From: Methylacidiphilum caldifontis
Lineage (GTDB): Bacteria; Verrucomicrobiota; Verrucomicrobiia; Methylacidiphilales; Methylacidiphilaceae
Direction of reading: 5' to 3'
DNA: 64,000 nucleotides
NCBI RefSeq assembly: GCF_017310505.1
Contig: NZ_CP065957.1
Coordinates: forward strand, 868,001-932,000
Shown: one piece after another, positions 1 to 64,000 of the stretch
Layout: every line of letters begins with the position of its first letter
How positions within the stretch are numbered: the stretch's first letter is position 1
Notes under the pieces: model-generated
Told to the model about the DNA's origin: nothing
Database searches by the model: none
What the model saw: only the letters and a program-made list of their open reading frames with translations
Made by a program: the position numbers and the translations under genes

Positions 1-43
1 TTTTTCTTTTTGACGATTTTGTTTTCTCTGCTCCTTCAGCCAT
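1..43 (-). CDS. fixB: FixB / electron transfer flavoprotein alpha subunit, 5' end only
   Basis: Only the first 14 codons lie in the window (MAEGAEKTKSSKRK), running off the left edge. An ATG at 43 is preceded by a good ribosome binding site (AAGGAGA about 8 nt upstream). It starts 38 nt after the fixA stop on the same strand. In fix operons fixB follows fixA, so the identity is inferred from position; the visible residues are not diagnostic. Confidence 0.5.
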   Translation of the reverse strand, partial: MAEGAEKTKSSKRK

Positions 44-81
44 AGTGAATCTTTCTCCTTTTTGCTCAGCAAACAGAATGC

Positions 82-909
82 TCAAACCCACTTTTTTTCC
101 ATTTCTGGATATTTTTCTAAAATTTTTTCTACTAAAAGAGTGCAGGTTTCTTCTGGATTTCTACCCTCTAATTTTTCTGCTGGGCCTCTAGAATTTTGTG
201 GGGCAAACACTTTGCCCACAACCGTTGGAGATCCTTTAAGACCAATTTTTGAAAGCTCTTCTATACCAGCTTCCAAACGGTTCCATATTTTTACAGGTGC
301 CCTCGCAGCCCTAATCATATGAGGTAGGGAAGCATAACGAATGGTTTTTTTGCCTTCGAGCACGGTAATCAGGCAGGGAAGCTTTGAAGCCACAACCTGG
401 ATGCCTCTCTCACTTTTTCGATGAACCATAACCGTCTTTTTGTTAAAATCGACATGGCTGATTTCTTGGACGTAGGTAAGTAGCTGGAAACCAAGACGTC
501 GCGCAACACCGGGTCCCACTTGTCCCGTATCCCCATCAATAGTTTGTTTCCCTGTAAAAACGATGTCTATCTTCCTATAAGAGTCGATCTTTCTAAGTGC
601 TGCGGCCAGTGCGTAGGATGTAGCAAGGGTATCAGAGCCAGCGAATGCCCTATCCGATAAAAGAATAGCCTCATCCACTCCATAAGAAAGGGCTTTTCTC
701 AAGGCATTTTCTGCTTGCAGAGGACCCATGGAAAGAACAGTTAAGAATGCTCCATATTTATCCTTAAGCTGCAAAGCCTCTTCTAGAGCATATAAATCAT
801 AGGGGTTTAAAATAGCGGGAACTCCTTGACGCATGATAGTCCCTGTTTGGGGATGCACCCGGATCTGGCTTGAATCGGGCACTTGTTTTACCAAAATAAC
901 AGCATGCAT
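82..909 (-). CDS. fixA: FixA, electron transfer flavoprotein beta subunit
   Basis: Beta subunit of an electron-transfer flavoprotein. FixABCX complexes oxidise NADH and, by electron bifurcation, reduce quinone and a low-potential ferredoxin or flavodoxin that feeds nitrogenase. The 275-residue product opens with the ETF-beta motif VLVKQVPDSS, has the nucleotide-binding segment LSMGPLQAENALRKALSYG and the GKQTIDGDTGQVGP segment. It lies 9 nt downstream of nifW and directly upstream of a probable fixB, so it belongs to the nifW unit under a sigma-54 promoter. The nif setting favours FixA over a fatty-acid-oxidation EtfB; fixC and fixX would be beyond the left edge. Confidence 0.9.
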   Translation of the reverse strand: MHAVILVKQVPDSSQIRVHPQTGTIMRQGVPAILNPYDLYALEEALQLKDKYGAFLTVLSMGPLQAENALRKALSYGVDEAILLSDRAFAGSDTLATSYALAAALRKIDSYRKIDIVFTGKQTIDGDTGQVGPGVARRLGFQLLTYVQEISHVDFNKKTVMVHRKSERGIQVVASKLPCLITVLEGKKTIRYASLPHMIRAARAPVKIWNRLEAGIEELSKIGLKGSPTVVGKVFAPQNSRGPAEKLEGRNPEETCTLLVEKILEKYPEMEKKWV

Positions 910-918
910 AATTTAATT

Positions 919-1287
919 TTAAACTTTTTTTCTTTTCAGTTTTGAGCTGCCAATCAAGGAATCCAAAGAGACGAACTGCACCCCTTTGCTTGGGGCAGCA
1001 GGTTGCTCTTGCTCTTTAAAAACTTTAAAAACCTTTTCCTCCTGGGCTGTAGAATGGATAAAGTCTTCGTAGGCTTTTGCAAGCAAGGAGCCGTAATATT
1101 GCTTGAGTTGTTCTTCGGTTTTGCTTTTTAGATCCATGGTTCCTGCCGCAATATAATCGTGGAATCTCTGGAGGATATGAAGCCTATACACCCTCAGGAC
1201 TTTCATATCGAAGGGAATCTCCAGCAACCTGAAGAAATCTTCAGCAGCCTCGAGCTTTTCCATCCGTTTTAAAAAAGAATCAGCCAT
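919..1287 (-). CDS. nifW: NifW, nitrogenase-stabilising/protective protein
   Basis: NifW helps assemble or protect the MoFe protein, especially under oxygen. The 122-residue product has the family core VYRLHILQRFHDYIAAG (about residues 33-49) after an N-terminal FLKRMEKLEAAEDFFRLLEI helix, and a lysine-rich tail; length is normal. It heads a unit with fixA-fixB. A consensus sigma-54 promoter at 1302-1317 predicts a transcript start near 1291, only about 4 nt before the ATG, and the only Shine-Dalgarno-like bases (AAGAG) would lie outside that mRNA. A perfect NifA site sits at 1397-1412. Confidence 0.93.
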   Translation of the reverse strand: MADSFLKRMEKLEAAEDFFRLLEIPFDMKVLRVYRLHILQRFHDYIAAGTMDLKSKTEEQLKQYYGSLLAKAYEDFIHSTAQEEKVFKVFKEQEQPAAPSKGVQFVSLDSLIGSSKLKRKKV

Positions 1288-1301
1288 AGCTCTTTTATTT
1301 T

Positions 1302-1317
1302 AGCAGATTGCATGCCA
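1302..1317 (-). promoter_or_regulatory. sigma-54 promoter of nifW-fixAB
   Basis: Reads TGGCATGCAATCTGCT on the minus strand: GG at -25/-24 and GC at -13/-12 with exactly 10 nt between. Predicted +1 is about 1291, four bases before the nifW ATG. Confidence 0.85.
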
Positions 1318-1396
1318 AGCCTTTTATTTTTTAACGTCTAAGCTGGACAAACTCTGAAATAGCTGTAAGCAAGAAATCCAGTTATTTTGAACTTTC

Positions 1397-1412
1397 TGTT
1401 ATTTTTCCTACA
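1397..1412. promoter_or_regulatory. NifA upstream activator site for nifW
   Basis: Perfect TGT-N10-ACA (N10 = TATTTTTCCT), centred about 88 bp upstream of the -24 element of the nifW promoter, in the 158-bp gap after the SIR2-like gene. Confidence 0.75.
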
Positions 1413-1445
1413 TTGTCGGGTTTTCCTCAATAGCCAGCTGTCATT

Positions 1446-2303
1446 TTATAAAGAGGAAGCAGGGCTAAAACTAAGAAACTTTTGGACAAAGTCTTCCAGG
1501 GATATGTCCAGCTGCTTAATATTCAGCTCAGAAAGGAAACGGGCTTCATTTTTTGTAAGGGGACTTGAAATAACAGCCCAATGGGAAGAGGATGATCGCT
1601 TGGTGATCTGTCTTGCCCAAGTCCTTTCAATTTGACTCTGGAAACGGCAACCGAGGAAAAGAAACTGTTTTGCTTTCCTTAATTCCTTTATAAGATCAGG
1701 TATAGGAGTCTGGATATCGATTTCGGTCAACACCTCAACATAATCCGAATCGGATATGATAAAATTTTTTTGGGGTTTGACTGAACCCAATGGTTTATAG
1801 AGGACCGTATTCCAGCTATACGCCTCGCTAATTTCTACCTCTTTATCCTCGGCATTGTAAGCTTTTACCCAACTACCAGGATATTCCGCCTGACTTACAC
1901 CTTGAATCTGTCCCCAAGACGGCCTTTCTTTCAAAGCTAAACTCAGTGAGCCATCATACCAAACATCCACAACAAGAGGGAGCCGTGGAATTCGAGCTAT
2001 CCATTGCTGTAATTCGTTGGGTTCGCATTCTCCATCGAATAGCTGGCTTAAAAGGGCTTTTAGTGTTTTTCTATGCCTATAATTTTCGATGTATTGGCTG
2101 GTACTCCATAGGTTTTTCCTTATCCTGGAGGGAACGGCAACCAAAGAGGCAAGCCTTTCTGAAAGCATTTCTGGATTTTGTGGAAGAGATGCCCCTTCTT
2201 TGCTTAACCCTAATATCCCTGGACCTAGATAGGGAACAACTTGTCCAGAATCAATGGCTTTCAAAATCTCTTCTATACAACTCTCAACGCTCGCATTATC
2301 CAT
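1446..2303 (-). CDS. SIR2-like (SIR2_2-type) protein of the nif cluster
   Basis: A 285-residue protein whose N-terminus (VVPYLGPGILGLS, residues 23-35) resembles the NAD-binding glycine loop of SIR2-fold proteins. The C-terminal half (IISDSDYVEVLTEI, then QFLFLGCRFQSQIE) matches the SIR2_2-type pattern of a DY motif followed by a FLG core strand. The usual GAG(I/V)S loop is changed to GPGIL and no catalytic His motif is obvious, so deacylase activity is doubtful. Its ATG overlaps the stop of the 72-residue gene by 8 nt, implying translational coupling in the nifT operon. SIR2_2 domains occur in defence NADases, but the nif operon position argues for a nitrogen-fixation role. Function unknown. 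Confidence 0.7.
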   Translation of the reverse strand: MDNASVESCIEEILKAIDSGQVVPYLGPGILGLSKEGASLPQNPEMLSERLASLVAVPSRIRKNLWSTSQYIENYRHRKTLKALLSQLFDGECEPNELQQWIARIPRLPLVVDVWYDGSLSLALKERPSWGQIQGVSQAEYPGSWVKAYNAEDKEVEISEAYSWNTVLYKPLGSVKPQKNFIISDSDYVEVLTEIDIQTPIPDLIKELRKAKQFLFLGCRFQSQIERTWARQITKRSSSSHWAVISSPLTKNEARFLSELNIKQLDISLEDFVQKFLSFSPASSL

Positions 2304-2514
2304 GGCTTAATGTTTCCTTTTTTAGTTCTTCCAAAAATTCTACAGGTAGCCTAAATATGCCTCTACCTCCAGACAAGGCTTGAAACTTATCTCCCGCTTT
2401 TCCCCATAGAAAACTAAACCATTGTTGGGGAGTCATGTGCTGAGGTCTCTCTGCAATTTCCATGACCTGTCCATCTGGTCCAAAACGGACATGCAGTATA
2501 AAGGGTCTACTCAT
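2296..2514 (-). CDS. Small conserved-looking protein of the nifT operon (72 aa), unknown function
   Basis: Not assigned to a named family. The 72-residue product begins MSRPFILHVRFGPDGQVMEI and contains MTPQQWFSFLW and LSGGRGIFRLP, a compact mixed alpha/beta composition without cysteines or membrane segments. The ATG at 2514 is preferred over a GTG two codons upstream because GAGG lies 5 nt before it. It lies between the DegT-like gene (19 nt gap) and the SIR2-like gene (8 nt overlap), so the three are almost certainly co-translated. A role linked to nitrogenase maturation is inference from position only. Confidence 0.75.
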   Translation of the reverse strand: MSRPFILHVRFGPDGQVMEIAERPQHMTPQQWFSFLWGKAGDKFQALSGGRGIFRLPVEFLEELKKETLSHG

Positions 2515-2533
2515 AACCACCTCTATTGTTTAT

Positions 2534-3682
2534 TCAATAAATTGCCGCTCCAGCACCCACGTTAAGAGAGGCTTCTTTAAGGCTTTTAACAATAAATTCG
2601 ACTTCTTCAGCTGCTAATTGTCCATGGAAAGGCAATGCGATAGTCCTATCAGCAACCCTTTCAGTTATCGGCAGCATCCCCCTGCGCATTCCTCTTTCAA
2701 TCGCCCATCCAGCCAAGTGCAAGGGATAACAATAGGGAAAGGCTTCGATGTTGTCCCGACGTAAATCTTCAATAATTGCATCCCGGCTTGATTTAGAAAA
2801 CCTCGTTCCTAAATGAACAACGTACGAAAACCAATGGATTTCGGTCGCCTCGGGAGATACATAAGGATCCTTAATGCCTTCGAAGCCGGACAGAAAATGG
2901 GTATAGAGTTCTTCTATTGTTTTCCTTTTTTGCAAAATTTCATCTATTCTCTGTAACTGAGCCAATCCAAGAGCCGCCTCCAGGCTGCTAAGAGAACATC
3001 CTAAGTAGGGTTGTCTGTTCTTGACTACCGACTGTCTTTCTTCCACCGACCGGTCTCTGATGGTTTTAAGCAAAGAGGCCAACTCCTCGGAATCGGTTAC
3101 AACCATCGCTCCTTTACCTGTAAGGAGAGCCGAAGGTTGCGAAAAATCAAAAAGAGAAAATAGTCCAAAAGAACCTACGTTCCTACCCTTAAAGGAAGAA
3201 CCAATCGCTTCGGTCGAGTCCTCTATCAAAAAAAGGGAATGGTTTTTAGCTATTTTTTCGAGCTCTTCCCAACATGCAGGATGACCATTGGGGTTTGAAC
3301 CAACAAGAGCTTTAACTTCTGGGGTTATCTCCCTTTCTATTTTCGAGGGATCTATGGCCATAGACCAATAATCAATATCCACAAATTTAGGACTGATTCC
3401 TGCCCAGGCCAACACCTGTCCTAACTCTCTCCATGAACAAGCTGAAAGAATGATCGCATCCCCTTTGCCTATTCCAAGAGCTTTTAAACAAAGATAAAAT
3501 GCTACTTTGGCCCCCGAAAAACTAACAGCATGTTTTCTTTTCACAAATCGAGCAAAGTTTTTTTCAAAAACTTCCACTTCAGTACCCCCACTGAGCTCAC
3601 TTGATCCAAGAACCCGATAGATCGCTTCGAGTTCGGCACCTGTCATATCGGGATCCATAAATTTTATCTGTTTTCCATTCAT
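2534..3682 (-). CDS. DegT/DnrJ/EryC1/StrS-fold protein lacking the catalytic lysine
   Basis: Fold-type I PLP aminotransferase-like protein of the sugar-aminotransferase (DegT) family, 382 residues from the ATG at 3682 (a TTG six codons upstream is possible). Family features are present: ALGIGKGDAIIL, NPNGHPACWEELEKIA, and the cofactor-contacting Asp in LIEDSTEAIG (D155). In the segment that normally holds the PLP lysine (pattern FSF-x3-K-x5-(E)GG), the sequence is FSLFDFSQPSALLTGKGA, placing Ser184 where ArnB has Lys188. It is therefore unlikely to be a normal transaminase: it may be a pseudoenzyme or a dehydratase-like variant. It follows nifT by 27 nt in a NifA-controlled operon. Substrate unknown. 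Confidence 0.85.
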   Translation of the reverse strand: MNGKQIKFMDPDMTGAELEAIYRVLGSSELSGGTEVEVFEKNFARFVKRKHAVSFSGAKVAFYLCLKALGIGKGDAIILSACSWRELGQVLAWAGISPKFVDIDYWSMAIDPSKIEREITPEVKALVGSNPNGHPACWEELEKIAKNHSLFLIEDSTEAIGSSFKGRNVGSFGLFSLFDFSQPSALLTGKGAMVVTDSEELASLLKTIRDRSVEERQSVVKNRQPYLGCSLSSLEAALGLAQLQRIDEILQKRKTIEELYTHFLSGFEGIKDPYVSPEATEIHWFSYVVHLGTRFSKSSRDAIIEDLRRDNIEAFPYCYPLHLAGWAIERGMRRGMLPITERVADRTIALPFHGQLAAEEVEFIVKSLKEASLNVGAGAAIY

Positions 3683-3709
3683 TACTTTTCTAAAGCTCAA
3701 ATCCAGGGA

Positions 3710-3919
3710 TCATCCTTCAACTTTTCTTGCCTCCAGGGTTACAGGCAACTTTGTTCCAGGAGGAACTTCAGGCAAAAGAAACTTCATCCCGTTGGCAAGG
3801 GTCACCACCCCTCCAAACAACCCTTCTTTGTCTGCACTGATAATCGGCTCTTCAAGGTCTTTTTTAGCTATATAAATCGTTATCTGTCCCTCTTCTTTTT
3901 TTCTCACCATAATTTTCAT
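3710..3919 (-). CDS. nifT: NifT/FixU family protein
   Basis: A 69-residue protein matching the NifT/FixU family: N-terminal MKIMVRKKEEGQITIYIAKK, then DLEEPIISADKEGLFGGVVTLANG and a proline-rich LLPEVPPGTKLPVTLEA end. The family is conserved in nif clusters but its role is not established. It is the first gene of a unit continuing into the DegT-like, 72-aa and SIR2-like genes. A sigma-54 promoter at 3961-3976 predicts a leader of about 31 nt; a NifA site lies at 4080-4095. Confidence 0.93.
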   Translation of the reverse strand: MKIMVRKKEEGQITIYIAKKDLEEPIISADKEGLFGGVVTLANGMKFLLPEVPPGTKLPVTLEARKVEG

Positions 3920-3960
3920 AGACTACTTTTAAAGAAAAGAATTGCGGTCCTGTTTTGATA

Positions 3961-3976
3961 AGCAAAGAAAATGCCA
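3961..3976 (-). promoter_or_regulatory. sigma-54 promoter of the nifT operon
   Basis: TGGCATTTTCTTTGCT on the minus strand, GG-N10-GC spacing exact; predicted +1 near 3950, 31 nt before the nifT ATG. Confidence 0.88.
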
Positions 3977-4079
3977 AGCAAAAAGCCTTCTGCTCTTTTT
4001 GGCTTCTAGGACGTAGATCTTAAGCTATTCGAGGCTTTCTATTTTTATCATCTTTGCTATTGAAATGGGTAATCACGAT

Positions 4080-4095
4080 TGTCAAAAAACTTACA
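4080..4095. promoter_or_regulatory. NifA upstream activator site for nifT
   Basis: Perfect TGT-N10-ACA (N10 = CAAAAAACTT) centred about 112 bp upstream of the nifT -24 element. It overlaps the stop codon of the A-type carrier gene ending at 4091. Confidence 0.75.
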
Positions 4096-4447
4096 ATTTT
4101 GTTTTTTTGACTTGCAAACTCTTTCCTACACTAAAACTTTCCCCACAGCCACAACTTCCTGTAGCGTTAGGGTTGTTGAATACAAACCGTTCCCTAAAGC
4201 TATCCTTAACGTAATCGAGCACTAGACCTTCAAGCATTTTCAAGGAGTCCTGGTCCACAACGAGTTTCCCTCCCGGAAATGTACAGACGAAATCATCCGC
4301 TTCCACTTGCCTAGCATAATTTAAATGGTAAGAATAACCTGCACATCCCGAGCGCAATACCGCAAGCCTTAAGCCCACAGCCTCTTTTTTTCCCTGCAAC
4401 GATTTCGCCAGTTTTTCCTGAGCTCTTTGCGTAATCATAATTGCCAT
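4091..4447 (-). CDS. A-type Fe-S carrier (HesB/IscA family), second gene of the pair
   Basis: A 118-residue A-type carrier with the three cluster-ligand cysteines expected: RSGCAGYSY (about residue 34) and GSCGCGESF near the C-terminus. Such proteins hold and deliver Fe-S clusters to apo-targets; in nif clusters they probably serve nitrogenase or NifB. The start at 4447 has GGAGGG 9 nt upstream. It lies 14 nt after a paralogous carrier gene and is co-transcribed with it from the sigma-54 promoter at 4887-4902. The lysine-rich tail (QVKKTKL) extends slightly past the usual family end. Confidence 0.92.
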   Translation of the reverse strand: MAIMITQRAQEKLAKSLQGKKEAVGLRLAVLRSGCAGYSYHLNYARQVEADDFVCTFPGGKLVVDQDSLKMLEGLVLDYVKDSFRERFVFNNPNATGSCGCGESFSVGKSLQVKKTKL

Positions 4448-4461
4448 AGCAATACCCTCCT

Positions 4462-4863
4462 TTAAATTTCATGAGAACAGTTTGCAGAAAAAGAAGAACC
4501 ACAGCTACAGGTTGATCCAGCATTGGGGTTGTTTATTACAAAACGCGCCCCCTCCAGATTTTCCTCATAATCAATTTGTGAGCCTTTTAGATACATATGA
4601 CTTTGGGGATCAATCACCAGGAAAACCTCATCCTTCTCATAAAGGATGTCTCCTTCCTCGATCTGCTTGTCAAAAGCAAAATTATATTGAAAACCTGAAC
4701 ATCCCCCACCTGTTATAAAAATTCGAAGCTTAAGCTCCGTATCTTTTTCTTCTTCAATTAAAGATTTAATTTTTTTTACAGCCGCTTCTGTTAATTCAAT
4801 CCCTTGGTTCTCAACTCTTTCTTCCAGTTGTTTATGTTCTCTATCGATAGATGCTTGATTCAT
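4462..4863 (-). CDS. A-type Fe-S carrier (ErpA/HesB-like), first gene of the pair
   Basis: A 133-residue carrier with a charged N-terminal extension of about 22 residues ([20 protein letters not shown]) ahead of a canonical domain: [11 protein letters not shown], then STCSCGSSF near the C-terminus, giving the Cys plus Cys-x-Cys ligand set. A strong AGGAGG site precedes the ATG. Predicted transcription from the sigma-54 promoter at 4887-4902 gives a 13-nt leader. The sequence is closer to ErpA-type proteins than the neighbour at 4091, so the two may have different recipients; that is inference. Confidence 0.92.
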
Positions 4864-4886
4864 AAGTCCTCCTTTTCCATTTTATG

Positions 4887-4902
4887 AGCAATTACCATGC
4901 CA
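4887..4902 (-). promoter_or_regulatory. sigma-54 promoter of the A-type carrier pair
   Basis: TGGCATGGTAATTGCT on the minus strand with exact GG-N10-GC spacing; predicted +1 near 4876. No TGT-N10-ACA site is visible between this promoter and the divergent nifA promoter. Confidence 0.87.
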
Positions 4903-5026
4903 AATGAAAGTGAGGCAGGACTTAAAATCTTTCTTATCTGACAAAATTAAAAAATGCCAAAATCAGATCCCTGTTTCCTGCAAGATCGAGGGGTTAGTCT
5001 TAATTGAACAATAATGGCATTTTAAA

Positions 5027-5042
5027 TGGCACACCCTTTGCT
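5027..5042 (+). promoter_or_regulatory. sigma-54 promoter of nifA
   Basis: TGGCACACCCTTTGCT, an excellent -24/-12 match (TGGCAC-N5-TTGCT). Predicted +1 is near 5053, which falls inside the first possible nifA ATG (5051) and 7 nt before the second (5060). nifA would thus be transcribed by the same sigma factor whose promoters it activates. Confidence 0.88.
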
Positions 5043-5059
5043 TTATTTCAATGAGGCCC

Positions 5060-6646
5060 ATGAAAAAAAGTGGAGAATTTGTTGCCATTTATGAAATTAG
5101 CAAGATCCTCACTTCTCCTCAGTCAACGCTTTTTCGATCCTTAAGAGAATCTTTAAAAGTTTTAAGTCTTAATTTAAAGTTACAAAAATCTTTGATTTTT
5201 GTCCGAAGAGGATTTAATCCCACTCTTCTTAGCTATTATGGGGATGTCTATGCTGAGGATAATCTTTCTTTCTATTATTCTCTTATCGAACAGATTTTAA
5301 AAAATGGCTTTCCCATTGTTGTTCCCGATATCCATAAAGAACCTTACTTCAATACAGTTATTGCTTCCGCAGACAGCACACAAGAACCCGTTTCCCTTTT
5401 TTGCTTGCCGATTCGATTCGAAAGAGAATGTATTGGAGTTCTAGTTTGTGAAAAGAAAAGAGAGTCAGCCCTTGAGTCTATATCCGAAATTACCTTGACG
5501 TTAAGCTTGGCATCGAATCTTTTCGGACAAAAACTAAAACTCAGCATAGGTAATTTAGAAGACACTTCTTTTTATGAGAACTATGAACCGACAACTAGCT
5601 TAACGAAAAATGACGATAGTCGAATCAAAATAAATAATGGGGTCATTGGTAAAAGCAAGACGATGCAGGCCGTGATGGATCTTGTCTATCATGTTGCTCC
5701 TTCCCGATCTACTGTTCTGCTTCGCGGGGAAAGCGGAACAGGCAAAGAGGTCATTGCACGGACAATACATTATCTAAGCCCCAGGAAAGATGGACCCTTT
5801 ATAAAAGTCAATTGCTCGGCTTTGCCCGAGACTATTCTTGAGTCAGAACTCTTTGGACATGAAAAAGGAGCCTTTACAGGAGCTCTTTTTGAAAGAAAAG
5901 GCCGGTTCGAACTGGCACATGGAGGTACACTCTTTCTTGACGAGATTGGTGATATATCACCCTCTGTCCAGGTAAAACTATTACGTGTTTTACAAGAAAG
6001 AGAGTTTGAAAGGGTTGGGGGAAACAAAACCATTCGAGTAGATGTAAGGGTTATTACGGCAACAAATAGAAACCTTGAAGAAGCGGTCTTAAAGGGTGAA
6101 TTCAGGGCCGATCTTTACTTTCGGATCAATGTTGTGTCCATTTATCTGCCTCCACTGCGGGATCGCAAAGAGGATATTCCACTGCTTGCCGAGCACATTT
6201 TGAATAAAATCGGAAAAGAACTAAACAGAAAATTAAGAATTACCCCTGAAGCCCTTAATCTCTTGATCAATTGCCATTGGCCAGGAAATGTAAGGGAGCT
6301 TGAAAACTGCTTAGAACGGGCTGCGACTAACTCTAGAAATAACTGGATAGATGAGATTGATGTCGCGTGCCGTAGGAACCAATGTTCTTCACCGATGTTA
6401 TGGAAAAAAGACCTCCAGCTCATCGCTACCCCTGTCGTCTCATTTGAAGAAAGCAAGCCTAAAGAAGAAACTCAAAGATCTTCTTTCTACAACCCGCTTG
6501 TTGCGGATGACCCCAAAGAAAAAATCATTCAGGCCATGGAAAAATGCGGTTGGGTTCAAGCAAAAGCTGCACGCATGTTGAACATTACGCCCCGTCAACT
6601 CGGATACGCTCTCAAAAAATATGGCATTGAAATAAAAAAGTTTTAA
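5060..6646 (+). CDS. nifA: NifA, sigma-54-dependent activator with oxygen-responsive cysteine motif
   Basis: Transcription activator of nif genes, 528 residues from the ATG at 5060. That ATG is chosen because the predicted +1 (about 5053) excludes the ATG at 5051. An N-terminal GAF domain (about 15-160) is followed by an AAA+ domain with Walker A GESGTGKE (223-230), the sigma-54-contacting GAFTGA loop and the LFLDEIGD Walker B, and by a C-terminal Fis-type helix-turn-helix (AKAARMLNITPRQLGYALKK). Cysteines 405, 417, 437 and 442 form C-x11-C-x19-C-x4-C across the end of the AAA+ domain and the linker, the signature of NifA proteins that sense oxygen or iron directly. No nifL is nearby. Confidence 0.95.
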   Translation: MKKSGEFVAIYEISKILTSPQSTLFRSLRESLKVLSLNLKLQKSLIFVRRGFNPTLLSYYGDVYAEDNLSFYYSLIEQILKNGFPIVVPDIHKEPYFNTVIASADSTQEPVSLFCLPIRFERECIGVLVCEKKRESALESISEITLTLSLASNLFGQKLKLSIGNLEDTSFYENYEPTTSLTKNDDSRIKINNGVIGKSKTMQAVMDLVYHVAPSRSTVLLRGESGTGKEVIARTIHYLSPRKDGPFIKVNCSALPETILESELFGHEKGAFTGALFERKGRFELAHGGTLFLDEIGDISPSVQVKLLRVLQEREFERVGGNKTIRVDVRVITATNRNLEEAVLKGEFRADLYFRINVVSIYLPPLRDRKEDIPLLAEHILNKIGKELNRKLRITPEALNLLINCHWPGNVRELENCLERAATNSRNNWIDEIDVACRRNQCSSPMLWKKDLQLIATPVVSFEESKPKEETQRSSFYNPLVADDPKEKIIQAMEKCGWVQAKAARMLNITPRQLGYALKKYGIEIKKF

Positions 6647-7014
6647 AGGAATCTTCCCTTTTACACTTCCTCGCCTCTATTTTTGCCCAAAGTGAGTTTT
6701 TAGAAAAAACTTTTTGTAGACAACCCGTCCGCAGAGAGCTGATCCCTGCATATAGAAGCAGCAAGACATGTTGAAGCTTTTGTCCACTCTCTAAAAAAGG
6801 TAGGTAATACTGCTCTATTCTTTGTCTAAATCTGTTTTTATATTCTATAAAAAACCAGTTGGATCATTCAGTAGCCATCTGTCTTCTAATCGAATACTCA
6901 AATATTTCCTCATAGCTACCGGGTTTTAGCCCGTTTACATGATCAATAACAAAGACCTTTTAAAGAGGATGATTTAATGCTCTTCATGCATCGACACTCT
7001 CGTCACAAGGCAAG
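6647..7014. other. 368-bp gap between nifA and the rhodanese gene
   Basis: No gene is called here. On the minus strand 6959-6864 reads as 31 codons of protein-like sequence (..VFVIDHVNGLKPGSYEE..) between an in-frame stop upstream and a TGA, without a start codon, possibly a gene remnant. A short perfect hairpin (CGGG-TTTTAG-CCCG) lies within it near 6920. No clear terminator for nifA or for the minus-strand operon is visible. Confidence 0.3.
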
Positions 7015-7872
7015 TTAGCGCTCAATTGGAGCAGCAACCTTGTTTCCCCATTCAGTCCAGGAACCGTCATAGTTCTTTACCTTTTTATGACCAAGCAGAT
7101 ATTTCAGAACAAACCAACTATGACTTGAACGCTCGCCTATCCGGCAATAAACGATCGTTTCTTTTTCTGGATCTAACCCTGCTTCTTTTTCATAAATTTC
7201 CCGAAGATCAGCAAAAGATTTAAAGGTGCTATCCTCTTTAACCGCTGTTTTCCAGGGTACACTTTTAGCTCCTGGAATATGTCCTCCCCGCAAAACCCCT
7301 TCTTGAGGATACTCAGGCATGTGAAGAAGCTCTCCAGAATATTCCCCTGGACTACGTACATCGATCAATGGTCCTTTGGTCTTTAAGAAAGAAAGGACAT
7401 CTTCATAAAAAACGCGGATCTCGCTATCCCTTCTTTGGGGAGGCACAGGATAAAACGTCTTTTCATAAGAAGGCTTTTCTTTTGTTAAAGGCAGCCCTAG
7501 TTTAATCCATTTATCGCGCCCTCCGTTGAGAATCTTGGCCTTTGTATGGCCAAACAGCTCAAATGCCCAAAGAGCATAACAGGCCCACCAATTCGATTTA
7601 TCCCCGTAGAAGATACAGGTTGTATCGGCTGTAATTCCATTGCGGGAACAAAGTTGAGCAAACTTTTCTGGTGATATGTAGTCCCTGATCAACTGGTCTT
7701 GGAGATCTTTGCGCCAATCGATATGGACCGCTCCGGGGATATGACCCGTGTCATAAAGGAGCACATCTTCGTTACTTTCAACAATCCGAATATCTGGACT
7801 AAGAGCATTTAAATTTTCAGCCAGCCATTCGACTTCAACTAATTTGTCAGGGAAAGCATAACCTATACTCAT
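7015..7872 (-). CDS. Two-domain rhodanese (thiosulfate/mercaptopyruvate sulfurtransferase)
   Basis: A tandem rhodanese-fold sulfurtransferase of 285 residues. The N-terminal inactive domain contains [14 protein letters not shown] and [13 protein letters not shown]. The C-terminal domain contains [24 protein letters not shown] and the active-site loop CRIGERS with the persulfide-forming cysteine. It is the last gene of the nifB-led operon, 19 nt after nifQ, with an AGGAGG ribosome site. In this context it probably supplies activated sulfur alongside NifS for cluster or cofactor synthesis; the substrate (thiosulfate or mercaptopyruvate) cannot be decided from sequence. Confidence 0.9.
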
Positions 7873-7891
7873 CTATTTCCTCCTTTCTTTT

Positions 7892-8482
7892 TTATTCTGG
7901 ACCGTAGCATATTGGTCTATCCAAACAATCCTTACAATTTGGAGCTTTACAGACAAAAAGCCCCTCTTCTTCGCATAATTTCCTATAAAAAAATCTCTTC
8001 CAGCGCATATCTTCCTTGTTTGCCTCAAAGAGAGGGAAGAAAAAAGCTCGCAAGACTGATCCCAGTTCATCCCGATTTTTAAGTCCCATATCCTGCCAGA
8101 GATGGTTTTCTCCCAGTGAAGCTGTAGCTAAAAGATGGGCTATCCACAAAGACATATCTCCCTGTCGGTTCCGGTAACGGAGAAAAAACTCAACAAGCAT
8201 TTTATGCTCTTCATAACATTCAAGATAAGTCCCTAAACTTCCCCCTTGGGAATCATCCATAGAAATGGAAAAAAAAGAGAGCATCTTTTCCAACTCTTTA
8301 TTAGACATTCCCAGGGAAGGAATGAAAGGATCGCTATCCCTATTCCCAAATCTCTGGAGAACATAGCTAAAACTCCTTTTTAGCATGCAAAAAAGAGGAA
8401 AGGATATATTTTCTTGGCTAGGCTGTGTTTGATGTAGACAAAGTTCCATAACCTGCTTTTTATTCCTTTTAGCAATAGTCAT
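7892..8482 (-). CDS. nifQ: NifQ, molybdenum donor for FeMo-cofactor synthesis
   Basis: NifQ carries an Fe-S/Mo cluster and delivers molybdenum to the NifEN/NifH cofactor assembly. The 196-residue product ends with the diagnostic C-x4-C-x2-C-x5-C motif (CKAPNCKDCLDRPIC), and the body has the NifQ-like LWIAHLLATASLGENHLWQDMGL segment. Its start at 8482 overlaps the nifS 3' end by 14 nt; a second ATG at 8449 is also possible, as neither has a strong ribosome site. It lies between nifS and the rhodanese gene in the nifB operon. Confidence 0.92.
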   Translation of the reverse strand: MTIAKRNKKQVMELCLHQTQPSQENISFPLFCMLKRSFSYVLQRFGNRDSDPFIPSLGMSNKELEKMLSFFSISMDDSQGGSLGTYLECYEEHKMLVEFFLRYRNRQGDMSLWIAHLLATASLGENHLWQDMGLKNRDELGSVLRAFFFPLFEANKEDMRWKRFFYRKLCEEEGLFVCKAPNCKDCLDRPICYGPE

Positions 8483-9692
8483 GCCATGTTTTTAAAAAAA
8501 GTTTACTATAAGACTCCTCTTCATCCTTTTCTTTAGCTTGCTGTGGGGTTTTCAACGAGGCTTGATTTTTCAAAAAAGAACTAAGGAGGTGCAAAAACAT
8601 CTCTATTTCTTTCTGTGTGGTTTCATAGCCCATGGATATTCTTAAAGCTGAAGAAGCTTGCTTAGAATCAAATCCCATGGCTAAAAGAACATGTGAAGGT
8701 TGCTGGCTACCCCTTGTGCAAGCAGATCCTGTAGAAACCGCAACCCCATTGCGGTCAAGAAAACTGAGCAGCTCTTCAGCATCAACTCCTGGAAAAATGA
8801 TGTTCGAAGTATTACCTATGCGCCTATTGTTCTTTCCCACAATTATCGCTTCGGGCAGCTGTTCTTGAATCTCTTTTTCCATCCAGTCTCTTAATTTTTG
8901 AAGCCGCAAGGCCTGTTCATTCATTGTCGATTCGGCAATCTCGCAAGCTTTAGCCATCCCTACAACGGCAGCGACATTTTCGGTTCCTCCCCTCAATTGT
9001 CTTTCTTGATGACCAGCAATCAAAGGGCTTAGCTTTAGTCCCTTTTTCTTGTAAAGAACCCCAATACCTTTAGGCCCATATAACTTGTGTGCTGAAAACG
9101 AGAAAAGGTCTACCTCAAGATCTGAAAGCTGAATAAGGATTTTACCCACGACTTGGGCTCCATCAACATGGAAAGGTATCCCTCGGGCTTTAGCCATAAG
9201 CCCAATTTCTTTAATGGGAAAAATCACCCCTGTTTCGTTGTTTGCCCAAAGTAGGCTAACCAGAATGACTGAGGAATCTAAAGCTTTTTCTAATTCATCT
9301 AGCCGAAGAGAACCATCCCTATCCACTCCAATTACACAACTTTGAACATTTTCTTTTTCAAGCTGTTTAAGCAAACTTAAAACGGCCGGATGTTCAACCG
9401 CAGAGATGACAATCTTATTCTTTCCTTCGGAAGTAGTCGATAAAACTCCCTTTATGGCCATTGCTATGCTTTCTGTACAACCGCTCGTAAAGATGATCTC
9501 TTCGGCTTTTACTCCAAGAAACTGGGCAACTTTTTTCCGCGATTGAATAAGAGCCTCTTTAGCCTTCCTTCCTTCGTCATGGCTACTGGAAGGATTACCA
9601 AAGTGAGAACGAAGCCAGGGGATCATGGCCTCAAAAACCTCTTCGGACAGAGGAGTCGTAGCATTATAATCCAGATAAACTCGTCCTTTCAT
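8469..9692 (-). CDS. nifS: NifS cysteine desulfurase
   Basis: PLP enzyme that removes sulfur from cysteine and passes it as persulfide to nitrogenase Fe-S cluster assembly. The 407-residue product has the class V aminotransferase fold, the PLP lysine in FSAHKLYGPKG (K203), HVDGAQ, and the active-site cysteine C325 in STGSACTRGSQQPSHVL, the same number as in the Azotobacter enzyme. It follows nifZ by 5 nt and overlaps nifQ. No nifU is in the window, so the scaffold partner is either encoded elsewhere or replaced by the A-type carriers. Confidence 0.95.
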   Translation of the reverse strand: MKGRVYLDYNATTPLSEEVFEAMIPWLRSHFGNPSSSHDEGRKAKEALIQSRKKVAQFLGVKAEEIIFTSGCTESIAMAIKGVLSTTSEGKNKIVISAVEHPAVLSLLKQLEKENVQSCVIGVDRDGSLRLDELEKALDSSVILVSLLWANNETGVIFPIKEIGLMAKARGIPFHVDGAQVVGKILIQLSDLEVDLFSFSAHKLYGPKGIGVLYKKKGLKLSPLIAGHQERQLRGGTENVAAVVGMAKACEIAESTMNEQALRLQKLRDWMEKEIQEQLPEAIIVGKNNRRIGNTSNIIFPGVDAEELLSFLDRNGVAVSTGSACTRGSQQPSHVLLAMGFDSKQASSALRISMGYETTQKEIEMFLHLLSSFLKNQASLKTPQQAKEKDEEESYSKLFLKTWHDYC

Positions 9693-9697
9693 TACAT

Positions 9698-9967
9698 TTA
9701 CTCTTCCTCTTCTAGAGGTTCTAACTCTTCAGATTTCATTCCGACCAGATACCCCCTCTCCACAAAATCAACTCCATAAATGTAGAATTTTTGAAGAAAA
9801 GTCCCGATACTGCTGACATAGCCGATTTCCCCTTTTTTGACGAGTATCTCTCCTATTTCCTTTCCCGGGAATGTTCCATCATTACGTATATTCTTTTTGC
9901 TCCTTACCCTCTGGCCATATTCAAATACCGGAGGGCCATCCAGCTCGTTAATATCCTTTTCTCTCAT
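9698..9967 (-). CDS. nifZ: NifZ
   Basis: NifZ acts in maturation of the MoFe protein, in formation of the second P-cluster. The core FEYGQRVRSKKNIRNDGTFP, followed by GEILVKKGEIGYVSSIGTFLQ and IYGVDFVERGYLVGMKSEEL, matches the family. The ATG at 9967 gives 89 residues with a normal NifZ N-terminus; an upstream ATG at 10045 would add 26 residues lying inside the LRV gene and is rejected. The start overlaps the LRV 3' end by 20 nt. Confidence 0.9.
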   Translation of the reverse strand: MREKDINELDGPPVFEYGQRVRSKKNIRNDGTFPGKEIGEILVKKGEIGYVSSIGTFLQKFYIYGVDFVERGYLVGMKSEELEPLEEEE

Positions 9968-10763
9968 CGCTACTCTTTTTATTCCAATTCCTTTCAGAAT
10001 TGCCCTGCGCTGAACCCAACTCCTCTTCCATTCGTATCTTTGCAAATTCTCTTACGAAAGAATCCTGGTCTTCGCAGAAAAAGGCAAGGTAGCTAGGATT
10101 TATTCTTCGAACCACTTCAAACCTCACTTTCCAGCTCGGATCGTTGATAAATCGGTTTAACTCCTTCGCATCTAACCGGGAGACCACGGTGAGCCGTACT
10201 TCCTCGTTTAAATCATTAGCCAGTATAATCAACCCTTCTTCTCCCACCCTTTTTGCTACCTCTATTCGGACTGTAGGCTCTGGATCCGAAACCATAAAAA
10301 TCAACCAGGCCAAGGGAATTTTCCTCGCTACAATTACCCGAACATAGTAATCTGGATCAACCAACATCGGGACAAGATCCATTCCATCAAGCAAACTTGC
10401 TGCTCTCACACGAACTTCTCGGTTTTCATCAAAACGCATTCGCAAAAGGAATTTTCGGGGAACGTAGTAAGCTGCGCTCATCCGGACCGTTTCATCTGGA
10501 TCCATCGATAACCGAATCTGATGATGACTATCCACATGTCTCAACGCAATAGCCCTGATCTCAAAATAAGGATGGTTGATATAATCGATCGCCAAGGAAG
10601 GATTGCGCTCAAAAAATCTCTCTATTCTTTTAGCATATCTATCCTGCACACAAGCTTCCCCTAGCCGACACTTCCCTCTTTTTTCCAACTCTTTATGAGG
10701 GCAACTCGCACAGTTAATCGGTACACCCTCCCAATCCAGGCATTCCATTGAAAGATCTTTCAC
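9948..10763 (-). CDS. Fe-S cluster / leucine-rich-repeat-variant (LRV) protein
   Basis: A 271-residue protein like the LRV protein encoded beside nif genes in Azotobacter vinelandii. The N-terminus has a cysteine cluster (MECLDW, CASCPH, GKCRLGEACVQDRY) typical of the LRV 4Fe-4S domain. It is followed by about seven 24-residue helical repeats of the form DPDxxVRxxxA (for example DPDETVRMSAAYYVPRKFL, DPDYYVRVIVARKIPLAWL, DPEPTVRIEVAKRVG). The GTG start at 10763 overlaps the upstream stop as GTGA and has GGAGG 8 nt before it. It is probably an Fe-S protein with a protein-binding solenoid; the biochemical role is unknown. Confidence 0.9.
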   Translation of the reverse strand: MKDLSMECLDWEGVPINCASCPHKELEKRGKCRLGEACVQDRYAKRIERFFERNPSLAIDYINHPYFEIRAIALRHVDSHHQIRLSMDPDETVRMSAAYYVPRKFLLRMRFDENREVRVRAASLLDGMDLVPMLVDPDYYVRVIVARKIPLAWLIFMVSDPEPTVRIEVAKRVGEEGLIILANDLNEEVRLTVVSRLDAKELNRFINDPSWKVRFEVVRRINPSYLAFFCEDQDSFVREFAKIRMEEELGSAQGNSERNWNKKSSDERKGY

Positions 10764-11281
10764 GGGATTTCCTCCGCCATTAATATGCCCGCTAGCCTCT
10801 CAGCGCCAAGTTGCTTTGATGTATCGATCTCTGACAATACGTTAAGTATTTTCAGGGCTTCATCCTTTTGCCCTAAACGTCCTAAAAGATAGCCGACCGC
10901 ATGCAAGGCCCTAAGGTAAAGATCAATAAGCGGACTTTCTTCTTTTTTTAACTTCTGCTTATGCTCCTCGGTTAACTCTTCCCAACTCTGGCTAATCCCC
11001 AATTTCTTCGCTGTCTCAGCCACACATAACTTTCCCCAGTAAAGGGATTTCACAAGATCACTTTGATAGAAATAAAACCGATACATCCCGATAAGGACAG
11101 TCATATGGGATGCTGACTTTTCAAATGCCCTGTTCAAATGATAGAGAACTTTTCTTTTATCGGGATAAGAAAAAGAGGCTTGCTTAAGCTCTTCAACCGC
11201 TTCGGGATCAAGCTGTCCCCAGTAATCTTCAGGAATCCCATAGGTATCAATCTTTTGAGGCCGAGTTTCATTCATAGCCAT
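10760..11281 (-). CDS. Helical-repeat (TPR-like) protein of the nif cluster
   Basis: A 173-residue, mostly alpha-helical soluble protein with TPR-like helices (KRKVLYHLNRAFEKSA, YFYQSDLVKSLYWGKLCVAETAKKLG, LDLYLRALHAVGYLLGRLG-like spacing). It contains a single cysteine. It is coupled to the Fe-S/LRV gene by a 4-nt GTGA overlap, suggesting the two proteins work together. It begins 20 nt after the A-type carrier gene. I recognise it only as a repeat protein that accompanies LRV genes in nif clusters; no biochemical function is supported. An ATG at 11275 is an equally good start. Confidence 0.75.
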   Translation of the reverse strand: MAMNETRPQKIDTYGIPEDYWGQLDPEAVEELKQASFSYPDKRKVLYHLNRAFEKSASHMTVLIGMYRFYFYQSDLVKSLYWGKLCVAETAKKLGISQSWEELTEEHKQKLKKEESPLIDLYLRALHAVGYLLGRLGQKDEALKILNVLSEIDTSKQLGAERLAGILMAEEIP

Positions 11282-11301
11282 GCTTATGATTTTTTCGGTT
11301 C

Positions 11302-11640
11302 TTATGCAGAAGATTCAGAAGTTGAAGAAGAGCAACTACAGGAGTTTTGTGTTTTTCTTGCCGATAAAACAATAAGCCGAGTTTCAGTAGGACTTTCCAC
11401 AAAATGCACGATCGCGTCTTCAAAATATGAAGCGCTTTGCTGTGGAATAAAGAGTTTTACTCCCTCTTCCCATACGAGGTCATTTTCCCAAGGCTTTTCT
11501 TCCACGCTAAACTCGGTTGTCAATCCCGAACAGCCTCCTTCGCCCACAATAAGTCTCATCCCCGCATTTGTGCTCCCTCCACACATCCTGATCATGCGAT
11601 TTATAAAACTTTTAGCTTTAGGTGTAATCGCTATTTTCAT
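11302..11640 (-). CDS. Third A-type Fe-S carrier (HesB/IscA-like)
   Basis: A 112-residue A-type carrier, the third in this nif island. It has GGCSGLTTEF for the first ligand and NSCSCSSSTSESSA at the C-terminus, so the Cys-x-Cys pair is kept but the usual glycine pattern is replaced by a serine-rich tail. It lies 2 nt after the ferredoxin gene and before the TPR-like gene in the nifB operon. The proximity suggests cluster supply to NifB or the ferredoxin; that is inference. Confidence 0.88.
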   Translation of the reverse strand: MKIAITPKAKSFINRMIRMCGGSTNAGMRLIVGEGGCSGLTTEFSVEEKPWENDLVWEEGVKLFIPQQSASYFEDAIVHFVESPTETRLIVLSARKTQNSCSCSSSTSESSA

Positions 11641-11642
11641 AA

Positions 11643-11867
11643 CTAATTTTTTGCTTTATACCGTGGTCGGCTTTTATCGATCACACAGGTGTTATCCACT
11701 GGACAGACAGATACGCATTGCGGTTCGTCATAAAAACCGATGCATTCTGTACATTTATCCGGATTGATTGCAAAAATGCCCTCCTTTTCATATATCGCCC
11801 CATTGGGGCATTCCGGTTCACATGCTGAACATCCGGTGCATTGAGATGCAACGATCTTATAAGCCAT
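11643..11867 (-). CDS. fdxN: 2[4Fe-4S] ferredoxin (FdxN type)
   Basis: A 74-residue bacterial-type ferredoxin with two Cys motifs: [12 protein letters not shown] and [18 protein letters not shown]. The second has the insertion between its second and third cysteines that is usual for nif-associated FdxN ferredoxins. It lies 32 nt after nifB and has an AAGGAG site. FdxN proteins donate electrons to nitrogenase or to NifB in FeMo-cofactor precursor synthesis; the position directly behind nifB favours the latter. Confidence 0.92.
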
Positions 11868-11899
11868 AGTGTTTTCTCCTTTTTGTCCTATTCTTTTGG

Positions 11900-13471
11900 T
11901 TATCCATTCTGAGCAATCAAAGCTCCTTGCCGAATCAAGGCATCCGCTTTCTTAGTCGGATCGACTAAGCCTTCATTAACTCTTCTTAGGTAGTCTTTAT
12001 AGTAGCCTAAGGCAGCCTTCTCAATGTATTCGAAGGCATAATGATCAACCGGTTCGATTCCTGCTTTTTGCAATGCTTCCTTGGGACAGGAGCCAATTTT
12101 AGCTACAAATACCGCCACGCAATCCCTTATAGCTCGAATGACAGTCTCAAGAGCGTCATCTTCACCGTATCCACCCTGGCAATAGAGATCGACCCGGCGG
12201 TGCCCAATAAACTTCGACCCTTTAGTGCTTACCTCGTAGACCTGAAATTCCTTGGCATGGCCAAAATGTTCGTTAACTTTTCCTCCTCCTTTTGTTGCCA
12301 CAGCGACCAAAATTTTTAAATCGCTGTTTTCCTTGGCCACTTCCTGGAGTTCTTTTTCTCTCTCCGCCATCCTCTTCTGTCTTTCTTGTTCAACCTGCAG
12401 TTTGTAAGCATTTCTTGCTTGCAGGTCATAATTAAGTTCGATCGAAGATAACTTCTCCTTGGTAAATTCACTGCTCCTATCTTCTCCAAGTAATCCCACT
12501 GCATCGGCTCGACATTGCCTGCAATGCCGCATCATGTTCATCTGTCCTTCGCATTTATCTTGGAGAGCTTTTAATTCTTGAGCAGTTGGCCCTCTTTGTC
12601 CTGTTAACCCAAAATAAGTTCCATGTTCAGGAGCTGAAATAAGAGGCATAATATTATGGAGAAACGCACCCCTGGATTTGACCGCTTTATTAACCTCAAC
12701 AAGATGTTCATCGTTAATTCCAGGAATCATCACCGAATTGATCTTACAGAGGATCTTTTCTGAAGTAAGCATCTCCAAGCCTTCAAGCTGACGTTCTGAT
12801 AAAATTTTCGCTGCATCCCTGCCTTTATATCTTTTATGTTTATAAAAAACCCAGGGATAAATCTTTTCTCCTACCTCAGGATCGATCATGTTGATCGTAA
12901 TAGTGACGTGATCAACGTTAAAATCCTTTATCCGTTTGACATGGTCTGGAAGAGCCAATCCATTGGTTGAAAGACACAGTTTAATATCAGGTGCCTTCTT
13001 TGCAACCAATTCAAAAGTCTTGAAGGTTTTATCGGGATTAGCCAATGGATCACCCGGGCCAGCTATCCCAAGGACAGTCATCTGGGGGATAAGCGAAGCC
13101 ACAGCCAATACCTTGTTGGCTGCTTCTTCCGGGGTAAGCTTCTCGCTGACAACTCCTGGCCTACTCTCGTTGGCACAGTCATACTTCCGGTTACAATAAT
13201 TACACTGGATATTACAAGCCGGTGCCACCGCGACATGCATTCGAGCATAGTAATGGTGTGCTTCCTCGCTATAACAGGGATGGTTTTTGACTTTCTCCCA
13301 TATTTCTTCAGGCAGATCTCCCGCCCCTGCTCCTGAGCCGCAACTCGATTTTCCGCTGCCTCCTTTTGAACCGCACCCTTGGTGTTGAATAGAGGAAGTC
13401 ACGGAAAGTCCTAAGGTTTTCAAACGCTGAAAATTTTTTGCTCTAGGTGGTTCTATCACAGCAGCCGACAT
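11900..13471 (-). CDS. nifB: NifB, radical-SAM FeMo-cofactor precursor synthase
   Basis: Radical-SAM enzyme that builds NifB-co, the Fe-S-carbide core of FeMo-co. The 523-residue protein has a Gly/Ser/Cys-rich N-terminus, the SAM-cluster motif CNIQCNYC, further cysteines (NRKYDC; MRHCRQC) for the K clusters, and a C-terminal NifX-like domain (about 400-500: [20 protein letters not shown]). The start at 13471 has AAGGAGGT upstream. The longer frame to 13528 is rejected because it runs through the sigma-54 promoter at 13509-13524 (+1 about 13498). It heads a nine-gene operon. Confidence 0.96.
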
Positions 13472-13508
13472 CGAGTACCTCCTTGTTTTTATTTTCTTAA
13501 ATAGCTTG

Positions 13509-13524
13509 AGCAAAAGATATGCCA
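13509..13524 (-). promoter_or_regulatory. sigma-54 promoter of the nifB operon
   Basis: TGGCATATCTTTTGCT on the minus strand, exact GG-N10-GC spacing; predicted +1 near 13498 gives a 27-nt leader carrying an AAGGAGGT site. Confidence 0.9.
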
Positions 13525-13643
13525 ACAAGGTTGCTTAACTTGCTTAAACTTCATTCCAGCTAAATAAGAGAGAGAAAAAAAACATGAGGATCAGAGTAAA
13601 GAAATATTCATGTCAGAATCAGTACAAAACCGGCGATAAGGGG

Positions 13644-13659
13644 TGTGAGAAAACTCACA
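13644..13659. promoter_or_regulatory. NifA upstream activator site for nifB
   Basis: TGTGAGAAAACTCACA, a TGT-N10-ACA site with an extended palindrome (TGTGAG/CTCACA), centred about 128 bp upstream of the nifB -24 element; the most symmetrical of the five NifA sites in the window. Confidence 0.85.
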
Positions 13660-13709
13660 CATTAAGCTGTTTTATCATCAGCTCAAAAAAAAATTCTATA
13701 AAGTGGGGG

Positions 13710-13740
13710 TTGACCCTGTAGTTTGGTCCAACCTTTAGAT
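13710..13740 (+). promoter_or_regulatory. MerR-type promoter of merA
   Basis: -35 TTGACC and -10 TTAGAT separated by 19 bp, the long spacer typical of MerR-activated promoters. The left half-site (ACCCTGTA) matches the left half of the merR operator (ACCCTATA), but the right half is degenerate. It lies 45 bp upstream of the merA start. Confidence 0.65.
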
Positions 13741-13784
13741 TAGGTTAACTCAGAGAGTTTGATTCTAAAAAAAGAAAAGGACTT

Positions 13785-15440
13785 ATGATGAAAAAACGAG
13801 TTTTTTTACAGATCGAAGGGATGCATTGCGCAGATTGTCCTCAGCATCTCAAAGAGGTTCTAGGAAAAATTGATGGGGTTGAAGAGCTACAAATTCCAGA
13901 CTGGCGCTCAAAGAGAGCAACACTGGTATTATCCAAGGAACTGAACATTGAAATTATTCTTAAAGCCATGGAAAAGCATGGTTACCATGGAACCGTTGTC
14001 AGCCAGCAAGAGATTGAAACAAAAAACGCGACGGCTGAAAAAGATTATGATCTTTTGATCATCGGTGGAGGATCGGCGGCCTTTGCTGCAGCGATAAAAG
14101 CATCAGAACTCGGAGCAAAGGTGGGAATTGTGGAATCACATACAATTGGTGGAACTTGCGTCAATGTAGGCTGTGTACCCTCCAAATTTCTCATTCGAGC
14201 TGCCGAAATATACCACTGGGCAGCTCATCCTCGATTTGATGGTCTCAAATCCAATGCAGTGTCTTTGAACTGGCCGGAGCTTATCAATCAAAAAGAAAGG
14301 CTTGTAAGCTCTTTACGCCAAGCCAAATACATTCATCTTTTAGATGTATATCCACAAATTTCAATGCTTCAAGGTGAAGCGAAGTTTGCAGAAGCAAACC
14401 GCTTGATAGTGGGAGATAAAAGCTATAGCTCAAGGAAAATTATTATTGCTACAGGCTCTTCCCCTTCAGTTCCTCCTATCCCTGGTCTTAAAGAGGTGGG
14501 ATACTTGGATAGCTCCTCTGCTCTAAGTTTAAAAGCCCTACCCTCGACTCTTGCGGTAATCGGAGGGGGGGCAATTGGGCTTGAACTTGGGCAGATGTTC
14601 AGTAGGTTCGGAGTAAAGGTTGTTCTGCTTGAAGCCCTGCCATCTATAGTCATGTCCGAGGAGCCAGAAATCAGGGATAGCCTCAAAAGGTATCTTGAAG
14701 AGGAAGGCATTCAAATTTATACCCATACTCAAATTCTTAATGTTGAAAAAACAACAAACAAAAGAAACCGTATTTATATTCAAAAAGAAGACAAAGTTAT
14801 CCCAGTTGAAGTTGACCAAATTCTGGTTGCAACTGGACGCGTGCCCAACACCTCTGGTCTTGGACTTGAGAAAGCAGCCGTCAAAGTGGGAAACCGCAGA
14901 GAAGTTGTTGTCGATGCTTCCCTAAGAACCACAAATCCAGATATTTATGCGGCTGGCGATTGTGCAGGCTTCCCTCAATTTGTCTATGTATCCGCTTATA
15001 CAGGAGGAATCGCAGCAGAGAATGCCCTTAGTGGAAAGAGTCGAGTTGTCGATCTTACTTCGCTTCCTCGAGTGACATTCACTGATCCCCAAATCGCTAG
15101 TGTGGGATTGACAGAAGAAGCAGCTAAAAAAGCGGGATTATGCACCATGGTGGCGGTCCTTCCCATAAAGGAAGTACCCAAAGCGATCATTTCTTTAGAC
15201 ACGCGAGGGTTGGTCAAGTTAGTAGCCGAGGAGAATACGGGCAGGCTACTTGGAGCTCATATACTGGCTTCAGCGGCGGGCGATTTCATCCAGGAAGCTG
15301 TCCTCGCCCTCCGTCATGGTTTAACCCTCTACGATATCATCGAGGCTTTTCATCCTTACCTTACCATGGCAGAAGCTCTAAAACTAGCTGCATTGACTTT
15401 CAAAAAAGATGTTGGTCAACTCTCTTGCTGTGCAACCTAA
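13785..15440 (+). CDS. merA: MerA, mercuric reductase with N-terminal metal-binding domain
   Basis: FAD-dependent, NADPH-using reductase converting Hg(II) to volatile Hg(0) in the cytoplasm. The 551-residue protein has an HMA domain (GMHCADC, C15/C18), FAD-binding IIGGGSAAFAA, the redox disulfide GGTCVNVGC (C125/C130), the NAD(P)-binding IGGGAIGLELGQ and the C-terminal vicinal pair CC (548-549) that hands Hg(II) to the active site. All Hg-specific residues are kept, separating it from dihydrolipoamide dehydrogenases. It faces merTP convergently, 27 bp apart, and has a MerR-type promoter at 13710-13740. Confidence 0.96.
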   Translation: MMKKRVFLQIEGMHCADCPQHLKEVLGKIDGVEELQIPDWRSKRATLVLSKELNIEIILKAMEKHGYHGTVVSQQEIETKNATAEKDYDLLIIGGGSAAFAAAIKASELGAKVGIVESHTIGGTCVNVGCVPSKFLIRAAEIYHWAAHPRFDGLKSNAVSLNWPELINQKERLVSSLRQAKYIHLLDVYPQISMLQGEAKFAEANRLIVGDKSYSSRKIIIATGSSPSVPPIPGLKEVGYLDSSSALSLKALPSTLAVIGGGAIGLELGQMFSRFGVKVVLLEALPSIVMSEEPEIRDSLKRYLEEEGIQIYTHTQILNVEKTTNKRNRIYIQKEDKVIPVEVDQILVATGRVPNTSGLGLEKAAVKVGNRREVVVDASLRTTNPDIYAAGDCAGFPQFVYVSAYTGGIAAENALSGKSRVVDLTSLPRVTFTDPQIASVGLTEEAAKKAGLCTMVAVLPIKEVPKAIISLDTRGLVKLVAEENTGRLLGAHILASAAGDFIQEAVLALRHGLTLYDIIEAFHPYLTMAEALKLAALTFKKDVGQLSCCAT

Positions 15441-15467
15441 TCAGGGGACTTTTTGGAAAAAGCTTTT

Positions 15468-16067
15468 TTAGTGGACTTCCACAGGCCTGCTATAGACAAT
15501 AGGCTTGCCTGGTTCATAACCAGTTTGGCGAATTGAAGAAAGAATCTTTTCTAGTTCTACTTCTTTGGGATCATAAATCACCGTGGCTTCTTTTGAAGCA
15601 AAGCTTACCTTAACCCATTTTATACCTTTAAGCTGCTTAACTGCGTGGCTAATCTCCATTTCACAGCTAGCACAACTCATCCCTTCAATAGGAATTTTTG
15701 CCACCAAGCTTCCTTGAGATAATGCTGCCGCCGGTAGACTTTTATCCGATACCTTCTGGCCAAAAACATAGGGGACAAAACTCATGCTGAGAAAGAATAG
15801 AAAAACCCCAGTGGCTAGTAAAAGGGTTATAAGCTCAATACGACTACTTTCCTCTTTTTTGTCCTCACAACTACAACTTCCTTTTTTAAACCCATACCGA
15901 ATCCATGCCCAAAGAAGTAAAACTGCTCCCCCAATTAAAAAAACCCAGTGAAATTGACTAAAAAAAGCTGATCCCACCCCCAATCCCAGGGCTCCCAAAA
16001 TAAGAGGACCAGCACAACAGCTCGAAGCCAGAATAGCGGAAAGGATTCCTAGCTTTGTGATTTTCAT
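15468..16067 (-). CDS. merT: MerTP, mercuric transporter fused to an HMA domain
   Basis: Inner-membrane Hg(II) importer of 199 residues. The N-terminal MerT part has the vicinal pair ASSCCAGP (C17/C18) in the first membrane helix, further helices near residues 38-57 and 78-105, and a cytoplasmic SCSC motif between them. A C-terminal HMA domain (GMSCASC, about residues 130-199) replaces a separate MerP. It passes Hg(II) to MerA. The start overlaps the merR stop by 4 nt, so merR and merTP are co-translated, convergent to merA. Confidence 0.9.
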   Translation of the reverse strand: MKITKLGILSAILASSCCAGPLILGALGLGVGSAFFSQFHWVFLIGGAVLLLWAWIRYGFKKGSCSCEDKKEESSRIELITLLLATGVFLFFLSMSFVPYVFGQKVSDKSLPAAALSQGSLVAKIPIEGMSCASCEMEISHAVKQLKGIKWVKVSFASKEATVIYDPKEVELEKILSSIRQTGYEPGKPIVYSRPVEVH

Positions 16068-16483
16068 AACTCGCTCTCCTTTAAAGACCTAAGAATAGGA
16101 CAATCATCCCTTTCTATTTTATTTTGACAATGACTGACAAGTTGCTCAAGCAGCTGTTTTATTCTCTCGAGATCTCTTATTTTGTTGTCTAGCTCTGCGA
16201 TTTTTCTTAAAATCTTTAGGTTTACCTTTTCACAGCCATTTTCTTCGGGTAAAAAAAGAAGCTCTTTAATTTCTCGGAGAGACAACCCCAAGGCTTTAGC
16301 CCGTCTAATAAACTTGATTGTTTTTAACGCTTTCTCATCGAAAAGACGGTATCCCGAAGCAGAGCGCATGGGCTTATGAATAAGTCCCTTTCGCTCATAA
16401 AATCGAATGGTTTCAATTCCTACAGCCGACAGCCGTGCAAGCTGCCCAATAGTTAAAGGTTTATTGTTGGTTTTCTCTCCCAC
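16064..16483 (-). CDS. merR: MerR, mercury-responsive regulator
   Basis: MerR-family activator/repressor, 139 residues: winged helix-turn-helix (LTIGQLARLSAVGIETIRFYERKG), dimerisation helix and the three Hg-binding cysteines C84, C119 and C128 (SHC-x8-C, then PIL). Each is offset by two from C82/C117/C126 of the classical MerR, which supports Hg specificity over other MerR-family metals. The start is GTG; the -10 element at 16491-16496 puts the predicted transcript start at or next to this GTG, so the mRNA may be leaderless. It probably controls both merR-merTP and merA. Confidence 0.93.
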   Translation of the reverse strand: MGEKTNNKPLTIGQLARLSAVGIETIRFYERKGLIHKPMRSASGYRLFDEKALKTIKFIRRAKALGLSLREIKELLFLPEENGCEKVNLKILRKIAELDNKIRDLERIKQLLEQLVSHCQNKIERDDCPILRSLKESEL

Positions 16484-16490
16484 AACAAGA

Positions 16491-16521
16491 ATATAAACCC
16501 TAAACTAAAGTATAGGGTCAA
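16491..16521 (-). promoter_or_regulatory. merR promoter/operator
   Basis: On the minus strand: TTGACC, 19-bp spacer, TTATAT. The spacer carries a near-perfect dyad, ACCCTATAC..GTTTAGGGT, typical of MerR-family operators. The -10 ends 7 nt before the merR GTG. Confidence 0.8.
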
Positions 16522-16548
16522 AAAAAATATTGATCGATTTTAAGCCCC

Positions 16549-17136
16549 TTAATCAAAATGAAATGCCTGTTGTTGTCTCCATTTGTTATATCTTTGGAGT
16601 GACTCTTCTATAACAGGGAAGGCTTCTTTTGAAGGAAGAAAATCTTCAACCACAACCTTTTTATGCTCAAGGGCTTTATAATCCTCAAAAAACCGCCGTA
16701 TAACTCTAAGTTTATGGACTGGCAGTTCATGAATGTCATTGAGATGACTGTATTCGGGATCGCTTGTCAGGACACAAACCACTTTGTGATCAAGCTGACC
16801 TTGGTCTTCCATAACCATTAGTCCAATAGTCCGTGCATGAACAAGAGTCATAGGCAAGACAGGTTCGTCCCCAAGCACTAAAACATCAAGAGGATCCTTG
16901 TCTTCAGCGAGTGTCCGAGGAATAAATCCATAGTTGGCTGGATAGTAAACCGCTGAGTATAGGACCCTATCCAAACGTAAAAGACCTGTTTGTTTATCGA
17001 GTTCGTATTTGTTAGAGCTTCCCCGGGAGACTTCGATAACCGCATGAAACTGAGAGGGCAACTCTGTTGTTCCCGGAGAAACATCATGCCAAGGATGAAA
17101 TACACCCCGCCATAAGGGGGAAAATGACGTTGTCAT
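16549..17136 (-). CDS. ppa: Inorganic pyrophosphatase (family I)
   Basis: Soluble Mg-dependent pyrophosphatase, hydrolysing PPi to phosphate. The product (195 residues from the ATG at 17136; an ATG at 17184 would add 16) has VIEVSRGSSNKYELDKQTG, YPANYGFIPRTLAEDKDPLDVLVLGDEPV (signature D-x-DPxD metal-binding motif) and the family C-terminal region KVVVEDFLPSKEAF. The sequence resembles plant/bacterial family I enzymes. It lies between the mer cassette and the nifX-DUF269 terminator; neither start has a clear ribosome site. A special link with nitrogen fixation is not supported. Confidence 0.9.
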   Translation of the reverse strand: MTTSFSPLWRGVFHPWHDVSPGTTELPSQFHAVIEVSRGSSNKYELDKQTGLLRLDRVLYSAVYYPANYGFIPRTLAEDKDPLDVLVLGDEPVLPMTLVHARTIGLMVMEDQGQLDHKVVCVLTSDPEYSHLNDIHELPVHKLRVIRRFFEDYKALEHKKVVVEDFLPSKEAFPVIEESLQRYNKWRQQQAFHFD

Positions 17137-17378
17137 AAAAAAAAGGTTATAAAAAGACTTTGACAGCTCATAAGAAGAAATCAAGAAAAAGCTTAAAATG
17201 ATTTATTCCTATTACTTCATTCTATCCTAAAGATGAGGAAATAAAGTGCAGCTACACCCTGTTTTGGGTTAGGCCTAGACTTGCGATCTCTTAGAAAGCA
17301 AATCTTAATAAAGTCAAAATGCAATAGGAATAAAGACTACGCCAAAAAAGGGGACCTATGGCAGCTAGGTTAAACAGG

Positions 17379-17413
17379 AAAAAAAACCAAGCATAAAAGC
17401 CTTTGGTTTTTTT
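17379..17413. terminator. Bidirectional-looking terminator after the nifHDKENX-DUF269 operon
   Basis: AAACCAA and TTGGTTT arms around a short GC-paired loop, with an A-run on one side and a T-run on the other, directly after the DUF269 stop. On the minus strand it reads stem then eight T residues, fitting Rho-independent termination of the nif structural operon. Confidence 0.7.
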
Positions 17414-17414
17414 A

Positions 17415-17885
17415 TCACCCTTCGAATCTAGCTACCTCAGGAAAACGTGTTATCATTTCAATGCCCATTAGGGCATATTTTGCACCCGCTTCCCCCAGTT
17501 TTTCAAGAGTTGGATAACCGAATCGGTGGACGTCACGAAGGGTTTTATTGACCACAACAAGCCTTCCTCCAAACAGGATCACCCTCCCGAAACCTTCATG
17601 ATGCATGCTCATCATCGGCACAACTAATACTCCAGTCCTTTTCTCGATAGTCAATGCCACAGCATTGAAAAAAAGTTCTACTCTCCACAAAATATCTGGA
17701 TCTGGATCACCAATAATAGGGATCTCTTTTCTTTTCTGGACATCAATAATATAATCTTTTAACAGTTCCTCATTCTTTTTCCCATCCCAACTTCCATAGG
17801 TATCTTGAGCTCGCATTTGATTAACAAGTTCATCAATAAAATCACTCACAAGCTGGCTATCCACTTTTTCTTCTTTTAGTTTCAT
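17415..17885 (-). CDS. NifX-associated protein (DUF269)
   Basis: A 156-residue member of the DUF269 family that almost always accompanies nifX. Recognisable by [40 protein letters not shown], and [26 protein letters not shown]. It lies 2 nt after nifX and is the last gene of the nifH operon before a terminator. The biochemical role is not established; proposed roles concern FeMo-co handling or trafficking. Confidence 0.93.
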
Positions 17886-17887
17886 GT

Positions 17888-18286
17888 CTATTCCTCTTCA
17901 AAATTAAAAACCTTCTCTTTTCCTTTATTCATCGCTTTCCTTAGCCATGGTGGAGGGGTTCCATTAAGAATCTGCCGTAGCCTAATAAGGATATCCTCAA
18001 TCGACTCAGCATTGTTAGATTTTACAGGATGTATCCCTTTAGCCACTACCCTTGCCGCTCCAGAGCCACCAATGGCAGCCACATAGAGGATCGAGCAATC
18101 CTTGATAACTTCTAACTTTGGCTCAAGTTTATCTTCGTTACCATCTTCTTTCAGATCCCCATCAAAGCTGACCGTTTGAAGATGCCGGTGGCTATCTTTT
18201 TCCACCTCAAAGATCATGATATTCTTTGCCCAGCCAAAATGGGCATCAACTCTTTTTAAATCCTGCGTTGCAAAGGCAACTTTCAT
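17888..18286 (-). CDS. nifX: NifX, FeMo-cofactor precursor carrier
   Basis: NifX binds NifB-co and the VK-cluster and shuttles them to NifEN. The 132-residue product has the dinitrogenase-cofactor-binding fold: [28 protein letters not shown], then [24 protein letters not shown], and a charged tail. An AAGGAATA site precedes the ATG. The 5' end overlaps nifN by 41 nt in a different frame, which is unusually long for a nif junction and suggests coupling. Confidence 0.93.
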
Positions 18287-19628
18287 CGTCTATTCCTTCA
18301 TGATTTGTGTTTTTTAAAGGGCTGACCTCTGGGTTTTCTTCATGATGCTCAATAATGAGATTGGATATTTCAAAAAGAATATTTCGGCTTCCCCTATATC
18401 CAACATTTAACTTATGAGCCGCTCCAACCCTATCGAATAGTGGAAAACCTATTCTATAGAGGGGTATGCCCAATCTTCGCGAAACTCCTCTGCCATGCGA
18501 ATGAGTAAGAATCAGATCGGCCCCAGTAGCCCTTATCTCAAGATCTTCCAGATCCCCTATCATCACCTCTTCACAGGGCAGGCTGTGAAGAAGAACGGAA
18601 TCTGTAGTGGTTACCGCTGTAGTTATTTGAGCTCCCATTTCAACTAACAAATTGGCTATTGCCCATAAAAGATCGGGCTCCGCACCAATAGCCACTTTGA
18701 GTCCCCCAAAATAAAACTGACAATCAAGCATAGCGTCGAGAAGTTGAGACCTTTGACGACGATATTTTCCGGGAACAGGCCTAGCTGATAAACAAGAAAG
18801 CCTCTCTAAAAAATGATCAACGGCTCTAAGACCAGTAAGTCGATCGAAAATATAAAAAGGGATTCCTGTTTTCATCTCTAAGGTCAAAGCTGCCCCTCTC
18901 ATCTGCTCACCAATAGCAATGGTAAATTGGGATTTTGCCATTTCTTGAACCATCTCTAGTTCAGTTCCTCCCGTGGTTGTGGGAGAAAATTCCTCTGGAA
19001 CATGTCCATCAAGCGACCCTGAAATATCGGGTAAAATAATGGGAAATAGCCCGAAGTCTTCTACCATCTGCCTGATCTCTTCTATATCCGCAGCGGTCAA
19101 ATGGCTTGCCGTCAGAATGTTGATCTGACCTTTTATCGTTTCTGTAGAGGCTTCAACAAGTTCTTCTATCATTTTAGTCACTGTCTTAGACCAACCATCC
19201 TGGAAATCGCCAACGAAATCTGGGGTTGAAACATAAATCAGCTTGCAATCGTCGATCTCGGGATGTCTTTGGCGGACGATTTTTATATAGCTTTCCACAT
19301 CATCCCCTTTCGTTTCAGTCAGTCCCGTTGAACAGATCCCTATTATTCTAGGTCTTGCTCTTTTATAAATGTTCAATACAGCCTGTTCTATATTATCAAG
19401 CCCACCCATTATCGTTGTGACTTCGTTCATGGCTGTTGTTTGCAAGGGGATCATTTCCCGGAAATGACGAACAAAAAGAACAAGACCAAAGGCTGTACAG
19501 CCTTGAGAGCCATGAAGAACGGGCATACAACGGTTCATGCCCATAAAGGCAAATGCTCCCCCAATAGGTTGACTCATCTTTAGAGGACTGACTGAACAAG
19601 CTTTTTTACCGTGTAAAATCGTTGCCAT
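18246..19628 (-). CDS. nifN: NifN, FeMo-cofactor scaffold subunit
   Basis: Beta subunit of the NifEN scaffold on which NifB-co is matured to FeMo-co. The product (460 residues) has the nitrogenase component 1 signature: ACSVSPLKMSQPIGG, HGSQGCTAFGLVLFVRHF and TTIMGGLDNIEQA. The ATG at 19628 is chosen because GAGGT lies 4 nt upstream and the gene then begins 11 nt after nifE; the ATG at 19649 overlaps nifE and lacks a ribosome site. The last dozen or so residues ([14 protein letters not shown]) are encoded over the nifX start. Confidence 0.95.
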   Translation of the reverse strand: MATILHGKKACSVSPLKMSQPIGGAFAFMGMNRCMPVLHGSQGCTAFGLVLFVRHFREMIPLQTTAMNEVTTIMGGLDNIEQAVLNIYKRARPRIIGICSTGLTETKGDDVESYIKIVRQRHPEIDDCKLIYVSTPDFVGDFQDGWSKTVTKMIEELVEASTETIKGQINILTASHLTAADIEEIRQMVEDFGLFPIILPDISGSLDGHVPEEFSPTTTGGTELEMVQEMAKSQFTIAIGEQMRGAALTLEMKTGIPFYIFDRLTGLRAVDHFLERLSCLSARPVPGKYRRQRSQLLDAMLDCQFYFGGLKVAIGAEPDLLWAIANLLVEMGAQITTAVTTTDSVLLHSLPCEEVMIGDLEDLEIRATGADLILTHSHGRGVSRRLGIPLYRIGFPLFDRVGAAHKLNVGYRGSRNILFEISNLIIEHHEENPEVSPLKNTNHEGIDDESCLCNAGFKKS

Positions 19629-19639
19629 GAGTACCTCAT

Positions 19640-21022
19640 TCAATCCCATGGAGCAGGGGTTTTAACCACTGCCCAAACAGGATTGCTAAGTGCACGATCG
19701 ATCTGATCAACCAGATTAACCATCCCTTCGTAACCCGCGTAGGCATGATGTCTTTCTTGGTTGATGTCTAACCAAGGGACTTTGGCTTTCAAGGCCACAA
19801 ACTGCGATCTTCCTCCCGAAAGCAGAATATCGGCCTCTGCCTCTTTAAGCATTTTATACATTTCTTTAGGAGTCATCTCCTCAATCATGTGAGCATCCTC
19901 ACCCATGATTTTCTTTATCCTTTCCTTGTCCTCGGCTGTTGATTTCTTGACGCTTGTTCCCACTACAATCAGCCCAACCTCTTGCAAAGCCGAAACGACT
20001 GACCAAGATTTAACTCCTCCAGTAATCAATAGGACTCTTTTGCCCGAAAGTCTCTTTTTGTATTTTTCCATCCTTTGCCATGCCCTCTGTTCTTCATGGC
20101 GAATTAAAATTTCGGTTTTGGCTAGCAGCTCTTCAGGAGCCCCTCTTTGCACAAGCAATCGTGATATATTTCTTAAAGCATCACTCATGTCCGAAATACC
20201 GTAAAAGGACCCCTCAAAAAAGGGAATCCCATAGCGCTCTTCCATCTTTCTAGCAATGTTAACCATCGCTTTTGAACACACCAGCATTGCTGCCCTAGCT
20301 CGATGACAACTGGCTATTTCTCGATAGCGACTATCCCCCGTAATACAGGCGGCTATCCTTATGCCGAGCTGGTCAAAAAGGGGTTTTACCTGCCATAATT
20401 CTCCAGCCAAGTTATATTCTCCGATAATGTTAATATCATAAGGAGTAGTGATTTCGGGCTCTTCAGTCCCAATCACATAGTCTAAAAGAGCTTCTCCAGC
20501 GAGCTTATTTCCAAGATTTTTACTCCCTGCAAAGCCTGGAGATTGTATAGGAACAACGGGTATACCGAATTTTTCTTTTGCCGCCTTACAGACCGCCTCT
20601 AAATCATCCCCGATCAACGCAGGGATGCAAGTGTTATAAACAAAAACAGCCGGAGGATGGTATTTTTCGATTGCCTCTCGTATGGCCTTGAATAACTTTT
20701 TTTCCCCTCCATAGATAACGTCCATTTCGTTTATGTCTGTCGTAAAGCCCATCCGATAAAGCAGAGAACCCGATGATTTCGATCCCCTATTATCCCAGGA
20801 ATTGCCTTCACAGGCTATAGGACCATGAACAAGATGGACAACATCAGTAATAGGCTGCAAGGCAATCTTGGCTCCATCGAATGCACATCCACCGGCAGCA
20901 GCCCCAGGCTGCAATATTTTTGTGCATCCTTTTTTCCTTTCTTTATCTGATTTTGAACGGTTTTTCTGGCAGGCTGGTTCATTAAATACTTCTTGGATCT
21001 TTGCAGAAAGGGTGCCATTCAT
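19640..21022 (-). CDS. nifE: NifE, FeMo-cofactor scaffold subunit
   Basis: Alpha subunit of NifEN, 460 residues. The N-terminal Cys motifs (GGCAFDGAKIALQPITDVVHL; GPIACEGNSWDNRG) supply ligands of the O-cluster at the subunit interface, and PAVFVYNTCIPALIGDDLEAV holds the third cysteine. The family region VLLITGGVKSWSVVSALQEVG follows. It has a strong GGAGGAGG ribosome site and lies 35 nt after nifK. Sequence is closer to NifE than NifD, lacking the NifD FeMo-co histidine context. Confidence 0.95.
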   Translation of the reverse strand: MNGTLSAKIQEVFNEPACQKNRSKSDKERKKGCTKILQPGAAAGGCAFDGAKIALQPITDVVHLVHGPIACEGNSWDNRGSKSSGSLLYRMGFTTDINEMDVIYGGEKKLFKAIREAIEKYHPPAVFVYNTCIPALIGDDLEAVCKAAKEKFGIPVVPIQSPGFAGSKNLGNKLAGEALLDYVIGTEEPEITTPYDINIIGEYNLAGELWQVKPLFDQLGIRIAACITGDSRYREIASCHRARAAMLVCSKAMVNIARKMEERYGIPFFEGSFYGISDMSDALRNISRLLVQRGAPEELLAKTEILIRHEEQRAWQRMEKYKKRLSGKRVLLITGGVKSWSVVSALQEVGLIVVGTSVKKSTAEDKERIKKIMGEDAHMIEEMTPKEMYKMLKEAEADILLSGGRSQFVALKAKVPWLDINQERHHAYAGYEGMVNLVDQIDRALSNPVWAVVKTPAPWD

Positions 21023-21057
21023 AGGTCCTCCTCCTTGCAGCCTTTTTTCCCTAATTA

Positions 21058-22638
21058 TCAGCGTATAATGTCATAGCTATAATCTGACTTGGCCGGTACT
21101 ATTGTATTTTTGTCCATCTCATCAAAGATTTTATCCAAAATCCACACCAGCACGTTTAACCCCCCTTGATATCCCCAAATCGGATAACGGTGATGATGGT
21201 GCCGATCGAACAGAGGAAATCCGATGCGAATGAGTGGAGTACCCGTATCTCTTTCCAAGTATTTTGCATAAGTGTTACCAATGAGAAAATCAACGGGTTC
21301 GGTAAACAGAAGGGAACGCATATGCCAGAGATCTTTGCCCGCATAGACATTTCCGTTTTTACCAAAGGGAGAAGAAGCCAACAGGGCTTTTGCCTTTTCC
21401 TCCCATTCTTTGCCTCCATTGGTGCACAAGACATGAACAGGTTCGGCTCCAAGTTCCAGCAAGAAACCGGTCAAACCCAGGGCCATATCTGGATCCCCAA
21501 AAAGGGCAAAACGCTTCCCATGAATATGAGCCGTTGAATCGGCAATAGCATCAACCAGTCTGCCTCTTTCTTTTTCAAGTTCTTCTGGAATTGGTTTTCC
21601 CGACAGCTTGCTGATTTCCATCAGCAGTTCATCGGTTGCACGAACCCCAATAGGACAATGAAAGGCAATTGTTTGCTGCCCCTTTTCAGCGATATAAGGA
21701 AGGGTTTTTTCCGTGCAAAATCCTTGAATCGAAATTGTCGCTTTCGAATGAAGGGCTTCGGTGATATCTGAAAGTTTTGTCCCTCCATCATACATTCGAA
21801 ACGTGCCATCAGTAGGGGTATCCCATACATCGCTATTATCTGATACTACGAGGTAGTTTACACCCATCAGATTGAGTATTCTTTTGAGCTCCCTCATGTT
21901 CCCAACGGTATAAGGATCAAAACCCCCAATAATATTTATCCTCTCCACTGGCTTTCTTTCCACTGGGGGAATAGTCCCTGCTTTGCCATCCCAAAAATAG
22001 CTCAAAATGCCTTTCATCATGTTATCGTAACCGGTCACATGACTGCCAACAAAGGATGGGGTATGGGCGAAGGGAACGTCGAAATCCTGGGGAATACTTC
22101 CTTTATCCCTGGCATTCTTAATAAAAGCATTAAGATCATCTCCAATCACTTCGGCCATGCAGGTTGTCGAAACCGCAATCATTTTCGGCTTATAGAGTGA
22201 AAAAGAATTGGCCAATCCATCGATCATGTTATTGAGTCCACCAAAAACCGCAGCATCTTCAGTCATCGAAGAGGAAACACAGCTGGAGGGTTCCTTGAAA
22301 TGCCTACTGAAATGGCTGCGAAAATAAGCCACGCAGCCCTGGGAGCCATGGACAAACGGCAAGGTGCCTTCGAATCCGACCGCAGCGAAAATGGCTCCCA
22401 GGGGTTGGCAGGCTTTGGAAGGATTTATGGAAATAGCTTCCCGGGCAAAATTTTTCTCCCTGTAGTCCCAGCTTTTTGTCCATTCCCTAATTTTTTCAAC
22501 CTCATTCGCTGGGGCAGGGTTTTCAAACTCGCATTTTTTCCTTTCGAACATTTCCAAATATTGGGGTTGTCTAAACAAGTTGAAATGATCAAGAACGTTT
22601 TCAGCATTTTGGCTTTTTGAAACATCAGTCTTTTCCAT
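21058..22638 (-). CDS. nifK: NifK, nitrogenase MoFe protein beta chain
   Basis: Beta subunit of dinitrogenase, 526 residues, cytoplasmic alpha2-beta2 complex with NifD. P-cluster ligands are visible as C77 (SKACQPLGA), C102 ([10 protein letters not shown]) and the cysteine of [13 protein letters not shown]; the NifK-type [17 protein letters not shown] segment follows the second. The length and N-terminal extension ([20 protein letters not shown]) fit Mo-type NifK rather than VnfK/AnfK. It lies 39 nt after nifD in the nifH operon. Confidence 0.97.
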
Positions 22639-22677
22639 AATCCTTTCCTCCGTCTGGGTTAAGTTTAAATGTCCTTT

Positions 22678-24153
22678 TTAGGACTTTGTCTTCCAAGGAG
22701 CCGCAGTCATTTTCCATACCGGGTTATTAATCGCCATGTCCATATCCCGAGCAAAGATGGCAAATCCATCATATCCATGGTAAGGGCCAGAATAATCCCA
22801 GGAATGCATCTGGCGAAAGGGATAACCCATCTTCTGGAAGACGTATTTCTCTTTTATTCCAGAACCGACAAGGTCGGGCTGGAGGGCTTCAACAAACTTT
22901 TCAAATTCATAACCGGTTACGTCATCATAGATCAACGTACCATCCTTCACATAATGGGTAGTCCTTTGGTAGTCATCATTATGGCCAAATTCATACCCCG
23001 TGCCGATCACTTCCATTCCCAAATCTTCATAAGCCCCGATGACATGCCTTGGCCGCAACCCTCCCACAAAAAGCATCACTTTTTTGCCTTCCAGTCTGGG
23101 CCTGTACTTGGCGATGACAGAGTCGACCATGGGCTTATACTTGGCGATAACTTTTTCAGCCCCTTCCTTGATTTTGTCATCAAAGAAACTGGCGATTTTC
23201 CTTAACGATTCAGCAATCTTAGTCGGCCCAAAAAAGTTGTATTCTACCCAAGGGATACCAAATTTCTCCTCCATGTACCGGCTGATATAGTTCATTGACC
23301 GATAACAGTGCAAAATATTGAGTTTGACTTTAGGGGTTCTTTCTAGTTCTTTTAGGCTTCCATCACCAGACCATTGGGCAACGACTCGCAGTCCCATCTC
23401 TTCAAGGAGTATCCGCGAAGCCCAAGCATCCCCACCGATGTTGTAATCGCCGATAATAGCCACATCATAGGGGCTGGAAATAAAATCATCTTTTCTTTCA
23501 GCTGTCTTTTCCAAGACCCAATCCCGAATACTATCATTGGCTATATGATGGCCCAAGGATTGAGACACTCCCCTAAAGCCTTCACAACGAACGGGTACAA
23601 TCGTTTTTCCCCCAAAATCACGACTTTTAGTTTTGGCTACCGCCTCTATATCATCCCCGATGAGCCCAATGGGACATTCAGACTGAATCGTTATTCCTTT
23701 ATTTAAAGGAAAAAGTAACTGAAGCTCCTCAAGAGCCTTTGCCAGTTTTTTGTCTCCTCCAAAAACGATATCCCTTTCCTGGAAATCTGTCGTAAACTGC
23801 ATGGTTACAAAAGTATCAACACCCGTAGTCCCTATATAATAATTGCGCCGAGAAGCCCAAGAATACTGCCCACAACCCACTGGACCATGACTGATGTGGA
23901 TCATGTCCTTTATGGGACCCCATACTACCCCTTTAGATCCCGCATAAGCACAACCCCTTATGGTCATCACTCCGGGCAAGGATTTAATATTGGATTTTAC
24001 TCCGCAATCCGGTTTACCCGACTCATATATATTAAGATGTTTGTCTCTCTTTTTTGCTGTCTTTTCCGGATAGGCTTTAAGCACTTCCTTAATGAGAGCT
24101 TTATTTTTTTCTTTCAGACTTATCGTCTGCGGATCGTCGATCGTCAAACTCAT
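22678..24153 (-). CDS. nifD: NifD, nitrogenase MoFe protein alpha chain
   Basis: Catalytic alpha subunit of Mo-nitrogenase, 491 residues. P-cluster ligands C68 ([12 protein letters not shown]) and C94 ([10 protein letters not shown]), plus [13 protein letters not shown]; the FeMo-co cysteine lies in [19 protein letters not shown] and the cofactor histidine in [17 protein letters not shown]. The [13 protein letters not shown] segment is Mo-type. It is separated from nifH by 111 nt containing a strong hairpin. Confidence 0.97.
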
Positions 24154-24210
24154 AGGGTATTCTCCTGTTTGGTTTTGCCATTTTCCCCAAAAGCTTTTTT
24201 TTTCGCGACT

Positions 24211-24250
24211 GATCGAACCCCCCTTTATTCATGGAACGAGGGGTTCGATC
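24211..24250 (-). other. Stem-loop between nifH and nifD
   Basis: Perfect 11-bp arms GATCGAACCCC and GGGGTTCGATC around an 18-nt loop, 14 bp after the nifH stop. On the transcribed strand it is followed by an A-run, not a T-run, so it is not an ordinary terminator. It more likely protects or processes the nifH mRNA to give more NifH than NifDK. Confidence 0.7.
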
Positions 24251-24264
24251 TTTCTTTGTCGCAA

Positions 24265-25188
<924 letters not shown>

Positions 25189-25213
25189 CTAAAAACGCCT
25201 TTATTGCTCTATG

Positions 25214-25229
25214 AGCAGTAAGCATGCCA
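25214..25229 (-). promoter_or_regulatory. sigma-54 promoter of nifHDKENX
   Basis: TGGCATGCTTACTGCT on the minus strand, exact GG-N10-GC spacing; predicted +1 near 25203. Confidence 0.9.
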
Positions 25230-25373
25230 AAATCGTTTTTTTAGAGCAAAAACCTCCTGCCACTCTTATTTTCAGCTCATAGAAAAAAAGGGAGGAGGGG
25301 GCTTTGCCAAATTGAACCTATGAAAGCTTGGCTGATTCTTGATTTAGTCTATCTTCCAATCTGGCGCAAAAGC

Positions 25374-25389
25374 TGTTAAGAAAAAGACA
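25374..25389. promoter_or_regulatory. NifA site 1 between nifH and nifV
   Basis: TGT-N10-ACA (N10 = TAAGAAAAAG), centred about 153 bp from the nifH -24 and about 118 bp from the nifV -24. Confidence 0.7.
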
Positions 25390-25402
25390 AAAAAGAAAGA
25401 TT

Positions 25403-25418
25403 TGTCGAAATGCTTACA
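25403..25418. promoter_or_regulatory. NifA site 2 between nifH and nifV
   Basis: TGT-N10-ACA (N10 = CGAAATGCTT), centre 29 bp from site 1, about 182 bp from the nifH -24 and about 89 bp from the nifV -24. The two sites are probably shared by the divergent promoters. Confidence 0.72.
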
Positions 25419-25496
25419 TGCCCCCCCATTTGATGACGGTCTAAGTATAAGAAGAAAGAATATGTAGGAACCTATCTGTTTTCTAGGGTTACTTTG

Positions 25497-25512
25497 TGGC
25501 ATAATTTCTGCT
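25497..25512 (+). promoter_or_regulatory. sigma-54 promoter of nifV
   Basis: TGGCATAATTTCTGCT with exact GG-N10-GC spacing. Predicted +1 is near 25523, one base before the GTG start codon of nifV. Confidence 0.88.
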
Positions 25513-25523
25513 TCAAAATTTGA

Positions 25524-26672
25524 GTGGGAATCAAAAGCCAGATCCTTTTAGCGGACACGACCTTACGGGATGGTGAACAAGCTCCCGGAGTTGTTTTGAT
25601 TCCCAAACAAAAAGCTCAGCTTGCAAAGCTTTTGGCTCGATGTGGTATAAAGGAGATAGAAGCGGGAACACCCTCAATTGGCCAAGTTGAATTAGAAGCT
25701 TTTGATAAAATTCTTTCCCTCGGTTTAAAGGTTAGAATTGTTGCTTGGGGAAGAATGACCGATGACGATCTCAAAGCGGTTAAAGCCTCACAAGTATCCA
25801 CGGTTAACCTTTCGATCCCCCTTTCCGATGTCCAGATCTTTACGAAACTAAAGACCGAGAAAAAACAAGTCCTAGAAAAAATAAAAGAATACGTAAGCAA
25901 AGCCAAAGAAATGGGACTGGAAGTAGCTGTGGGAGGAGAAGATGCTTCCCGGGCAAACAAATATTTTCTTATTGAAGCCATAGAAATGGCTAAACAGTTT
26001 GGAGCTTTTCGTTTTCGCTATGCGGATACCGTCGGTATTCTTGATCCCCTGCGCACCTTTAAAACTCTATCCTGGCTAAAAAAATGGACTTCTCTACCCC
26101 TCGAATTTCATGGGCATGACGATTTTGGGATGGCGACCGCCAACTCCATTGCTGCCTGGCAAGCGGGTGTTGATTCGATTAGTGCAACCCTCTGTGGTTT
26201 TGGAGAAAGAGCGGGGAATGGAGCACTCGAAGAAATCGCTTTTTTCCTTACTCTCAGGGAAAAAGTGGATACAGGGATTGATCTGAAGGCTCTTTTCTCA
26301 TTGTGCCCGATTGTTGCTCGTTATTTTAAAAGAAAGATTCCCCCCTGGAAAAGCATTATTGGAGAAGATATTTTCCTTCATGAATCAGGTATACATGTGG
26401 ATGGCATTCTCAAAAACCCGATAAACTATGAACCCTTTAATCCCAGTATCATAGGTAGAAAACATCGTTTTGCCCTAGGAAAGCATTCAGGAAGAAAGTC
26501 AGTCATCTGGACTTATGAAAAACTTGGCATTAAGCTAAGTGAGCAAAAAGCGCTCGAAATTTTAAACAAGATCAAGCAGTTTACCGTTGATAAAAAAAGA
26601 ATCCCTTCGAAAGTAGAGTTACTCGAGTTTGTAAGTGATCAATCCCCCTGCATTTCCCAGACCACCCCATAA
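25524..26672 (+). CDS. nifV: NifV, homocitrate synthase
   Basis: Condenses acetyl-CoA with 2-oxoglutarate to homocitrate, the organic ligand of FeMo-co. The 382-residue product opens with the HMGL/isopropylmalate synthase motif LADTTLRDGEQAPG, has the metal-ligand motif FHGHDDFGMATANS and GFGERAGNGALEE, and a C-terminal tail shorter than LeuA. GTG at 25524 is the only usable start: a stop codon precedes it, and the next in-frame starts would delete the catalytic motif. There is no ribosome site and the sigma-54 +1 falls at about 25523, so the message is probably leaderless. Confidence 0.95.
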   Translation: MGIKSQILLADTTLRDGEQAPGVVLIPKQKAQLAKLLARCGIKEIEAGTPSIGQVELEAFDKILSLGLKVRIVAWGRMTDDDLKAVKASQVSTVNLSIPLSDVQIFTKLKTEKKQVLEKIKEYVSKAKEMGLEVAVGGEDASRANKYFLIEAIEMAKQFGAFRFRYADTVGILDPLRTFKTLSWLKKWTSLPLEFHGHDDFGMATANSIAAWQAGVDSISATLCGFGERAGNGALEEIAFFLTLREKVDTGIDLKALFSLCPIVARYFKRKIPPWKSIIGEDIFLHESGIHVDGILKNPINYEPFNPSIIGRKHRFALGKHSGRKSVIWTYEKLGIKLSEQKALEILNKIKQFTVDKKRIPSKVELLEFVSDQSPCISQTTP

Positions 26673-26771
26673 AATTGACTGCTTGCTCAAAGCTTGTTTA
26701 TAAAATAACAATTTTCTTCTGTTCCATCCTTTTTATCAAGCTTTCTTTCACCCAAATAAGAAGGACTCCAG

Positions 26772-27482
26772 TTAAAACCTCTCTCGTGATTCATGGAGTC
26801 CGCATTCCCTTTTTATGCCAAAAAAACGAGTTTCTTCGACCGACATCCCTTCTTTAAGTTTCCTTGTGGTGTGCACATCACCAATAGAAACGTAACCCTC
26901 ATAGGCAAGGGGATGAACGGGTAATTTGTATTCAGATATAAATTTTTCAACCCTTTCGTTCGACCAGTCCACGATAGGATGAAGTTTGGCCCGATTCCAA
27001 TGCCAAGTTAAAATGGGAACGGCTTTTCTTGTGGAAGATTGTTCCCTGCGTAAACCCGAAATCCAACATCGGACATTCAGTTCATCCAAGGCCCTGTACA
27101 TAGGTTCAACTTTCATTAACTGGTTATATTTTTCTATTCCTTCTTTCCCTTTTTCCCAGAGTTTTCCATACCGCGCTTCAAACCATGCGGCTGAAAGAAT
27201 TGGCCTATAAATTTTGAGGTTAATTTTAAATTTCTCGACAAGACTATCGATATATTTGTATGTTTCGGGGAAAAGATAACCGGTATCGATCACGACAACG
27301 GGAATCTCTGGCCATACCGAAAGGGCAAGCTTTATCATGACAACCGCTTGTGCTCCAAAACTCGAACTGAGCACCACTTTTTTGTCAAAATATTCAATCG
27401 CCCAACCAATTCGTTCTATCGGTTCCTTTTTTTCCAAAATTTGGTTATACTTTTCTATAAAATCTAAAGACTCTCTTTTCAT
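26772..27482 (-). CDS. cysH: Phosphoadenylyl-sulfate (PAPS) reductase
   Basis: Reduces PAPS to sulfite using thioredoxin. The product (236 residues from the ATG at 27482) has the PP-loop region VVLSSSFGAQAVVMIKLA, VIDTGYLFPETYKY and the catalytic C-terminal ECGLH. It lacks the CC..CxxC iron-sulfur ligands of APS reductases, consistent with the PAPS route implied by the adjacent CysNC fusion. A frame extending to 27575 overlaps the divergent cysD start and is rejected. It converges on nifV and diverges from cysD. Confidence 0.93.
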   Translation of the reverse strand: MKRESLDFIEKYNQILEKKEPIERIGWAIEYFDKKVVLSSSFGAQAVVMIKLALSVWPEIPVVVIDTGYLFPETYKYIDSLVEKFKINLKIYRPILSAAWFEARYGKLWEKGKEGIEKYNQLMKVEPMYRALDELNVRCWISGLRREQSSTRKAVPILTWHWNRAKLHPIVDWSNERVEKFISEYKLPVHPLAYEGYVSIGDVHTTRKLKEGMSVEETRFFGIKRECGLHESRERF

Positions 27483-27558
27483 TTTTCTTTTATCCTCACC
27501 ACAAAAAAAGGTTGTAAAAAAATTTAAATGAGATAAAACTATATACACTCTATAGAAT

Positions 27559-28362
27559 ATGCAGAATTTAGACAACTTAGAATCTCAAAGTATTTATATT
27601 TTTCGTGAAGCTCGTTATGCTTTCAAAAACTTGGCAATGCTCTGGTCCATGGGAAAGGATTCCAATGTCCTTTTATGGCTAGCTAAGAAAGCTTTTTGTG
27701 GACATATTCCCTTTCCCATTGTCCATATTGATACCACCTATGAATTCCCAGAGATGCTTGAATTCCGCTCTTGGGCAAAACAATATTACGGCTTTGAGCT
27801 GATCATCAAGATCAACCATGAAGCGATTGCCCGAGGAGTCAGTTACAAGACCCATGATCCGGTAACCGTTACTCATGAACTTAAAACAGTTGCCTTAAAA
27901 CAAGCTTTGGAAGAATATAAGTGGGATGGTCTCATTACGGGTATTCGCAGGGATGAAGATGGAGTGAGAGCAAAGGAGCGCTATTTTTCCCCAAGAAATC
28001 AATCGATGGAATGGGAATATAAAAACCAGCCTCCTGAATTTTGGAATCTTTTCTTGGATACTCTTCCCAACAATGGACATGTGAGAATACAACCACTGCT
28101 TGACTGGACTGAACTGGATATTTGGCTTTACATCAAAAGAGAAAATATCCCTATTCCTCCTCTTTATTTCTCAAAAAATGGAAAGCGATTCCGTTCACTG
28201 GGCTGTTGGCCAATAACACACCCGGTTAATAGTCAGGCTTCAACAATAGATGAAATTATCGAAGAACTTTACCACACCAAAACTTCTGAAAGAGCGGGAA
28301 GAGCCCAGGATCACGCGGAGCCCAATGCGATGCAAAAGCTGCGTGCAAAGGGTTTTCTCTAA
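27559..28362 (+). CDS. cysD: Sulfate adenylyltransferase subunit 2
   Basis: Small, catalytic subunit of ATP sulfurylase (267 residues), forming APS from ATP and sulfate with CysN. PP-loop SMGKDSNVLLWLAKKAF, HIDTTYEFPEM, and the C-terminal TSERAGRAQDHAEPNAMQKLRAKGFL tail fit CysD. The ATG at 27559 lacks a ribosome site; an AT-rich -10-like element (TATATA, about 27541) lies just upstream, so the leader is probably very short. It is 31 nt upstream of cysNC. Confidence 0.94.
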   Translation: MQNLDNLESQSIYIFREARYAFKNLAMLWSMGKDSNVLLWLAKKAFCGHIPFPIVHIDTTYEFPEMLEFRSWAKQYYGFELIIKINHEAIARGVSYKTHDPVTVTHELKTVALKQALEEYKWDGLITGIRRDEDGVRAKERYFSPRNQSMEWEYKNQPPEFWNLFLDTLPNNGHVRIQPLLDWTELDIWLYIKRENIPIPPLYFSKNGKRFRSLGCWPITHPVNSQASTIDEIIEELYHTKTSERAGRAQDHAEPNAMQKLRAKGFL

Positions 28363-28393
28363 AACATTCATCCTATTGCTCCTTAAAAAAACA

Positions 28394-30304
28394 ATGAAAA
28401 ATCTCTTACCTTTAGAGGCGAAAAGCTTAAACGTGATTTTTGCAGGTCATGTTGATCATGGAAAATCAACCTTGATTGGGAGGATTCTGTGGGAAACAGA
28501 TGCCATTTCAAAGGAAAAAAAAGAAACAGCCATCGCCTATTGTAAAAAGAACAATATCGCTTTTGAATATGCTTTTCTTTTGGATTCCCTGGTCGAAGAA
28601 AGGACTCAGAACATTACTATCGATGTAACCGAAGTCCATTTCTTTTATGGGCAAAGAAGATTTAGGATTATCGATGCTCCAGGCCATCTTGAGTTTTTAA
28701 AAAATATGATCAGCGGTGCAGCCAAAGCCGACTGCGCTGTACTTGTTATCGATGCGTCTTCGGGAATAGGAGACCAGACAAAACGGCATGCGATGCTCCT
28801 CTCTTTATTAGGCATAAACCAGATTGTTATTGCCCTGAACAAGTTTGATCTTGTACACTACAGCCAACACTCTTATGAGACCCTGAGCCAGGAGTGTAAA
28901 TCCCTCTTTGAAAGACTGGGATTAAGTTATTTATCAATCGTTCCTCTTTCAGCAAAGGCTGGGGAAAACATCGTTGAACGATCCTCACGGTTAAGTTGGT
29001 ATCGTGGAGGAAGTTTGCTCGAAGTTCTGCTTGGCCTCAAATCCTCTGCCTCAGCTGAATCCTCTCCTTTAAGACTACCCATTCAAGACATTTATCGGTT
29101 CGATGATCGAAGACTTCTAGCAGGGAGGGTTGAGGCGGGGAAAATCGAACAAGGAGATCTAATCTGTTTTTTCCCTTCTGGGAAAAAAAGCAGGGTCAAA
29201 GCCATCCATCATTGGCCAGCTGAAAGTTCTCCTCGGCTTGTAACAGCCGGAAAATCAACAGCGATTCAGCTTGAAGATGAAATCTTTGTTGAAAGAGGCG
29301 AGATCATAGCTCATGAAAATTCTGCCCCTCTCGTAGCGACCGATTTTTCCGCAAGGTTATTCTGGCTAGGCGATTGGCCTTTGGTCATCGGAGCTCCTTA
29401 CATTTTTAGGTTGGCTACAGGACAATGCATGGCCCGAGTATTGCAGATTAATCGGGTAATTGACGGCTCCACCCTCGAAGATCTCAAGCCTATACCCATA
29501 GAAGTGAAGAAAAACGAGACCGCCGAGATCATCCTTCGTACTTCAGCTCCTATTGCCTGTGATCCCTTTGATCAAATCCAATCGACAGGAAGATTTGTTT
29601 TGGCCGACAAGGACAGAATTTCGGGAGGAGGTATAATACTGAAAGCTCTGCCGAGCAAACCCCTCCATGAAACTCAAAGCCTGTCCCGTATCAGCTCGAT
29701 CCAGAGAATCAAGTTTCTGGGTCATCGCAGTGGTGTTTTTTGGATGACTGGGCTGTCGGGGTCTGGCAAAACCACACTCTCCAACCGTCTTGAACAGATG
29801 CTTTTCCATAGAGGGATTCTTGCCTATGTTATCGATGGGGATGAACTCCGATCGGGATTAAGCAAGGACCTGGGATTTGATGCTCAAGATCGCAGAGAGA
29901 ACATCCGTCGAGCAGCTGAATTGGCAAAGACTTTAGCCAAATCTGGTCTTGTCGTCATTGTTGCCCTTATTTCTCCCTTCGATGCAGACAGAAAAAATGC
30001 CAGGGCGATCTGTGAAAAGCAAGGTGTGCTGTTTAAGGAGATTTATATAGATGCGCCTCTTGAGGTTTGCAAAGCAAGGGATCCAAAGTTTCTTTACCTG
30101 AAAGCGAGTAAAGGTGAAATTCCTAAGATGACAGGTTTAGATTCCCCCTATGAACCTCCTCAACAATGCGACCTTCATCTTTTGACCGCTGAAGAGTCTA
30201 TAGAGAGTTGCCTTGGAAAACTTTTAGATTTTATTATTCCTCTGGTCCGTATCAGTCCAGATAAAGAGAAAGAGTTACTCGAAGATCCCGCTGCTGAAAT
30301 ATAA
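28394..30304 (+). CDS. cysNC: CysNC: sulfate adenylyltransferase subunit 1 fused to APS kinase
   Basis: Bifunctional 636-residue protein. The N-terminal EF-Tu-like GTPase (CysN) has GHVDHGKSTLIGRI (G1), DAPGHLEFLKNM (G3) and NKFDL (G4), followed by beta-barrel domains. The C-terminal APS kinase (from about residue 445) has P-loop GLSGSGKTT, FDAQDRRENIRR and the KMTGLDSPYEPP lid region. Together with CysD it converts sulfate to PAPS. The ATG at 28394 is chosen because the GHVDHGKS motif then lies near residue 18, as usual; the frame from 28250 overlaps cysD. Confidence 0.95.
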   Translation: MKNLLPLEAKSLNVIFAGHVDHGKSTLIGRILWETDAISKEKKETAIAYCKKNNIAFEYAFLLDSLVEERTQNITIDVTEVHFFYGQRRFRIIDAPGHLEFLKNMISGAAKADCAVLVIDASSGIGDQTKRHAMLLSLLGINQIVIALNKFDLVHYSQHSYETLSQECKSLFERLGLSYLSIVPLSAKAGENIVERSSRLSWYRGGSLLEVLLGLKSSASAESSPLRLPIQDIYRFDDRRLLAGRVEAGKIEQGDLICFFPSGKKSRVKAIHHWPAESSPRLVTAGKSTAIQLEDEIFVERGEIIAHENSAPLVATDFSARLFWLGDWPLVIGAPYIFRLATGQCMARVLQINRVIDGSTLEDLKPIPIEVKKNETAEIILRTSAPIACDPFDQIQSTGRFVLADKDRISGGGIILKALPSKPLHETQSLSRISSIQRIKFLGHRSGVFWMTGLSGSGKTTLSNRLEQMLFHRGILAYVIDGDELRSGLSKDLGFDAQDRRENIRRAAELAKTLAKSGLVVIVALISPFDADRKNARAICEKQGVLFKEIYIDAPLEVCKARDPKFLYLKASKGEIPKMTGLDSPYEPPQQCDLHLLTAEESIESCLGKLLDFIIPLVRISPDKEKELLEDPAAEI

Positions 30305-30374
30305 AAATACTCTGGCCCCAATAAAAAAATCCTGCATAGGATTAACACCCCATTTGAGACAACCCCCGAAGCCT

Positions 30375-30791
30375 TTATGACTGCACTGAAGATAAACAAG
30401 AGGGGCCATAAGTTAAAGGATTTTTCCAAATAGGCACCTCAGCTTTTAACTTATCGATATATTCCTGAGCAAATTGAAAAGCTTCCATCCTATGTTTTCC
30501 AAAAATTCTTATAAAAAGAGAAGGCTCCCCTACTGCCACCGCCCCTAGTCGATGGTGGACTTCTATTTTCTTGCAAGGATACTTTTTCGATAGTTCTTCA
30601 GCGATTTCATACAGAATTTTTTTGGCCATCGGCTGATAAGCTTCATAATCCAGCCCAGCTATCTTTTTTCCCTTCTCCATAAGCCTCACCACTCCCCAAA
30701 ATTCAATAATCGCTCCTGTTTCTCCTTGAAGTGGAAACTCCAATGGAGGAACGACAATTGGCTTTTCTGTGATTAAAATTTCAATCTCCAT
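30375..30791 (-). CDS. moaE: MoaE, molybdopterin synthase catalytic subunit
   Basis: Large subunit of molybdopterin synthase, which inserts dithiolene sulfur into precursor Z using MoaD thiocarboxylate. The 138-residue protein has GAIIEFWGVVR, LDYEAYQPMAKKIL, VHHRLGAVAVGEPSLFIRIFGKHR and the active-site KAEVPIWKNP. It lies 32 nt after moaD. Molybdopterin serves Mo-enzymes such as nitrate or formate dehydrogenases, not FeMo-co, so the location near nif need not mean a shared role. Confidence 0.94.
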   Translation of the reverse strand: MEIEILITEKPIVVPPLEFPLQGETGAIIEFWGVVRLMEKGKKIAGLDYEAYQPMAKKILYEIAEELSKKYPCKKIEVHHRLGAVAVGEPSLFIRIFGKHRMEAFQFAQEYIDKLKAEVPIWKNPLTYGPSCLSSVQS

Positions 30792-30823
30792 GGATCTTTT
30801 TTATTATTTTCTCTCTCGAAAGG

Positions 30824-31078
30824 TTAACCTCCACTGACAGGAGGTATAATGGCCATTTCTTGTGCATCCTCTATCGGTTGATCCCAAGATGCATATCGAC
30901 AGTCTAGCGCTACACGAACAGCGGGTATTTTTTCAAAAAAAAGGGGATCCATAGCCAGGACAATTTCTCTTGGACTTTGAGATCTATCTACCAACTGGGT
31001 TTTCTCTTCAAAGCCAAGAAGGAACCGGGCTTGAGCAAAAGCCAAAATTTTCAAGCTTTGAGATGAAACCGAACTCAT
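30824..31078 (-). CDS. moaD: MoaD, molybdopterin synthase sulfur carrier
   Basis: Ubiquitin-like small subunit (84 residues) ending in the PPVSGG tail whose terminal Gly-Gly is adenylated and thiocarboxylated. LKILAFAQARFLLGF, RVALDCRYASWDQPIEDAQEMAIIPP matches the family. No ribosome site is visible upstream of the ATG. It lies between moaA and moaE on the same strand. Confidence 0.9.
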   Translation of the reverse strand: MSSVSSQSLKILAFAQARFLLGFEEKTQLVDRSQSPREIVLAMDPLFFEKIPAVRVALDCRYASWDQPIEDAQEMAIIPPVSGG

Positions 31079-31128
31079 ATATTTTTTATATTTCTTTTCT
31101 TTTCTCTCACAAAAAGAAAACGAATGGC

Positions 31129-32139
31129 CTATCCCCCAATCGCCGTCATTGCCCTACCTGGCTGGTATGTTTCCCTAAAGGAGTGTTCGGGAGGTTTTTT
31201 TTGCAAAGCCGACTCAAAAACCTTGTACAACCCCGAAGGGTCAGGGGAAGGTCTTAGAACCCCTTTAATATCAATTTCTAAATGGTTGCCCAAACATGGT
31301 CTTATAAAACCGTCACTGGTCAAGCGCATCTTGTTGCAGTTGTCACAAAAGTGGAAATCAGATAGAGCGCCAATAAATCCAACGATAGCATTTCTAGAAT
31401 GCATCCGAAAATATTTAGCCGGGCCCTGCCCCAGCCTTGTGTCCAAGGGCTCAAGGGTATCCAGCTTTTCCAGCCTACGCTTTAATTCATACACAGACAA
31501 AAAATTGGCTCTAGAAATCTTTCCGGTGTAACTCAGGGGCATAAGCTCAATAAACCGAATGACGAGATTTCTTTCCGCTGCATAGTCAATCAAGGATAAA
31601 ATTTCATCTTCATTGATGCCTCGAAGAAGAACTGTGTTAAGTTTAATAGGCTTTATACCCACTTTTCTGCACTCTTCTATCCCTTCAAGCACCGGTTCAA
31701 TATCTCCTCCGGTAATCTTTTTGTAAAGAGAAGGATCAAGGGTATCCAGACTAACATTAATGCCAGCAATTTGAGCTTCCTTGAGTTCCCGGGCATAAGA
31801 CCCCAAAAGCGTGCCATTAGTCGAAAGCCTAACCGACGAAACTCCCTCAGTACGAGTCAATCTTTGAATAAAAGGAAGAGTACCTTTCCTGACCAGAGGC
31901 TCTCCACCTGTGATCCTAAAATCCCTAAAACCATGCTTTATCGCCCCATGGATGACCACTGCATGCATTTCCTCAAAGGAAAGTTGATCACCTTTTTTAG
32001 ACAAAAAACCCAGATCCTGCGGAAAACAGTAAATACAACGTTCATTACATCGGTCTGTAACCGAAATGCGCAAATAGTGAACTTTTACTGACCCAGGGTT
32101 GCTTGGCGTATAATCAGACTCAATAAATTCCTTAAACAT
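31129..32139 (-). CDS. moaA: MoaA, GTP 3',8-cyclase
   Basis: Radical-SAM enzyme (336 residues) catalysing the first step of molybdenum cofactor synthesis with MoaC. The SAM cluster motif is CNERCIYC, the second cluster ligands are CDNCNKMRLTSDGFIRPC, and the C-terminus ends in the catalytic GG (AIGG). FRITGGEPLVRKG and LSTNGTLL are typical. It is the first of moaA-moaD-moaE; moaC is not in the window. Confidence 0.95.
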   Translation of the reverse strand: MFKEFIESDYTPSNPGSVKVHYLRISVTDRCNERCIYCFPQDLGFLSKKGDQLSFEEMHAVVIHGAIKHGFRDFRITGGEPLVRKGTLPFIQRLTRTEGVSSVRLSTNGTLLGSYARELKEAQIAGINVSLDTLDPSLYKKITGGDIEPVLEGIEECRKVGIKPIKLNTVLLRGINEDEILSLIDYAAERNLVIRFIELMPLSYTGKISRANFLSVYELKRRLEKLDTLEPLDTRLGQGPAKYFRMHSRNAIVGFIGALSDFHFCDNCNKMRLTSDGFIRPCLGNHLEIDIKGVLRPSPDPSGLYKVFESALQKKPPEHSFRETYQPGRAMTAIGG

Positions 32140-32154
32140 AATTAAGTATTTTGC

Positions 32155-32529
32155 TTATCCATAGCTTTTGAAAAATTTCCTCTTTTCTGGATCAGTTTCA
32201 AATGGTTTTTCAAGTTTCTGTTCAACTTGAGATTGCTTTTCTTTCGGAGATTCACTATCCTTGGCCACTTTGAGGTAGGATAGCCTCAGCTCGGTCAGAA
32301 TATGCTCGAGTGTCTTGTTCTCTTCAAAAGAAAGATTTCCTTGAGTCTTTACCTTTAAAGCTTCAAGTTGGTCGATCATCTCGGCCGCTTCTTGAAGTTT
32401 GGGAGAAGCCAATTCATGACCAGGAGCCTTTAAAATACCCAGCAAAAAAAGAACTTCATGATATTTCATCATGACAAGCCCCAAGAAATTCCGGGTAATC
32501 TCTTCAGGGGTATATCCAGAACCGGACAT
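32155..32529 (-). CDS. DUF1844-type protein
   Basis: A 124-residue protein with the DUF1844 pattern: EITRNFLGLVMMKYHEVLFLLGILKAP, EAAEMIDQLEALKVKTQGNLSFEENKTLEHILTELRLSYLKVA-like helices, then a charged, Lys/Glu-rich tail. No enzymatic motif is visible. A strong AAGGAGGAA site precedes the ATG. It lies 15 nt upstream of moaA on the same strand, but nothing links it to molybdopterin. Function unknown. Confidence 0.82.
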   Translation of the reverse strand: MSGSGYTPEEITRNFLGLVMMKYHEVLFLLGILKAPGHELASPKLQEAAEMIDQLEALKVKTQGNLSFEENKTLEHILTELRLSYLKVAKDSESPKEKQSQVEQKLEKPFETDPEKRKFFKSYG

Positions 32530-32573
32530 AAGTTCCTCCTTTTTTAATATCTACACTCAACAATGAAGAAAAT

Positions 32574-35111
32574 TTACGGATAGACAACTCCTATCACACA
32601 ATCCTTAGAAGAAAAAAGGTTTTGTGCCGCTGCGTTCAGTTCATCGAGGCTGATTTGTTCAATTATTTTGATCTTTTTTTCCTCGTAATCCCAACCCAGT
32701 CCTAGAAGGGCATTCACCGTAGACAGAGCTATGGAAGAAGAAGGATATTGAGAAGAGATCTTTTCCTCGCTGAGAAGCTTAGCCTTTGCCCTTTGGAGTT
32801 CTTCTTCAGAAAATCCCTCCTTAATGATCTCATCCAACACTTCTAAAATGATCTTCTCCACTTCTTCTTTAGCCCCGGGATCAGTACCCGCAATAATGGA
32901 AAAAGATCCCCCTTTCCAACCCAAGAAACGGGTAGGGAAAACAAAATAAGCCAACCCTTTTTCTTCCCTTACTTTAATGAAAAGCCGGGACCCAAGGTCA
33001 GAAAGAATTTCAGAGATGACATCCAGAGAGATCTGAATGGGATCATGGATTGGAGGAATCCTAAAGGATAGCCCGACTATGGCCTGTTCTTTACCAGGAA
33101 TTCTTTGCTCAACCCTCAGTGGCTTCTCAAAATTTGGATAAGCAACTTCGACCATCTTGGGAATAGGCACTCTTGGAAAATCCGAAAAACAAGACTCAAT
33201 CCCTTTCAACCCTTTCTCGGGATCTAGAGGTCCACACATTCCAAGGACCATTCTGCCCGTTTTAAATACAGAAAGAATAAACTGCTGTATATCCTCAACC
33301 GTTATCTGTTCTACAGTTTCCTCGGTCCCCATGGGATTATGGGCATAAGGATGGTCCTGCCAGAGAGTTTTTCTTAACAGGGATTGAGCGATGTAAACAG
33401 GATCGTCCCTCATTAAGCGTATCTGATGGAGAAGCTTTCTTTTTTCAATTTCCAACTCCGATTCAAGGCAAGCGGGTTCACGGATCATTTCTGAGAAGAT
33501 GTCCAATGCAGTTTGCCACTCTTCACTCAAACATTCAATGTAAAGCCCGGCAGAATTATTTCCTGAATCCGCACCAAAACTTCCTCCAATGATCTCGATG
33601 TCCCTAGCAAGTTTTTCTGCTGATCTTTTCTGTGTCCCTTTCACCAGAATAGAAGCAGCCAGTTTTGATATGCCGATCTGAGTTGGAAGCTCCCACAAAG
33701 GCCCCCCATCGAATGTAGCCCGAAAATATTGAAGAGGTAGAGGGTCAGAACGGTATATAAACTGTATGCCATTTGAAAGCTCAAAACATTTTGAAGAAGA
33801 CTCTTTTGGAGGAATAGAAAACACTTTTGATTTCTGTTTTTTAGGGATAACTTGCACCTGAGTAAGGTTATCTTCTCGGAAATAGGTAGGCACAAGATTA
33901 AGAACTTTCTGCTTTTCTACAGAATAAAGTTTGCGCAAAAAATTCTCCTTATACAGAGGATCTTTGAACATTAACCACCCATTGCCGATGGTTTTTGCCC
34001 TGGCACTGGCTGAACGCAACTCCCTTAGCGAATGAGAAAATTGCTGTTTCAAACCCAGGATAAAATCCTCTTCAGTTATTCCTTTTTGCGGCAGAGAATG
34101 CAGTTCTTCTAAAATCCTTGCACCGAGCAGCTCTACCTTTTCAGGACTACACTCCGCCTCAATTCCAAATACTCCTACGGAAGCATAGTCGAGGAAAAAA
34201 GAAACTACCTGTTGGGCAATGGCTTCTTTTTCCACCAGTTTCTGATGTAAAAGAGAACTGTGCGTCTGTGCTAAAAGGGTTGAAAAAAGTTCTAAAGCGG
34301 GCGCATCGGGATGACCGTATCCTGGGACATGAAAAACCAAACAAAGCCTGGCTACTTCAGTCTGTATCTCTTTTGAAGCAAACCTAGGGGATATCTGAGC
34401 GGGTTCCTCGGGCAGATCTAAGGGTTCTAAAAAACCCATCGGTTCATTTCCCAAGATCTCCTTTACCTTTGCACAAACTTCTTCAGGAGAAACAGCACCT
34501 GAAATGACAAGGAAAACATTCTGGGGAACATATCGGCTATGATAATAATCAAGTACGGCTTGTCTGTCTATCGAGTCAAAGAGCCCAAGCAAGCCAATGA
34601 TCGGGTACTTCAAAGGATGCTTACTAAAAGCTGTCTCGAAAGCAAGCTCGAATAGAAGACTATCTGGATCATCTTCGACCATCGCAATTTCTCGGCGTAT
34701 AACCTCTTTTTCCTGTTCGAATTCAGTAGGAGGAATAGCGGCATGGAAAACAAGATCGGCAAGGATCTCCAAGGCTTCTTTCCAATAAGAGGAAGGAAGA
34801 TCAACATGATAGACGGTCCGATCATAAGAAGTATAAGCATTGAGATGCCCCCCAAGCGATTGCATCTGCCAAGCAATCTGGTTACCGTTTCTTTTGGCTG
34901 TGCCTTTGAAAAGAAGATGCTCAAGAAGATGAGAAATCCCTGAGCCCGCATATTTCCCCTCATGAATGCTTCCTGTAGCACACCAGAGTTGAAGGGAAAC
35001 AACATCAGCCTGGAAATGAGGATCGACAAGAAGAGTCAAGCCATTGGGTAACTCTTCCCTATAAATCTGTGGAAATAAGGATAAAGAAGAGAGCAGAGGA
35101 CTAGAATGCAT
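32574..35111 (-). CDS. M16 family zinc peptidase, two fused halves
   Basis: An 845-residue pitrilysin-family metallopeptidase. The N-terminal half carries the inverted zinc site HLLEHLLFKGT (about residues 62-72) with the downstream E in the VIRREIAMVEDDP helix. The C-terminal half (from about residue 440) repeats the fold without the HxxEH motif (QIGISKLAASILVKGT), as expected for a fused active/inactive pair. No signal peptide is obvious, though the family is often periplasmic. It probably degrades peptides; the substrate is unknown. Confidence 0.9.
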   Translation of the reverse strand: MHSSPLLSSLSLFPQIYREELPNGLTLLVDPHFQADVVSLQLWCATGSIHEGKYAGSGISHLLEHLLFKGTAKRNGNQIAWQMQSLGGHLNAYTSYDRTVYHVDLPSSYWKEALEILADLVFHAAIPPTEFEQEKEVIRREIAMVEDDPDSLLFELAFETAFSKHPLKYPIIGLLGLFDSIDRQAVLDYYHSRYVPQNVFLVISGAVSPEEVCAKVKEILGNEPMGFLEPLDLPEEPAQISPRFASKEIQTEVARLCLVFHVPGYGHPDAPALELFSTLLAQTHSSLLHQKLVEKEAIAQQVVSFFLDYASVGVFGIEAECSPEKVELLGARILEELHSLPQKGITEEDFILGLKQQFSHSLRELRSASARAKTIGNGWLMFKDPLYKENFLRKLYSVEKQKVLNLVPTYFREDNLTQVQVIPKKQKSKVFSIPPKESSSKCFELSNGIQFIYRSDPLPLQYFRATFDGGPLWELPTQIGISKLAASILVKGTQKRSAEKLARDIEIIGGSFGADSGNNSAGLYIECLSEEWQTALDIFSEMIREPACLESELEIEKRKLLHQIRLMRDDPVYIAQSLLRKTLWQDHPYAHNPMGTEETVEQITVEDIQQFILSVFKTGRMVLGMCGPLDPEKGLKGIESCFSDFPRVPIPKMVEVAYPNFEKPLRVEQRIPGKEQAIVGLSFRIPPIHDPIQISLDVISEILSDLGSRLFIKVREEKGLAYFVFPTRFLGWKGGSFSIIAGTDPGAKEEVEKIILEVLDEIIKEGFSEEELQRAKAKLLSEEKISSQYPSSSIALSTVNALLGLGWDYEEKKIKIIEQISLDELNAAAQNLFSSKDCVIGVVYP

Positions 35112-35150
35112 AAACCAAATTGCTATTTAGAAAATAAAGCTGACAAATCC

Positions 35151-35642
35151 TTATTCTTTGGAATGATTGTGGGCTTTTCCTGAACCGTCTACCTTCTTTT
35201 TGCGTTTCGAAGAAGACTTTTCTTGCTGGCTATCCTTTTTCTTTTGGGCAGACTTAATCCTGGCCGGAAGAAAAGGCTTTACGAAAGCTGTAGTAAAACT
35301 ATAGCCTTTTTGGAAATCTTTCATATCCCCCATTTCGGTTTTTCCCAACAGCCCATATAGATCCATGTTTTTGATCATCTGTCCAAAATCTTTGCAACTC
35401 TTAACCCCCCACTCATTGAGCACTAACTTGCTCATCGGTCCAAACTCCTTGAGTGCATAATCCCTTAATCCCTCTAGAATCTGTTTACCACTAAGCTGCT
35501 CAATCTTTTGGTGTTTCTGTTTCCCCATGGTCTTCAAGGTATATTCCAGGCCATCTCGAACAAAATAATAGCTTTCCTTCAAGTATCTGGAATCTTTCTC
35601 GACTATTTCTTCGACGATCGTTGTAAAATCACGTTTGCGCAT
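35151..35642 (-). CDS. Minf_1886-family protein
   Basis: A 163-residue protein matching the pattern of the Minf_1886 family, named from Methylacidiphilum infernorum: IVEEIVEKDSRYLKESYYFV, then SGKQILEGLRDYALKEFGPMSKLVLNEWGV, GLLGKTEMGDMKDFQKGYSF and FVKPFLP. The C-terminus is a low-complexity Lys/Ser/Gln tail. No catalytic motif is known. Its ribosome site (GAGGTG) lies within the 3' end of a possible 46-residue membrane ORF upstream. The family is found mainly in Verrucomicrobia/Planctomycetes-type genomes, supporting the host assignment. Confidence 0.85.
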   Translation of the reverse strand: MRKRDFTTIVEEIVEKDSRYLKESYYFVRDGLEYTLKTMGKQKHQKIEQLSGKQILEGLRDYALKEFGPMSKLVLNEWGVKSCKDFGQMIKNMDLYGLLGKTEMGDMKDFQKGYSFTTAFVKPFLPARIKSAQKKKDSQQEKSSSKRKKKVDGSGKAHNHSKE

Positions 35643-35646
35643 ACAC

Positions 35647-35787
35647 TCACCTCATTGGTTTGCTCGTTAAATCAATAGACCTGTCCAGCAGAAAAACAGA
35701 CAAATACCTATAACAACTTCTGGCTGCATGGGCTAAAACAAAAAGAATCACCAAAAAGAGAATCATCAGTTGTTCTTTAAGAGTCAT
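35647..35787 (-). CDS. Candidate 46-aa single-span membrane protein
   Basis: A short frame starting MTLKEQLMILFLVILFVLAH, with one hydrophobic helix (residues 7-22) followed by a basic region. It ends with TGA 4 nt before the next ATG, and its last codons contain the ribosome site of the Minf_1886-type gene, so translation could be coupled. The ribosome site of the frame itself is weak (AAGA). The rest of the gap to 36058 shows no gene. Confidence 0.4.
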   Translation of the reverse strand: MTLKEQLMILFLVILFVLAHAARSCYRYLSVFLLDRSIDLTSKPMR

Positions 35788-36058
35788 TCTTGAATTAAAC
35801 CATTTCAAGATTTATTCTTATTCTATAACTTCCATGGGTTGAATGAAATAATTTTATTCAATCTTCCGTTCTTTTTTAAAATAATCGATCTTAAGCATGA
35901 AAAAAACGAATCTTTTCTTTCGCGCAACGAACAAATAAGAATATTGTTTAACCCTTTGCTAAGAGGGAAAAAAAACTGGACAAGGACCGATTTTTCTGTG
36001 TTTCCTAAACAGTTTAGACCTTTGTTTAGAAAAAACTAGAATCTTTTGTAACTATTCT

Positions 36059-36913
36059 ATGAGCCTTCATCTTTTAGTTCCTGAAGGGCACTTGCCCGAA
36101 GCCCTGATTTCTGAATATCACACTCGGTCTGGTGAGCAGCTATCTGCTGTTTTTTACACGGATGAACAACGAGCAGTTGAGGATATAAATCACCAGGATT
36201 TTGACTTGATTGCTATAACTGATCGGATGGCCTACCTGCTTATTAAACAGAACCTCCTTTCGCCCCTTCCCATAGAGATAAAACGGTTAGGACTGCTCGA
36301 CCATAAATTTTTATTTCATTATTACGATCCGACTAATACCTATTGCTGGCCTTATGGTTGGACTCTCTTAGGCATAAGTTGGCTTCACAACCCCACTTTA
36401 AAGAACTATCCAACCCGTTGGATAGATTTGTTAAGTGCCAACTACAAGATCGACTATCCACCAAATGATCTTCTGAAAACCCTCATCTTTCAATCCCTTT
36501 TCCATGGATCACAAGCTCAAGCCTCTTCTTTTGTAAACCGACCTGCTGTTTCTTTTTCAGTTTACATCGATACCGTATCTGAGCTTTTAAAAAGAAATGA
36601 AAAAGAAAAGAATCGATTAGTTATTTTACCCAAGGATTATTCCTGGATTACCCTTTTCCATTGGGCGATTCCTCAAAAGAGCCATGAGCTAGAAAAGATC
36701 AAAACGGCTCTTTTGTTCCTCTGCACACCCCAGCAACAAGCCTCCATTCTTTCTTGCAACTGGCTAGGGGCTGTCACAGCTGAAGCCTACATGAAGACGG
36801 CCGAAATTCAAAGAAAATCTTCCCTTATCTATCCTCCTGCCACTTATTTGAATCTTTGTCGGTTCTTTCGCATGGACCATTATTTGCATAAAAGCGACTT
36901 CCAAGGCCTCTAG
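36059..36913 (+). CDS. Periplasmic-binding-protein-like (PotD-like) protein without signal peptide
   Basis: A 284-residue protein with weak resemblance to spermidine/putrescine-type solute-binding proteins: FDLIAITDRMAYLLIKQNLLSPLP, FLFHYYDPTNTYCWPYGWTLLGISWL, WIDLLSANYKID and a C-terminal LLFLCTPQQQAS helix. The central YCWPYGWTLLGI resembles the family segment near the ligand pocket. No signal peptide or lipobox is present, unlike true binding proteins, and no ABC permease genes are adjacent. It lies upstream of lpxK. Function uncertain; could be a degenerate or cytoplasmic relative. Confidence 0.6.
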   Translation: MSLHLLVPEGHLPEALISEYHTRSGEQLSAVFYTDEQRAVEDINHQDFDLIAITDRMAYLLIKQNLLSPLPIEIKRLGLLDHKFLFHYYDPTNTYCWPYGWTLLGISWLHNPTLKNYPTRWIDLLSANYKIDYPPNDLLKTLIFQSLFHGSQAQASSFVNRPAVSFSVYIDTVSELLKRNEKEKNRLVILPKDYSWITLFHWAIPQKSHELEKIKTALLFLCTPQQQASILSCNWLGAVTAEAYMKTAEIQRKSSLIYPPATYLNLCRFFRMDHYLHKSDFQGL

Positions 36914-37017
36914 AGTCATGATGAGAAGAAAGAGGGAATTTTCCAAAGAATCGACTTGAATTCTTGCCCATAACCCTTTCTAATAGGAAGACTTTTTCTT
37001 CTGTTCCCCTTTTTCCT

Positions 37018-38280
37018 ATGGCACGTTGGATAGATAAGTTAGAACAATTTGCCGTTGACGTTATCCTCGAAAGACGCTACGGGAAGCGGGCCACTGTTTT
37101 CCGTTGGTTTCTCTCCTTTTTATCCTTCCTCTATAATCCCATAGTCAGGCTGAGAGTTTGGCTTTACAAAAAAAGACTTTTACAATCCTATGAGCTTGGT
37201 TGTCTTGTCATTAGCGTGGGCAATCTGACGGTGGGAGGCACAGGGAAAACCCCCCTTGTCGAAAAGTTAGCCAAAGAACTTTCAACGGCAGGAAGAAAAG
37301 TTGCCATTCTTAGCCGAGGCTATAAAAGTGTACCTCCTCCCTTATGGGAAAGGCTTATAGCAAAGCTCAAGGGGAGCAAAGAATTTAGTCCTAGAGTTGT
37401 TTCAGACGGGGAAAAGATTTATCTCGATCCTCTCCATTCTGGAGACGAACCTTACATGCTTGCCAAAAACTTAAAAGGAGTAGCTATCATTACAGGGAAA
37501 AACAGGGTTAAAAATGGTCTATGGGCGATTAAAAACATGAATGTAGATACTCTTATTCTTGATGATGGATTTCAGTATCTTCCCTTAAAAGAGAGGTTGG
37601 ATATTGTTCTCATCGACAGAGAATTTCCTTTTGGTAATCGACACCTTTTGCCAAGAGGAATGCTCAGGGAGCCCAAAGATCATCTCAATCGAGCTGACCT
37701 GATATTCATTACTAAATGTGATGGGTCAAATCTTTCATCCCTAAAAGAGGAGCTACGCAAGTTTAATAACCATGCACCGGTCATCGAGAGCATTCATAAA
37801 CCAAAGTATCTTTTTCATGTTCTGACAAGGGAAAAAGAACCGCTCGAATATCTTAAAGGTTTAAAAGTCTCCGCTATTTCAGGCATTGCTCAACCTGAAA
37901 GTTTCGAAAAAGGATTAAAAAAACTAGGGGCTGAAGTGGTCTATACCAAATATTTTGCTGATCACCATTGGTTTTCTGAACAAGAAATCCTTCGTTTTAT
38001 GGAAAGAAGTAAAGCCAGGAATGCTAAAGCGGCAATTACGACCGAAAAAGATGCGGTACGGATACCCACGACAAAACCCTTCATCTTACCTTTCTATTTT
38101 CTGAGGGTGGAAATAGAGATGCTTCAAGGTAAAGAGGCTTTTCAATCGATTCTTTTCGATTCCATTTCTCCTAGAAGGAAATATCGAATATCTTACCCAA
38201 GAAAGAGAACAGTGAGCAATGGATTGATTAATAGTTCCTTTCTTACGGGAAGATGTGAAAAAACCTCCAATGGATTTTGA
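37018..38280 (+). CDS. lpxK: LpxK, tetraacyldisaccharide 4'-kinase
   Basis: Phosphorylates the 4' position of lipid A precursor at the inner membrane. The P-loop in VGNLTVGGTGKTPLVEKLA, ILSRGYKS, GDEPYMLAKNL and LDDGFQY are all diagnostic. An N-terminal hydrophobic stretch (FLSFLSFLYNPIVRLRVWLY) anchors it. The ATG at 37018 is preferred over the TTG at 36964; neither has a ribosome site. It overlaps the next gene by 26 nt, so LPS synthesis genes form a unit here. Confidence 0.93.
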   Translation: MARWIDKLEQFAVDVILERRYGKRATVFRWFLSFLSFLYNPIVRLRVWLYKKRLLQSYELGCLVISVGNLTVGGTGKTPLVEKLAKELSTAGRKVAILSRGYKSVPPPLWERLIAKLKGSKEFSPRVVSDGEKIYLDPLHSGDEPYMLAKNLKGVAIITGKNRVKNGLWAIKNMNVDTLILDDGFQYLPLKERLDIVLIDREFPFGNRHLLPRGMLREPKDHLNRADLIFITKCDGSNLSSLKEELRKFNNHAPVIESIHKPKYLFHVLTREKEPLEYLKGLKVSAISGIAQPESFEKGLKKLGAEVVYTKYFADHHWFSEQEILRFMERSKARNAKAAITTEKDAVRIPTTKPFILPFYFLRVEIEMLQGKEAFQSILFDSISPRRKYRISYPRKRTVSNGLINSSFLTGRCEKTSNGF

Positions 38281-39283
38281 ACCTCTTCGAGGCCCTCTTT
38301 TGATACGTTCTCCAAATTGGCTTGGGGATGCCATAATGAGTTTGCTTGCGGTAACGGGAATCAAGGAAATAAGTGGATCATGTCCTCTGATCGTTGCTAC
38401 ACCCCAAAAAATTGCTTACCTATGGTCTCTTTGTCCATTTGTTGATGAAGTTTTGGAAATGGAAAATTCCAAAAATGTTTTTGAAAATGTCAAGCGACTG
38501 CGAAAGAAAAAAATTGGAACAGCACTCCTCTTTACCCGTTCGGTAAGAACAGCCTTAGAATGCAAGCTGGCTGGAATTCCAAAAGTTATAGGTTTTGGTA
38601 GAACTGATCAATCCTTTTTGCTGGATAAAAGAGTCATCATTCCGAAAGCTTCGGAGCTGGCCCATCAGTCCCAAATCTATATTCTGCTTGCCCAATTTGT
38701 TGGAGCAAAAAAAATTAATTATTCTTTGCCTTTTTTAAAATTACCCAAGCAGTGGCAGAAACCTCAAGAACCCATTATTGTGAGCGTCTGTCCGGGAGCT
38801 GAATATGGACCAGCAAAAAGATGGTTCCCCTCTTCCTTTGCATGGGTTTGTCAGCGTTTAAAAGAAAAATATGGTTGTCATATCCAGATCCTAGGTGCAG
38901 AAAAAGATAAAGCGGTTTGTCAACAACTCCAACAGGAGATTCAGTCGGCAGAAAATCTTGCTGGAAAAACAACTCTTAGTGAATTTATGGAACGAATTTT
39001 TAGATCCCATCTTTTGCTCTGTAACGACAGTGGAGCGATGCACGTGGGCTCTTTACTCAATACCCCGACCGTGGCTATTTTTGGATCTACAGACCCCCAA
39101 AAAACAGCTCCGATCGGAGGTCGTTTCCGAATCTTCTATAACAAGGTTCATTGCAGTCCCTGTTTTTTGAGACGATGCCCGATAGATATGCCCTGTATGC
39201 GTAATATTGAACCTCAAAATGTTCTTCAAGCCTGCGAAGAGTTCTTATCTTTAGAAACAAATCAAAAATGGCCTTGCGAATAA
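38255..39283 (+). CDS. waaF: ADP-heptose:LPS heptosyltransferase (RfaF/WaaF type)
   Basis: Glycosyltransferase family 9 protein (342 residues) adding heptose to the LPS inner core. RSPNWLGDAIMSLLA, VCPGAEYGPAKRWF, LLCNDSGAMHVGSLL and FGSTDPQKTAP fit heptosyltransferase II. The C-terminal CSPCFLRRCPIDMPCM cysteine-rich segment is also typical. A GTG start at 38255 follows GGGAAGAT; an ATG at 38270 is an alternative. Confidence 0.92.
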   Translation: MKKPPMDFEPLRGPLLIRSPNWLGDAIMSLLAVTGIKEISGSCPLIVATPQKIAYLWSLCPFVDEVLEMENSKNVFENVKRLRKKKIGTALLFTRSVRTALECKLAGIPKVIGFGRTDQSFLLDKRVIIPKASELAHQSQIYILLAQFVGAKKINYSLPFLKLPKQWQKPQEPIIVSVCPGAEYGPAKRWFPSSFAWVCQRLKEKYGCHIQILGAEKDKAVCQQLQQEIQSAENLAGKTTLSEFMERIFRSHLLLCNDSGAMHVGSLLNTPTVAIFGSTDPQKTAPIGGRFRIFYNKVHCSPCFLRRCPIDMPCMRNIEPQNVLQACEEFLSLETNQKWPCE

Positions 39284-39287
39284 TCTC

Positions 39288-40907
39288 ATGGACGGTACCC
39301 AGGCAAAAGTTCCAAAGAGAACAGGAAAAGCTTTCGGAGTCGTTGGGATCGCGGTAGCCGCTTCAAGGCTGCTAGGACTCGTCAGAGAACTTGTTTTTGC
39401 TTCGCTCTTTGGCGCAGGAGCCCTTCTTGATGCTTTTCTTGCCGCTTTCCAAATCCCCAATTTATTGCGCGATCTTTTTGCAGAAGGAGCTTTATCAACC
39501 GCTTTTACCACCGTGTTCTCAAAAACTGTTGAAATCGAAGGAAACAGGAGAGCTTTTTTGCTTGCTAACAGGCTTTTTAGCGTATTGTTTGTTTTTCTTC
39601 TTTTTGTCTCCTTGCTTGGAATTATCTTGGCTCCCATACTTGTAGAAATCACCAATTTTGGCTTTCATAAAATTCCAGGAAAATTCGAACTGACCGTCCA
39701 ACTTACCCGGCTCATGTTCCCTTTTATTCTTTTTGTTTCCTTAGCTGCATTGGTCATGGGCCTTCTTAACGCCTACCATATTTTCGGACTGCCCGCATCC
39801 GCATCAAGTGCGTTTAACTTTTCTTCCATTCTTTTTGGTGTTCTCTTTGCTTATCTATTCGATCCACAACAAAATATTTTTCATCCTCATTTCGGTCCCT
39901 CTTCGTTATATGGCATTTCTCTCGGGGTGCTTCTTGGAGGACTTGTTCAGCTCTGTATTCAATTTCTGGCCTTTCCCCAAATAGGCTTCAGATATTCATG
40001 GGATTTTAATACTACCGATCCAAAACTTCTTGAAATCTGGAATCTTCTCTGGCCCACGATGATTGCTGGGGCCGCTATCCAGATAAACGTACTGATCAAC
40101 GGCATGTTTGCATCCGAAATCAATGGAGCTAGATCCTGGCTTAACTGTGCTTTTCGGCTTATGCAGTTGCCCATCGGCATCTTTGGCGTAGCGATCGCCA
40201 CAGTCACCCTTCCTTCTGTTTCCAAGCAAAATGCTCGCCAAGACCATCTAGCCTTTAGCCAAACGCTTGAATCTTCACTAAGGCTCGCCTTTTTTTTCAC
40301 ACTCCCCGCAGCACTGGGGCTTATTTTCTTATCCGACCCGATTATCGCTCTCATTTATCAGCACGGCCGATTCAGTCCCTTTGATACAAGACAGACAGCC
40401 TACGCCCTCAAAGCCTATGCCATTGGTCTTTGCGGCTATGCCGGTATTAAGGTTCTAACTCCCTGTTTTTCCGCTTTAAATAAACCTCAGGTTCCTTTGC
40501 GTGTTACTCTTATCGGAATAGGAATCAATCTCTTATCCAATATTACTCTGGTTAAGGTCTTTTCCATGGGACACGTGGGTTTAGCCACCACGACCTCTTT
40601 AGTCAGTCTTGTCAATTTTATACAGCTTTATCTGTCCATCACCAAGTCTGTAAAAATGAGTGGTCTGAAGTCAGGGCTTTTCTTCCTCATAAAGATCGTT
40701 TTTTGTGGGTTTCTTTGTGCAAGCTCAGCTCTTTTTCTCTCTTCTTGGATAAGTAAGCTCTTTGGACATTCCTTTTTTTCTTTATTTTTTTCAACCCTCT
40801 CTGGAATTGGACTTGCCCTTATCGTATATCTTCTAAGTACCGTAGCCTTAGGCATCGAAGAAGGAAAAACTTTGCTGAGATTTCTATTTAAAAAATTTTA
40901 TCGATGA
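39288..40907 (+). CDS. murJ: MurJ (MviN), lipid II flippase
   Basis: Polytopic inner-membrane protein (539 residues, about 14 helices) flipping lipid II for peptidoglycan synthesis. Family features: GIAVAASRLLGLVRELVFASLFG, DAFLAAFQIPNLLRDLFAEGALSTAF, and the QLPIGIFGVAIATVTLPSVSK segment. It begins 4 nt after the waaF homologue, extending the envelope operon. Confidence 0.94.
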   Translation: MDGTQAKVPKRTGKAFGVVGIAVAASRLLGLVRELVFASLFGAGALLDAFLAAFQIPNLLRDLFAEGALSTAFTTVFSKTVEIEGNRRAFLLANRLFSVLFVFLLFVSLLGIILAPILVEITNFGFHKIPGKFELTVQLTRLMFPFILFVSLAALVMGLLNAYHIFGLPASASSAFNFSSILFGVLFAYLFDPQQNIFHPHFGPSSLYGISLGVLLGGLVQLCIQFLAFPQIGFRYSWDFNTTDPKLLEIWNLLWPTMIAGAAIQINVLINGMFASEINGARSWLNCAFRLMQLPIGIFGVAIATVTLPSVSKQNARQDHLAFSQTLESSLRLAFFFTLPAALGLIFLSDPIIALIYQHGRFSPFDTRQTAYALKAYAIGLCGYAGIKVLTPCFSALNKPQVPLRVTLIGIGINLLSNITLVKVFSMGHVGLATTTSLVSLVNFIQLYLSITKSVKMSGLKSGLFFLIKIVFCGFLCASSALFLSSWISKLFGHSFFSLFFSTLSGIGLALIVYLLSTVALGIEEGKTLLRFLFKKFYR

Positions 40908-40973
40908 AATAAGATAGGCTAGACTCGAAAAAATTTTTATCGGTTTTAAAGGATAATTTGAAATCAATTTTTT

Positions 40974-41888
40974 ATGTCTGAAACTGAAAAGAATAGTAAA
41001 CCGACTCGAAAGAAGAGCAGCACTAAAAAAACATCATCCCGTAGATTGATCTCCAAAACCAATGCAGATCTGTTGTTCGAATCTTCCCCATCACCTACCG
41101 ACCTCAATCTGGTAGAAAATAAAATTGAACAGCTCAGTCAAGATTCTGTCCCTGAAAAAGAGCCAATTGATCAGATAGAAAAAAAGAATAAAGAAACAAA
41201 ACTCGATGATCTATTGCAATATGAAGTTACTCATTCAGAGCCTCCTTTAAATAAAACATCACCTCTATCAACCGCTAGCTTTTCTTCCAAGGAAAAAGAG
41301 AAAGGGGAAAATTCTTCCGATTCTGAAAAAAAAGAAAAATCTATGAATACGGCCCCGAATCCTCATGTTAACACATTGAAAAAAAACATTGAAAAACAAT
41401 CCCAAGAACAGCGTTCTGTACAAAAAATTCTTTCAGTTTTCCTCTTCAGCTTTTTCACTCTTATTGTCTTTGTCCTTATTCTTGCTGTGTATGGAGGAAT
41501 GGTTATTTTTAAAAAGATTCACTCCCAAGACGTGCTCATCACCGAAGCCGAAAAAAAGTTACAGAATAGGATTGATCAGCTAAACAGCCTTTTTTTCCAA
41601 CAAAAAAAGGAAATTGAAGAACTGGATACGTCTCTAAACCAAATCCATTCCTACATTACGGATACCGAAAAAGACCTTTCAAAAACCCGGTCCAGGCTTG
41701 ACAACCTAGATTCAAAAATAGCGGACAATGCCCAAAAAATCCAACAACTCAGCACTGAGATAAAACAGGATAATCAAAGCCGGCTAAAAAAAGAAGATCT
41801 TCTTCTTAAAAGAATCACTATTCTTGAAGAAGAAAGAAAAAAGAATGGAAACGAGACTAAAAAATCAAAATCTTCTTCTAGCCCTTAG
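40974..41888 (+). CDS. Membrane protein with coiled coil, unknown function
   Basis: A 304-residue protein with three parts: a hydrophilic, Lys/Ser/Glu-rich low-complexity N-terminus (1-145), one membrane helix (about 150-180, LSVFLFSFFTLIVFVLILAVYGG), and a long coiled coil (about 185-290) rich in Glu/Lys/Gln heptads. By analogy it could be a structural or division-associated envelope protein, but no family is recognised. The stop overlaps almost exactly the following ATG (2 nt gap), so it is co-translated with the gene at 41891. Confidence 0.7.
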   Translation: MSETEKNSKPTRKKSSTKKTSSRRLISKTNADLLFESSPSPTDLNLVENKIEQLSQDSVPEKEPIDQIEKKNKETKLDDLLQYEVTHSEPPLNKTSPLSTASFSSKEKEKGENSSDSEKKEKSMNTAPNPHVNTLKKNIEKQSQEQRSVQKILSVFLFSFFTLIVFVLILAVYGGMVIFKKIHSQDVLITEAEKKLQNRIDQLNSLFFQQKKEIEELDTSLNQIHSYITDTEKDLSKTRSRLDNLDSKIADNAQKIQQLSTEIKQDNQSRLKKEDLLLKRITILEEERKKNGNETKKSKSSSSP

Positions 41889-41890
41889 CA

Positions 41891-42412
41891 ATGAGCCTTT
41901 TTACCGAACTGCGAAGGATTTCTCAAGATTGGTCTGCACGCATCCATAGGGCAAAAACCATTCTTTTCCCGCCCCAATGGGGAGAAGCGAAATGGCTTGA
42001 ATTTTGTAAAGCGCTCTGTCTTTTTATCCAAGAAAAGGGGACAAGTTGGCAACAGGAAGACAAGTTATATTGGGATCTTCGTTGTCAACTTACAGATGGA
42101 GGGGAGTTAATATGCCAGGTTGAACAGGATGGCCATGAGAAAATATCCCTTGCCGTTGCCCAGACTGGAGGATTTGTTGAGTCAGGCCAGAGTTATGTAT
42201 GGCTTCTTGCTGAACTTAGCAAAGAGGGGAAATTTCTAAAGGATCCCTATTTTGTCGATGGCATTTGGAAAGAGGCATTTCTTGTTTTTCTGTTACCACG
42301 TCATAAACAAGCTGCTTTTTTTCTTTGCGCCTTCAAAGAGATTGCTTCGCCCTTGCCTCTTGATCAATCCTTAGATGAAGTGGATCACAAAGAATTTTTA
42401 ATGGATGGATAA
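41891..42412 (+). CDS. Hypothetical protein (173 aa)
   Basis: A soluble, mixed alpha/beta protein of 173 residues without signal peptide or membrane span. Tryptophan-rich N-terminal half (FPPQWGEAKWLEFCKAL, SWQQEDKLYWDLRCQL) and an acidic end. No family recognised. It lies 2 nt after the coiled-coil gene and is followed by a GC-rich mobile-element-like patch. Confidence 0.7.
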   Translation: MSLFTELRRISQDWSARIHRAKTILFPPQWGEAKWLEFCKALCLFIQEKGTSWQQEDKLYWDLRCQLTDGGELICQVEQDGHEKISLAVAQTGGFVESGQSYVWLLAELSKEGKFLKDPYFVDGIWKEAFLVFLLPRHKQAAFFLCAFKEIASPLPLDQSLDEVDHKEFLMDG

Positions 42413-42429
42413 GGAGCTCTTCTACCTAA

Positions 42430-42675
42430 GCCTACGCCGCAGTGCTCCACCTATAATCGCGCGGCGATTTAGGAGGTGGTGAAGCGGCGATATCGTCTGT
42501 CAGAGCGATTTTGTTGACATTGAATGGAAGTTTAGTATATTCACAAAATAGATTGGTGGCCGGGAACCGGCCAGGCGTGGAGAGAGGTAAGACCGGCAAG
42601 CATTCCAGCCAACCCGGCACTCCCGTAGAAGCGCGAAACTCACGCCATACCATTAGGTTGGCGGGAGTAGTTCAT
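42430..42675 (+). mobile_element. Probable IS200/IS605-type remnant with hairpins at both ends
   Basis: GC-rich patch of about 245 bp in an AT-rich setting, in the 437-bp gap before pyrE. Left side: nested arms CGCCGC/GCGGCG (42435-42440, 42484-42489) and CCACCT/AGGTGG (42447-42452, 42474-42479). Right side: an imperfect hairpin at 42638-42668 ending GGGAGTAGTTCA, like right ends of IS200/IS605 elements. In between, the plus frame reads NRPGVERGKTGKHSSQPGTP.., reminiscent of TnpB tails. No transposase remains. It may be a non-autonomous derivative carrying an omega-RNA-like 3' region. The flanks 42676-42849 show no gene. Confidence 0.5.
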
Positions 42676-42849
42676 AAATAAAAGGCTTGAGTTGCTGATG
42701 CTCAATTGAGCTTTTCTTGAATTATTCTACCTGCTCCTATATAACAAGAAATATCCCCTGCAGGTACAACGCCAATGGGAGTTGAAAAATTACTTCTTCA
42801 TCTTTTCTCTTCTCATGACCCACTAAGCTCGATAAAATAAAATCTTGTT

Positions 42850-43428
42850 ATGGACATTGTTCACGATAATGATCCTTTAGCTTTAGAACTCCTAGACAGT
42901 CTCATCAAAAGCGGGGCTTTACTGGAAGGACACTTTTTACTTAGGAGCGGCCTTCACAGTCGGTATTTCCTGCAGTGTGCTCTTCTTCTTCAAAATCCAC
43001 TGCTCTGTGCTCGGTATTCTTCTTATCTGGCTCAAAAAATACAACAGCTAGATGCCCAAACCATTGTTTCTGCAGCCATTGGGGGTATTCTCATTGGACA
43101 TGAAGTGGCAAAGAAACTTGGATTGAGACATATCTATGCTGAAAAAGATAAAAAAGGAATGGTTTTGCGCCGATTTCAGCTACAAGCTTCAGAACGGGTA
43201 ATAGTTGTCGAAGATGTCATGACAACAGGAGGAACGGTAAAAGCGATTATGGATAGCGTAAGGGCAAAAAAAGGGGAAGTCTGTGCTGTCGGTTGCCTTG
43301 TCGATCGCAGTGGAGGAAATATCGACTTTGGGGTGCCCTGTTTTTCTCTTTTAAAACTTAAAATTGAAACTTTTCCTGCTGAAAATCTTCCTGAAGATTT
43401 AAAAAAATCAAGTCCTGTGCGTCCCTAA
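42850..43428 (+). CDS. pyrE: PyrE, orotate phosphoribosyltransferase
   Basis: Converts orotate and PRPP to OMP in pyrimidine synthesis. The 192-residue product has the PRPP-binding motif VIVVEDVMTTGGTVKAI, the flexible-loop AEKDKKGMVLRR (with the catalytic lysines) and SGLHSRYFLQCA. It is a monocistron downstream of the mobile-element patch. Confidence 0.93.
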   Translation: MDIVHDNDPLALELLDSLIKSGALLEGHFLLRSGLHSRYFLQCALLLQNPLLCARYSSYLAQKIQQLDAQTIVSAAIGGILIGHEVAKKLGLRHIYAEKDKKGMVLRRFQLQASERVIVVEDVMTTGGTVKAIMDSVRAKKGEVCAVGCLVDRSGGNIDFGVPCFSLLKLKIETFPAENLPEDLKKSSPVRP

Positions 43429-43470
43429 CCCCATTTATCTTTTCTCTTTAAAAAAATTAGGGAAGCAATT

Positions 43471-44289
43471 CTATTTTTTATTCATGGATTCAACGCTGAG
43501 CCCACTAGCCGTATATTCTTCATGATCTAGTTGAGGAGCAAGATCTAGATTTTCACTTTCTTTGGCCGAAGCAGGTCGACCTTCTTCAATCTGAATATAA
43601 GTCTTAGAAGAAGAGAGCGTCTTACCAGGAGGGATTGTCGCTATTTGCATTTCTTTTATCACATAGGCATCCCCAATGCGTTGTACACTATTGATATCTA
43701 ATCTTTTGATAATTTGTCCCTCCTTATTGTAGCCTTCAACTCTCAAAAGCGCGTAATATTCTTCAGCAATCCAGTATCTAACTTTAGCATAAGCCGAGAG
43801 GATCGATCCGGGATAAGCATCAAAAGCCCAACAACTTAAGGTTTTAATGGAATCGGTTCCCAAGGGTTTAATCTTATCCCACCGGATAAAATCAAGACAG
43901 AGATCTTCATAACTTATGTCTGTGTTCAAAATGTGCTTTGTACGATTTAAGCCCGTAATGGGTTGCCAAGGTTCTGAGGGGCGGTTTTTATAGGCAACAT
44001 AGGTATTATCAGGGTTTATTTCCACGTGTATCTGTAAGGGTAGACCAATAAAATGATATTCCATTGAGCGGTCATGAAGAATGAGAGTTATTGGATAGGT
44101 ATCTTTAGCTGCTTGAATTGATCCTTTGAGAATGTAATCTTTAAGTCTGAAATTTCTCCAAAATCTACCCTGGATGAATTCAAGGGGAGGAGAAGGTTTG
44201 TCAGGATTAGGCTTAGACCAAAGGGAAAAGAGATAGTATGGGTTTAAAAAAAACAAAATAAGAAGAAGACGCTTACCCCAAAAGACCAT
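43471..44289 (-). CDS. Exported LolA-like protein (outer membrane lipoprotein-sorting type)
   Basis: A 272-residue protein with an N-terminal signal-like helix (RLLLILFFLNPYYLFSLW). The core, with WAFDAYPGSILSAYAKVRYWIAEEYYALLRVEGYN and KRLDINSVQRIGDAYVIKEMQI, resembles the outer-membrane lipoprotein-sorting-like fold (a convex beta sheet). The extended C-terminal tail is acidic. Precise function unknown; periplasmic location inferred. Confidence 0.65.
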   Translation of the reverse strand: MVFWGKRLLLILFFLNPYYLFSLWSKPNPDKPSPPLEFIQGRFWRNFRLKDYILKGSIQAAKDTYPITLILHDRSMEYHFIGLPLQIHVEINPDNTYVAYKNRPSEPWQPITGLNRTKHILNTDISYEDLCLDFIRWDKIKPLGTDSIKTLSCWAFDAYPGSILSAYAKVRYWIAEEYYALLRVEGYNKEGQIIKRLDINSVQRIGDAYVIKEMQIATIPPGKTLSSSKTYIQIEEGRPASAKESENLDLAPQLDHEEYTASGLSVESMNKK

Positions 44290-44347
44290 TAATATATCTC
44301 CAGATTATTGTTCAACTTCGAAAAAAATACCTCTTTTATTAAGATAA

Positions 44348-45721
44348 TCAACCTAGGGCTTCTTTAAGGAAATTTAAAAGCTTTTGACCTACCTGATGAA
44401 CCTGTTCTTCATCCTTAGCCTCAACTAAAAGCCTGATTTTAGGTTCTGTTCCCGAGTACCTCAATAATACTCGGCCTTTGCCATTGAAAGCGGCCTGCAA
44501 TTCATCCAGCAATTTTTTTAGCCCAACTATTTCTTCTAAAGGTTTTTTTTGTGCTATATCGATGTTCCATAATTTTTGGGGATAGCGTAGCCTATTTTTC
44601 CTTAAACTTGCGAGGCTCTTGCCCGTTGAACACATTATCTGCAACACCATCAAAGCGGTAAGCAGACCATCAGCAGTTCTTGAATAATGAAAAGGGATAA
44701 TATGGCCAGATTGCTCTCCACCCAATGAGAGCCCTTCTTTAGCCAACGCATCGGCAACATTCCTATCCCCTACGGGTGTACGGAGGACCTTTATGCCCTC
44801 TTCAGCTAGAGTCTCATCAAGACCCAGATTGCTCATCACAGTCACAGCGATCGTGTTTTTAGCCAGTTTTTCTTTCTTTTTAAAATCAGAAGCAAGAATG
44901 CTCAAAATATCATCACCATCACAAAGCTCCCCATTTTCATCACAAAGAACTAACCTATCTCCATCCCCATCAAGAGCTATACCTACGTCTGCCCCAGCCA
45001 TACGTACAACTTGCTGGATATTCTGTGGAAACATACTTCCACAGTTCAGGTTTATATTGATCCCGTTAGGTTCCTTTCCAAAAGGATAAAGAAAAGCCCC
45101 ATAATGATCCAAAATAGCTGGTGCCGCCTCGAATGAAGCACCATTAGCTGTATCGAGTACAATTTTGAGCCCTTTCAAATTGATACCACCAGGAAAAAAA
45201 CTTTTAAGCAGATTTTGATAATCCTGGAGGGGATTAGCCGCTAAAAAAATTTTACCCACCTGTGAGCCCGTAGGACCTTCAGAGCCCAGCCAATCAAAGC
45301 TATTTATTTCCCTTTCAATTTCTTTTTCCAACTCAATGCTAAGCTTTGCCCCATCATATCCAAAGAATTTAAGCCCATTGTCATAATAGGGATTGTGAGA
45401 GGCACTGACCATTACTCCTCCGATAGCCTCATAAATCTTGGAAAAATTTCCAACAGCTGGAGAAGGAATAACTCCGAGCTCAAAAACATCTACCCCCCTA
45501 GCTACTACTCCTGAAATAAAAGCATACTCGAGCATCCGGCTCGATATACGCGTATCTCTTCCCACAACTATCCGGGGTTTATTTTTAAGTGGACAATGGG
45601 TAGTGAGAACCTTTGCAGCAGCAACACCCGCGGCAAGAGCGATCTGTGGGGTCATGGGATAAAGATTAGCTTTACCTCTAATGCCATCGGTCCCAAAAAG
45701 TGCTTTTGCCTTAGGGTTCAT
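44348..45721 (-). CDS. glmM: GlmM, phosphoglucosamine mutase
   Basis: Interconverts GlcN-6-P and GlcN-1-P for peptidoglycan and LPS. The product (457 residues) begins LFGTDGIRGKAN, has the phosphoserine loop in MVSASHNPYYDNGLKFFG, metal loop DGDGDR and sugar loop LGGEQSGH. The ATG at 45721 (GAGGG 5 nt upstream, motif at residue 7) is preferred over an upstream ATG at 45805 that would add 28 residues not seen in the family. Confidence 0.93.
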   Translation of the reverse strand: MNPKAKALFGTDGIRGKANLYPMTPQIALAAGVAAAKVLTTHCPLKNKPRIVVGRDTRISSRMLEYAFISGVVARGVDVFELGVIPSPAVGNFSKIYEAIGGVMVSASHNPYYDNGLKFFGYDGAKLSIELEKEIEREINSFDWLGSEGPTGSQVGKIFLAANPLQDYQNLLKSFFPGGINLKGLKIVLDTANGASFEAAPAILDHYGAFLYPFGKEPNGININLNCGSMFPQNIQQVVRMAGADVGIALDGDGDRLVLCDENGELCDGDDILSILASDFKKKEKLAKNTIAVTVMSNLGLDETLAEEGIKVLRTPVGDRNVADALAKEGLSLGGEQSGHIIPFHYSRTADGLLTALMVLQIMCSTGKSLASLRKNRLRYPQKLWNIDIAQKKPLEEIVGLKKLLDELQAAFNGKGRVLLRYSGTEPKIRLLVEAKDEEQVHQVGQKLLNFLKEALG

Positions 45722-45856
45722 GTAGCCCTCTATTTCAATAATCGAAGAGAAGTGAGCAGTTGATCCAAGGATCCTGGCTCTATCGACTCCTTGAGAATAA
45801 TCCAAATTGCAACCGCTAGGACCAGGGAAAACAATTTCTGCTTCCAGTGAGAAAAG

Positions 45857-46021
45857 ATGTTCATTATCGTTTCGCCGGAAAAGTTACCTTTTGTCAAGTT
45901 TTCCATTGATCAGATTGGCCTCGTAAAGGTTTTCAACACCCTAATCAATAACATGTTGCCAGGGGAAATTTCAAGTTATTTGTTCACTCCAAAAACCTGG
46001 TTAAACAAGTATCTGAGTTAG
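45857..46021 (+). CDS. Candidate 54-aa small protein
   Basis: A short frame (MFIIVSPEKLPFVKFSIDQI..LFTPKTWLNKYLS) filling the gap between glmM and cdaA on the opposite strand. A GTGAGAAAAG stretch precedes the ATG. Its 3' end overlaps the cdaA 3' end by 21 nt. The composition is protein-like but no family is recognised, so it may be chance. Confidence 0.3.
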   Translation: MFIIVSPEKLPFVKFSIDQIGLVKVFNTLINNMLPGEISSYLFTPKTWLNKYLS

Positions 46022-46744
46022 TTTTGCTCTAAGCCCATCGGGATCAAAATGCCTTTCCATTTTTCCTTTGTATGCCACCGAAATAACACTTGTGACCTCA
46101 GAGATAACTACGACTACCGCATCGGTCTGTTCACTTAACCCTAAAGCAGCCCTATGCCTCAGTCCCAAAAGTCTTTCCATCTGTTCGACCTGGCTCAAAG
46201 GAAAAATGGCTGCCGCAACAACAATCTGATCACCCCTGATAATAACTCCCCCATCATGAAGTGGAGTTCTTGGATAGAAAATAGTGACCAGTAGATCCGC
46301 GCTGACCTGAGCATTCAAAATAGTCCCTGTGTCCCTTGCAGGCATAAAAACATCATCTTGTTCGATCGCGATCAGTGCCCCTATGTGTTCTCTCTGGAGA
46401 ATTTCAGCCGCATTGACGATATGTTCAATGACTTCAGATTTCTGTTGCCTGCCAATATGAACAACGCTTCTACGACCCACTTCTGCAAAAACTTGACGCA
46501 GCTCCGGTTGAAATAAAACCACAAGGGCAACAAAAAAGGAGGGAGAAAAAAGCCTAAGCAGCTCAGTCAGTACTCTTAAATGAAACACGGAAGAAAATAA
46601 AGTCAGTCCCACAAGGACTACGATGAGTCCCGTCAATACCTGGAATCCCCTGGTTCCCTGGAGCAACTTCCATATTTGATATATGGCGGTGGCGATAATC
46701 AAAATTTCCAGTATCCCAGAGATGGGAAATCCGAATAATTTCAT
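46001..46744 (-). CDS. cdaA: CdaA-type diadenylate cyclase
   Basis: Membrane-bound diadenylate cyclase making c-di-AMP. The 247-residue protein has three N-terminal helices (within residues 1-75) and a DAC domain with the catalytic DGGVIIRGD and RHRAALG motifs. Its ATG overlaps the folP stop (ATGA), so the genes are coupled. No CdaR or GlmM coupling as in Firmicutes, though glmM is the next gene on the same strand 280 bp downstream. Confidence 0.93.
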   Translation of the reverse strand: MKLFGFPISGILEILIIATAIYQIWKLLQGTRGFQVLTGLIVVLVGLTLFSSVFHLRVLTELLRLFSPSFFVALVVLFQPELRQVFAEVGRRSVVHIGRQQKSEVIEHIVNAAEILQREHIGALIAIEQDDVFMPARDTGTILNAQVSADLLVTIFYPRTPLHDGGVIIRGDQIVVAAAIFPLSQVEQMERLLGLRHRAALGLSEQTDAVVVVISEVTSVISVAYKGKMERHFDPDGLRAKLTQILV

Positions 46745-47604
46745 TGTACAAAACCCGTATCCCAGAGTTTCTCCAGAAATTCTCTTGCCGCTACAGCCGT
46801 CGCAACATCATGCACTCTCCAAATTTCCACACCCATCAAAAAAGCAACTGTTTGCGCAATGATATTCATTATTTCAATATCTACCCCATGTTGTTTTGCA
46901 AAAAATTGCAAAAAACTTTTCCTTGATACTCCGATCATAAGTGGCCTTCCTAAATCAAGAAAACGATTTAATCTTCTCAGCAAAATAAGATTGTGGGTCC
47001 TGTTTTTTGCAAAACCAAATCCCACGTCACAAACAATTCTTTCCTTCGCTATCCCCATGTCAAAACACCGCTGGAGCCGATTGTAAAGCTCAGCAAACAC
47101 TTCTTCAACCACATCCCCGTATTGAGCATCTTTTTGCATTGTCTTGGGTCTTCCACGAGAATGGACAAGGATATAGCCAACATTTTCAGCTGCAACCACC
47201 TCTAGGATTGACGGATCCCACCCACCTCCTGAAACATCATTAATGATATCCGTTCCTTCTTCTATAGCCATTCGACAGACCGCCGCTTTATAAGTATCCA
47301 CTGACAAGGGCACAGTCAATTTCATCCTGCATCTTTTAATGACGGGAAGAAGCCTTGAAATTTCTTCCTTTTCACTCACGGGTTCTGCCCCTGGACGTGT
47401 AGATTCGGCTCCAAGATCAATAAAGTCAACCCCACTGTCTTGCATCCAGAGCGCTCGATCAACAGCCCTTTGAGGGTTTATAAATTTGCCCCCGTCAGAA
47501 AAAGAATCTGGGGTTAAGTTAATGACACCCATAATCATGGGCCGCCCCACAGGAAAATGGAGTATTTTTTTTCCTAAATTCCATTGCATCTCTTTTTTTA
47601 ACAT
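46741..47604 (-). CDS. folP: FolP, dihydropteroate synthase
   Basis: Condenses pABA with dihydropterin pyrophosphate. The 287-residue product has MGVINLTPDSFSDGGKF, DLGAESTRPGA, INDVSGG and the C-terminal WRVHDVATAV. All DHPS substrate motifs are present. It is followed, in overlap, by cdaA; the folP-cdaA pairing is common. Confidence 0.94.
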   Translation of the reverse strand: MLKKEMQWNLGKKILHFPVGRPMIMGVINLTPDSFSDGGKFINPQRAVDRALWMQDSGVDFIDLGAESTRPGAEPVSEKEEISRLLPVIKRCRMKLTVPLSVDTYKAAVCRMAIEEGTDIINDVSGGGWDPSILEVVAAENVGYILVHSRGRPKTMQKDAQYGDVVEEVFAELYNRLQRCFDMGIAKERIVCDVGFGFAKNRTHNLILLRRLNRFLDLGRPLMIGVSRKSFLQFFAKQHGVDIEIMNIIAQTVAFLMGVEIWRVHDVATAVAAREFLEKLWDTGFVQ

Positions 47605-47697
47605 GGCTTAAAATAAGAGGAATTAAATTTTTTTCCTTTAAGATATTTTGAGAAATGTTTCGAGTTTAAAGATTTTTCTATAGGGATGCTAAAATAT

Positions 47698-47721
47698 AGC
47701 CTGCGGAAGGCTCTTTTTTTT
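47698..47721 (+). terminator. Hairpin with T-run between polX and folP
   Basis: AGCCT-GCGGA-AGGCT followed by C and eight T on the plus strand; on the minus strand the hairpin is followed by ATATTTT. Both flanking genes are on the minus strand, so it may terminate polX with a weak U-tract, or a plus-strand transcript of unknown origin. The rest of the 258-bp gap shows no gene. Confidence 0.5.
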
Positions 47722-47862
47722 CATCTCCTTCAATAGGCTTCAAAAAAAGAAAAAATAATAATAAACAATCTCCAGTTGAAAGCTAAAAATAAATCCTCAG
47801 CCCTCCCTGTTTTTTTTCATATTCAAGCCAAACATAGAATATTCTTTTTGTATAAAGAACCC

Positions 47863-49755
47863 TTAAAAAGGAGTTTTCTTTCTTCCTTTGATCTGCAAAG
47901 CCTTGGTAATGTCATTCAAGGATAGACAGTTGATCACGTCTTCTTTGCGTAGCCAACCTTTACGGGCGATGTTGACCCCAATTTTATAATAACCAATTTC
48001 CTTGACATGGTGAGCATCAGGATTAATAACACATTTTACTCCTTTATCTCTGGCTGATTTCCAAAGCCTCCAGTCCATATCCAGTCGCATGGGTTGGGCA
48101 TTCAACTCTATCCAAGTGCCCGTCTTTGCTGCACAATCAATAACCTTTTCCATGTTTACGGGATAGGGTTTTCTAACCAACAACAACCTTCCGGTTGGAT
48201 GCCCCAACATTGTTACGTAAGGATTTTCCATCGCTTTTATAAGTCTCTGGGTGTTATCCTCTTCATCATTAGAAAAACCGGCATGAAGGGAAGCTACCAC
48301 ATAGTCAAGCTCTTTGAGCAAGGTGTCAGAAAAGTCAAGTTTGCCCTCTTTTAATATGTCACACTCGATGCCGCTCAAGAGCCGGAAATTTTGCAATCGA
48401 GAATTCATGTTTTTTATCTTATCTAGTTGGGCATATACTCTTTCTTCGCTTAGCCCGTTGGCTTGGAATGAAGATTTCGAGTGGTCAGCAATACCCAGGT
48501 ATTCCAGTCCCATTTCCATGGCCGCTTTGGCCATATCTTCTAAGCTGCTCCTGCCGTCACTTTCCGTTGTATGGCAATGGAAAACCCCACGAATATCTTC
48601 CCATTGCACAAGCCTTGGAATTTCATTGTTCTGAGCCGCCTCAATCTCTCCCATGTTTTCTCTAAGCTCAGGGGGAATGTAGGCCAACCCCAAAGCAGCA
48701 TAAACATCTTTTTCGGTTCTGCAGAAAATCTTTGATTCTTGAGGTTGCATAGTCTGAGGATTATCCTCAGATTCGCTTTCCGCTACCGGTTTTTCCTCTA
48801 ATTTTGAAAGCTGAAAAAGTCCCCATTCAGATAATTTTTTGCCTTGAGCTATCGCCCTTTGCCGTAAAGCCACGTTATGTTCCTTGCTTCCTGTAAAATG
48901 AAGAAGAGCATAGGCATAATCTTCATCGGGTACAACCCGGAGATCACAGGAAAGACCTTTGTCAAATATAACGGTAGATTTGGTTTCCCCATGATTCACA
49001 ATGCGCCTGACTTGAGGAAACTGCACGAAATAATCCATCACAGCCCCTGGATTTTTCGATGTGCAAAGAAAATCTAGATCTTTAACGATTTCTTTCCCTC
49101 TCCGAAAACTCCCTGCAACATGAACATGGACAATCGAAGGATTTTTTTTCAGGTAATCAAGAAGTTCCTCAACAATATCAACAAGATCGCCGTATCGATG
49201 ATAGGCAGAAAAAGACCGGAACTGATTAATGCCAAGAAGAATGTTTTCTTCAGTCTTCTGGCCAAAACCCGCCAATCCCGCAATACGATGCTCTTTGCAT
49301 GCTTTCTCCAAAGAATCAATGTCCTTAATCCCAAGCTCCTCGTAAAGAACCTTTGCCCTCTTAGGTCCAACCCCTGGAATATCGAGCAATTCCAAAAGAC
49401 TGGGTGGAAACTCTTTTTTGAGTTCTTCGTAATAAGGCAAATTGCCCGTCGTTACAAGTTGAATGATTTTTTCCCCTATTCCTTCCCCTATGCCTTTTAT
49501 CCCTTTGAAACGTCCCTGAGCAATGAGATCGCTCAACTCTTCAGCTAAAGTATCAATAACCCTGGCAGCTGTCCGATAAGCTCTGGATTTGAAAGGATTT
49601 TCCCCTTTCAGTTCAAGCAAAGTGGCAATGCCTTCCAGGACAGAGACAACCATCGACTTGTCGATTTTTTTTGCAGGATAAGTTTTTTTCTCTTGTGTTT
49701 GGGATAGTTGCGGGGAAGAAGAGGGAAGATGAGTTTCCTTTTTTTTCTTTGGCAT
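47863..49755 (-). CDS. polX: PolX-family DNA polymerase with PHP domain
   Basis: Family X DNA polymerase of 630 residues, involved in base-excision or gap-filling repair. N-terminal 8-kDa-like domain and helix-hairpin-helix (IPGVGPKRAKVLYEELG), nucleotidyltransferase motif GSFRRGKEIVKDLDFL (catalytic Asp pair), thumb region, then a C-terminal PHP phosphoesterase (HCHTTESDG, IADHS, SGIECDIL, INPDAH) with its metal-binding His/Asp set. A basic, low-complexity N-terminal tail of about 30 residues precedes it. Confidence 0.93.
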   Translation of the reverse strand: MPKKKKETHLPSSSPQLSQTQEKKTYPAKKIDKSMVVSVLEGIATLLELKGENPFKSRAYRTAARVIDTLAEELSDLIAQGRFKGIKGIGEGIGEKIIQLVTTGNLPYYEELKKEFPPSLLELLDIPGVGPKRAKVLYEELGIKDIDSLEKACKEHRIAGLAGFGQKTEENILLGINQFRSFSAYHRYGDLVDIVEELLDYLKKNPSIVHVHVAGSFRRGKEIVKDLDFLCTSKNPGAVMDYFVQFPQVRRIVNHGETKSTVIFDKGLSCDLRVVPDEDYAYALLHFTGSKEHNVALRQRAIAQGKKLSEWGLFQLSKLEEKPVAESESEDNPQTMQPQESKIFCRTEKDVYAALGLAYIPPELRENMGEIEAAQNNEIPRLVQWEDIRGVFHCHTTESDGRSSLEDMAKAAMEMGLEYLGIADHSKSSFQANGLSEERVYAQLDKIKNMNSRLQNFRLLSGIECDILKEGKLDFSDTLLKELDYVVASLHAGFSNDEEDNTQRLIKAMENPYVTMLGHPTGRLLLVRKPYPVNMEKVIDCAAKTGTWIELNAQPMRLDMDWRLWKSARDKGVKCVINPDAHHVKEIGYYKIGVNIARKGWLRKEDVINCLSLNDITKALQIKGRKKTPF

Positions 49756-49893
49756 ATCTTTTATTTTAGCTTTTTTTTAGGGGAAAAAAATGGAGAAAAT
49801 CCGCTTTATTGTTTTATAAGGGTTATGAAATCCAATTGTAAAAATGCATTTTCGTTGCTAGCGCTAAAGAGCTTTATTAGTGTATAAATAAAA

Positions 49894-51180
49894 ATGGTCT
49901 TTTCACTCTCCGAAAAGTTATGGGCAGAAGCTCAACAACTGTTTCCTGGTGGCGTTAATTCTCCCGTTCGATCATTCAAATCGGTAGGGGGCATTCCTTT
50001 TTATGTAAGCCGGGCCAAAGGTTCAAAACTTTTTGATGTCGATGGGAACAGTTATACCGATTATGTCTGTTCATGGGGAGCTTTAATTCATGGCCATGCT
50101 CATCCTGCCGTTGTCCGATCCATCGGTGAGACTCTCCAGGACGGAACAAGTTTTGGGGCTAATAGTCCTCTTGAAATCAAGCTTGCGCAGCTCATCCGTT
50201 CCGCTATGCCTTCGATTGAAAAAATCAGATTTGTCAACAGCGGTACAGAAGCATGCATGAGTGCGATAAGAATCGCCAGGGGTTTTAGCGGAAGAGAAAA
50301 GATCATAAAGTTTGAAGGTTGTTATCACGGCCATTCAGATAGTCTTTTAGTTAAGGCGGGATCTGGGGCCTTGACCACGGGTGTCCCGGACAGTTCGGGG
50401 GTTCCCTCCTGCCTTTCTTCTTTAACTGTTGTTCTTCCTTGGAATGACAAACCAACACTCCTCGAAGCGTTTAAAAAGTACGGGAAAGAAACAGCGGCCG
50501 TTATCCTTGAGCCCATACCCGCCAACTGTGGTTTAATTCCTCCTACCGAAGGTTTTTTAGAATGCTTACTTTCCACCGCTAAACAATACGGCACCCTCGT
50601 TATATTCGATGAAGTGATCACCGGTTTCAGGTTGGCTATGGGTGGGGCACAGGAACTTTTTGGCATTCAACCTGACCTTACTGTTCTTGGAAAAATCATT
50701 GGGGGGGGACTCCCTGTTGGAGCTGTGGGAGGCAAAAAAGAAATTATGGATTGCCTATCTCCTGTAGGAACAGTCTACCAAGCGGGGACATTGAGTGGTA
50801 ATCCTCTGGCAATGGCTGCGGGTATCGCTCAACTTGAACAGATAAAAAAACTCCCGACCTATAGCCAGCTTGAAACTTTGGGCAGACAACTTGAAACGGC
50901 TATTGAAGATATTCAAAAAAAGTTATCTATTCCTTTGCAGTTCCACCGCTTTGGCTCGATGTTCAGTTTTTTCTTTACCCCTAAAAAAGTACTATCAGCT
51001 GCTGACGCCTATGGCGTGGATAAAAAGAGATTTTCTCATTTCTTTACCTCCCTTCTCCATTCAGGGATATTCCTTCCACCTTCTCCCTATGAAACTGCTT
51101 TTTTGAGTACCGCCCACAGCGAAAGCGACATTGATGAACTGGCTAAGATAGTTTATGATACTTTAAAAAAGATCACATGA
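49894..51180 (+). CDS. hemL: HemL, glutamate-1-semialdehyde 2,1-aminomutase
   Basis: PLP enzyme of tetrapyrrole synthesis forming 5-aminolevulinate (C5 route), 428 residues. LFPGGVNSPVRSF, FVNSGTEACMSAIRIARG, FDEVITGFR and the PLP lysine in LGKIIGGGLPVGA are diagnostic. It overlaps the next gene (ATGA), and the C5 route suits a haem- and cobalamin-using methanotroph. Confidence 0.95.
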   Translation: MVFSLSEKLWAEAQQLFPGGVNSPVRSFKSVGGIPFYVSRAKGSKLFDVDGNSYTDYVCSWGALIHGHAHPAVVRSIGETLQDGTSFGANSPLEIKLAQLIRSAMPSIEKIRFVNSGTEACMSAIRIARGFSGREKIIKFEGCYHGHSDSLLVKAGSGALTTGVPDSSGVPSCLSSLTVVLPWNDKPTLLEAFKKYGKETAAVILEPIPANCGLIPPTEGFLECLLSTAKQYGTLVIFDEVITGFRLAMGGAQELFGIQPDLTVLGKIIGGGLPVGAVGGKKEIMDCLSPVGTVYQAGTLSGNPLAMAAGIAQLEQIKKLPTYSQLETLGRQLETAIEDIQKKLSIPLQFHRFGSMFSFFFTPKKVLSAADAYGVDKKRFSHFFTSLLHSGIFLPPSPYETAFLSTAHSESDIDELAKIVYDTLKKIT

Positions 51181-52979
51181 TTGTGTTATTACGACTCGTT
51201 TTGTTGGTTTTTCTTTTTTTAGGGTTCTTTTCTTCTTTGAAGATCCATGATTGCCTTGGATCTGACAGTACCTCCCCTTCCGAATATTACCCCAAGGATA
51301 AGTTAAAACCGGGGATGAGAGGCATAACCTACACCGTCTTGCAGGGTGATAAAATTGAACCGCTCCAAACCGAAATTTTGGGTATTGCTAAAAACTACAT
51401 TGGTCCAGGACTTGATCTGATCATTGCAAAGCTTGTAGATCCCAAGACGGCGGTAATCGGAGCTGTCCATGGAATGAGTGGTAGTCCTCTCTATGTTGAT
51501 GGGAAACTTGTAGGCGCTCTGTCGCGACGCATCGCTTCCTTTGAAAAAGATGGACACTGTGGTTTTACTCCAATAGAAGATATGCTGAAGGTTGAATGGA
51601 TGGAAAATCAAAGCTCAGCCTCTCCATCGCAATATCTTTCTATGGGGAGCAGGTCAAGCTGGAATCTTATAGCCCCCCAGCAGCTGGGAGGATTTTCCCA
51701 ACAAAGAACGGATTGGCTGGCTGTTCCTCTAACAATCAGTGGTATAAACCAAAATCTATTTGAAAAATATCTTAAGCGATTCGGGTGGGATAAATTCCCT
51801 TTCCTAGTCGTTTCAGGAGGAGCTGAATCAAGGCCTGTCCCTGTCCAACCTGAATCTTTACAGCCTGGCTCTCCCGTATCTGCTGTCATGATGACAGGAG
51901 ACATCTCCATCGGAGGAACAGGGACTTTAACATGGAGAAAAGGGATGAATATTTTGGCCTTTGGGCATCCCATGTTTGGTTTTGGGAAAAGCGATCTGCC
52001 CATGGCTATGGCTGAAGTCATCACGACTATTCCCAGTTACGAAACTCCCTATAAATTGGCAAACATTGGCTCAGTAATAGGAACGATTCTGGAGGATAGG
52101 CTTTCTGCGATTGGGGGTAAAATAGGATCTCTTCCTCCCATGGCTTCCTATAGTTTAAAAAGAATCCATGACGATAAAATGATGAAGCCTTTAGAAGGTC
52201 GCTTTATCTCTCATCCTTCGCTTTCTCCAATGCTCGTCAATCTTGCTTTAGCTGAAGCTCTATCTTCTACAGACAGCGCTTCGCGAACATTCTCTGTTAA
52301 AGTGGAGGGTAAAGTACTTTTTGAAAACCTTCCCTCGCTTTCACTAGGAGGTTTTTATTCGGGTCATGATACTGACATTATTGATGCCACGATGGAAATC
52401 ACCAAGCCATTGAATCTCCTTTTTGAGCAACCATGGATAGAGCCCAAAATCAAATCATTAGATCTTTCCGTTGTTTCTTCAGAAAAAGAAAAAATATGGA
52501 TGGTCGAAAAGATCTTTACCGATTTTCAAAAGTATAAACCTTCTTCACAGGTCCATCTTCAGCTTGAACTAAAAGAAAAGTATGGGGAAAAACTCTTTCG
52601 GACCGTAAGCCTAGATATTCCCCCTACGGTCAATACTCCTACGACTTTAAGTGTACGCGTACTTTCTGGAAATATTCTCGACAAGATTATTTTAGATAAA
52701 AAAATTCAGGGTATAACCGATGCACGCGAGCTTATTGAGGCCTTGAATAAAAGGCATAAGACCAATAGCCTTTACATACAACTGGTTGCGGAAAGCCCTG
52801 GAGAAGTTCGTGCAGGCCATCCATTGCCCTCATTACCCCTTTCTTTTACAGTCCTCTCCAATGCGACGAATATTTCCAAGAACACTGTTCCAGACAACGA
52901 GCAGATATTAACAGAAATCGAAATGGAACTTCCAGGTATGGCATGGGCAGATAAGGCTGTAAAAGTTGAAGTCCAATAA
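51177..52979 (+). CDS. SpoIVB-type (S55) serine protease-like exported protein
   Basis: A 600-residue protein with an N-terminal signal/anchor helix (LLRLVLLVFLFLGFFSSL). The next region has the S55 peptidase pattern: KPGMRGITYTVLQG, then VHGMSGSPLYVDGKLVGAL, carrying the putative nucleophile Ser in GMSGSP. A second region ILAFGHPMFGFGKSDLPMA and a C-terminal beta-rich half follow. S55 proteases are best known from sporulation, but Gram-negative homologues of unknown role exist. Its start overlaps hemL by 4 nt; a PDZ domain is not evident. Confidence 0.8.
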   Translation: MIVLLRLVLLVFLFLGFFSSLKIHDCLGSDSTSPSEYYPKDKLKPGMRGITYTVLQGDKIEPLQTEILGIAKNYIGPGLDLIIAKLVDPKTAVIGAVHGMSGSPLYVDGKLVGALSRRIASFEKDGHCGFTPIEDMLKVEWMENQSSASPSQYLSMGSRSSWNLIAPQQLGGFSQQRTDWLAVPLTISGINQNLFEKYLKRFGWDKFPFLVVSGGAESRPVPVQPESLQPGSPVSAVMMTGDISIGGTGTLTWRKGMNILAFGHPMFGFGKSDLPMAMAEVITTIPSYETPYKLANIGSVIGTILEDRLSAIGGKIGSLPPMASYSLKRIHDDKMMKPLEGRFISHPSLSPMLVNLALAEALSSTDSASRTFSVKVEGKVLFENLPSLSLGGFYSGHDTDIIDATMEITKPLNLLFEQPWIEPKIKSLDLSVVSSEKEKIWMVEKIFTDFQKYKPSSQVHLQLELKEKYGEKLFRTVSLDIPPTVNTPTTLSVRVLSGNILDKIILDKKIQGITDARELIEALNKRHKTNSLYIQLVAESPGEVRAGHPLPSLPLSFTVLSNATNISKNTVPDNEQILTEIEMELPGMAWADKAVKVEVQ

Positions 52980-53035
52980 CGAACTTCTTTCTAAATACAA
53001 TTACAAAAAGGTTCAAAATCTTTTGTTTTCATTTC

Positions 53036-53062
53036 TTGACAGTTCCATTAAAAGATTATAAA
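53036..53062 (+). promoter_or_regulatory. Possible sigma-70 promoter of the peroxidase gene
   Basis: TTGACA and TATAAA separated by 15 bp, about 84 bp upstream of the ATG at 53146. The spacer is shorter than ideal. Confidence 0.35.
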
Positions 53063-53145
53063 GCCTTGATTAGTTTGTAGTTAAAAAGCTTTGATATTTT
53101 CTGAATTCGTTGTTGGGAACATTTTTACAAAAAAAGAGGTTATCG

Positions 53146-54186
53146 ATGCAAAAGTTCAAGCTCCCTTTTCTTACTTTAATTTGTTCTTATTTTTTCATAT
53201 CGAATTTTTCCAACCATGGGTTTTCTCAAGATATCACGCCGGATAAAGTTAAAACCATCTTTGGCATTATTCCAAAAGTAGCCGAAAACCCTTCTAATCC
53301 CGTTACTCCAGAAAAAGTGAACTTGGGCCGTTATCTCTTTTTCGATCCAAGGCTTTCAAAGAGCGGCAAGATTAGCTGCAACTCATGCCATAGCTTGGCT
53401 AATAGCGGGGTAGATGGGTTGGCCACTTCCATCGGCCACAAATGGCAAATCGGTCCAAGAAATGCTCCAACAGTATTAAATGCAGCCTTGGAATTTAGCC
53501 AATTCTGGGATGGTCGAGCCAAGGATGTTGAAGAGCAAGCCATGGGACCTATGCTTAATCCCAAAGAAATGGCTTCGACTAAAGAACTTGTAGTCCAAAG
53601 ACTGAAAAGCATCCCCCAATACGTCGACATGTTTAAGAAGGCATTTCCTGATGAAACGGACCCCGTTACTTTTGAAAACACCGCAAAAGCGATAGCTGCT
53701 TTTGAACGTACTCTTTTGACTCCCTCTCGTTTCGATCGATACATGGATGGCGATCTTTCCGCTTTAAGTCCAGAAGAAAAAGAAGGACTGAAAACTTTTA
53801 TCCAAACGGGTTGTATTTCATGTCATAATGGAACAGACATTGGAGGAGGGATGTTTCAAAAGTTCGGGTTGGTCAACAAGGTCAGCTGGTTGCAGGACCT
53901 AGGTAGATTCGAAGTGACCAAGAATCCTGCAGATAAATATGTTTTCAAAGTACCTAGCCTGCGTAACATTACTAAAACGGCCCCTTACTTTAACAACGGT
54001 CATACTTGGTCTCTTGAAGAAGCCGTAAAAACAATGGGTTATGTACAGCTGGGGAAGACTTTGAGTGATGAAGAGGTCAAGAAAATAGTGAGCTTTCTGG
54101 GAAGTCTTTCTGCAGAACCTCCATTACAAGTTACATTGCCTAATCTTCCACCCTCGACTCCACAAACCCCTAGACCAATGCCCTGA
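53146..54186 (+). CDS. Periplasmic di-haem cytochrome c peroxidase (MauG/CcpA family)
   Basis: Reduces hydrogen peroxide using electrons from c-type cytochromes. The 346-residue product has a signal peptide (LPFLTLICSYFFISNFSNHGFSQ), two haem-binding motifs CNSCH (78-82) and CISCH (223-227), and the FFDPRLSKSGKISC and APYFNNGHTWSLEEAV segments of the family. The ATG at 53146 with GAGG upstream is chosen over a TTG at 53110. A proline-rich tail ends the protein. Peroxidase is the likely role; methylamine-type MauG modification is not supported by context. Confidence 0.92.
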   Translation: MQKFKLPFLTLICSYFFISNFSNHGFSQDITPDKVKTIFGIIPKVAENPSNPVTPEKVNLGRYLFFDPRLSKSGKISCNSCHSLANSGVDGLATSIGHKWQIGPRNAPTVLNAALEFSQFWDGRAKDVEEQAMGPMLNPKEMASTKELVVQRLKSIPQYVDMFKKAFPDETDPVTFENTAKAIAAFERTLLTPSRFDRYMDGDLSALSPEEKEGLKTFIQTGCISCHNGTDIGGGMFQKFGLVNKVSWLQDLGRFEVTKNPADKYVFKVPSLRNITKTAPYFNNGHTWSLEEAVKTMGYVQLGKTLSDEEVKKIVSFLGSLSAEPPLQVTLPNLPPSTPQTPRPMP

Positions 54187-54320
54187 AAAGGTTATAAACG
54201 GTAGAAAAACAAAACTTTGGATTTCGGGTTTAGGGTTTTATGGGCTTTCTATTTTGTAAAAGTGTAGCCTTTTTATCTTCATACGAAAGGAAAAGGATAT
54301 GCACCCTGGGTAAAGCTCTT

Positions 54321-56477
54321 ATGAATTTTTTTAAAAAGTTTCCAACAATCTTCGTTTTGCCCTTATTTTTGTTTCTTCCTGTCCCCGAAATCCATGCTAT
54401 TCATCCCCAAAGGATAATCTTAGATAGCTACAACGACTTTGCCCAGGGAACATCTGAAAGTGTCGAAATCAAGGCTGAAGGATTCCTTACTCCCTCTCCT
54501 TTCATAGAAAAGATTTGCAGTCTTCCCGCTGAACAAGCCTGGTCTATATTGGCTGAATCTTATGACAGCTGTCTTATAGGTACATCTCCAGAAGGAAAAC
54601 TATTTCGCGTAAAAAAAGACGGTTCTTACCAACTCATTGCAAAGTTTCCAGAGGGCAATGTTTCTGCTTTAACAAAAAACAAGAAAGGAGAAATTTTTGT
54701 AGGGACTTCACCCGATGGAAAAATCTATAAAATCGAGCCCAATGGTCATTTCAAAGTTTTTTTTGATCCTAAAGAAAAATATATCTGGAGCATGATCTGT
54801 GATGATAAATCGAATCTCTATGTAGGCACCGGAACAGCAGGACGCATCTATCGATTAACAGAAGAAGCTAAAGGAGAAATCTATGCCACAATCAGCGAGA
54901 CTCATGTCCGATGTTTACTTTTACATCCCACAAAAGAAACCTTGCTTGCAGCCACAGCAAATCGGGGAGCCGTTTACGAAATTTTCCCAGGTGGAAAAGC
55001 CATCTTGCTCGTCGATCCTGAAAAAGATGAGATCAATCAGCTCGTTGTTGGAGACAACCATTGCGTTTATTTTTCCACTGTGGGGAAGAAAAAATTTGGC
55101 CGGTTACCCAACCAACCTCAACCAGATAGTTCTTCTCTACTACCCGAAGGATGGATAGAAGTAAGTGGGGAACAGGACGAAAACAAAGAGTATCCCAGCT
55201 CGAAAACACAACCCCTTGTAAACATTAAGCCCACTATTCCTCCTCGATTGTCTGAGATTTGGAAAATAGAAACTTCAGGGCTATCTTATCCCATTTGGAG
55301 CAGTAAGGATTTTGTTTTTGCCATTCAATGGTTTAAAAACAGGCTTTTTATAGGGTCAGATTCTGGAGGTTACATCTATGCGGTGGATACCAACGGAAAA
55401 ATGGATCGCGTTTTGAAGACTGACTCTAGCCAGCTTAATGCTTTTGCCCTCTCTGGTAACCAGCTTTTCATTTCCTCGAGCAACCCCATTCATATTTATT
55501 TAACCGGAGAGAGCATGAGAGAAAGGGAAGCTATCTACCGTTCCTGGCCCATAGATGCCGGATCAATTGCCAAATGGGGATCTATACGGCTCGAAAAAGA
55601 GGGAAACGTAGAAGTTTTGACAAGAACGGGCAATACTCATAGGACAGAAGCCGGATGGTATGGCTGGCAGCCGCTCGTAGATAATCATTGCACAAGTCCA
55701 AGCGGAAGGTACTTACAATTCGAACTTCGACTTGGGAAAAATGCCAAAGTCAGCCGCGTGGAAATCGCCTGTCTGCCTAATAACATTCCTCCTAAAATTG
55801 AACTTTTAAAAATTCTTCCACCTGGAATTTCTTACAGCAGCCTCATGATGCCACCCCCTCCCCCTCCAACCAAAACTATTGAACAACTCCTTTCTCATGA
55901 CGAAAAATCCACCGACTTCGAAAGCCAAAGCATGCCTCCACGCTTTCAAGTCAAGGAAAGCCGAGGCCTTCGAACAGTCGTTTGGAAAGCCATAGATCCG
56001 GATGGGGATAACCTTAAATACAGTATTTTTTTCAAACCCTACCCTTCTTCCGCTATTTGGACCCTGCTCGCCAAGGAACTTGATGAAAGTTTGTTTAGCT
56101 GGGATACCACCGGATGGCCTGATGGCTTTTATGTCTTAAAAATAGAAGCCACCGATGAGAAGGATAATCCTTTAGGCATGGGGTTATCTGCATCACTAGA
56201 AAGTAGACCTTTTTTGGTTGATAACACCCCCCCAAAAATCCTTATCCAGAACAAGGACAATGCAATTAGCATCACGGTCACAGATGAAGGAAGTGGTATT
56301 AAAACGGTGGAAATTTCTGAAGATGGGAAAACCTTTACTCCTCTTTATCCCAAAGAAGGAATGCTCGATTTTAGAAAACAAGAATTTGTTATCGGGTTAA
56401 CCCCCGAAAAGAAAATCCGTTTTATCCGTGCCGAAGATGAAAGTGGAAATATATCCAATGCACTTTTGAATAACTGA
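54321..56477 (+). CDS. Large exported beta-propeller-like protein, unknown function
   Basis: A 718-residue protein from the ATG at 54321, which begins a good signal peptide (MNFFKKFPTIFVLPLFLFLP..HA). The first half has repeats of the type LYVGTGTAGRIYRL, IFVGTSPDGKIYKI, LFIGSDSGGYIYAVD, spaced as blades of a WD40/SMP30-like propeller. A proline stretch (MPPPPPPTK, about residue 513) leads to C-terminal beta domains (VVWKAIDPDGDNLKYSIFFKP; FLVDNTPPK) like fibronectin/Ig folds. It probably acts in the periplasm or at the surface. A start at 54240 would put 27 residues before the signal sequence and is rejected. Confidence 0.75.
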   Translation: MNFFKKFPTIFVLPLFLFLPVPEIHAIHPQRIILDSYNDFAQGTSESVEIKAEGFLTPSPFIEKICSLPAEQAWSILAESYDSCLIGTSPEGKLFRVKKDGSYQLIAKFPEGNVSALTKNKKGEIFVGTSPDGKIYKIEPNGHFKVFFDPKEKYIWSMICDDKSNLYVGTGTAGRIYRLTEEAKGEIYATISETHVRCLLLHPTKETLLAATANRGAVYEIFPGGKAILLVDPEKDEINQLVVGDNHCVYFSTVGKKKFGRLPNQPQPDSSSLLPEGWIEVSGEQDENKEYPSSKTQPLVNIKPTIPPRLSEIWKIETSGLSYPIWSSKDFVFAIQWFKNRLFIGSDSGGYIYAVDTNGKMDRVLKTDSSQLNAFALSGNQLFISSSNPIHIYLTGESMREREAIYRSWPIDAGSIAKWGSIRLEKEGNVEVLTRTGNTHRTEAGWYGWQPLVDNHCTSPSGRYLQFELRLGKNAKVSRVEIACLPNNIPPKIELLKILPPGISYSSLMMPPPPPPTKTIEQLLSHDEKSTDFESQSMPPRFQVKESRGLRTVVWKAIDPDGDNLKYSIFFKPYPSSAIWTLLAKELDESLFSWDTTGWPDGFYVLKIEATDEKDNPLGMGLSASLESRPFLVDNTPPKILIQNKDNAISITVTDEGSGIKTVEISEDGKTFTPLYPKEGMLDFRKQEFVIGLTPEKKIRFIRAEDESGNISNALLNN

Positions 56478-56788
56478 TCTAAAAGTGATTTCAACAAGGA
56501 GCATCCAAATTTCTTCCAAGTTGTTTCATCTTGTGCATTGTCCAGCTGTGAAGCCAAAGGCCTTATGATTAAATCCAAAAACTTTGTTAAATTTGTATTG
56601 CTTGATCGACAAATGAATTACAGCTTATTAATGTTATATTGAGTCGTCGTTTCGTGCTAAACGAACTTGGTAAGAGACCAGTCCTGCAATAATCCTCACT
56701 AGATGAATCTAATAGAGCCAATCACAACTAAACGACAAAGGATATAGCAAATATCCCCTTTCCCCGACAATCGTTTACCAAGCTCAAA
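56478..56788. other. 311-bp gap between convergent genes
   Basis: Between the propeller-like gene and ftsH, which face each other. I see no tRNA, no credible short frame and no clear Rho-independent terminator here. Confidence 0.3.
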
Positions 56789-58849
56789 TTAAGCCGGTGC
56801 ACCTTCAAGACCTGGCAACAGCCCATCGTTTTTTGTTGCTTCTTGTTGCCTTGCCGGGTTTTTCGTCGAAGACTCATCACCAGAAGGTAGGGCAGGAGTA
56901 TTCTTAGAAGGAGGATTAGTCATTTTGCCCGTTTTTACAATTTCAATCACTTGATCGGCATTAAGGGTCTCATACTCTAGGAGAGCTTGAGCCAAAGCCT
57001 CGACTTTATCTTTGTGATCCAGGATTATTCTTTTGGCTTTTTCATAAGCGGTTTGAATAAAATGCTGGACCTCATGATCTATAGCCTGAGCAGTAGCTTC
57101 ACTATAACCCCTGGATGTACCCAACTCTCGACCAAGAAACACCATGGAGCCGTCATCCGCATAATGGACCATACCCAGCTTTTCACTCATACCCCATTCG
57201 CACACCATTTTCCGGGCATACCACGTAGCCTGGCGGATATCGCCGCTTGCCCCACTTGATATATCTCCCAGGAATACTTCCTCTGCAACTCTTCCTCCCA
57301 TAGCTACACACAGGTCGTCAAGGACCTCTTTTTTACGCGCATTGTATTTATCAGAAGCTGGAAGCATCATGGTCACGCCCAGGGCAGGCCCTCGAGGAAT
57401 AATGGTAACCTTGTGTATAGGATCGGTATTTTCCAAAAGGACATTAAGAACGGCATGACCCGCTTCATGATAAGCGGTGGTCTTTCGTTCTTCTTCACTC
57501 ATAGCAAGGCTGCGCCGTTCCTTTCCCCACCGCACTTTATCACGGGCTTCTTCCAGATCTGGTTGATCTACGCAGTCTTTCCCCTTTTTGGCTGCAATCA
57601 AGGCCGCTTCATTGATAAGATTGGCCAATTCGGCTCCGGAAAATCCCGGAGTTCCCCTAGCCAAGGCTGTCAGGTCGGCATTCTTTGAAAGCTTAATCTT
57701 CTGTGCATGGACTCTAAGGATCTGTTCGCGACCCCGGATATCGGGCAAGTTAACTCGCACCTCCCGGTCAAATCTGCCAGGTCTCAAAAGAGCGGGATCC
57801 AAAACGTCTTTTCTATTAGTCGCCGCAATCACAATCACCCCTTCTTGAGACTCTATTCCATCCATTTCTACCAAAAGGGCGTTCAAGGTCTGTTCCCGTT
57901 CGTCATGCCCTCCTCCAAGGCCAGTCCCTCGAGCACGACCAACAGCATCAATCTCGTCAATAAACACAATACAAGGAGAATGACGCCTCGCCTGCTCAAA
58001 CATATCCCTTACTCGAGAGGCTCCCACCCCTACGAACATTTCCACAAAATCTGACCCACTAATACTGAAGAAAGGAACGTCAGCTTCTCCAGCAATAGCC
58101 TTGGCCAATAAAGTTTTTCCTGTTCCCGGAGGACCCACCATCAGTACCCCTTTGGGAATCCTTCCTCCAAGTTTTTGAAATTTCTTAGGGTCCTTGAGAA
58201 ATTCAACCAACTCCTGGACCTCTTCTTTCGCTTCTTCAACTCCAGCCACATCTTTAAAAGTAACTTTCGTTTTTCCTCCACTCAAAAGACGCGCTCGGCT
58301 TTTCCCAAAGCTAAAAGCACCCCTTCCCGCCATCCTGATCTGCTGGCGGAAAAGAAAATAGAGCGCTAAAATGAACAGAAGGAAAGGAAGAACGCTTAAA
58401 AAAGCTTGACCCCAAAAATTATGAATGACTTTCACGTCAATTTCTGGAAAACCCTTGGTGGCCAGAAATTGTTTCAAATCTCGGTTAAATTCTAAATCCA
58501 CAACGGTGCGGAAGGGAACAACAATCTCCGCATTTTCTGTTGGCCCCGCCGGCCGTGTATACCTCCCTTCCAAAAAGGTCTGTCCTGTAGAGGTATCTCG
58601 AATAAAAACTAAAGACTTAACTCTTCCTTGATCTAAAAGGCGAGTTAACTGGGGAAGAGATTTCTGTTCAATCCCTGGTCCTTGGTTTACACTCACATAG
58701 TAAGCCAATACAACAAAAAGGATTGAAACCAGAAAGAAAAGAAATCCTTTCCAATTTGATTCACCACCGGGTTCGTTTTTCGATGAATCGTTTCTTTTTA
58801 ATGATGAACCTTTTTTCATTTTCGGAAATTGCAAAGAAGACTTAGACAT
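56789..58849 (-). CDS. ftsH: FtsH, membrane ATP-dependent zinc protease
   Basis: AAA+ zinc metalloprotease degrading membrane and short-lived cytoplasmic proteins. The 686-residue product has two membrane helices (about 34-52 and 150-172) flanking a periplasmic domain, Walker A GPPGTGKT, Walker [16 protein letters not shown] region [29 protein letters not shown], and the zinc motif HEAGHAVL. A basic N-terminal extension and a Pro/Ser-rich C-terminal tail are longer than in E. coli. Confidence 0.95.
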
Positions 58850-58992
58850 ACCAATTAATTATTATTTTTTATTAAACATAATACCATTACAAATAATTTC
58901 TTGCAAACGAAAGCTGGTATTTATGCAGTTTTTCCTCATTTCTTTAAGGGAAAAGTCGAAAGTAAATCCAGCAAGCTTTTCCCAAGCCATGT

Positions 58993-60126
58993 TCAGAGAA
59001 AACAGTAATCCAATTTACGGTAATAGGTATCACGGCGAATAGGAATTTTACCCGCATTTTCGATCGTTTTTTGTAACCTGGTCACGGTCTGGCCAGCTGG
59101 AGTTTTAGCCCCAGCCATGTGAAATATTTTTTCTTTTTCTATTGTTCCATGCAGGTCATCGGCACCAAAATTCAGGGCAAGTTCAGCAATAGCCATCCCC
59201 GAACTGATCCAATAGGCGGTAATATGATCGAAGTTATCCAAGAACAACCTACTGACAGCTATCGTTTTTAAAAAATCGATACCTGTAGCCTTCTTTATAT
59301 TGCCAAGTTTTGTATTTTCTGGTTCAAAGGCAAAAGGGATAAAGGCGCAAAATCCTTTCGTTTCATCTTGGAGATCTCGCAACCTCGATAAGTGATCGAT
59401 CCGATGGTTTAAACTTTCAACATGGCCAAAAAGCATGGTCGCCGTGCTTTTTTTCCCAAGACTGTGCCAAAGCCGATGAACTTCGATCCATTCATCAGCG
59501 GTTTCTTTTCCTGCACAGATTTTCCTTCTTATTATAGGATCAAATATTTCAGCTCCTCCCCCAGTTAAGGAATCCAGTCCAACCGAAGCAAGATCTTCAA
59601 GCACCTCGATAATCGGTTTTTTGGCTATTCTTTTTGCCAAATGCCTTATTTCAACCGCCGTAAAAGCCTTAATCATGACTTGAGAGACCTTTTCTTTAAT
59701 CTCCCGTACCAAATCGAGGTAGTAGGAATAAGGAAGTTTCGGATGTAACCCTCCCACGCAATGAACTTCGGTTGCCCCTTTTTCTACAGCATCCGTAGTT
59801 TCTCTTACTAGTTCTTCAATAGAATAGCTAAAGGCTCCATCTTGGCCTTCCCTTCTATAAAATGCACAAAACTGACAGCTCAAAATACAAACGTTTGAAT
59901 AATTAAGGTAGCGATTAAGAATATAGGTAGCCACGGCTCCATTTTTATCCCTGGAAACCTGTTCAGCTAGACTGCCCACAAAATTAATATCAGGACATTC
60001 ATAAAGGCGCAGGGCATCGCTAGAACTTAGTCTCTGGCCTTCAGCGATCTTCTCAACCACATCAGCCAGTCCAAGCCGCATTGAATGGTCAAACAATGAG
60101 CCCTTTATGCTGCACTGCATTTTCAT
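58993..60126 (-). CDS. mqnE: MqnE, aminofutalosine synthase
   Basis: Radical-SAM enzyme of the futalosine menaquinone pathway. The 377-residue protein has the cluster motif CILSCQFCAFYRREG, then VHCVGGLHPKLPYSYYLDLVREIK and LTGGGAEIF. The GGLHPKLP segment matches MqnE rather than MqnC (which has GGHHP). It lies 4 nt after the prenyltransferase gene, in a ubiX-ubiA-mqnE unit on the minus strand. Confidence 0.92.
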   Translation of the reverse strand: MKMQCSIKGSLFDHSMRLGLADVVEKIAEGQRLSSSDALRLYECPDINFVGSLAEQVSRDKNGAVATYILNRYLNYSNVCILSCQFCAFYRREGQDGAFSYSIEELVRETTDAVEKGATEVHCVGGLHPKLPYSYYLDLVREIKEKVSQVMIKAFTAVEIRHLAKRIAKKPIIEVLEDLASVGLDSLTGGGAEIFDPIIRRKICAGKETADEWIEVHRLWHSLGKKSTATMLFGHVESLNHRIDHLSRLRDLQDETKGFCAFIPFAFEPENTKLGNIKKATGIDFLKTIAVSRLFLDNFDHITAYWISSGMAIAELALNFGADDLHGTIEKEKIFHMAGAKTPAGQTVTRLQKTIENAGKIPIRRDTYYRKLDYCFL

Positions 60127-60130
60127 AATT

Positions 60131-61036
60131 TTAAATGGCGATACTTAAAATTACTCCAACAAAAATAAAAATGCTGATCCAAGCATTCATATTAAAAAAA
60201 GCGATATTGATCTTGGCCATTTCTCCTGCTCGGCTCAAAAAATGTTCATAAACAAGAATAACGGCTACCACGCCCAAGGCTATCCAATAGGGCCATTTCA
60301 TTGTTCCGATCCATCCAAAGATAGCCCAACAGATCCATGCCAAAACATGGAGTAAGGCAGCAAGTTTCAAAGAAAAGTTCTCTCCAAATTGTGCTGGGAC
60401 TGAATATAAACCCAACCGTCTGTCAAATTCAACATCCTGCAGAGCATAAATAATATCAAAGCCAAAAGTCCAGAAGAAGACCGCAAGAGATAAAAGATAA
60501 GGCAAAAGATCGTTGAGATTGTCCCTAACCGCTGCCCATGCACCAAGGGGAGCAAGGCTCAAGCATAATCCCAAAACGGCATGTGAATAGGATCCTAATC
60601 TTTTAGTTAACGAATAAAAAATGATAAGAAATGCTGCCACCGGAGATAGGATAAAACAGAGAAAATTTAAGGAATAAGCTCCAATCTCGAATATTCCCAA
60701 GGAGATAATCCCTAGAACCAAAGCTTCTCTTTTGGTTGCAAGTTTTGTTCTTCGTTGGGTCCTGGGATTTTGTTTGTCATATTCCCAATCGAGAAAACGG
60801 TTAAAAGCCATGGCTGCCGTCCTGGCTCCAACCATACACAGTAAGATTCCCACCAAAATCCTAACCGAAGGCAGTCCCCTAGCTGCAACCGCCATAGAGG
60901 TTAGTGCAAAAGGCAGGGCAAAAAGGGTATGCGAAAATTTTACAAGCTCAAGAAGGTTTCTTAGTTTGATAAAAAGTTTTGACAAATTGTTCACTGTTAT
61001 TCTAAAAACTCTCTTTCCAGCGGGTCGACAAAGCAT
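60131..61036 (-). CDS. UbiA-family prenyltransferase (menaquinone synthesis, MqnP-like)
   Basis: Polytopic membrane prenyltransferase (301 residues, 7-8 helices) attaching an isoprenoid tail to an aromatic acid. The first Asp-rich motif appears as FNRFLDWEYDKQNPRTQRR and the second as DVEFDRRLGLYSVPA. With UbiX-like and MqnE neighbours it most likely acts on the 1,4-dihydroxy-6-naphthoate branch (MqnP). The start is uncertain: the ATG at 61036 overlaps the UbiX-like gene by 35 nt; a GTG at about 60994 is an alternative. Confidence 0.85.
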   Translation of the reverse strand: MLCRPAGKRVFRITVNNLSKLFIKLRNLLELVKFSHTLFALPFALTSMAVAARGLPSVRILVGILLCMVGARTAAMAFNRFLDWEYDKQNPRTQRRTKLATKREALVLGIISLGIFEIGAYSLNFLCFILSPVAAFLIIFYSLTKRLGSYSHAVLGLCLSLAPLGAWAAVRDNLNDLLPYLLSLAVFFWTFGFDIIYALQDVEFDRRLGLYSVPAQFGENFSLKLAALLHVLAWICWAIFGWIGTMKWPYWIALGVVAVILVYEHFLSRAGEMAKINIAFFNMNAWISIFIFVGVILSIAI

Positions 61037-61556
61037 TATCTATACCTAAGTGATCCAATACTCTTGCATTGACCGTATCGATCAGATCATCAATGGTCTG
61101 GGGTAATGCATAGAAGGAAGGACAAGCAGGTAATATGACCGCACCAGCTTCTGCCAAAGTTGTTAAATTACGAAGATGAATCAGGTTAAGAGGAGTTTCT
61201 CTAATGACCAAGATCAACTTTCTTTTCTCTTTCAGGAAAACATCCGCGCTCCGAGTAATGGTCGAATTAGAAACACCCTGAGCAATCCGGCAAGCTGTAC
61301 CGACAGAGCAGGGAATAATGACCATGGCATCAAAACGTGTAGATCCACTCACAAAAGGAGCATCCATAGTATTATCATTGTATAAACCAAATTTTTTAGG
61401 AATATCTAGTCCGCGGTTCAACTCCAATGCAATCACCTGCTTGCCCCGGTTACTCACCACTACATGAATTTCATGATCAGTCTGAGAAAGAAAATGGAGC
61501 AATCTTTGAGCATACAACGATCCGCTAGCTCCGGTAATCCCCACTACGATTTTCAT
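61002..61556 (-). CDS. ubiX: UbiX-family flavin prenyltransferase
   Basis: Makes prenylated FMN, cofactor of UbiD-type decarboxylases. The 184-residue protein has GITGASGSLYAQRLLHFL, IPCSVGTACRIAQGVSNSTITRSADVFLKEKRKLIL and RETPLNLIHLRNLTTLAEAGAVI, all family hallmarks. In the futalosine pathway a UbiX/UbiD pair acts late (MqnQ-type step), consistent with mqnE two genes downstream. It is the first gene of the unit. Confidence 0.92.
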   Translation of the reverse strand: MKIVVGITGASGSLYAQRLLHFLSQTDHEIHVVVSNRGKQVIALELNRGLDIPKKFGLYNDNTMDAPFVSGSTRFDAMVIIPCSVGTACRIAQGVSNSTITRSADVFLKEKRKLILVIRETPLNLIHLRNLTTLAEAGAVILPACPSFYALPQTIDDLIDTVNARVLDHLGIDNALSTRWKESF

Positions 61557-61895
61557 CTGTTTTTTTATTACCTTTTTTTTAAGCTAGAAACAAGTTTTCT
61601 TATCACAATACCAGCAGTTCTTCCGAGTTGATCCTTATCTCAGGCCTAGCTAAATCATATAGAACACGAGGTTTTTATAAGCTTTTATAAAAGCGGTTTT
61701 TTGTTTTTCTAATAATAACTTAGTTGCATTTTTTCTCTTTTAAATGCTTTTTAGTTTTGTCGGTTATTTAAAAAAGTTTCAAGCCAGGGATATTGTACAA
61801 AAAGCCTCATTCCTAGTTCGTCTTGACAGGAGGAGGAAAAATAGGAAAACAGGTTGAGTTTAATAATTAAATGTTTTCAAAAAATTGAGAAAAGA
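61557..61895. other. Intergenic region upstream of the LuxR-type regulator
   Basis: About 300 bp, very AT-rich, between divergent ubiX and the regulator. No gene seen. A TTG at 61854 preceded by AGGAGGAGG (about 20 nt) could be an alternative regulator start. Confidence 0.3.
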
Positions 61896-62582
61896 ATGGA
61901 AAACAAAAGTAAAATCAGAAAAGACAAAATTAAAATATTTATAGTTGATGATCATCCCGTAGTACGGGAAGGAATTATTCAGCTTCTGAGTCGAGATAAA
62001 AATCTTCAGATCTGTGGGGAAGCGGGCAATGCTTACGATGGTTTTGAATTGATAGGGAAAGTGTTGCCCGATATCGCAATCATTAATCTTTCCATGCCGG
62101 GTAAAAACGGTTTGGAACTTATTAGGGATATCCGCTGTGCCTATCCTCAGGTCCACAATCTTGTTTTTTCCATGCATGATGAAATGATTTATGCCGAAAG
62201 AGCTTTAAAGGCTGGTGCAAGGGGTTATGTGATGATGACTGAAGGGGGGGAAAAACTGATAGAGGCGATTTACAAAATTGCTAGGGGAAAGATCGCTGTC
62301 AGCCCGAAAGTTTCAAACCTAATTATTTCCAATATATCAACAAAAACTCAAAAAACGATCAATAATCCCACCCAGCTTTTGAGCAACCGGGAATTTGAAA
62401 TTTTTCAACTTATAGGCAAAGGTTATGGCATAAGACAGATCTCAGAACAACTGCATATCAGCGTCAAAACCGTTGAATCGTATAGAAGCTCAATCAAGGA
62501 AAAGCTGAAAATCAAATCTACCGAAGAACTTGTTCACTATGCGGTAAGCTGGTGTCAAGCTGAATTTCTAGGAATGAAATAA
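61896..62582 (+). CDS. NarL/FixJ-family response regulator
   Basis: A 228-residue two-component regulator: receiver domain with acidic pocket IFIVDDHPVVREG, expected phospho-acceptor region LPDIAIINLSMPGKNGLEL, KAGARGYV, then a LuxR-type helix-turn-helix (SNREFEIFQLIGKGYGIRQISEQLHISVKTVESYRSSIKEKL). In the phospho-acceptor position the sequence reads IINLS, with Asn where Asp is usual, so phosphorylation may be lost. No histidine kinase is adjacent. The ATG at 61896 follows GAGAAAAGA; a TTG at 61854 is possible. Confidence 0.88.
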   Translation: MENKSKIRKDKIKIFIVDDHPVVREGIIQLLSRDKNLQICGEAGNAYDGFELIGKVLPDIAIINLSMPGKNGLELIRDIRCAYPQVHNLVFSMHDEMIYAERALKAGARGYVMMTEGGEKLIEAIYKIARGKIAVSPKVSNLIISNISTKTQKTINNPTQLLSNREFEIFQLIGKGYGIRQISEQLHISVKTVESYRSSIKEKLKIKSTEELVHYAVSWCQAEFLGMK

Positions 62583-62605
62583 TCATCACAGGTCGGCTCA
62601 TTAAT

Positions 62606-63331
62606 ATGAAAGATTATTTTGTCAAACGAGCTCAACCCTTCTCTATTTATTTTATTTTCAGCATATTTTTTATCTACGCCTTTTTCCGTTCAGTAGCTAT
62701 AGCCGACCGGCTTTCTAGCTCGTATCGATTTAAAGATCCCTACCTGTGGGCCCAGCAGTTTGATTCACCCTCCCGAGATAGATGGCAGAAACCCACAGCC
62801 GTTATACAATCCCTGCATTTAAAACCTGGTCAAAAAGTGGTAGATATTGGAGCGGGAACCGGTTATTTCGCTGTCAAACTTGCCCATGCCGTCGGTCCTA
62901 CGGGTGAAGTATTAGCGTTAGATAGGGAATCAACCATGGTTAGCTATTTACGGAAAAGAGCGAAAAAAGAGGGGCTAAAAAACCTAAAAGCACGACTTGT
63001 CCATGCCAACGACCCTAAGCTTAAAAGACAGAGCGCCGACCTTATTTTTCTCTGCAACAGCTATCATCATATTCACGATCCTGAATATCTTAAAAAATTG
63101 GCCCTTGCTTTGAAAAAAAACGGTCGCATCTGTGTTATCGATATTAAACCAGGATCTCCACGGCTTTTCCCCGCCACAGCACAATTTAAAAGGCATTTAA
63201 AAATTTCAGCCCAATCCGTAAAGGAAGATTTTGAAAAAGCCGGCTTTAGTCTCGATAAGGAATTTTTCTTTTTACCTTACCAATACTTCCTTGAATTCAA
63301 ACCGCTTTCCGCCTTTCCAGCCAAGTCATAG
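62606..63331 (+). CDS. SAM-dependent methyltransferase with N-terminal membrane/signal segment
   Basis: A 241-residue class I methyltransferase. After a hydrophobic helix (residues 12-32, FSIYFIFSIFFIYAFFRSVA) the Rossmann core shows motif I VVDIGAGTGYFAVKLA, LALDRESTMVSYLRKRA and the IFLCNSYHHIHDPEYL segment of the UbiE/arsenite-type group. The N-terminal segment looks like a signal peptide or anchor. Exported methyltransferases are odd because SAM is cytoplasmic, so cytoplasmic-side anchoring is possible. Substrate unknown. Confidence 0.8.
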   Translation: MKDYFVKRAQPFSIYFIFSIFFIYAFFRSVAIADRLSSSYRFKDPYLWAQQFDSPSRDRWQKPTAVIQSLHLKPGQKVVDIGAGTGYFAVKLAHAVGPTGEVLALDRESTMVSYLRKRAKKEGLKNLKARLVHANDPKLKRQSADLIFLCNSYHHIHDPEYLKKLALALKKNGRICVIDIKPGSPRLFPATAQFKRHLKISAQSVKEDFEKAGFSLDKEFFFLPYQYFLEFKPLSAFPAKS

Positions 63332-64000
63332 AACTAAATGAGAGGCTAGGCGGTCTAAACCCAGGACATCCCGCATCGAATAGAGTGAAGGCGCTTTGCC
63401 TACTATCCACTTGGCCGCTTTGAGAGAACCCAGGGCAAAAGGAAATCGATTTTCAGCTCTATGGGTTATTTCTATTACTTCTCCAGGCCCACAATACATA
63501 ACTGTGTGTACCCCAACCACGGTTCCTGCTCTCAAGGAATGAACTTGAGGAAGTCTTTCTTTTGTCTTTTCCCCTCTCTTTTCGTCTATCCTTTGATCAA
63601 TCTGTTTTTCTGCTTCAATCAACACCTCTAAAAGCCTTTTTGCCGTCCCACTAGGAGAATCGAGTTTAGTATTATGATGGATATCGATAATATCCTTGTC
63701 ATAGCTTTTTCCCAAAACCAGCGAAGCAACACGAACCAATAATTCCATGAGATTTATTCCCAGTGAGAAATTAGCAGAAAGAACAATAGGGATCTTCTGA
63801 GCCGCTTGCTTGATTTCTTCCAACTCCTCAGCAGTATGACCGGTGGTACCGATCACAAGGGGAAGAGACCGACTCGCCGCTTTTCTTACCAGCTCTTGAC
63901 TAAAAGTATGCACTGAAAAATCGATGAGACAATCTGCTTCTTTATCCAAGAGATCTTCAAGGCTATCCTCTTTATCAGCTAATCCGACAATTTTCACCTC
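63326..64000 (-). CDS. dapB: DapB, 4-hydroxy-tetrahydrodipicolinate reductase (5'-truncated by window edge)
   Basis: NAD(P)H-dependent reductase of lysine/diaminopimelate synthesis. The open frame runs to the window edge; the N-terminal GxGGxMG nucleotide-binding part is outside. Visible are IGTTGHTAEE, VLSANFSLGINLM, the signature HHNTKLDSPSGTAKRLLE (HHxxKxDxPSGTA), and RAGTVVGVHTVMYCGPGEVIEITHRA. The 3' end overlaps the methyltransferase gene by 6 nt tail-to-tail. Confidence 0.93.
   Translation of the reverse strand, partial: EVKIVGLADKEDSLEDLLDKEADCLIDFSVHTFSQELVRKAASRSLPLVIGTTGHTAEELEEIKQAAQKIPIVLSANFSLGINLMELLVRVASLVLGKSYDKDIIDIHHNTKLDSPSGTAKRLLEVLIEAEKQIDQRIDEKRGEKTKERLPQVHSLRAGTVVGVHTVMYCGPGEVIEITHRAENRFPFALGSLKAAKWIVGKAPSLYSMRDVLGLDRLASHLVL

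Follow-up and report, generated by a model that had tools for sequence, protein, structure and literature searches.

A predicted leaderless nifV message behind a sigma-54 promoter in Methylacidiphilum caldifontis, a candidate case of a lineage habit

Introduction

As a rule, leaderless messages are associated with housekeeping promoters. Classical NifA/sigma-54 nif promoters, of the nifH type, combine a TGT-N10-ACA site with a -24/-12 element, and their messages normally carry a leader with a Shine-Dalgarno (SD) site. In Deinococcus-Thermus, leaderless genes have an adjacent -10 element (TANNNT) and no SD site (PMC12340547). The leaderless mRNAs of mycobacteria have been measured and begin with ATG or GTG (PMC4633059). 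A 5'-terminal GUG is used efficiently in these bacteria (PMC4633059) and is weak in E. coli. RNA-seq has revealed leaderless mRNAs and RpoN promoters within the same genomes of S. meliloti (PMC3616915), B. japonicum (PMC4842269), and L. interrogans (PMC5243855); the passages on transcription start sites in these three reports draw no link between the two. According to the same passages, the motif upstream of leaderless mRNAs in B. japonicum is an extended -10 (TGnTA) and not a -24/-12 element, and the leaderless starts of S. meliloti are all AUG. The main text of a survey published in 2025, which compares sigma-54 regulons of different phyla, mentions neither leaderless messages nor start codons.

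The nifV locus of Methylacidiphilum caldifontis has features of several of these systems. It resembles the Deinococcus-Thermus genes in having a promoter element adjacent to the start and no SD site, but the element is the -12 of an activator-dependent sigma-54 promoter, not a housekeeping -10. Its TGT-N10-ACA sites and -24/-12 element are those of a classical nif promoter, whereas the leader with an SD site, present at nifH of the same genome, is missing. Its start codon is GTG, which is accepted at the 5' end in mycobacteria and differs from the AUG of the S. meliloti starts; the mycobacterial messages belong to another phylum and sigma class and were measured, whereas the nifV message is predicted. 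Strain SolV strongly induces nifHDK and further listed nif genes when it fixes N2; nifV does not appear in the main text of that report (PMC3404531).

Results and Discussion

The window analyzed here is a stretch of 64,000 nucleotides (NZ_CP065957.1, positions 868,001 to 932,000) of the complete 2.25 Mb genome. Background statistics were computed on these 64 kb together with 16 stretches (303 kb). The nifV gene occupies positions 25524–26672 on the plus strand, adjoins nifH, and encodes a homocitrate synthase-like protein of 382 amino acids. TIGR02660 is its best model by about 100 bits, with a score of 445.4 bits that lies below the curated equivalog cut-off of 462.9. The protein contains the DTTLRDGEQ and HxH motifs of the DRE-TIM metallolyase fold, and the nearest solved chain is 6ktq, a homocitrate synthase.

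The sigma-54 -24/-12 element of nifV, TGGCATAATTTCTGCT, matches the pattern at positions 25497–25512 (plus strand). Its GG (25498–25499) and GC (25510–25511) are 10 nt apart in a TGGCAY-N6-TGCW context, and RpoN is encoded in the genome. Counting C 25511 as -12 places the predicted +1 at 25523. Sigma-54 start points are usually uncertain by 1–2 nt. A TGA stop (25521–25523) abuts the GTG codon at 25524–25526 in frame, and this GTG is the only ATG, GTG, or TTG between the stop and the TTLRDGE codons. After it, no start codon occurs in frame until a TTG at +74, beyond the conserved active-site motif TTLRDGEQ (25557–25580). The preliminary description of this locus had given these coordinates, the sole usable start behind a stop, and the loss of the motif from any later start, and all of them agree with our reading. 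It had also set the GTG at the sigma-54 +1 itself; by the count used here the codon occupies +2 to +4, so that placement is off by one, although within the usual uncertainty. The predicted N-terminal peptide of NifV from this start is (f)MGIKSQILLADTTLR. SD complementarity is absent upstream of the GTG (duplex energy +1.3 kcal/mol), as is typical of leaderless mRNAs.

Two NifA-type upstream activating sequences lie between nifH and nifV. The first, TGTCGAAATGCTTACA (TGT-N10-ACA; 25403–25418, plus strand), is centered at -112 and has counterparts at -72 to -114 in all relatives. The second, TGTTAAGAAAAAGACA (25374–25389, plus strand), is centered at -141; it is present in five of five Methylacidiphilum species and absent in the second genus compared below. 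Each of the 11 relatives that carry a nifV of this type has at least one TGT-N10-ACA site at -72 to -114, and the nifA gene lies at the left end of the window. The arrangement is that of NifA-dependent promoters, with a conserved TGT-N10-ACA site approximately 70–150 nt upstream in a genome that encodes NifA. The box and the NifA-type sites, in a genome with rpoN and nifA, are the standard signs of a NifA/sigma-54 promoter, here read from sequence. On the minus strand, nifH (24265–25158) diverges from its own sigma-54 element, TGGCATGCTTACTGCT (25214–25229), and offers a leadered contrast to nifV: its GTG start is at +46 behind a ribosome site, AAGGAGGTAATT. A perfect sigma-54-like box was also seen at positions 21002–21017 (minus strand), within the first codons of a nitrogenase-like ORF (19640–21022); it is possibly a chance match.

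The position of the nifV start in its own genome is weak evidence by itself, as we estimate the chance at approximately 1 in 11 if the start could fall on any codon before the motif. We compared oriented sequences of 12 genomes including this one, five of Methylacidiphilum and seven of a second genus that is probably Methylacidimicrobium. The box is kept in 12 of 12 (all 11 relatives with the same type of nifV), and the first in-frame start at or after +1 falls at +2 to +8 in every genome: +2, +8, +2, +2, and +2 in Methylacidiphilum and +2, +5, +3, +3, +3, +3, and +4 in the second genus. Box-to-start spacing is thus nearly fixed, whereas conservation is poor from the NifA-type sites to the box, a stretch that also varies in length. 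The catalytic motif lies at +35 in Methylacidiphilum and at +47 to +50 in the second genus, and an N-terminus longer by 4–5 codons does not move the start away from the box. The start thus follows the promoter and not the protein. At the sequence level, this comparison turns the weak single-genome evidence into strong evidence. Several genomes of the second genus have further in-frame starts downstream or upstream of +1, so the true start there is ambiguous. Upstream starts are excluded by TGA 25521 here and by other stops in each of the Methylacidiphilum relatives. A frameshift that cost the gene an earlier start was also considered and rejected, as the relatives show none.

The exception within Methylacidiphilum is the closest relative (G009; L003, 1492–1500). 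GTG is found at +2 in four of the five species; G009 instead has ATA there, and its first ATG follows two codons on, at +8. A 7-nt leader may be tolerated or even preferred in this species. The exchange of ATA for GTG is a natural test of start-site choice.

To place nifV among other promoters of its genome, we compared all of the boxes with those of G009, G010, and G003 and kept the promoters conserved upstream of orthologous genes. Of these 21 promoters, 9 have the start at +2 to +8; tested against a uniform spread of starts over 60 nt, this gives p ~2e-4. The conserved promoters form two groups. The first has SD leaders, with starts at +46/+47 (nifH), +14 (hesB-like), +28 (nifB), +56 (pmoC), +18 (VOC-family gene), and +88 (glnB-like). 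The second has starts at +2 to +8, with no room for an SD site. The best anchored case is dnaK, as the N-terminus of DnaK is universal; its start is at +2 in three species. The start of amtB is at +3 in three species, that of a TonB-dependent receptor at +6, +6, and +7, that of a circularly permuted ATP-grasp protein at +3 and +5, and the ATG of a 53-aa lysine-rich ORF (L040, G000:C1 710883, plus strand) at +4 in three species, all without SD sites. Three more genes lack an SD site in this genome and vary among the species: a TonB-like protein (+2, +6, +16), nifW (+5 here, +9 and +20 in the others, as read from the sequence), and nifA (+8 here, then +9 and +28). A start next to the box is therefore not an oddity of nifV. 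What remains unusual is a GTG codon at the predicted 5' end.

Further observations concern the leaders of individual genes. At nifA (L045, window positions about 5027–5060), ATG codons are found at -1 and +8, counted from the sigma-54 start of the gene itself. The message would include only the one at +8, which would leave a leader of 7 nt and make autoregulation likely. The genes for pmoC (methane monooxygenase) and the VOC-family protein diverge from two facing sigma-54 boxes (G000:C1 2024117–2024321; L060, L061) with strong SD leaders on both sides, an arrangement conserved in G009 and G010. In G003, of the second genus, nifB and the hesB-like gene (L151, L152) have an in-frame ATG at +3, with frames also open upstream, and the same genes of Methylacidiphilum have SD leaders, with starts at +22 to +28 and +14. 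Leadered and leaderless forms thus seem to swap over short evolutionary time. In G003, four loci (L152, L151, L154, L171) have starts at +3 or +14 in frames that are open upstream too.

We also surveyed 193 genomes of the phylum for ATG codons at +1 to +9 (near) or +31 to +39 (far) behind a box. Some matches lie inside genes (for example, a recurrent cysS-like motif), so that only differences between families carry weight: near and far counts were 116 vs 31 in family f5 of the wider class (p ~5e-13), 52 vs 26 in family f3, 43 vs 26 in the Methylacidiphilaceae themselves, 83 vs 93 in family f4 (apparently Akkermansia-like), and 688 vs 762 in the phylum outside the class, which served as the control. 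In f5, loci with an ATG at +4 to +9 include genes for a nitrite/sulfite reductase and for the flagellar proteins FlgF/G, FlhB, and a rod protein of the basal body; L193, L196, L202, and L216 are flagellar loci of this kind. A sizeable fraction of the sigma-54 promoters in the Methylacidiphilaceae, and in at least one further family of the phylum, thus appears to have the -12 element approximately 12–20 nt before the start codon. Recurring at many sigma-54 promoters in this bacterium and its relatives, the layout looks like a lineage habit and not an accident.

The missing SD site has to be read against the lineage. A published survey finds functional SD sites in 15% of genes of the Methylacidiphilae (PMC10783764), and our crude count at ΔG ≤ -6 gives SD-like sites for 25% of genes in this genome against 21% in a within-gene control. 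As SD sites are scarce across the lineage, their absence at nifV is normal and is not evidence by itself; the start codon 1 nt from the predicted 5' end is more telling. Hexamers resembling a -10 showed a weak excess 12 nt before SD-less gene starts (9 vs an average of approximately 3.4 per position) with crude start calls, and for both reasons this genome-wide sigma-70 leaderless signature was not relied on. The preliminary description was thus right that nifV has no ribosome site, but this is the norm in an SD-poor lineage. Its central proposal, a leaderless or near-leaderless nifV message from a sigma-54 promoter, gains support as a prediction from conservation in two genera, from the conserved NifA-type site, and from a genome that encodes both RpoN and NifA. 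Its view that such a message is unusual holds for the 5'-end GTG and not for the layout, which is shared by dnaK, amtB, nifW, nifA, the TonB-dependent receptor, and others.

We consider it likely that the nifV message is leaderless or nearly so and is made from a NifA-activated sigma-54 promoter, with a start point 0–2 nt before the GTG, as one case of the lineage habit. NifA would bind at 25403–25418 (and 25374–25389) and drive sigma-54 polymerase at 25497–25512. Transcription would begin at 25522–25524 with a leader of 0–2 nt, and ribosomes would engage the 5'-terminal GUG directly, without SD pairing. Against this stand the 1–2 nt variation of sigma-54 start points, the weakness of a 5' GUG in E. 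coli, and the start at +8 in G009.

The box could be a real sigma-54 promoter while most translation of nifV uses a longer message, made from another upstream promoter, with SD-independent internal initiation at the GTG. A leadered message without an SD site would be ordinary in a genome with so few SD sites (25% vs 21%; 15% for the class, PMC10783764). However, a sigma-70-like promoter was not found in 25160–25600, and the variable upstream intergenic sequence contrasts with the nearly fixed spacing from box to start; we regard this explanation as unlikely. Less likely again is initiation at a non-standard codon (ATC/ATA class) or elsewhere, with the GTG incidental. The ATA of G009 at the aligned position, with its ATG two codons on, would fit such a start, but GTG is at +2 in four of the five species and another standard start before the motif is absent here. 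That the box is a chance resemblance and no promoter seems very improbable. A single degenerate match of 16 bases can arise by chance, and the reversed control pattern has 3 matches in the genome; the pattern TGGCAYN6TGCW has 31, and the nifV box recurs in 12 of 12 genomes, together with NifA-type sites and the box of the divergent nifH.

Conclusion

Leaderless mRNAs, NifA/sigma-54 promoters, and leaderless starts at GTG have all been described before, and their combination in one layout appears to be new. A limited search of the literature found no description of box-adjacent sigma-54 starts in Verrucomicrobiota. Beyond nifV, sigma-54 promoters joined directly to start codons may be a standard gene architecture in part of this phylum. 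The result would be an activator-controlled leaderless regulon (nitrogen fixation, ammonium uptake, and DnaK, with flagella in another family) that depends on leaderless initiation, including at a 5'-terminal GUG; we see this wider reading as evenly poised between right and wrong. If it is true, a tightly switched sigma-54 regulon that depends on an activator and feeds leaderless initiation would couple nitrogen status directly to another way of recruiting ribosomes. Such a regulon would be testable in culturable methanotrophs, and the gene starts of this lineage behind sigma-54 boxes would be predictable from the promoter.
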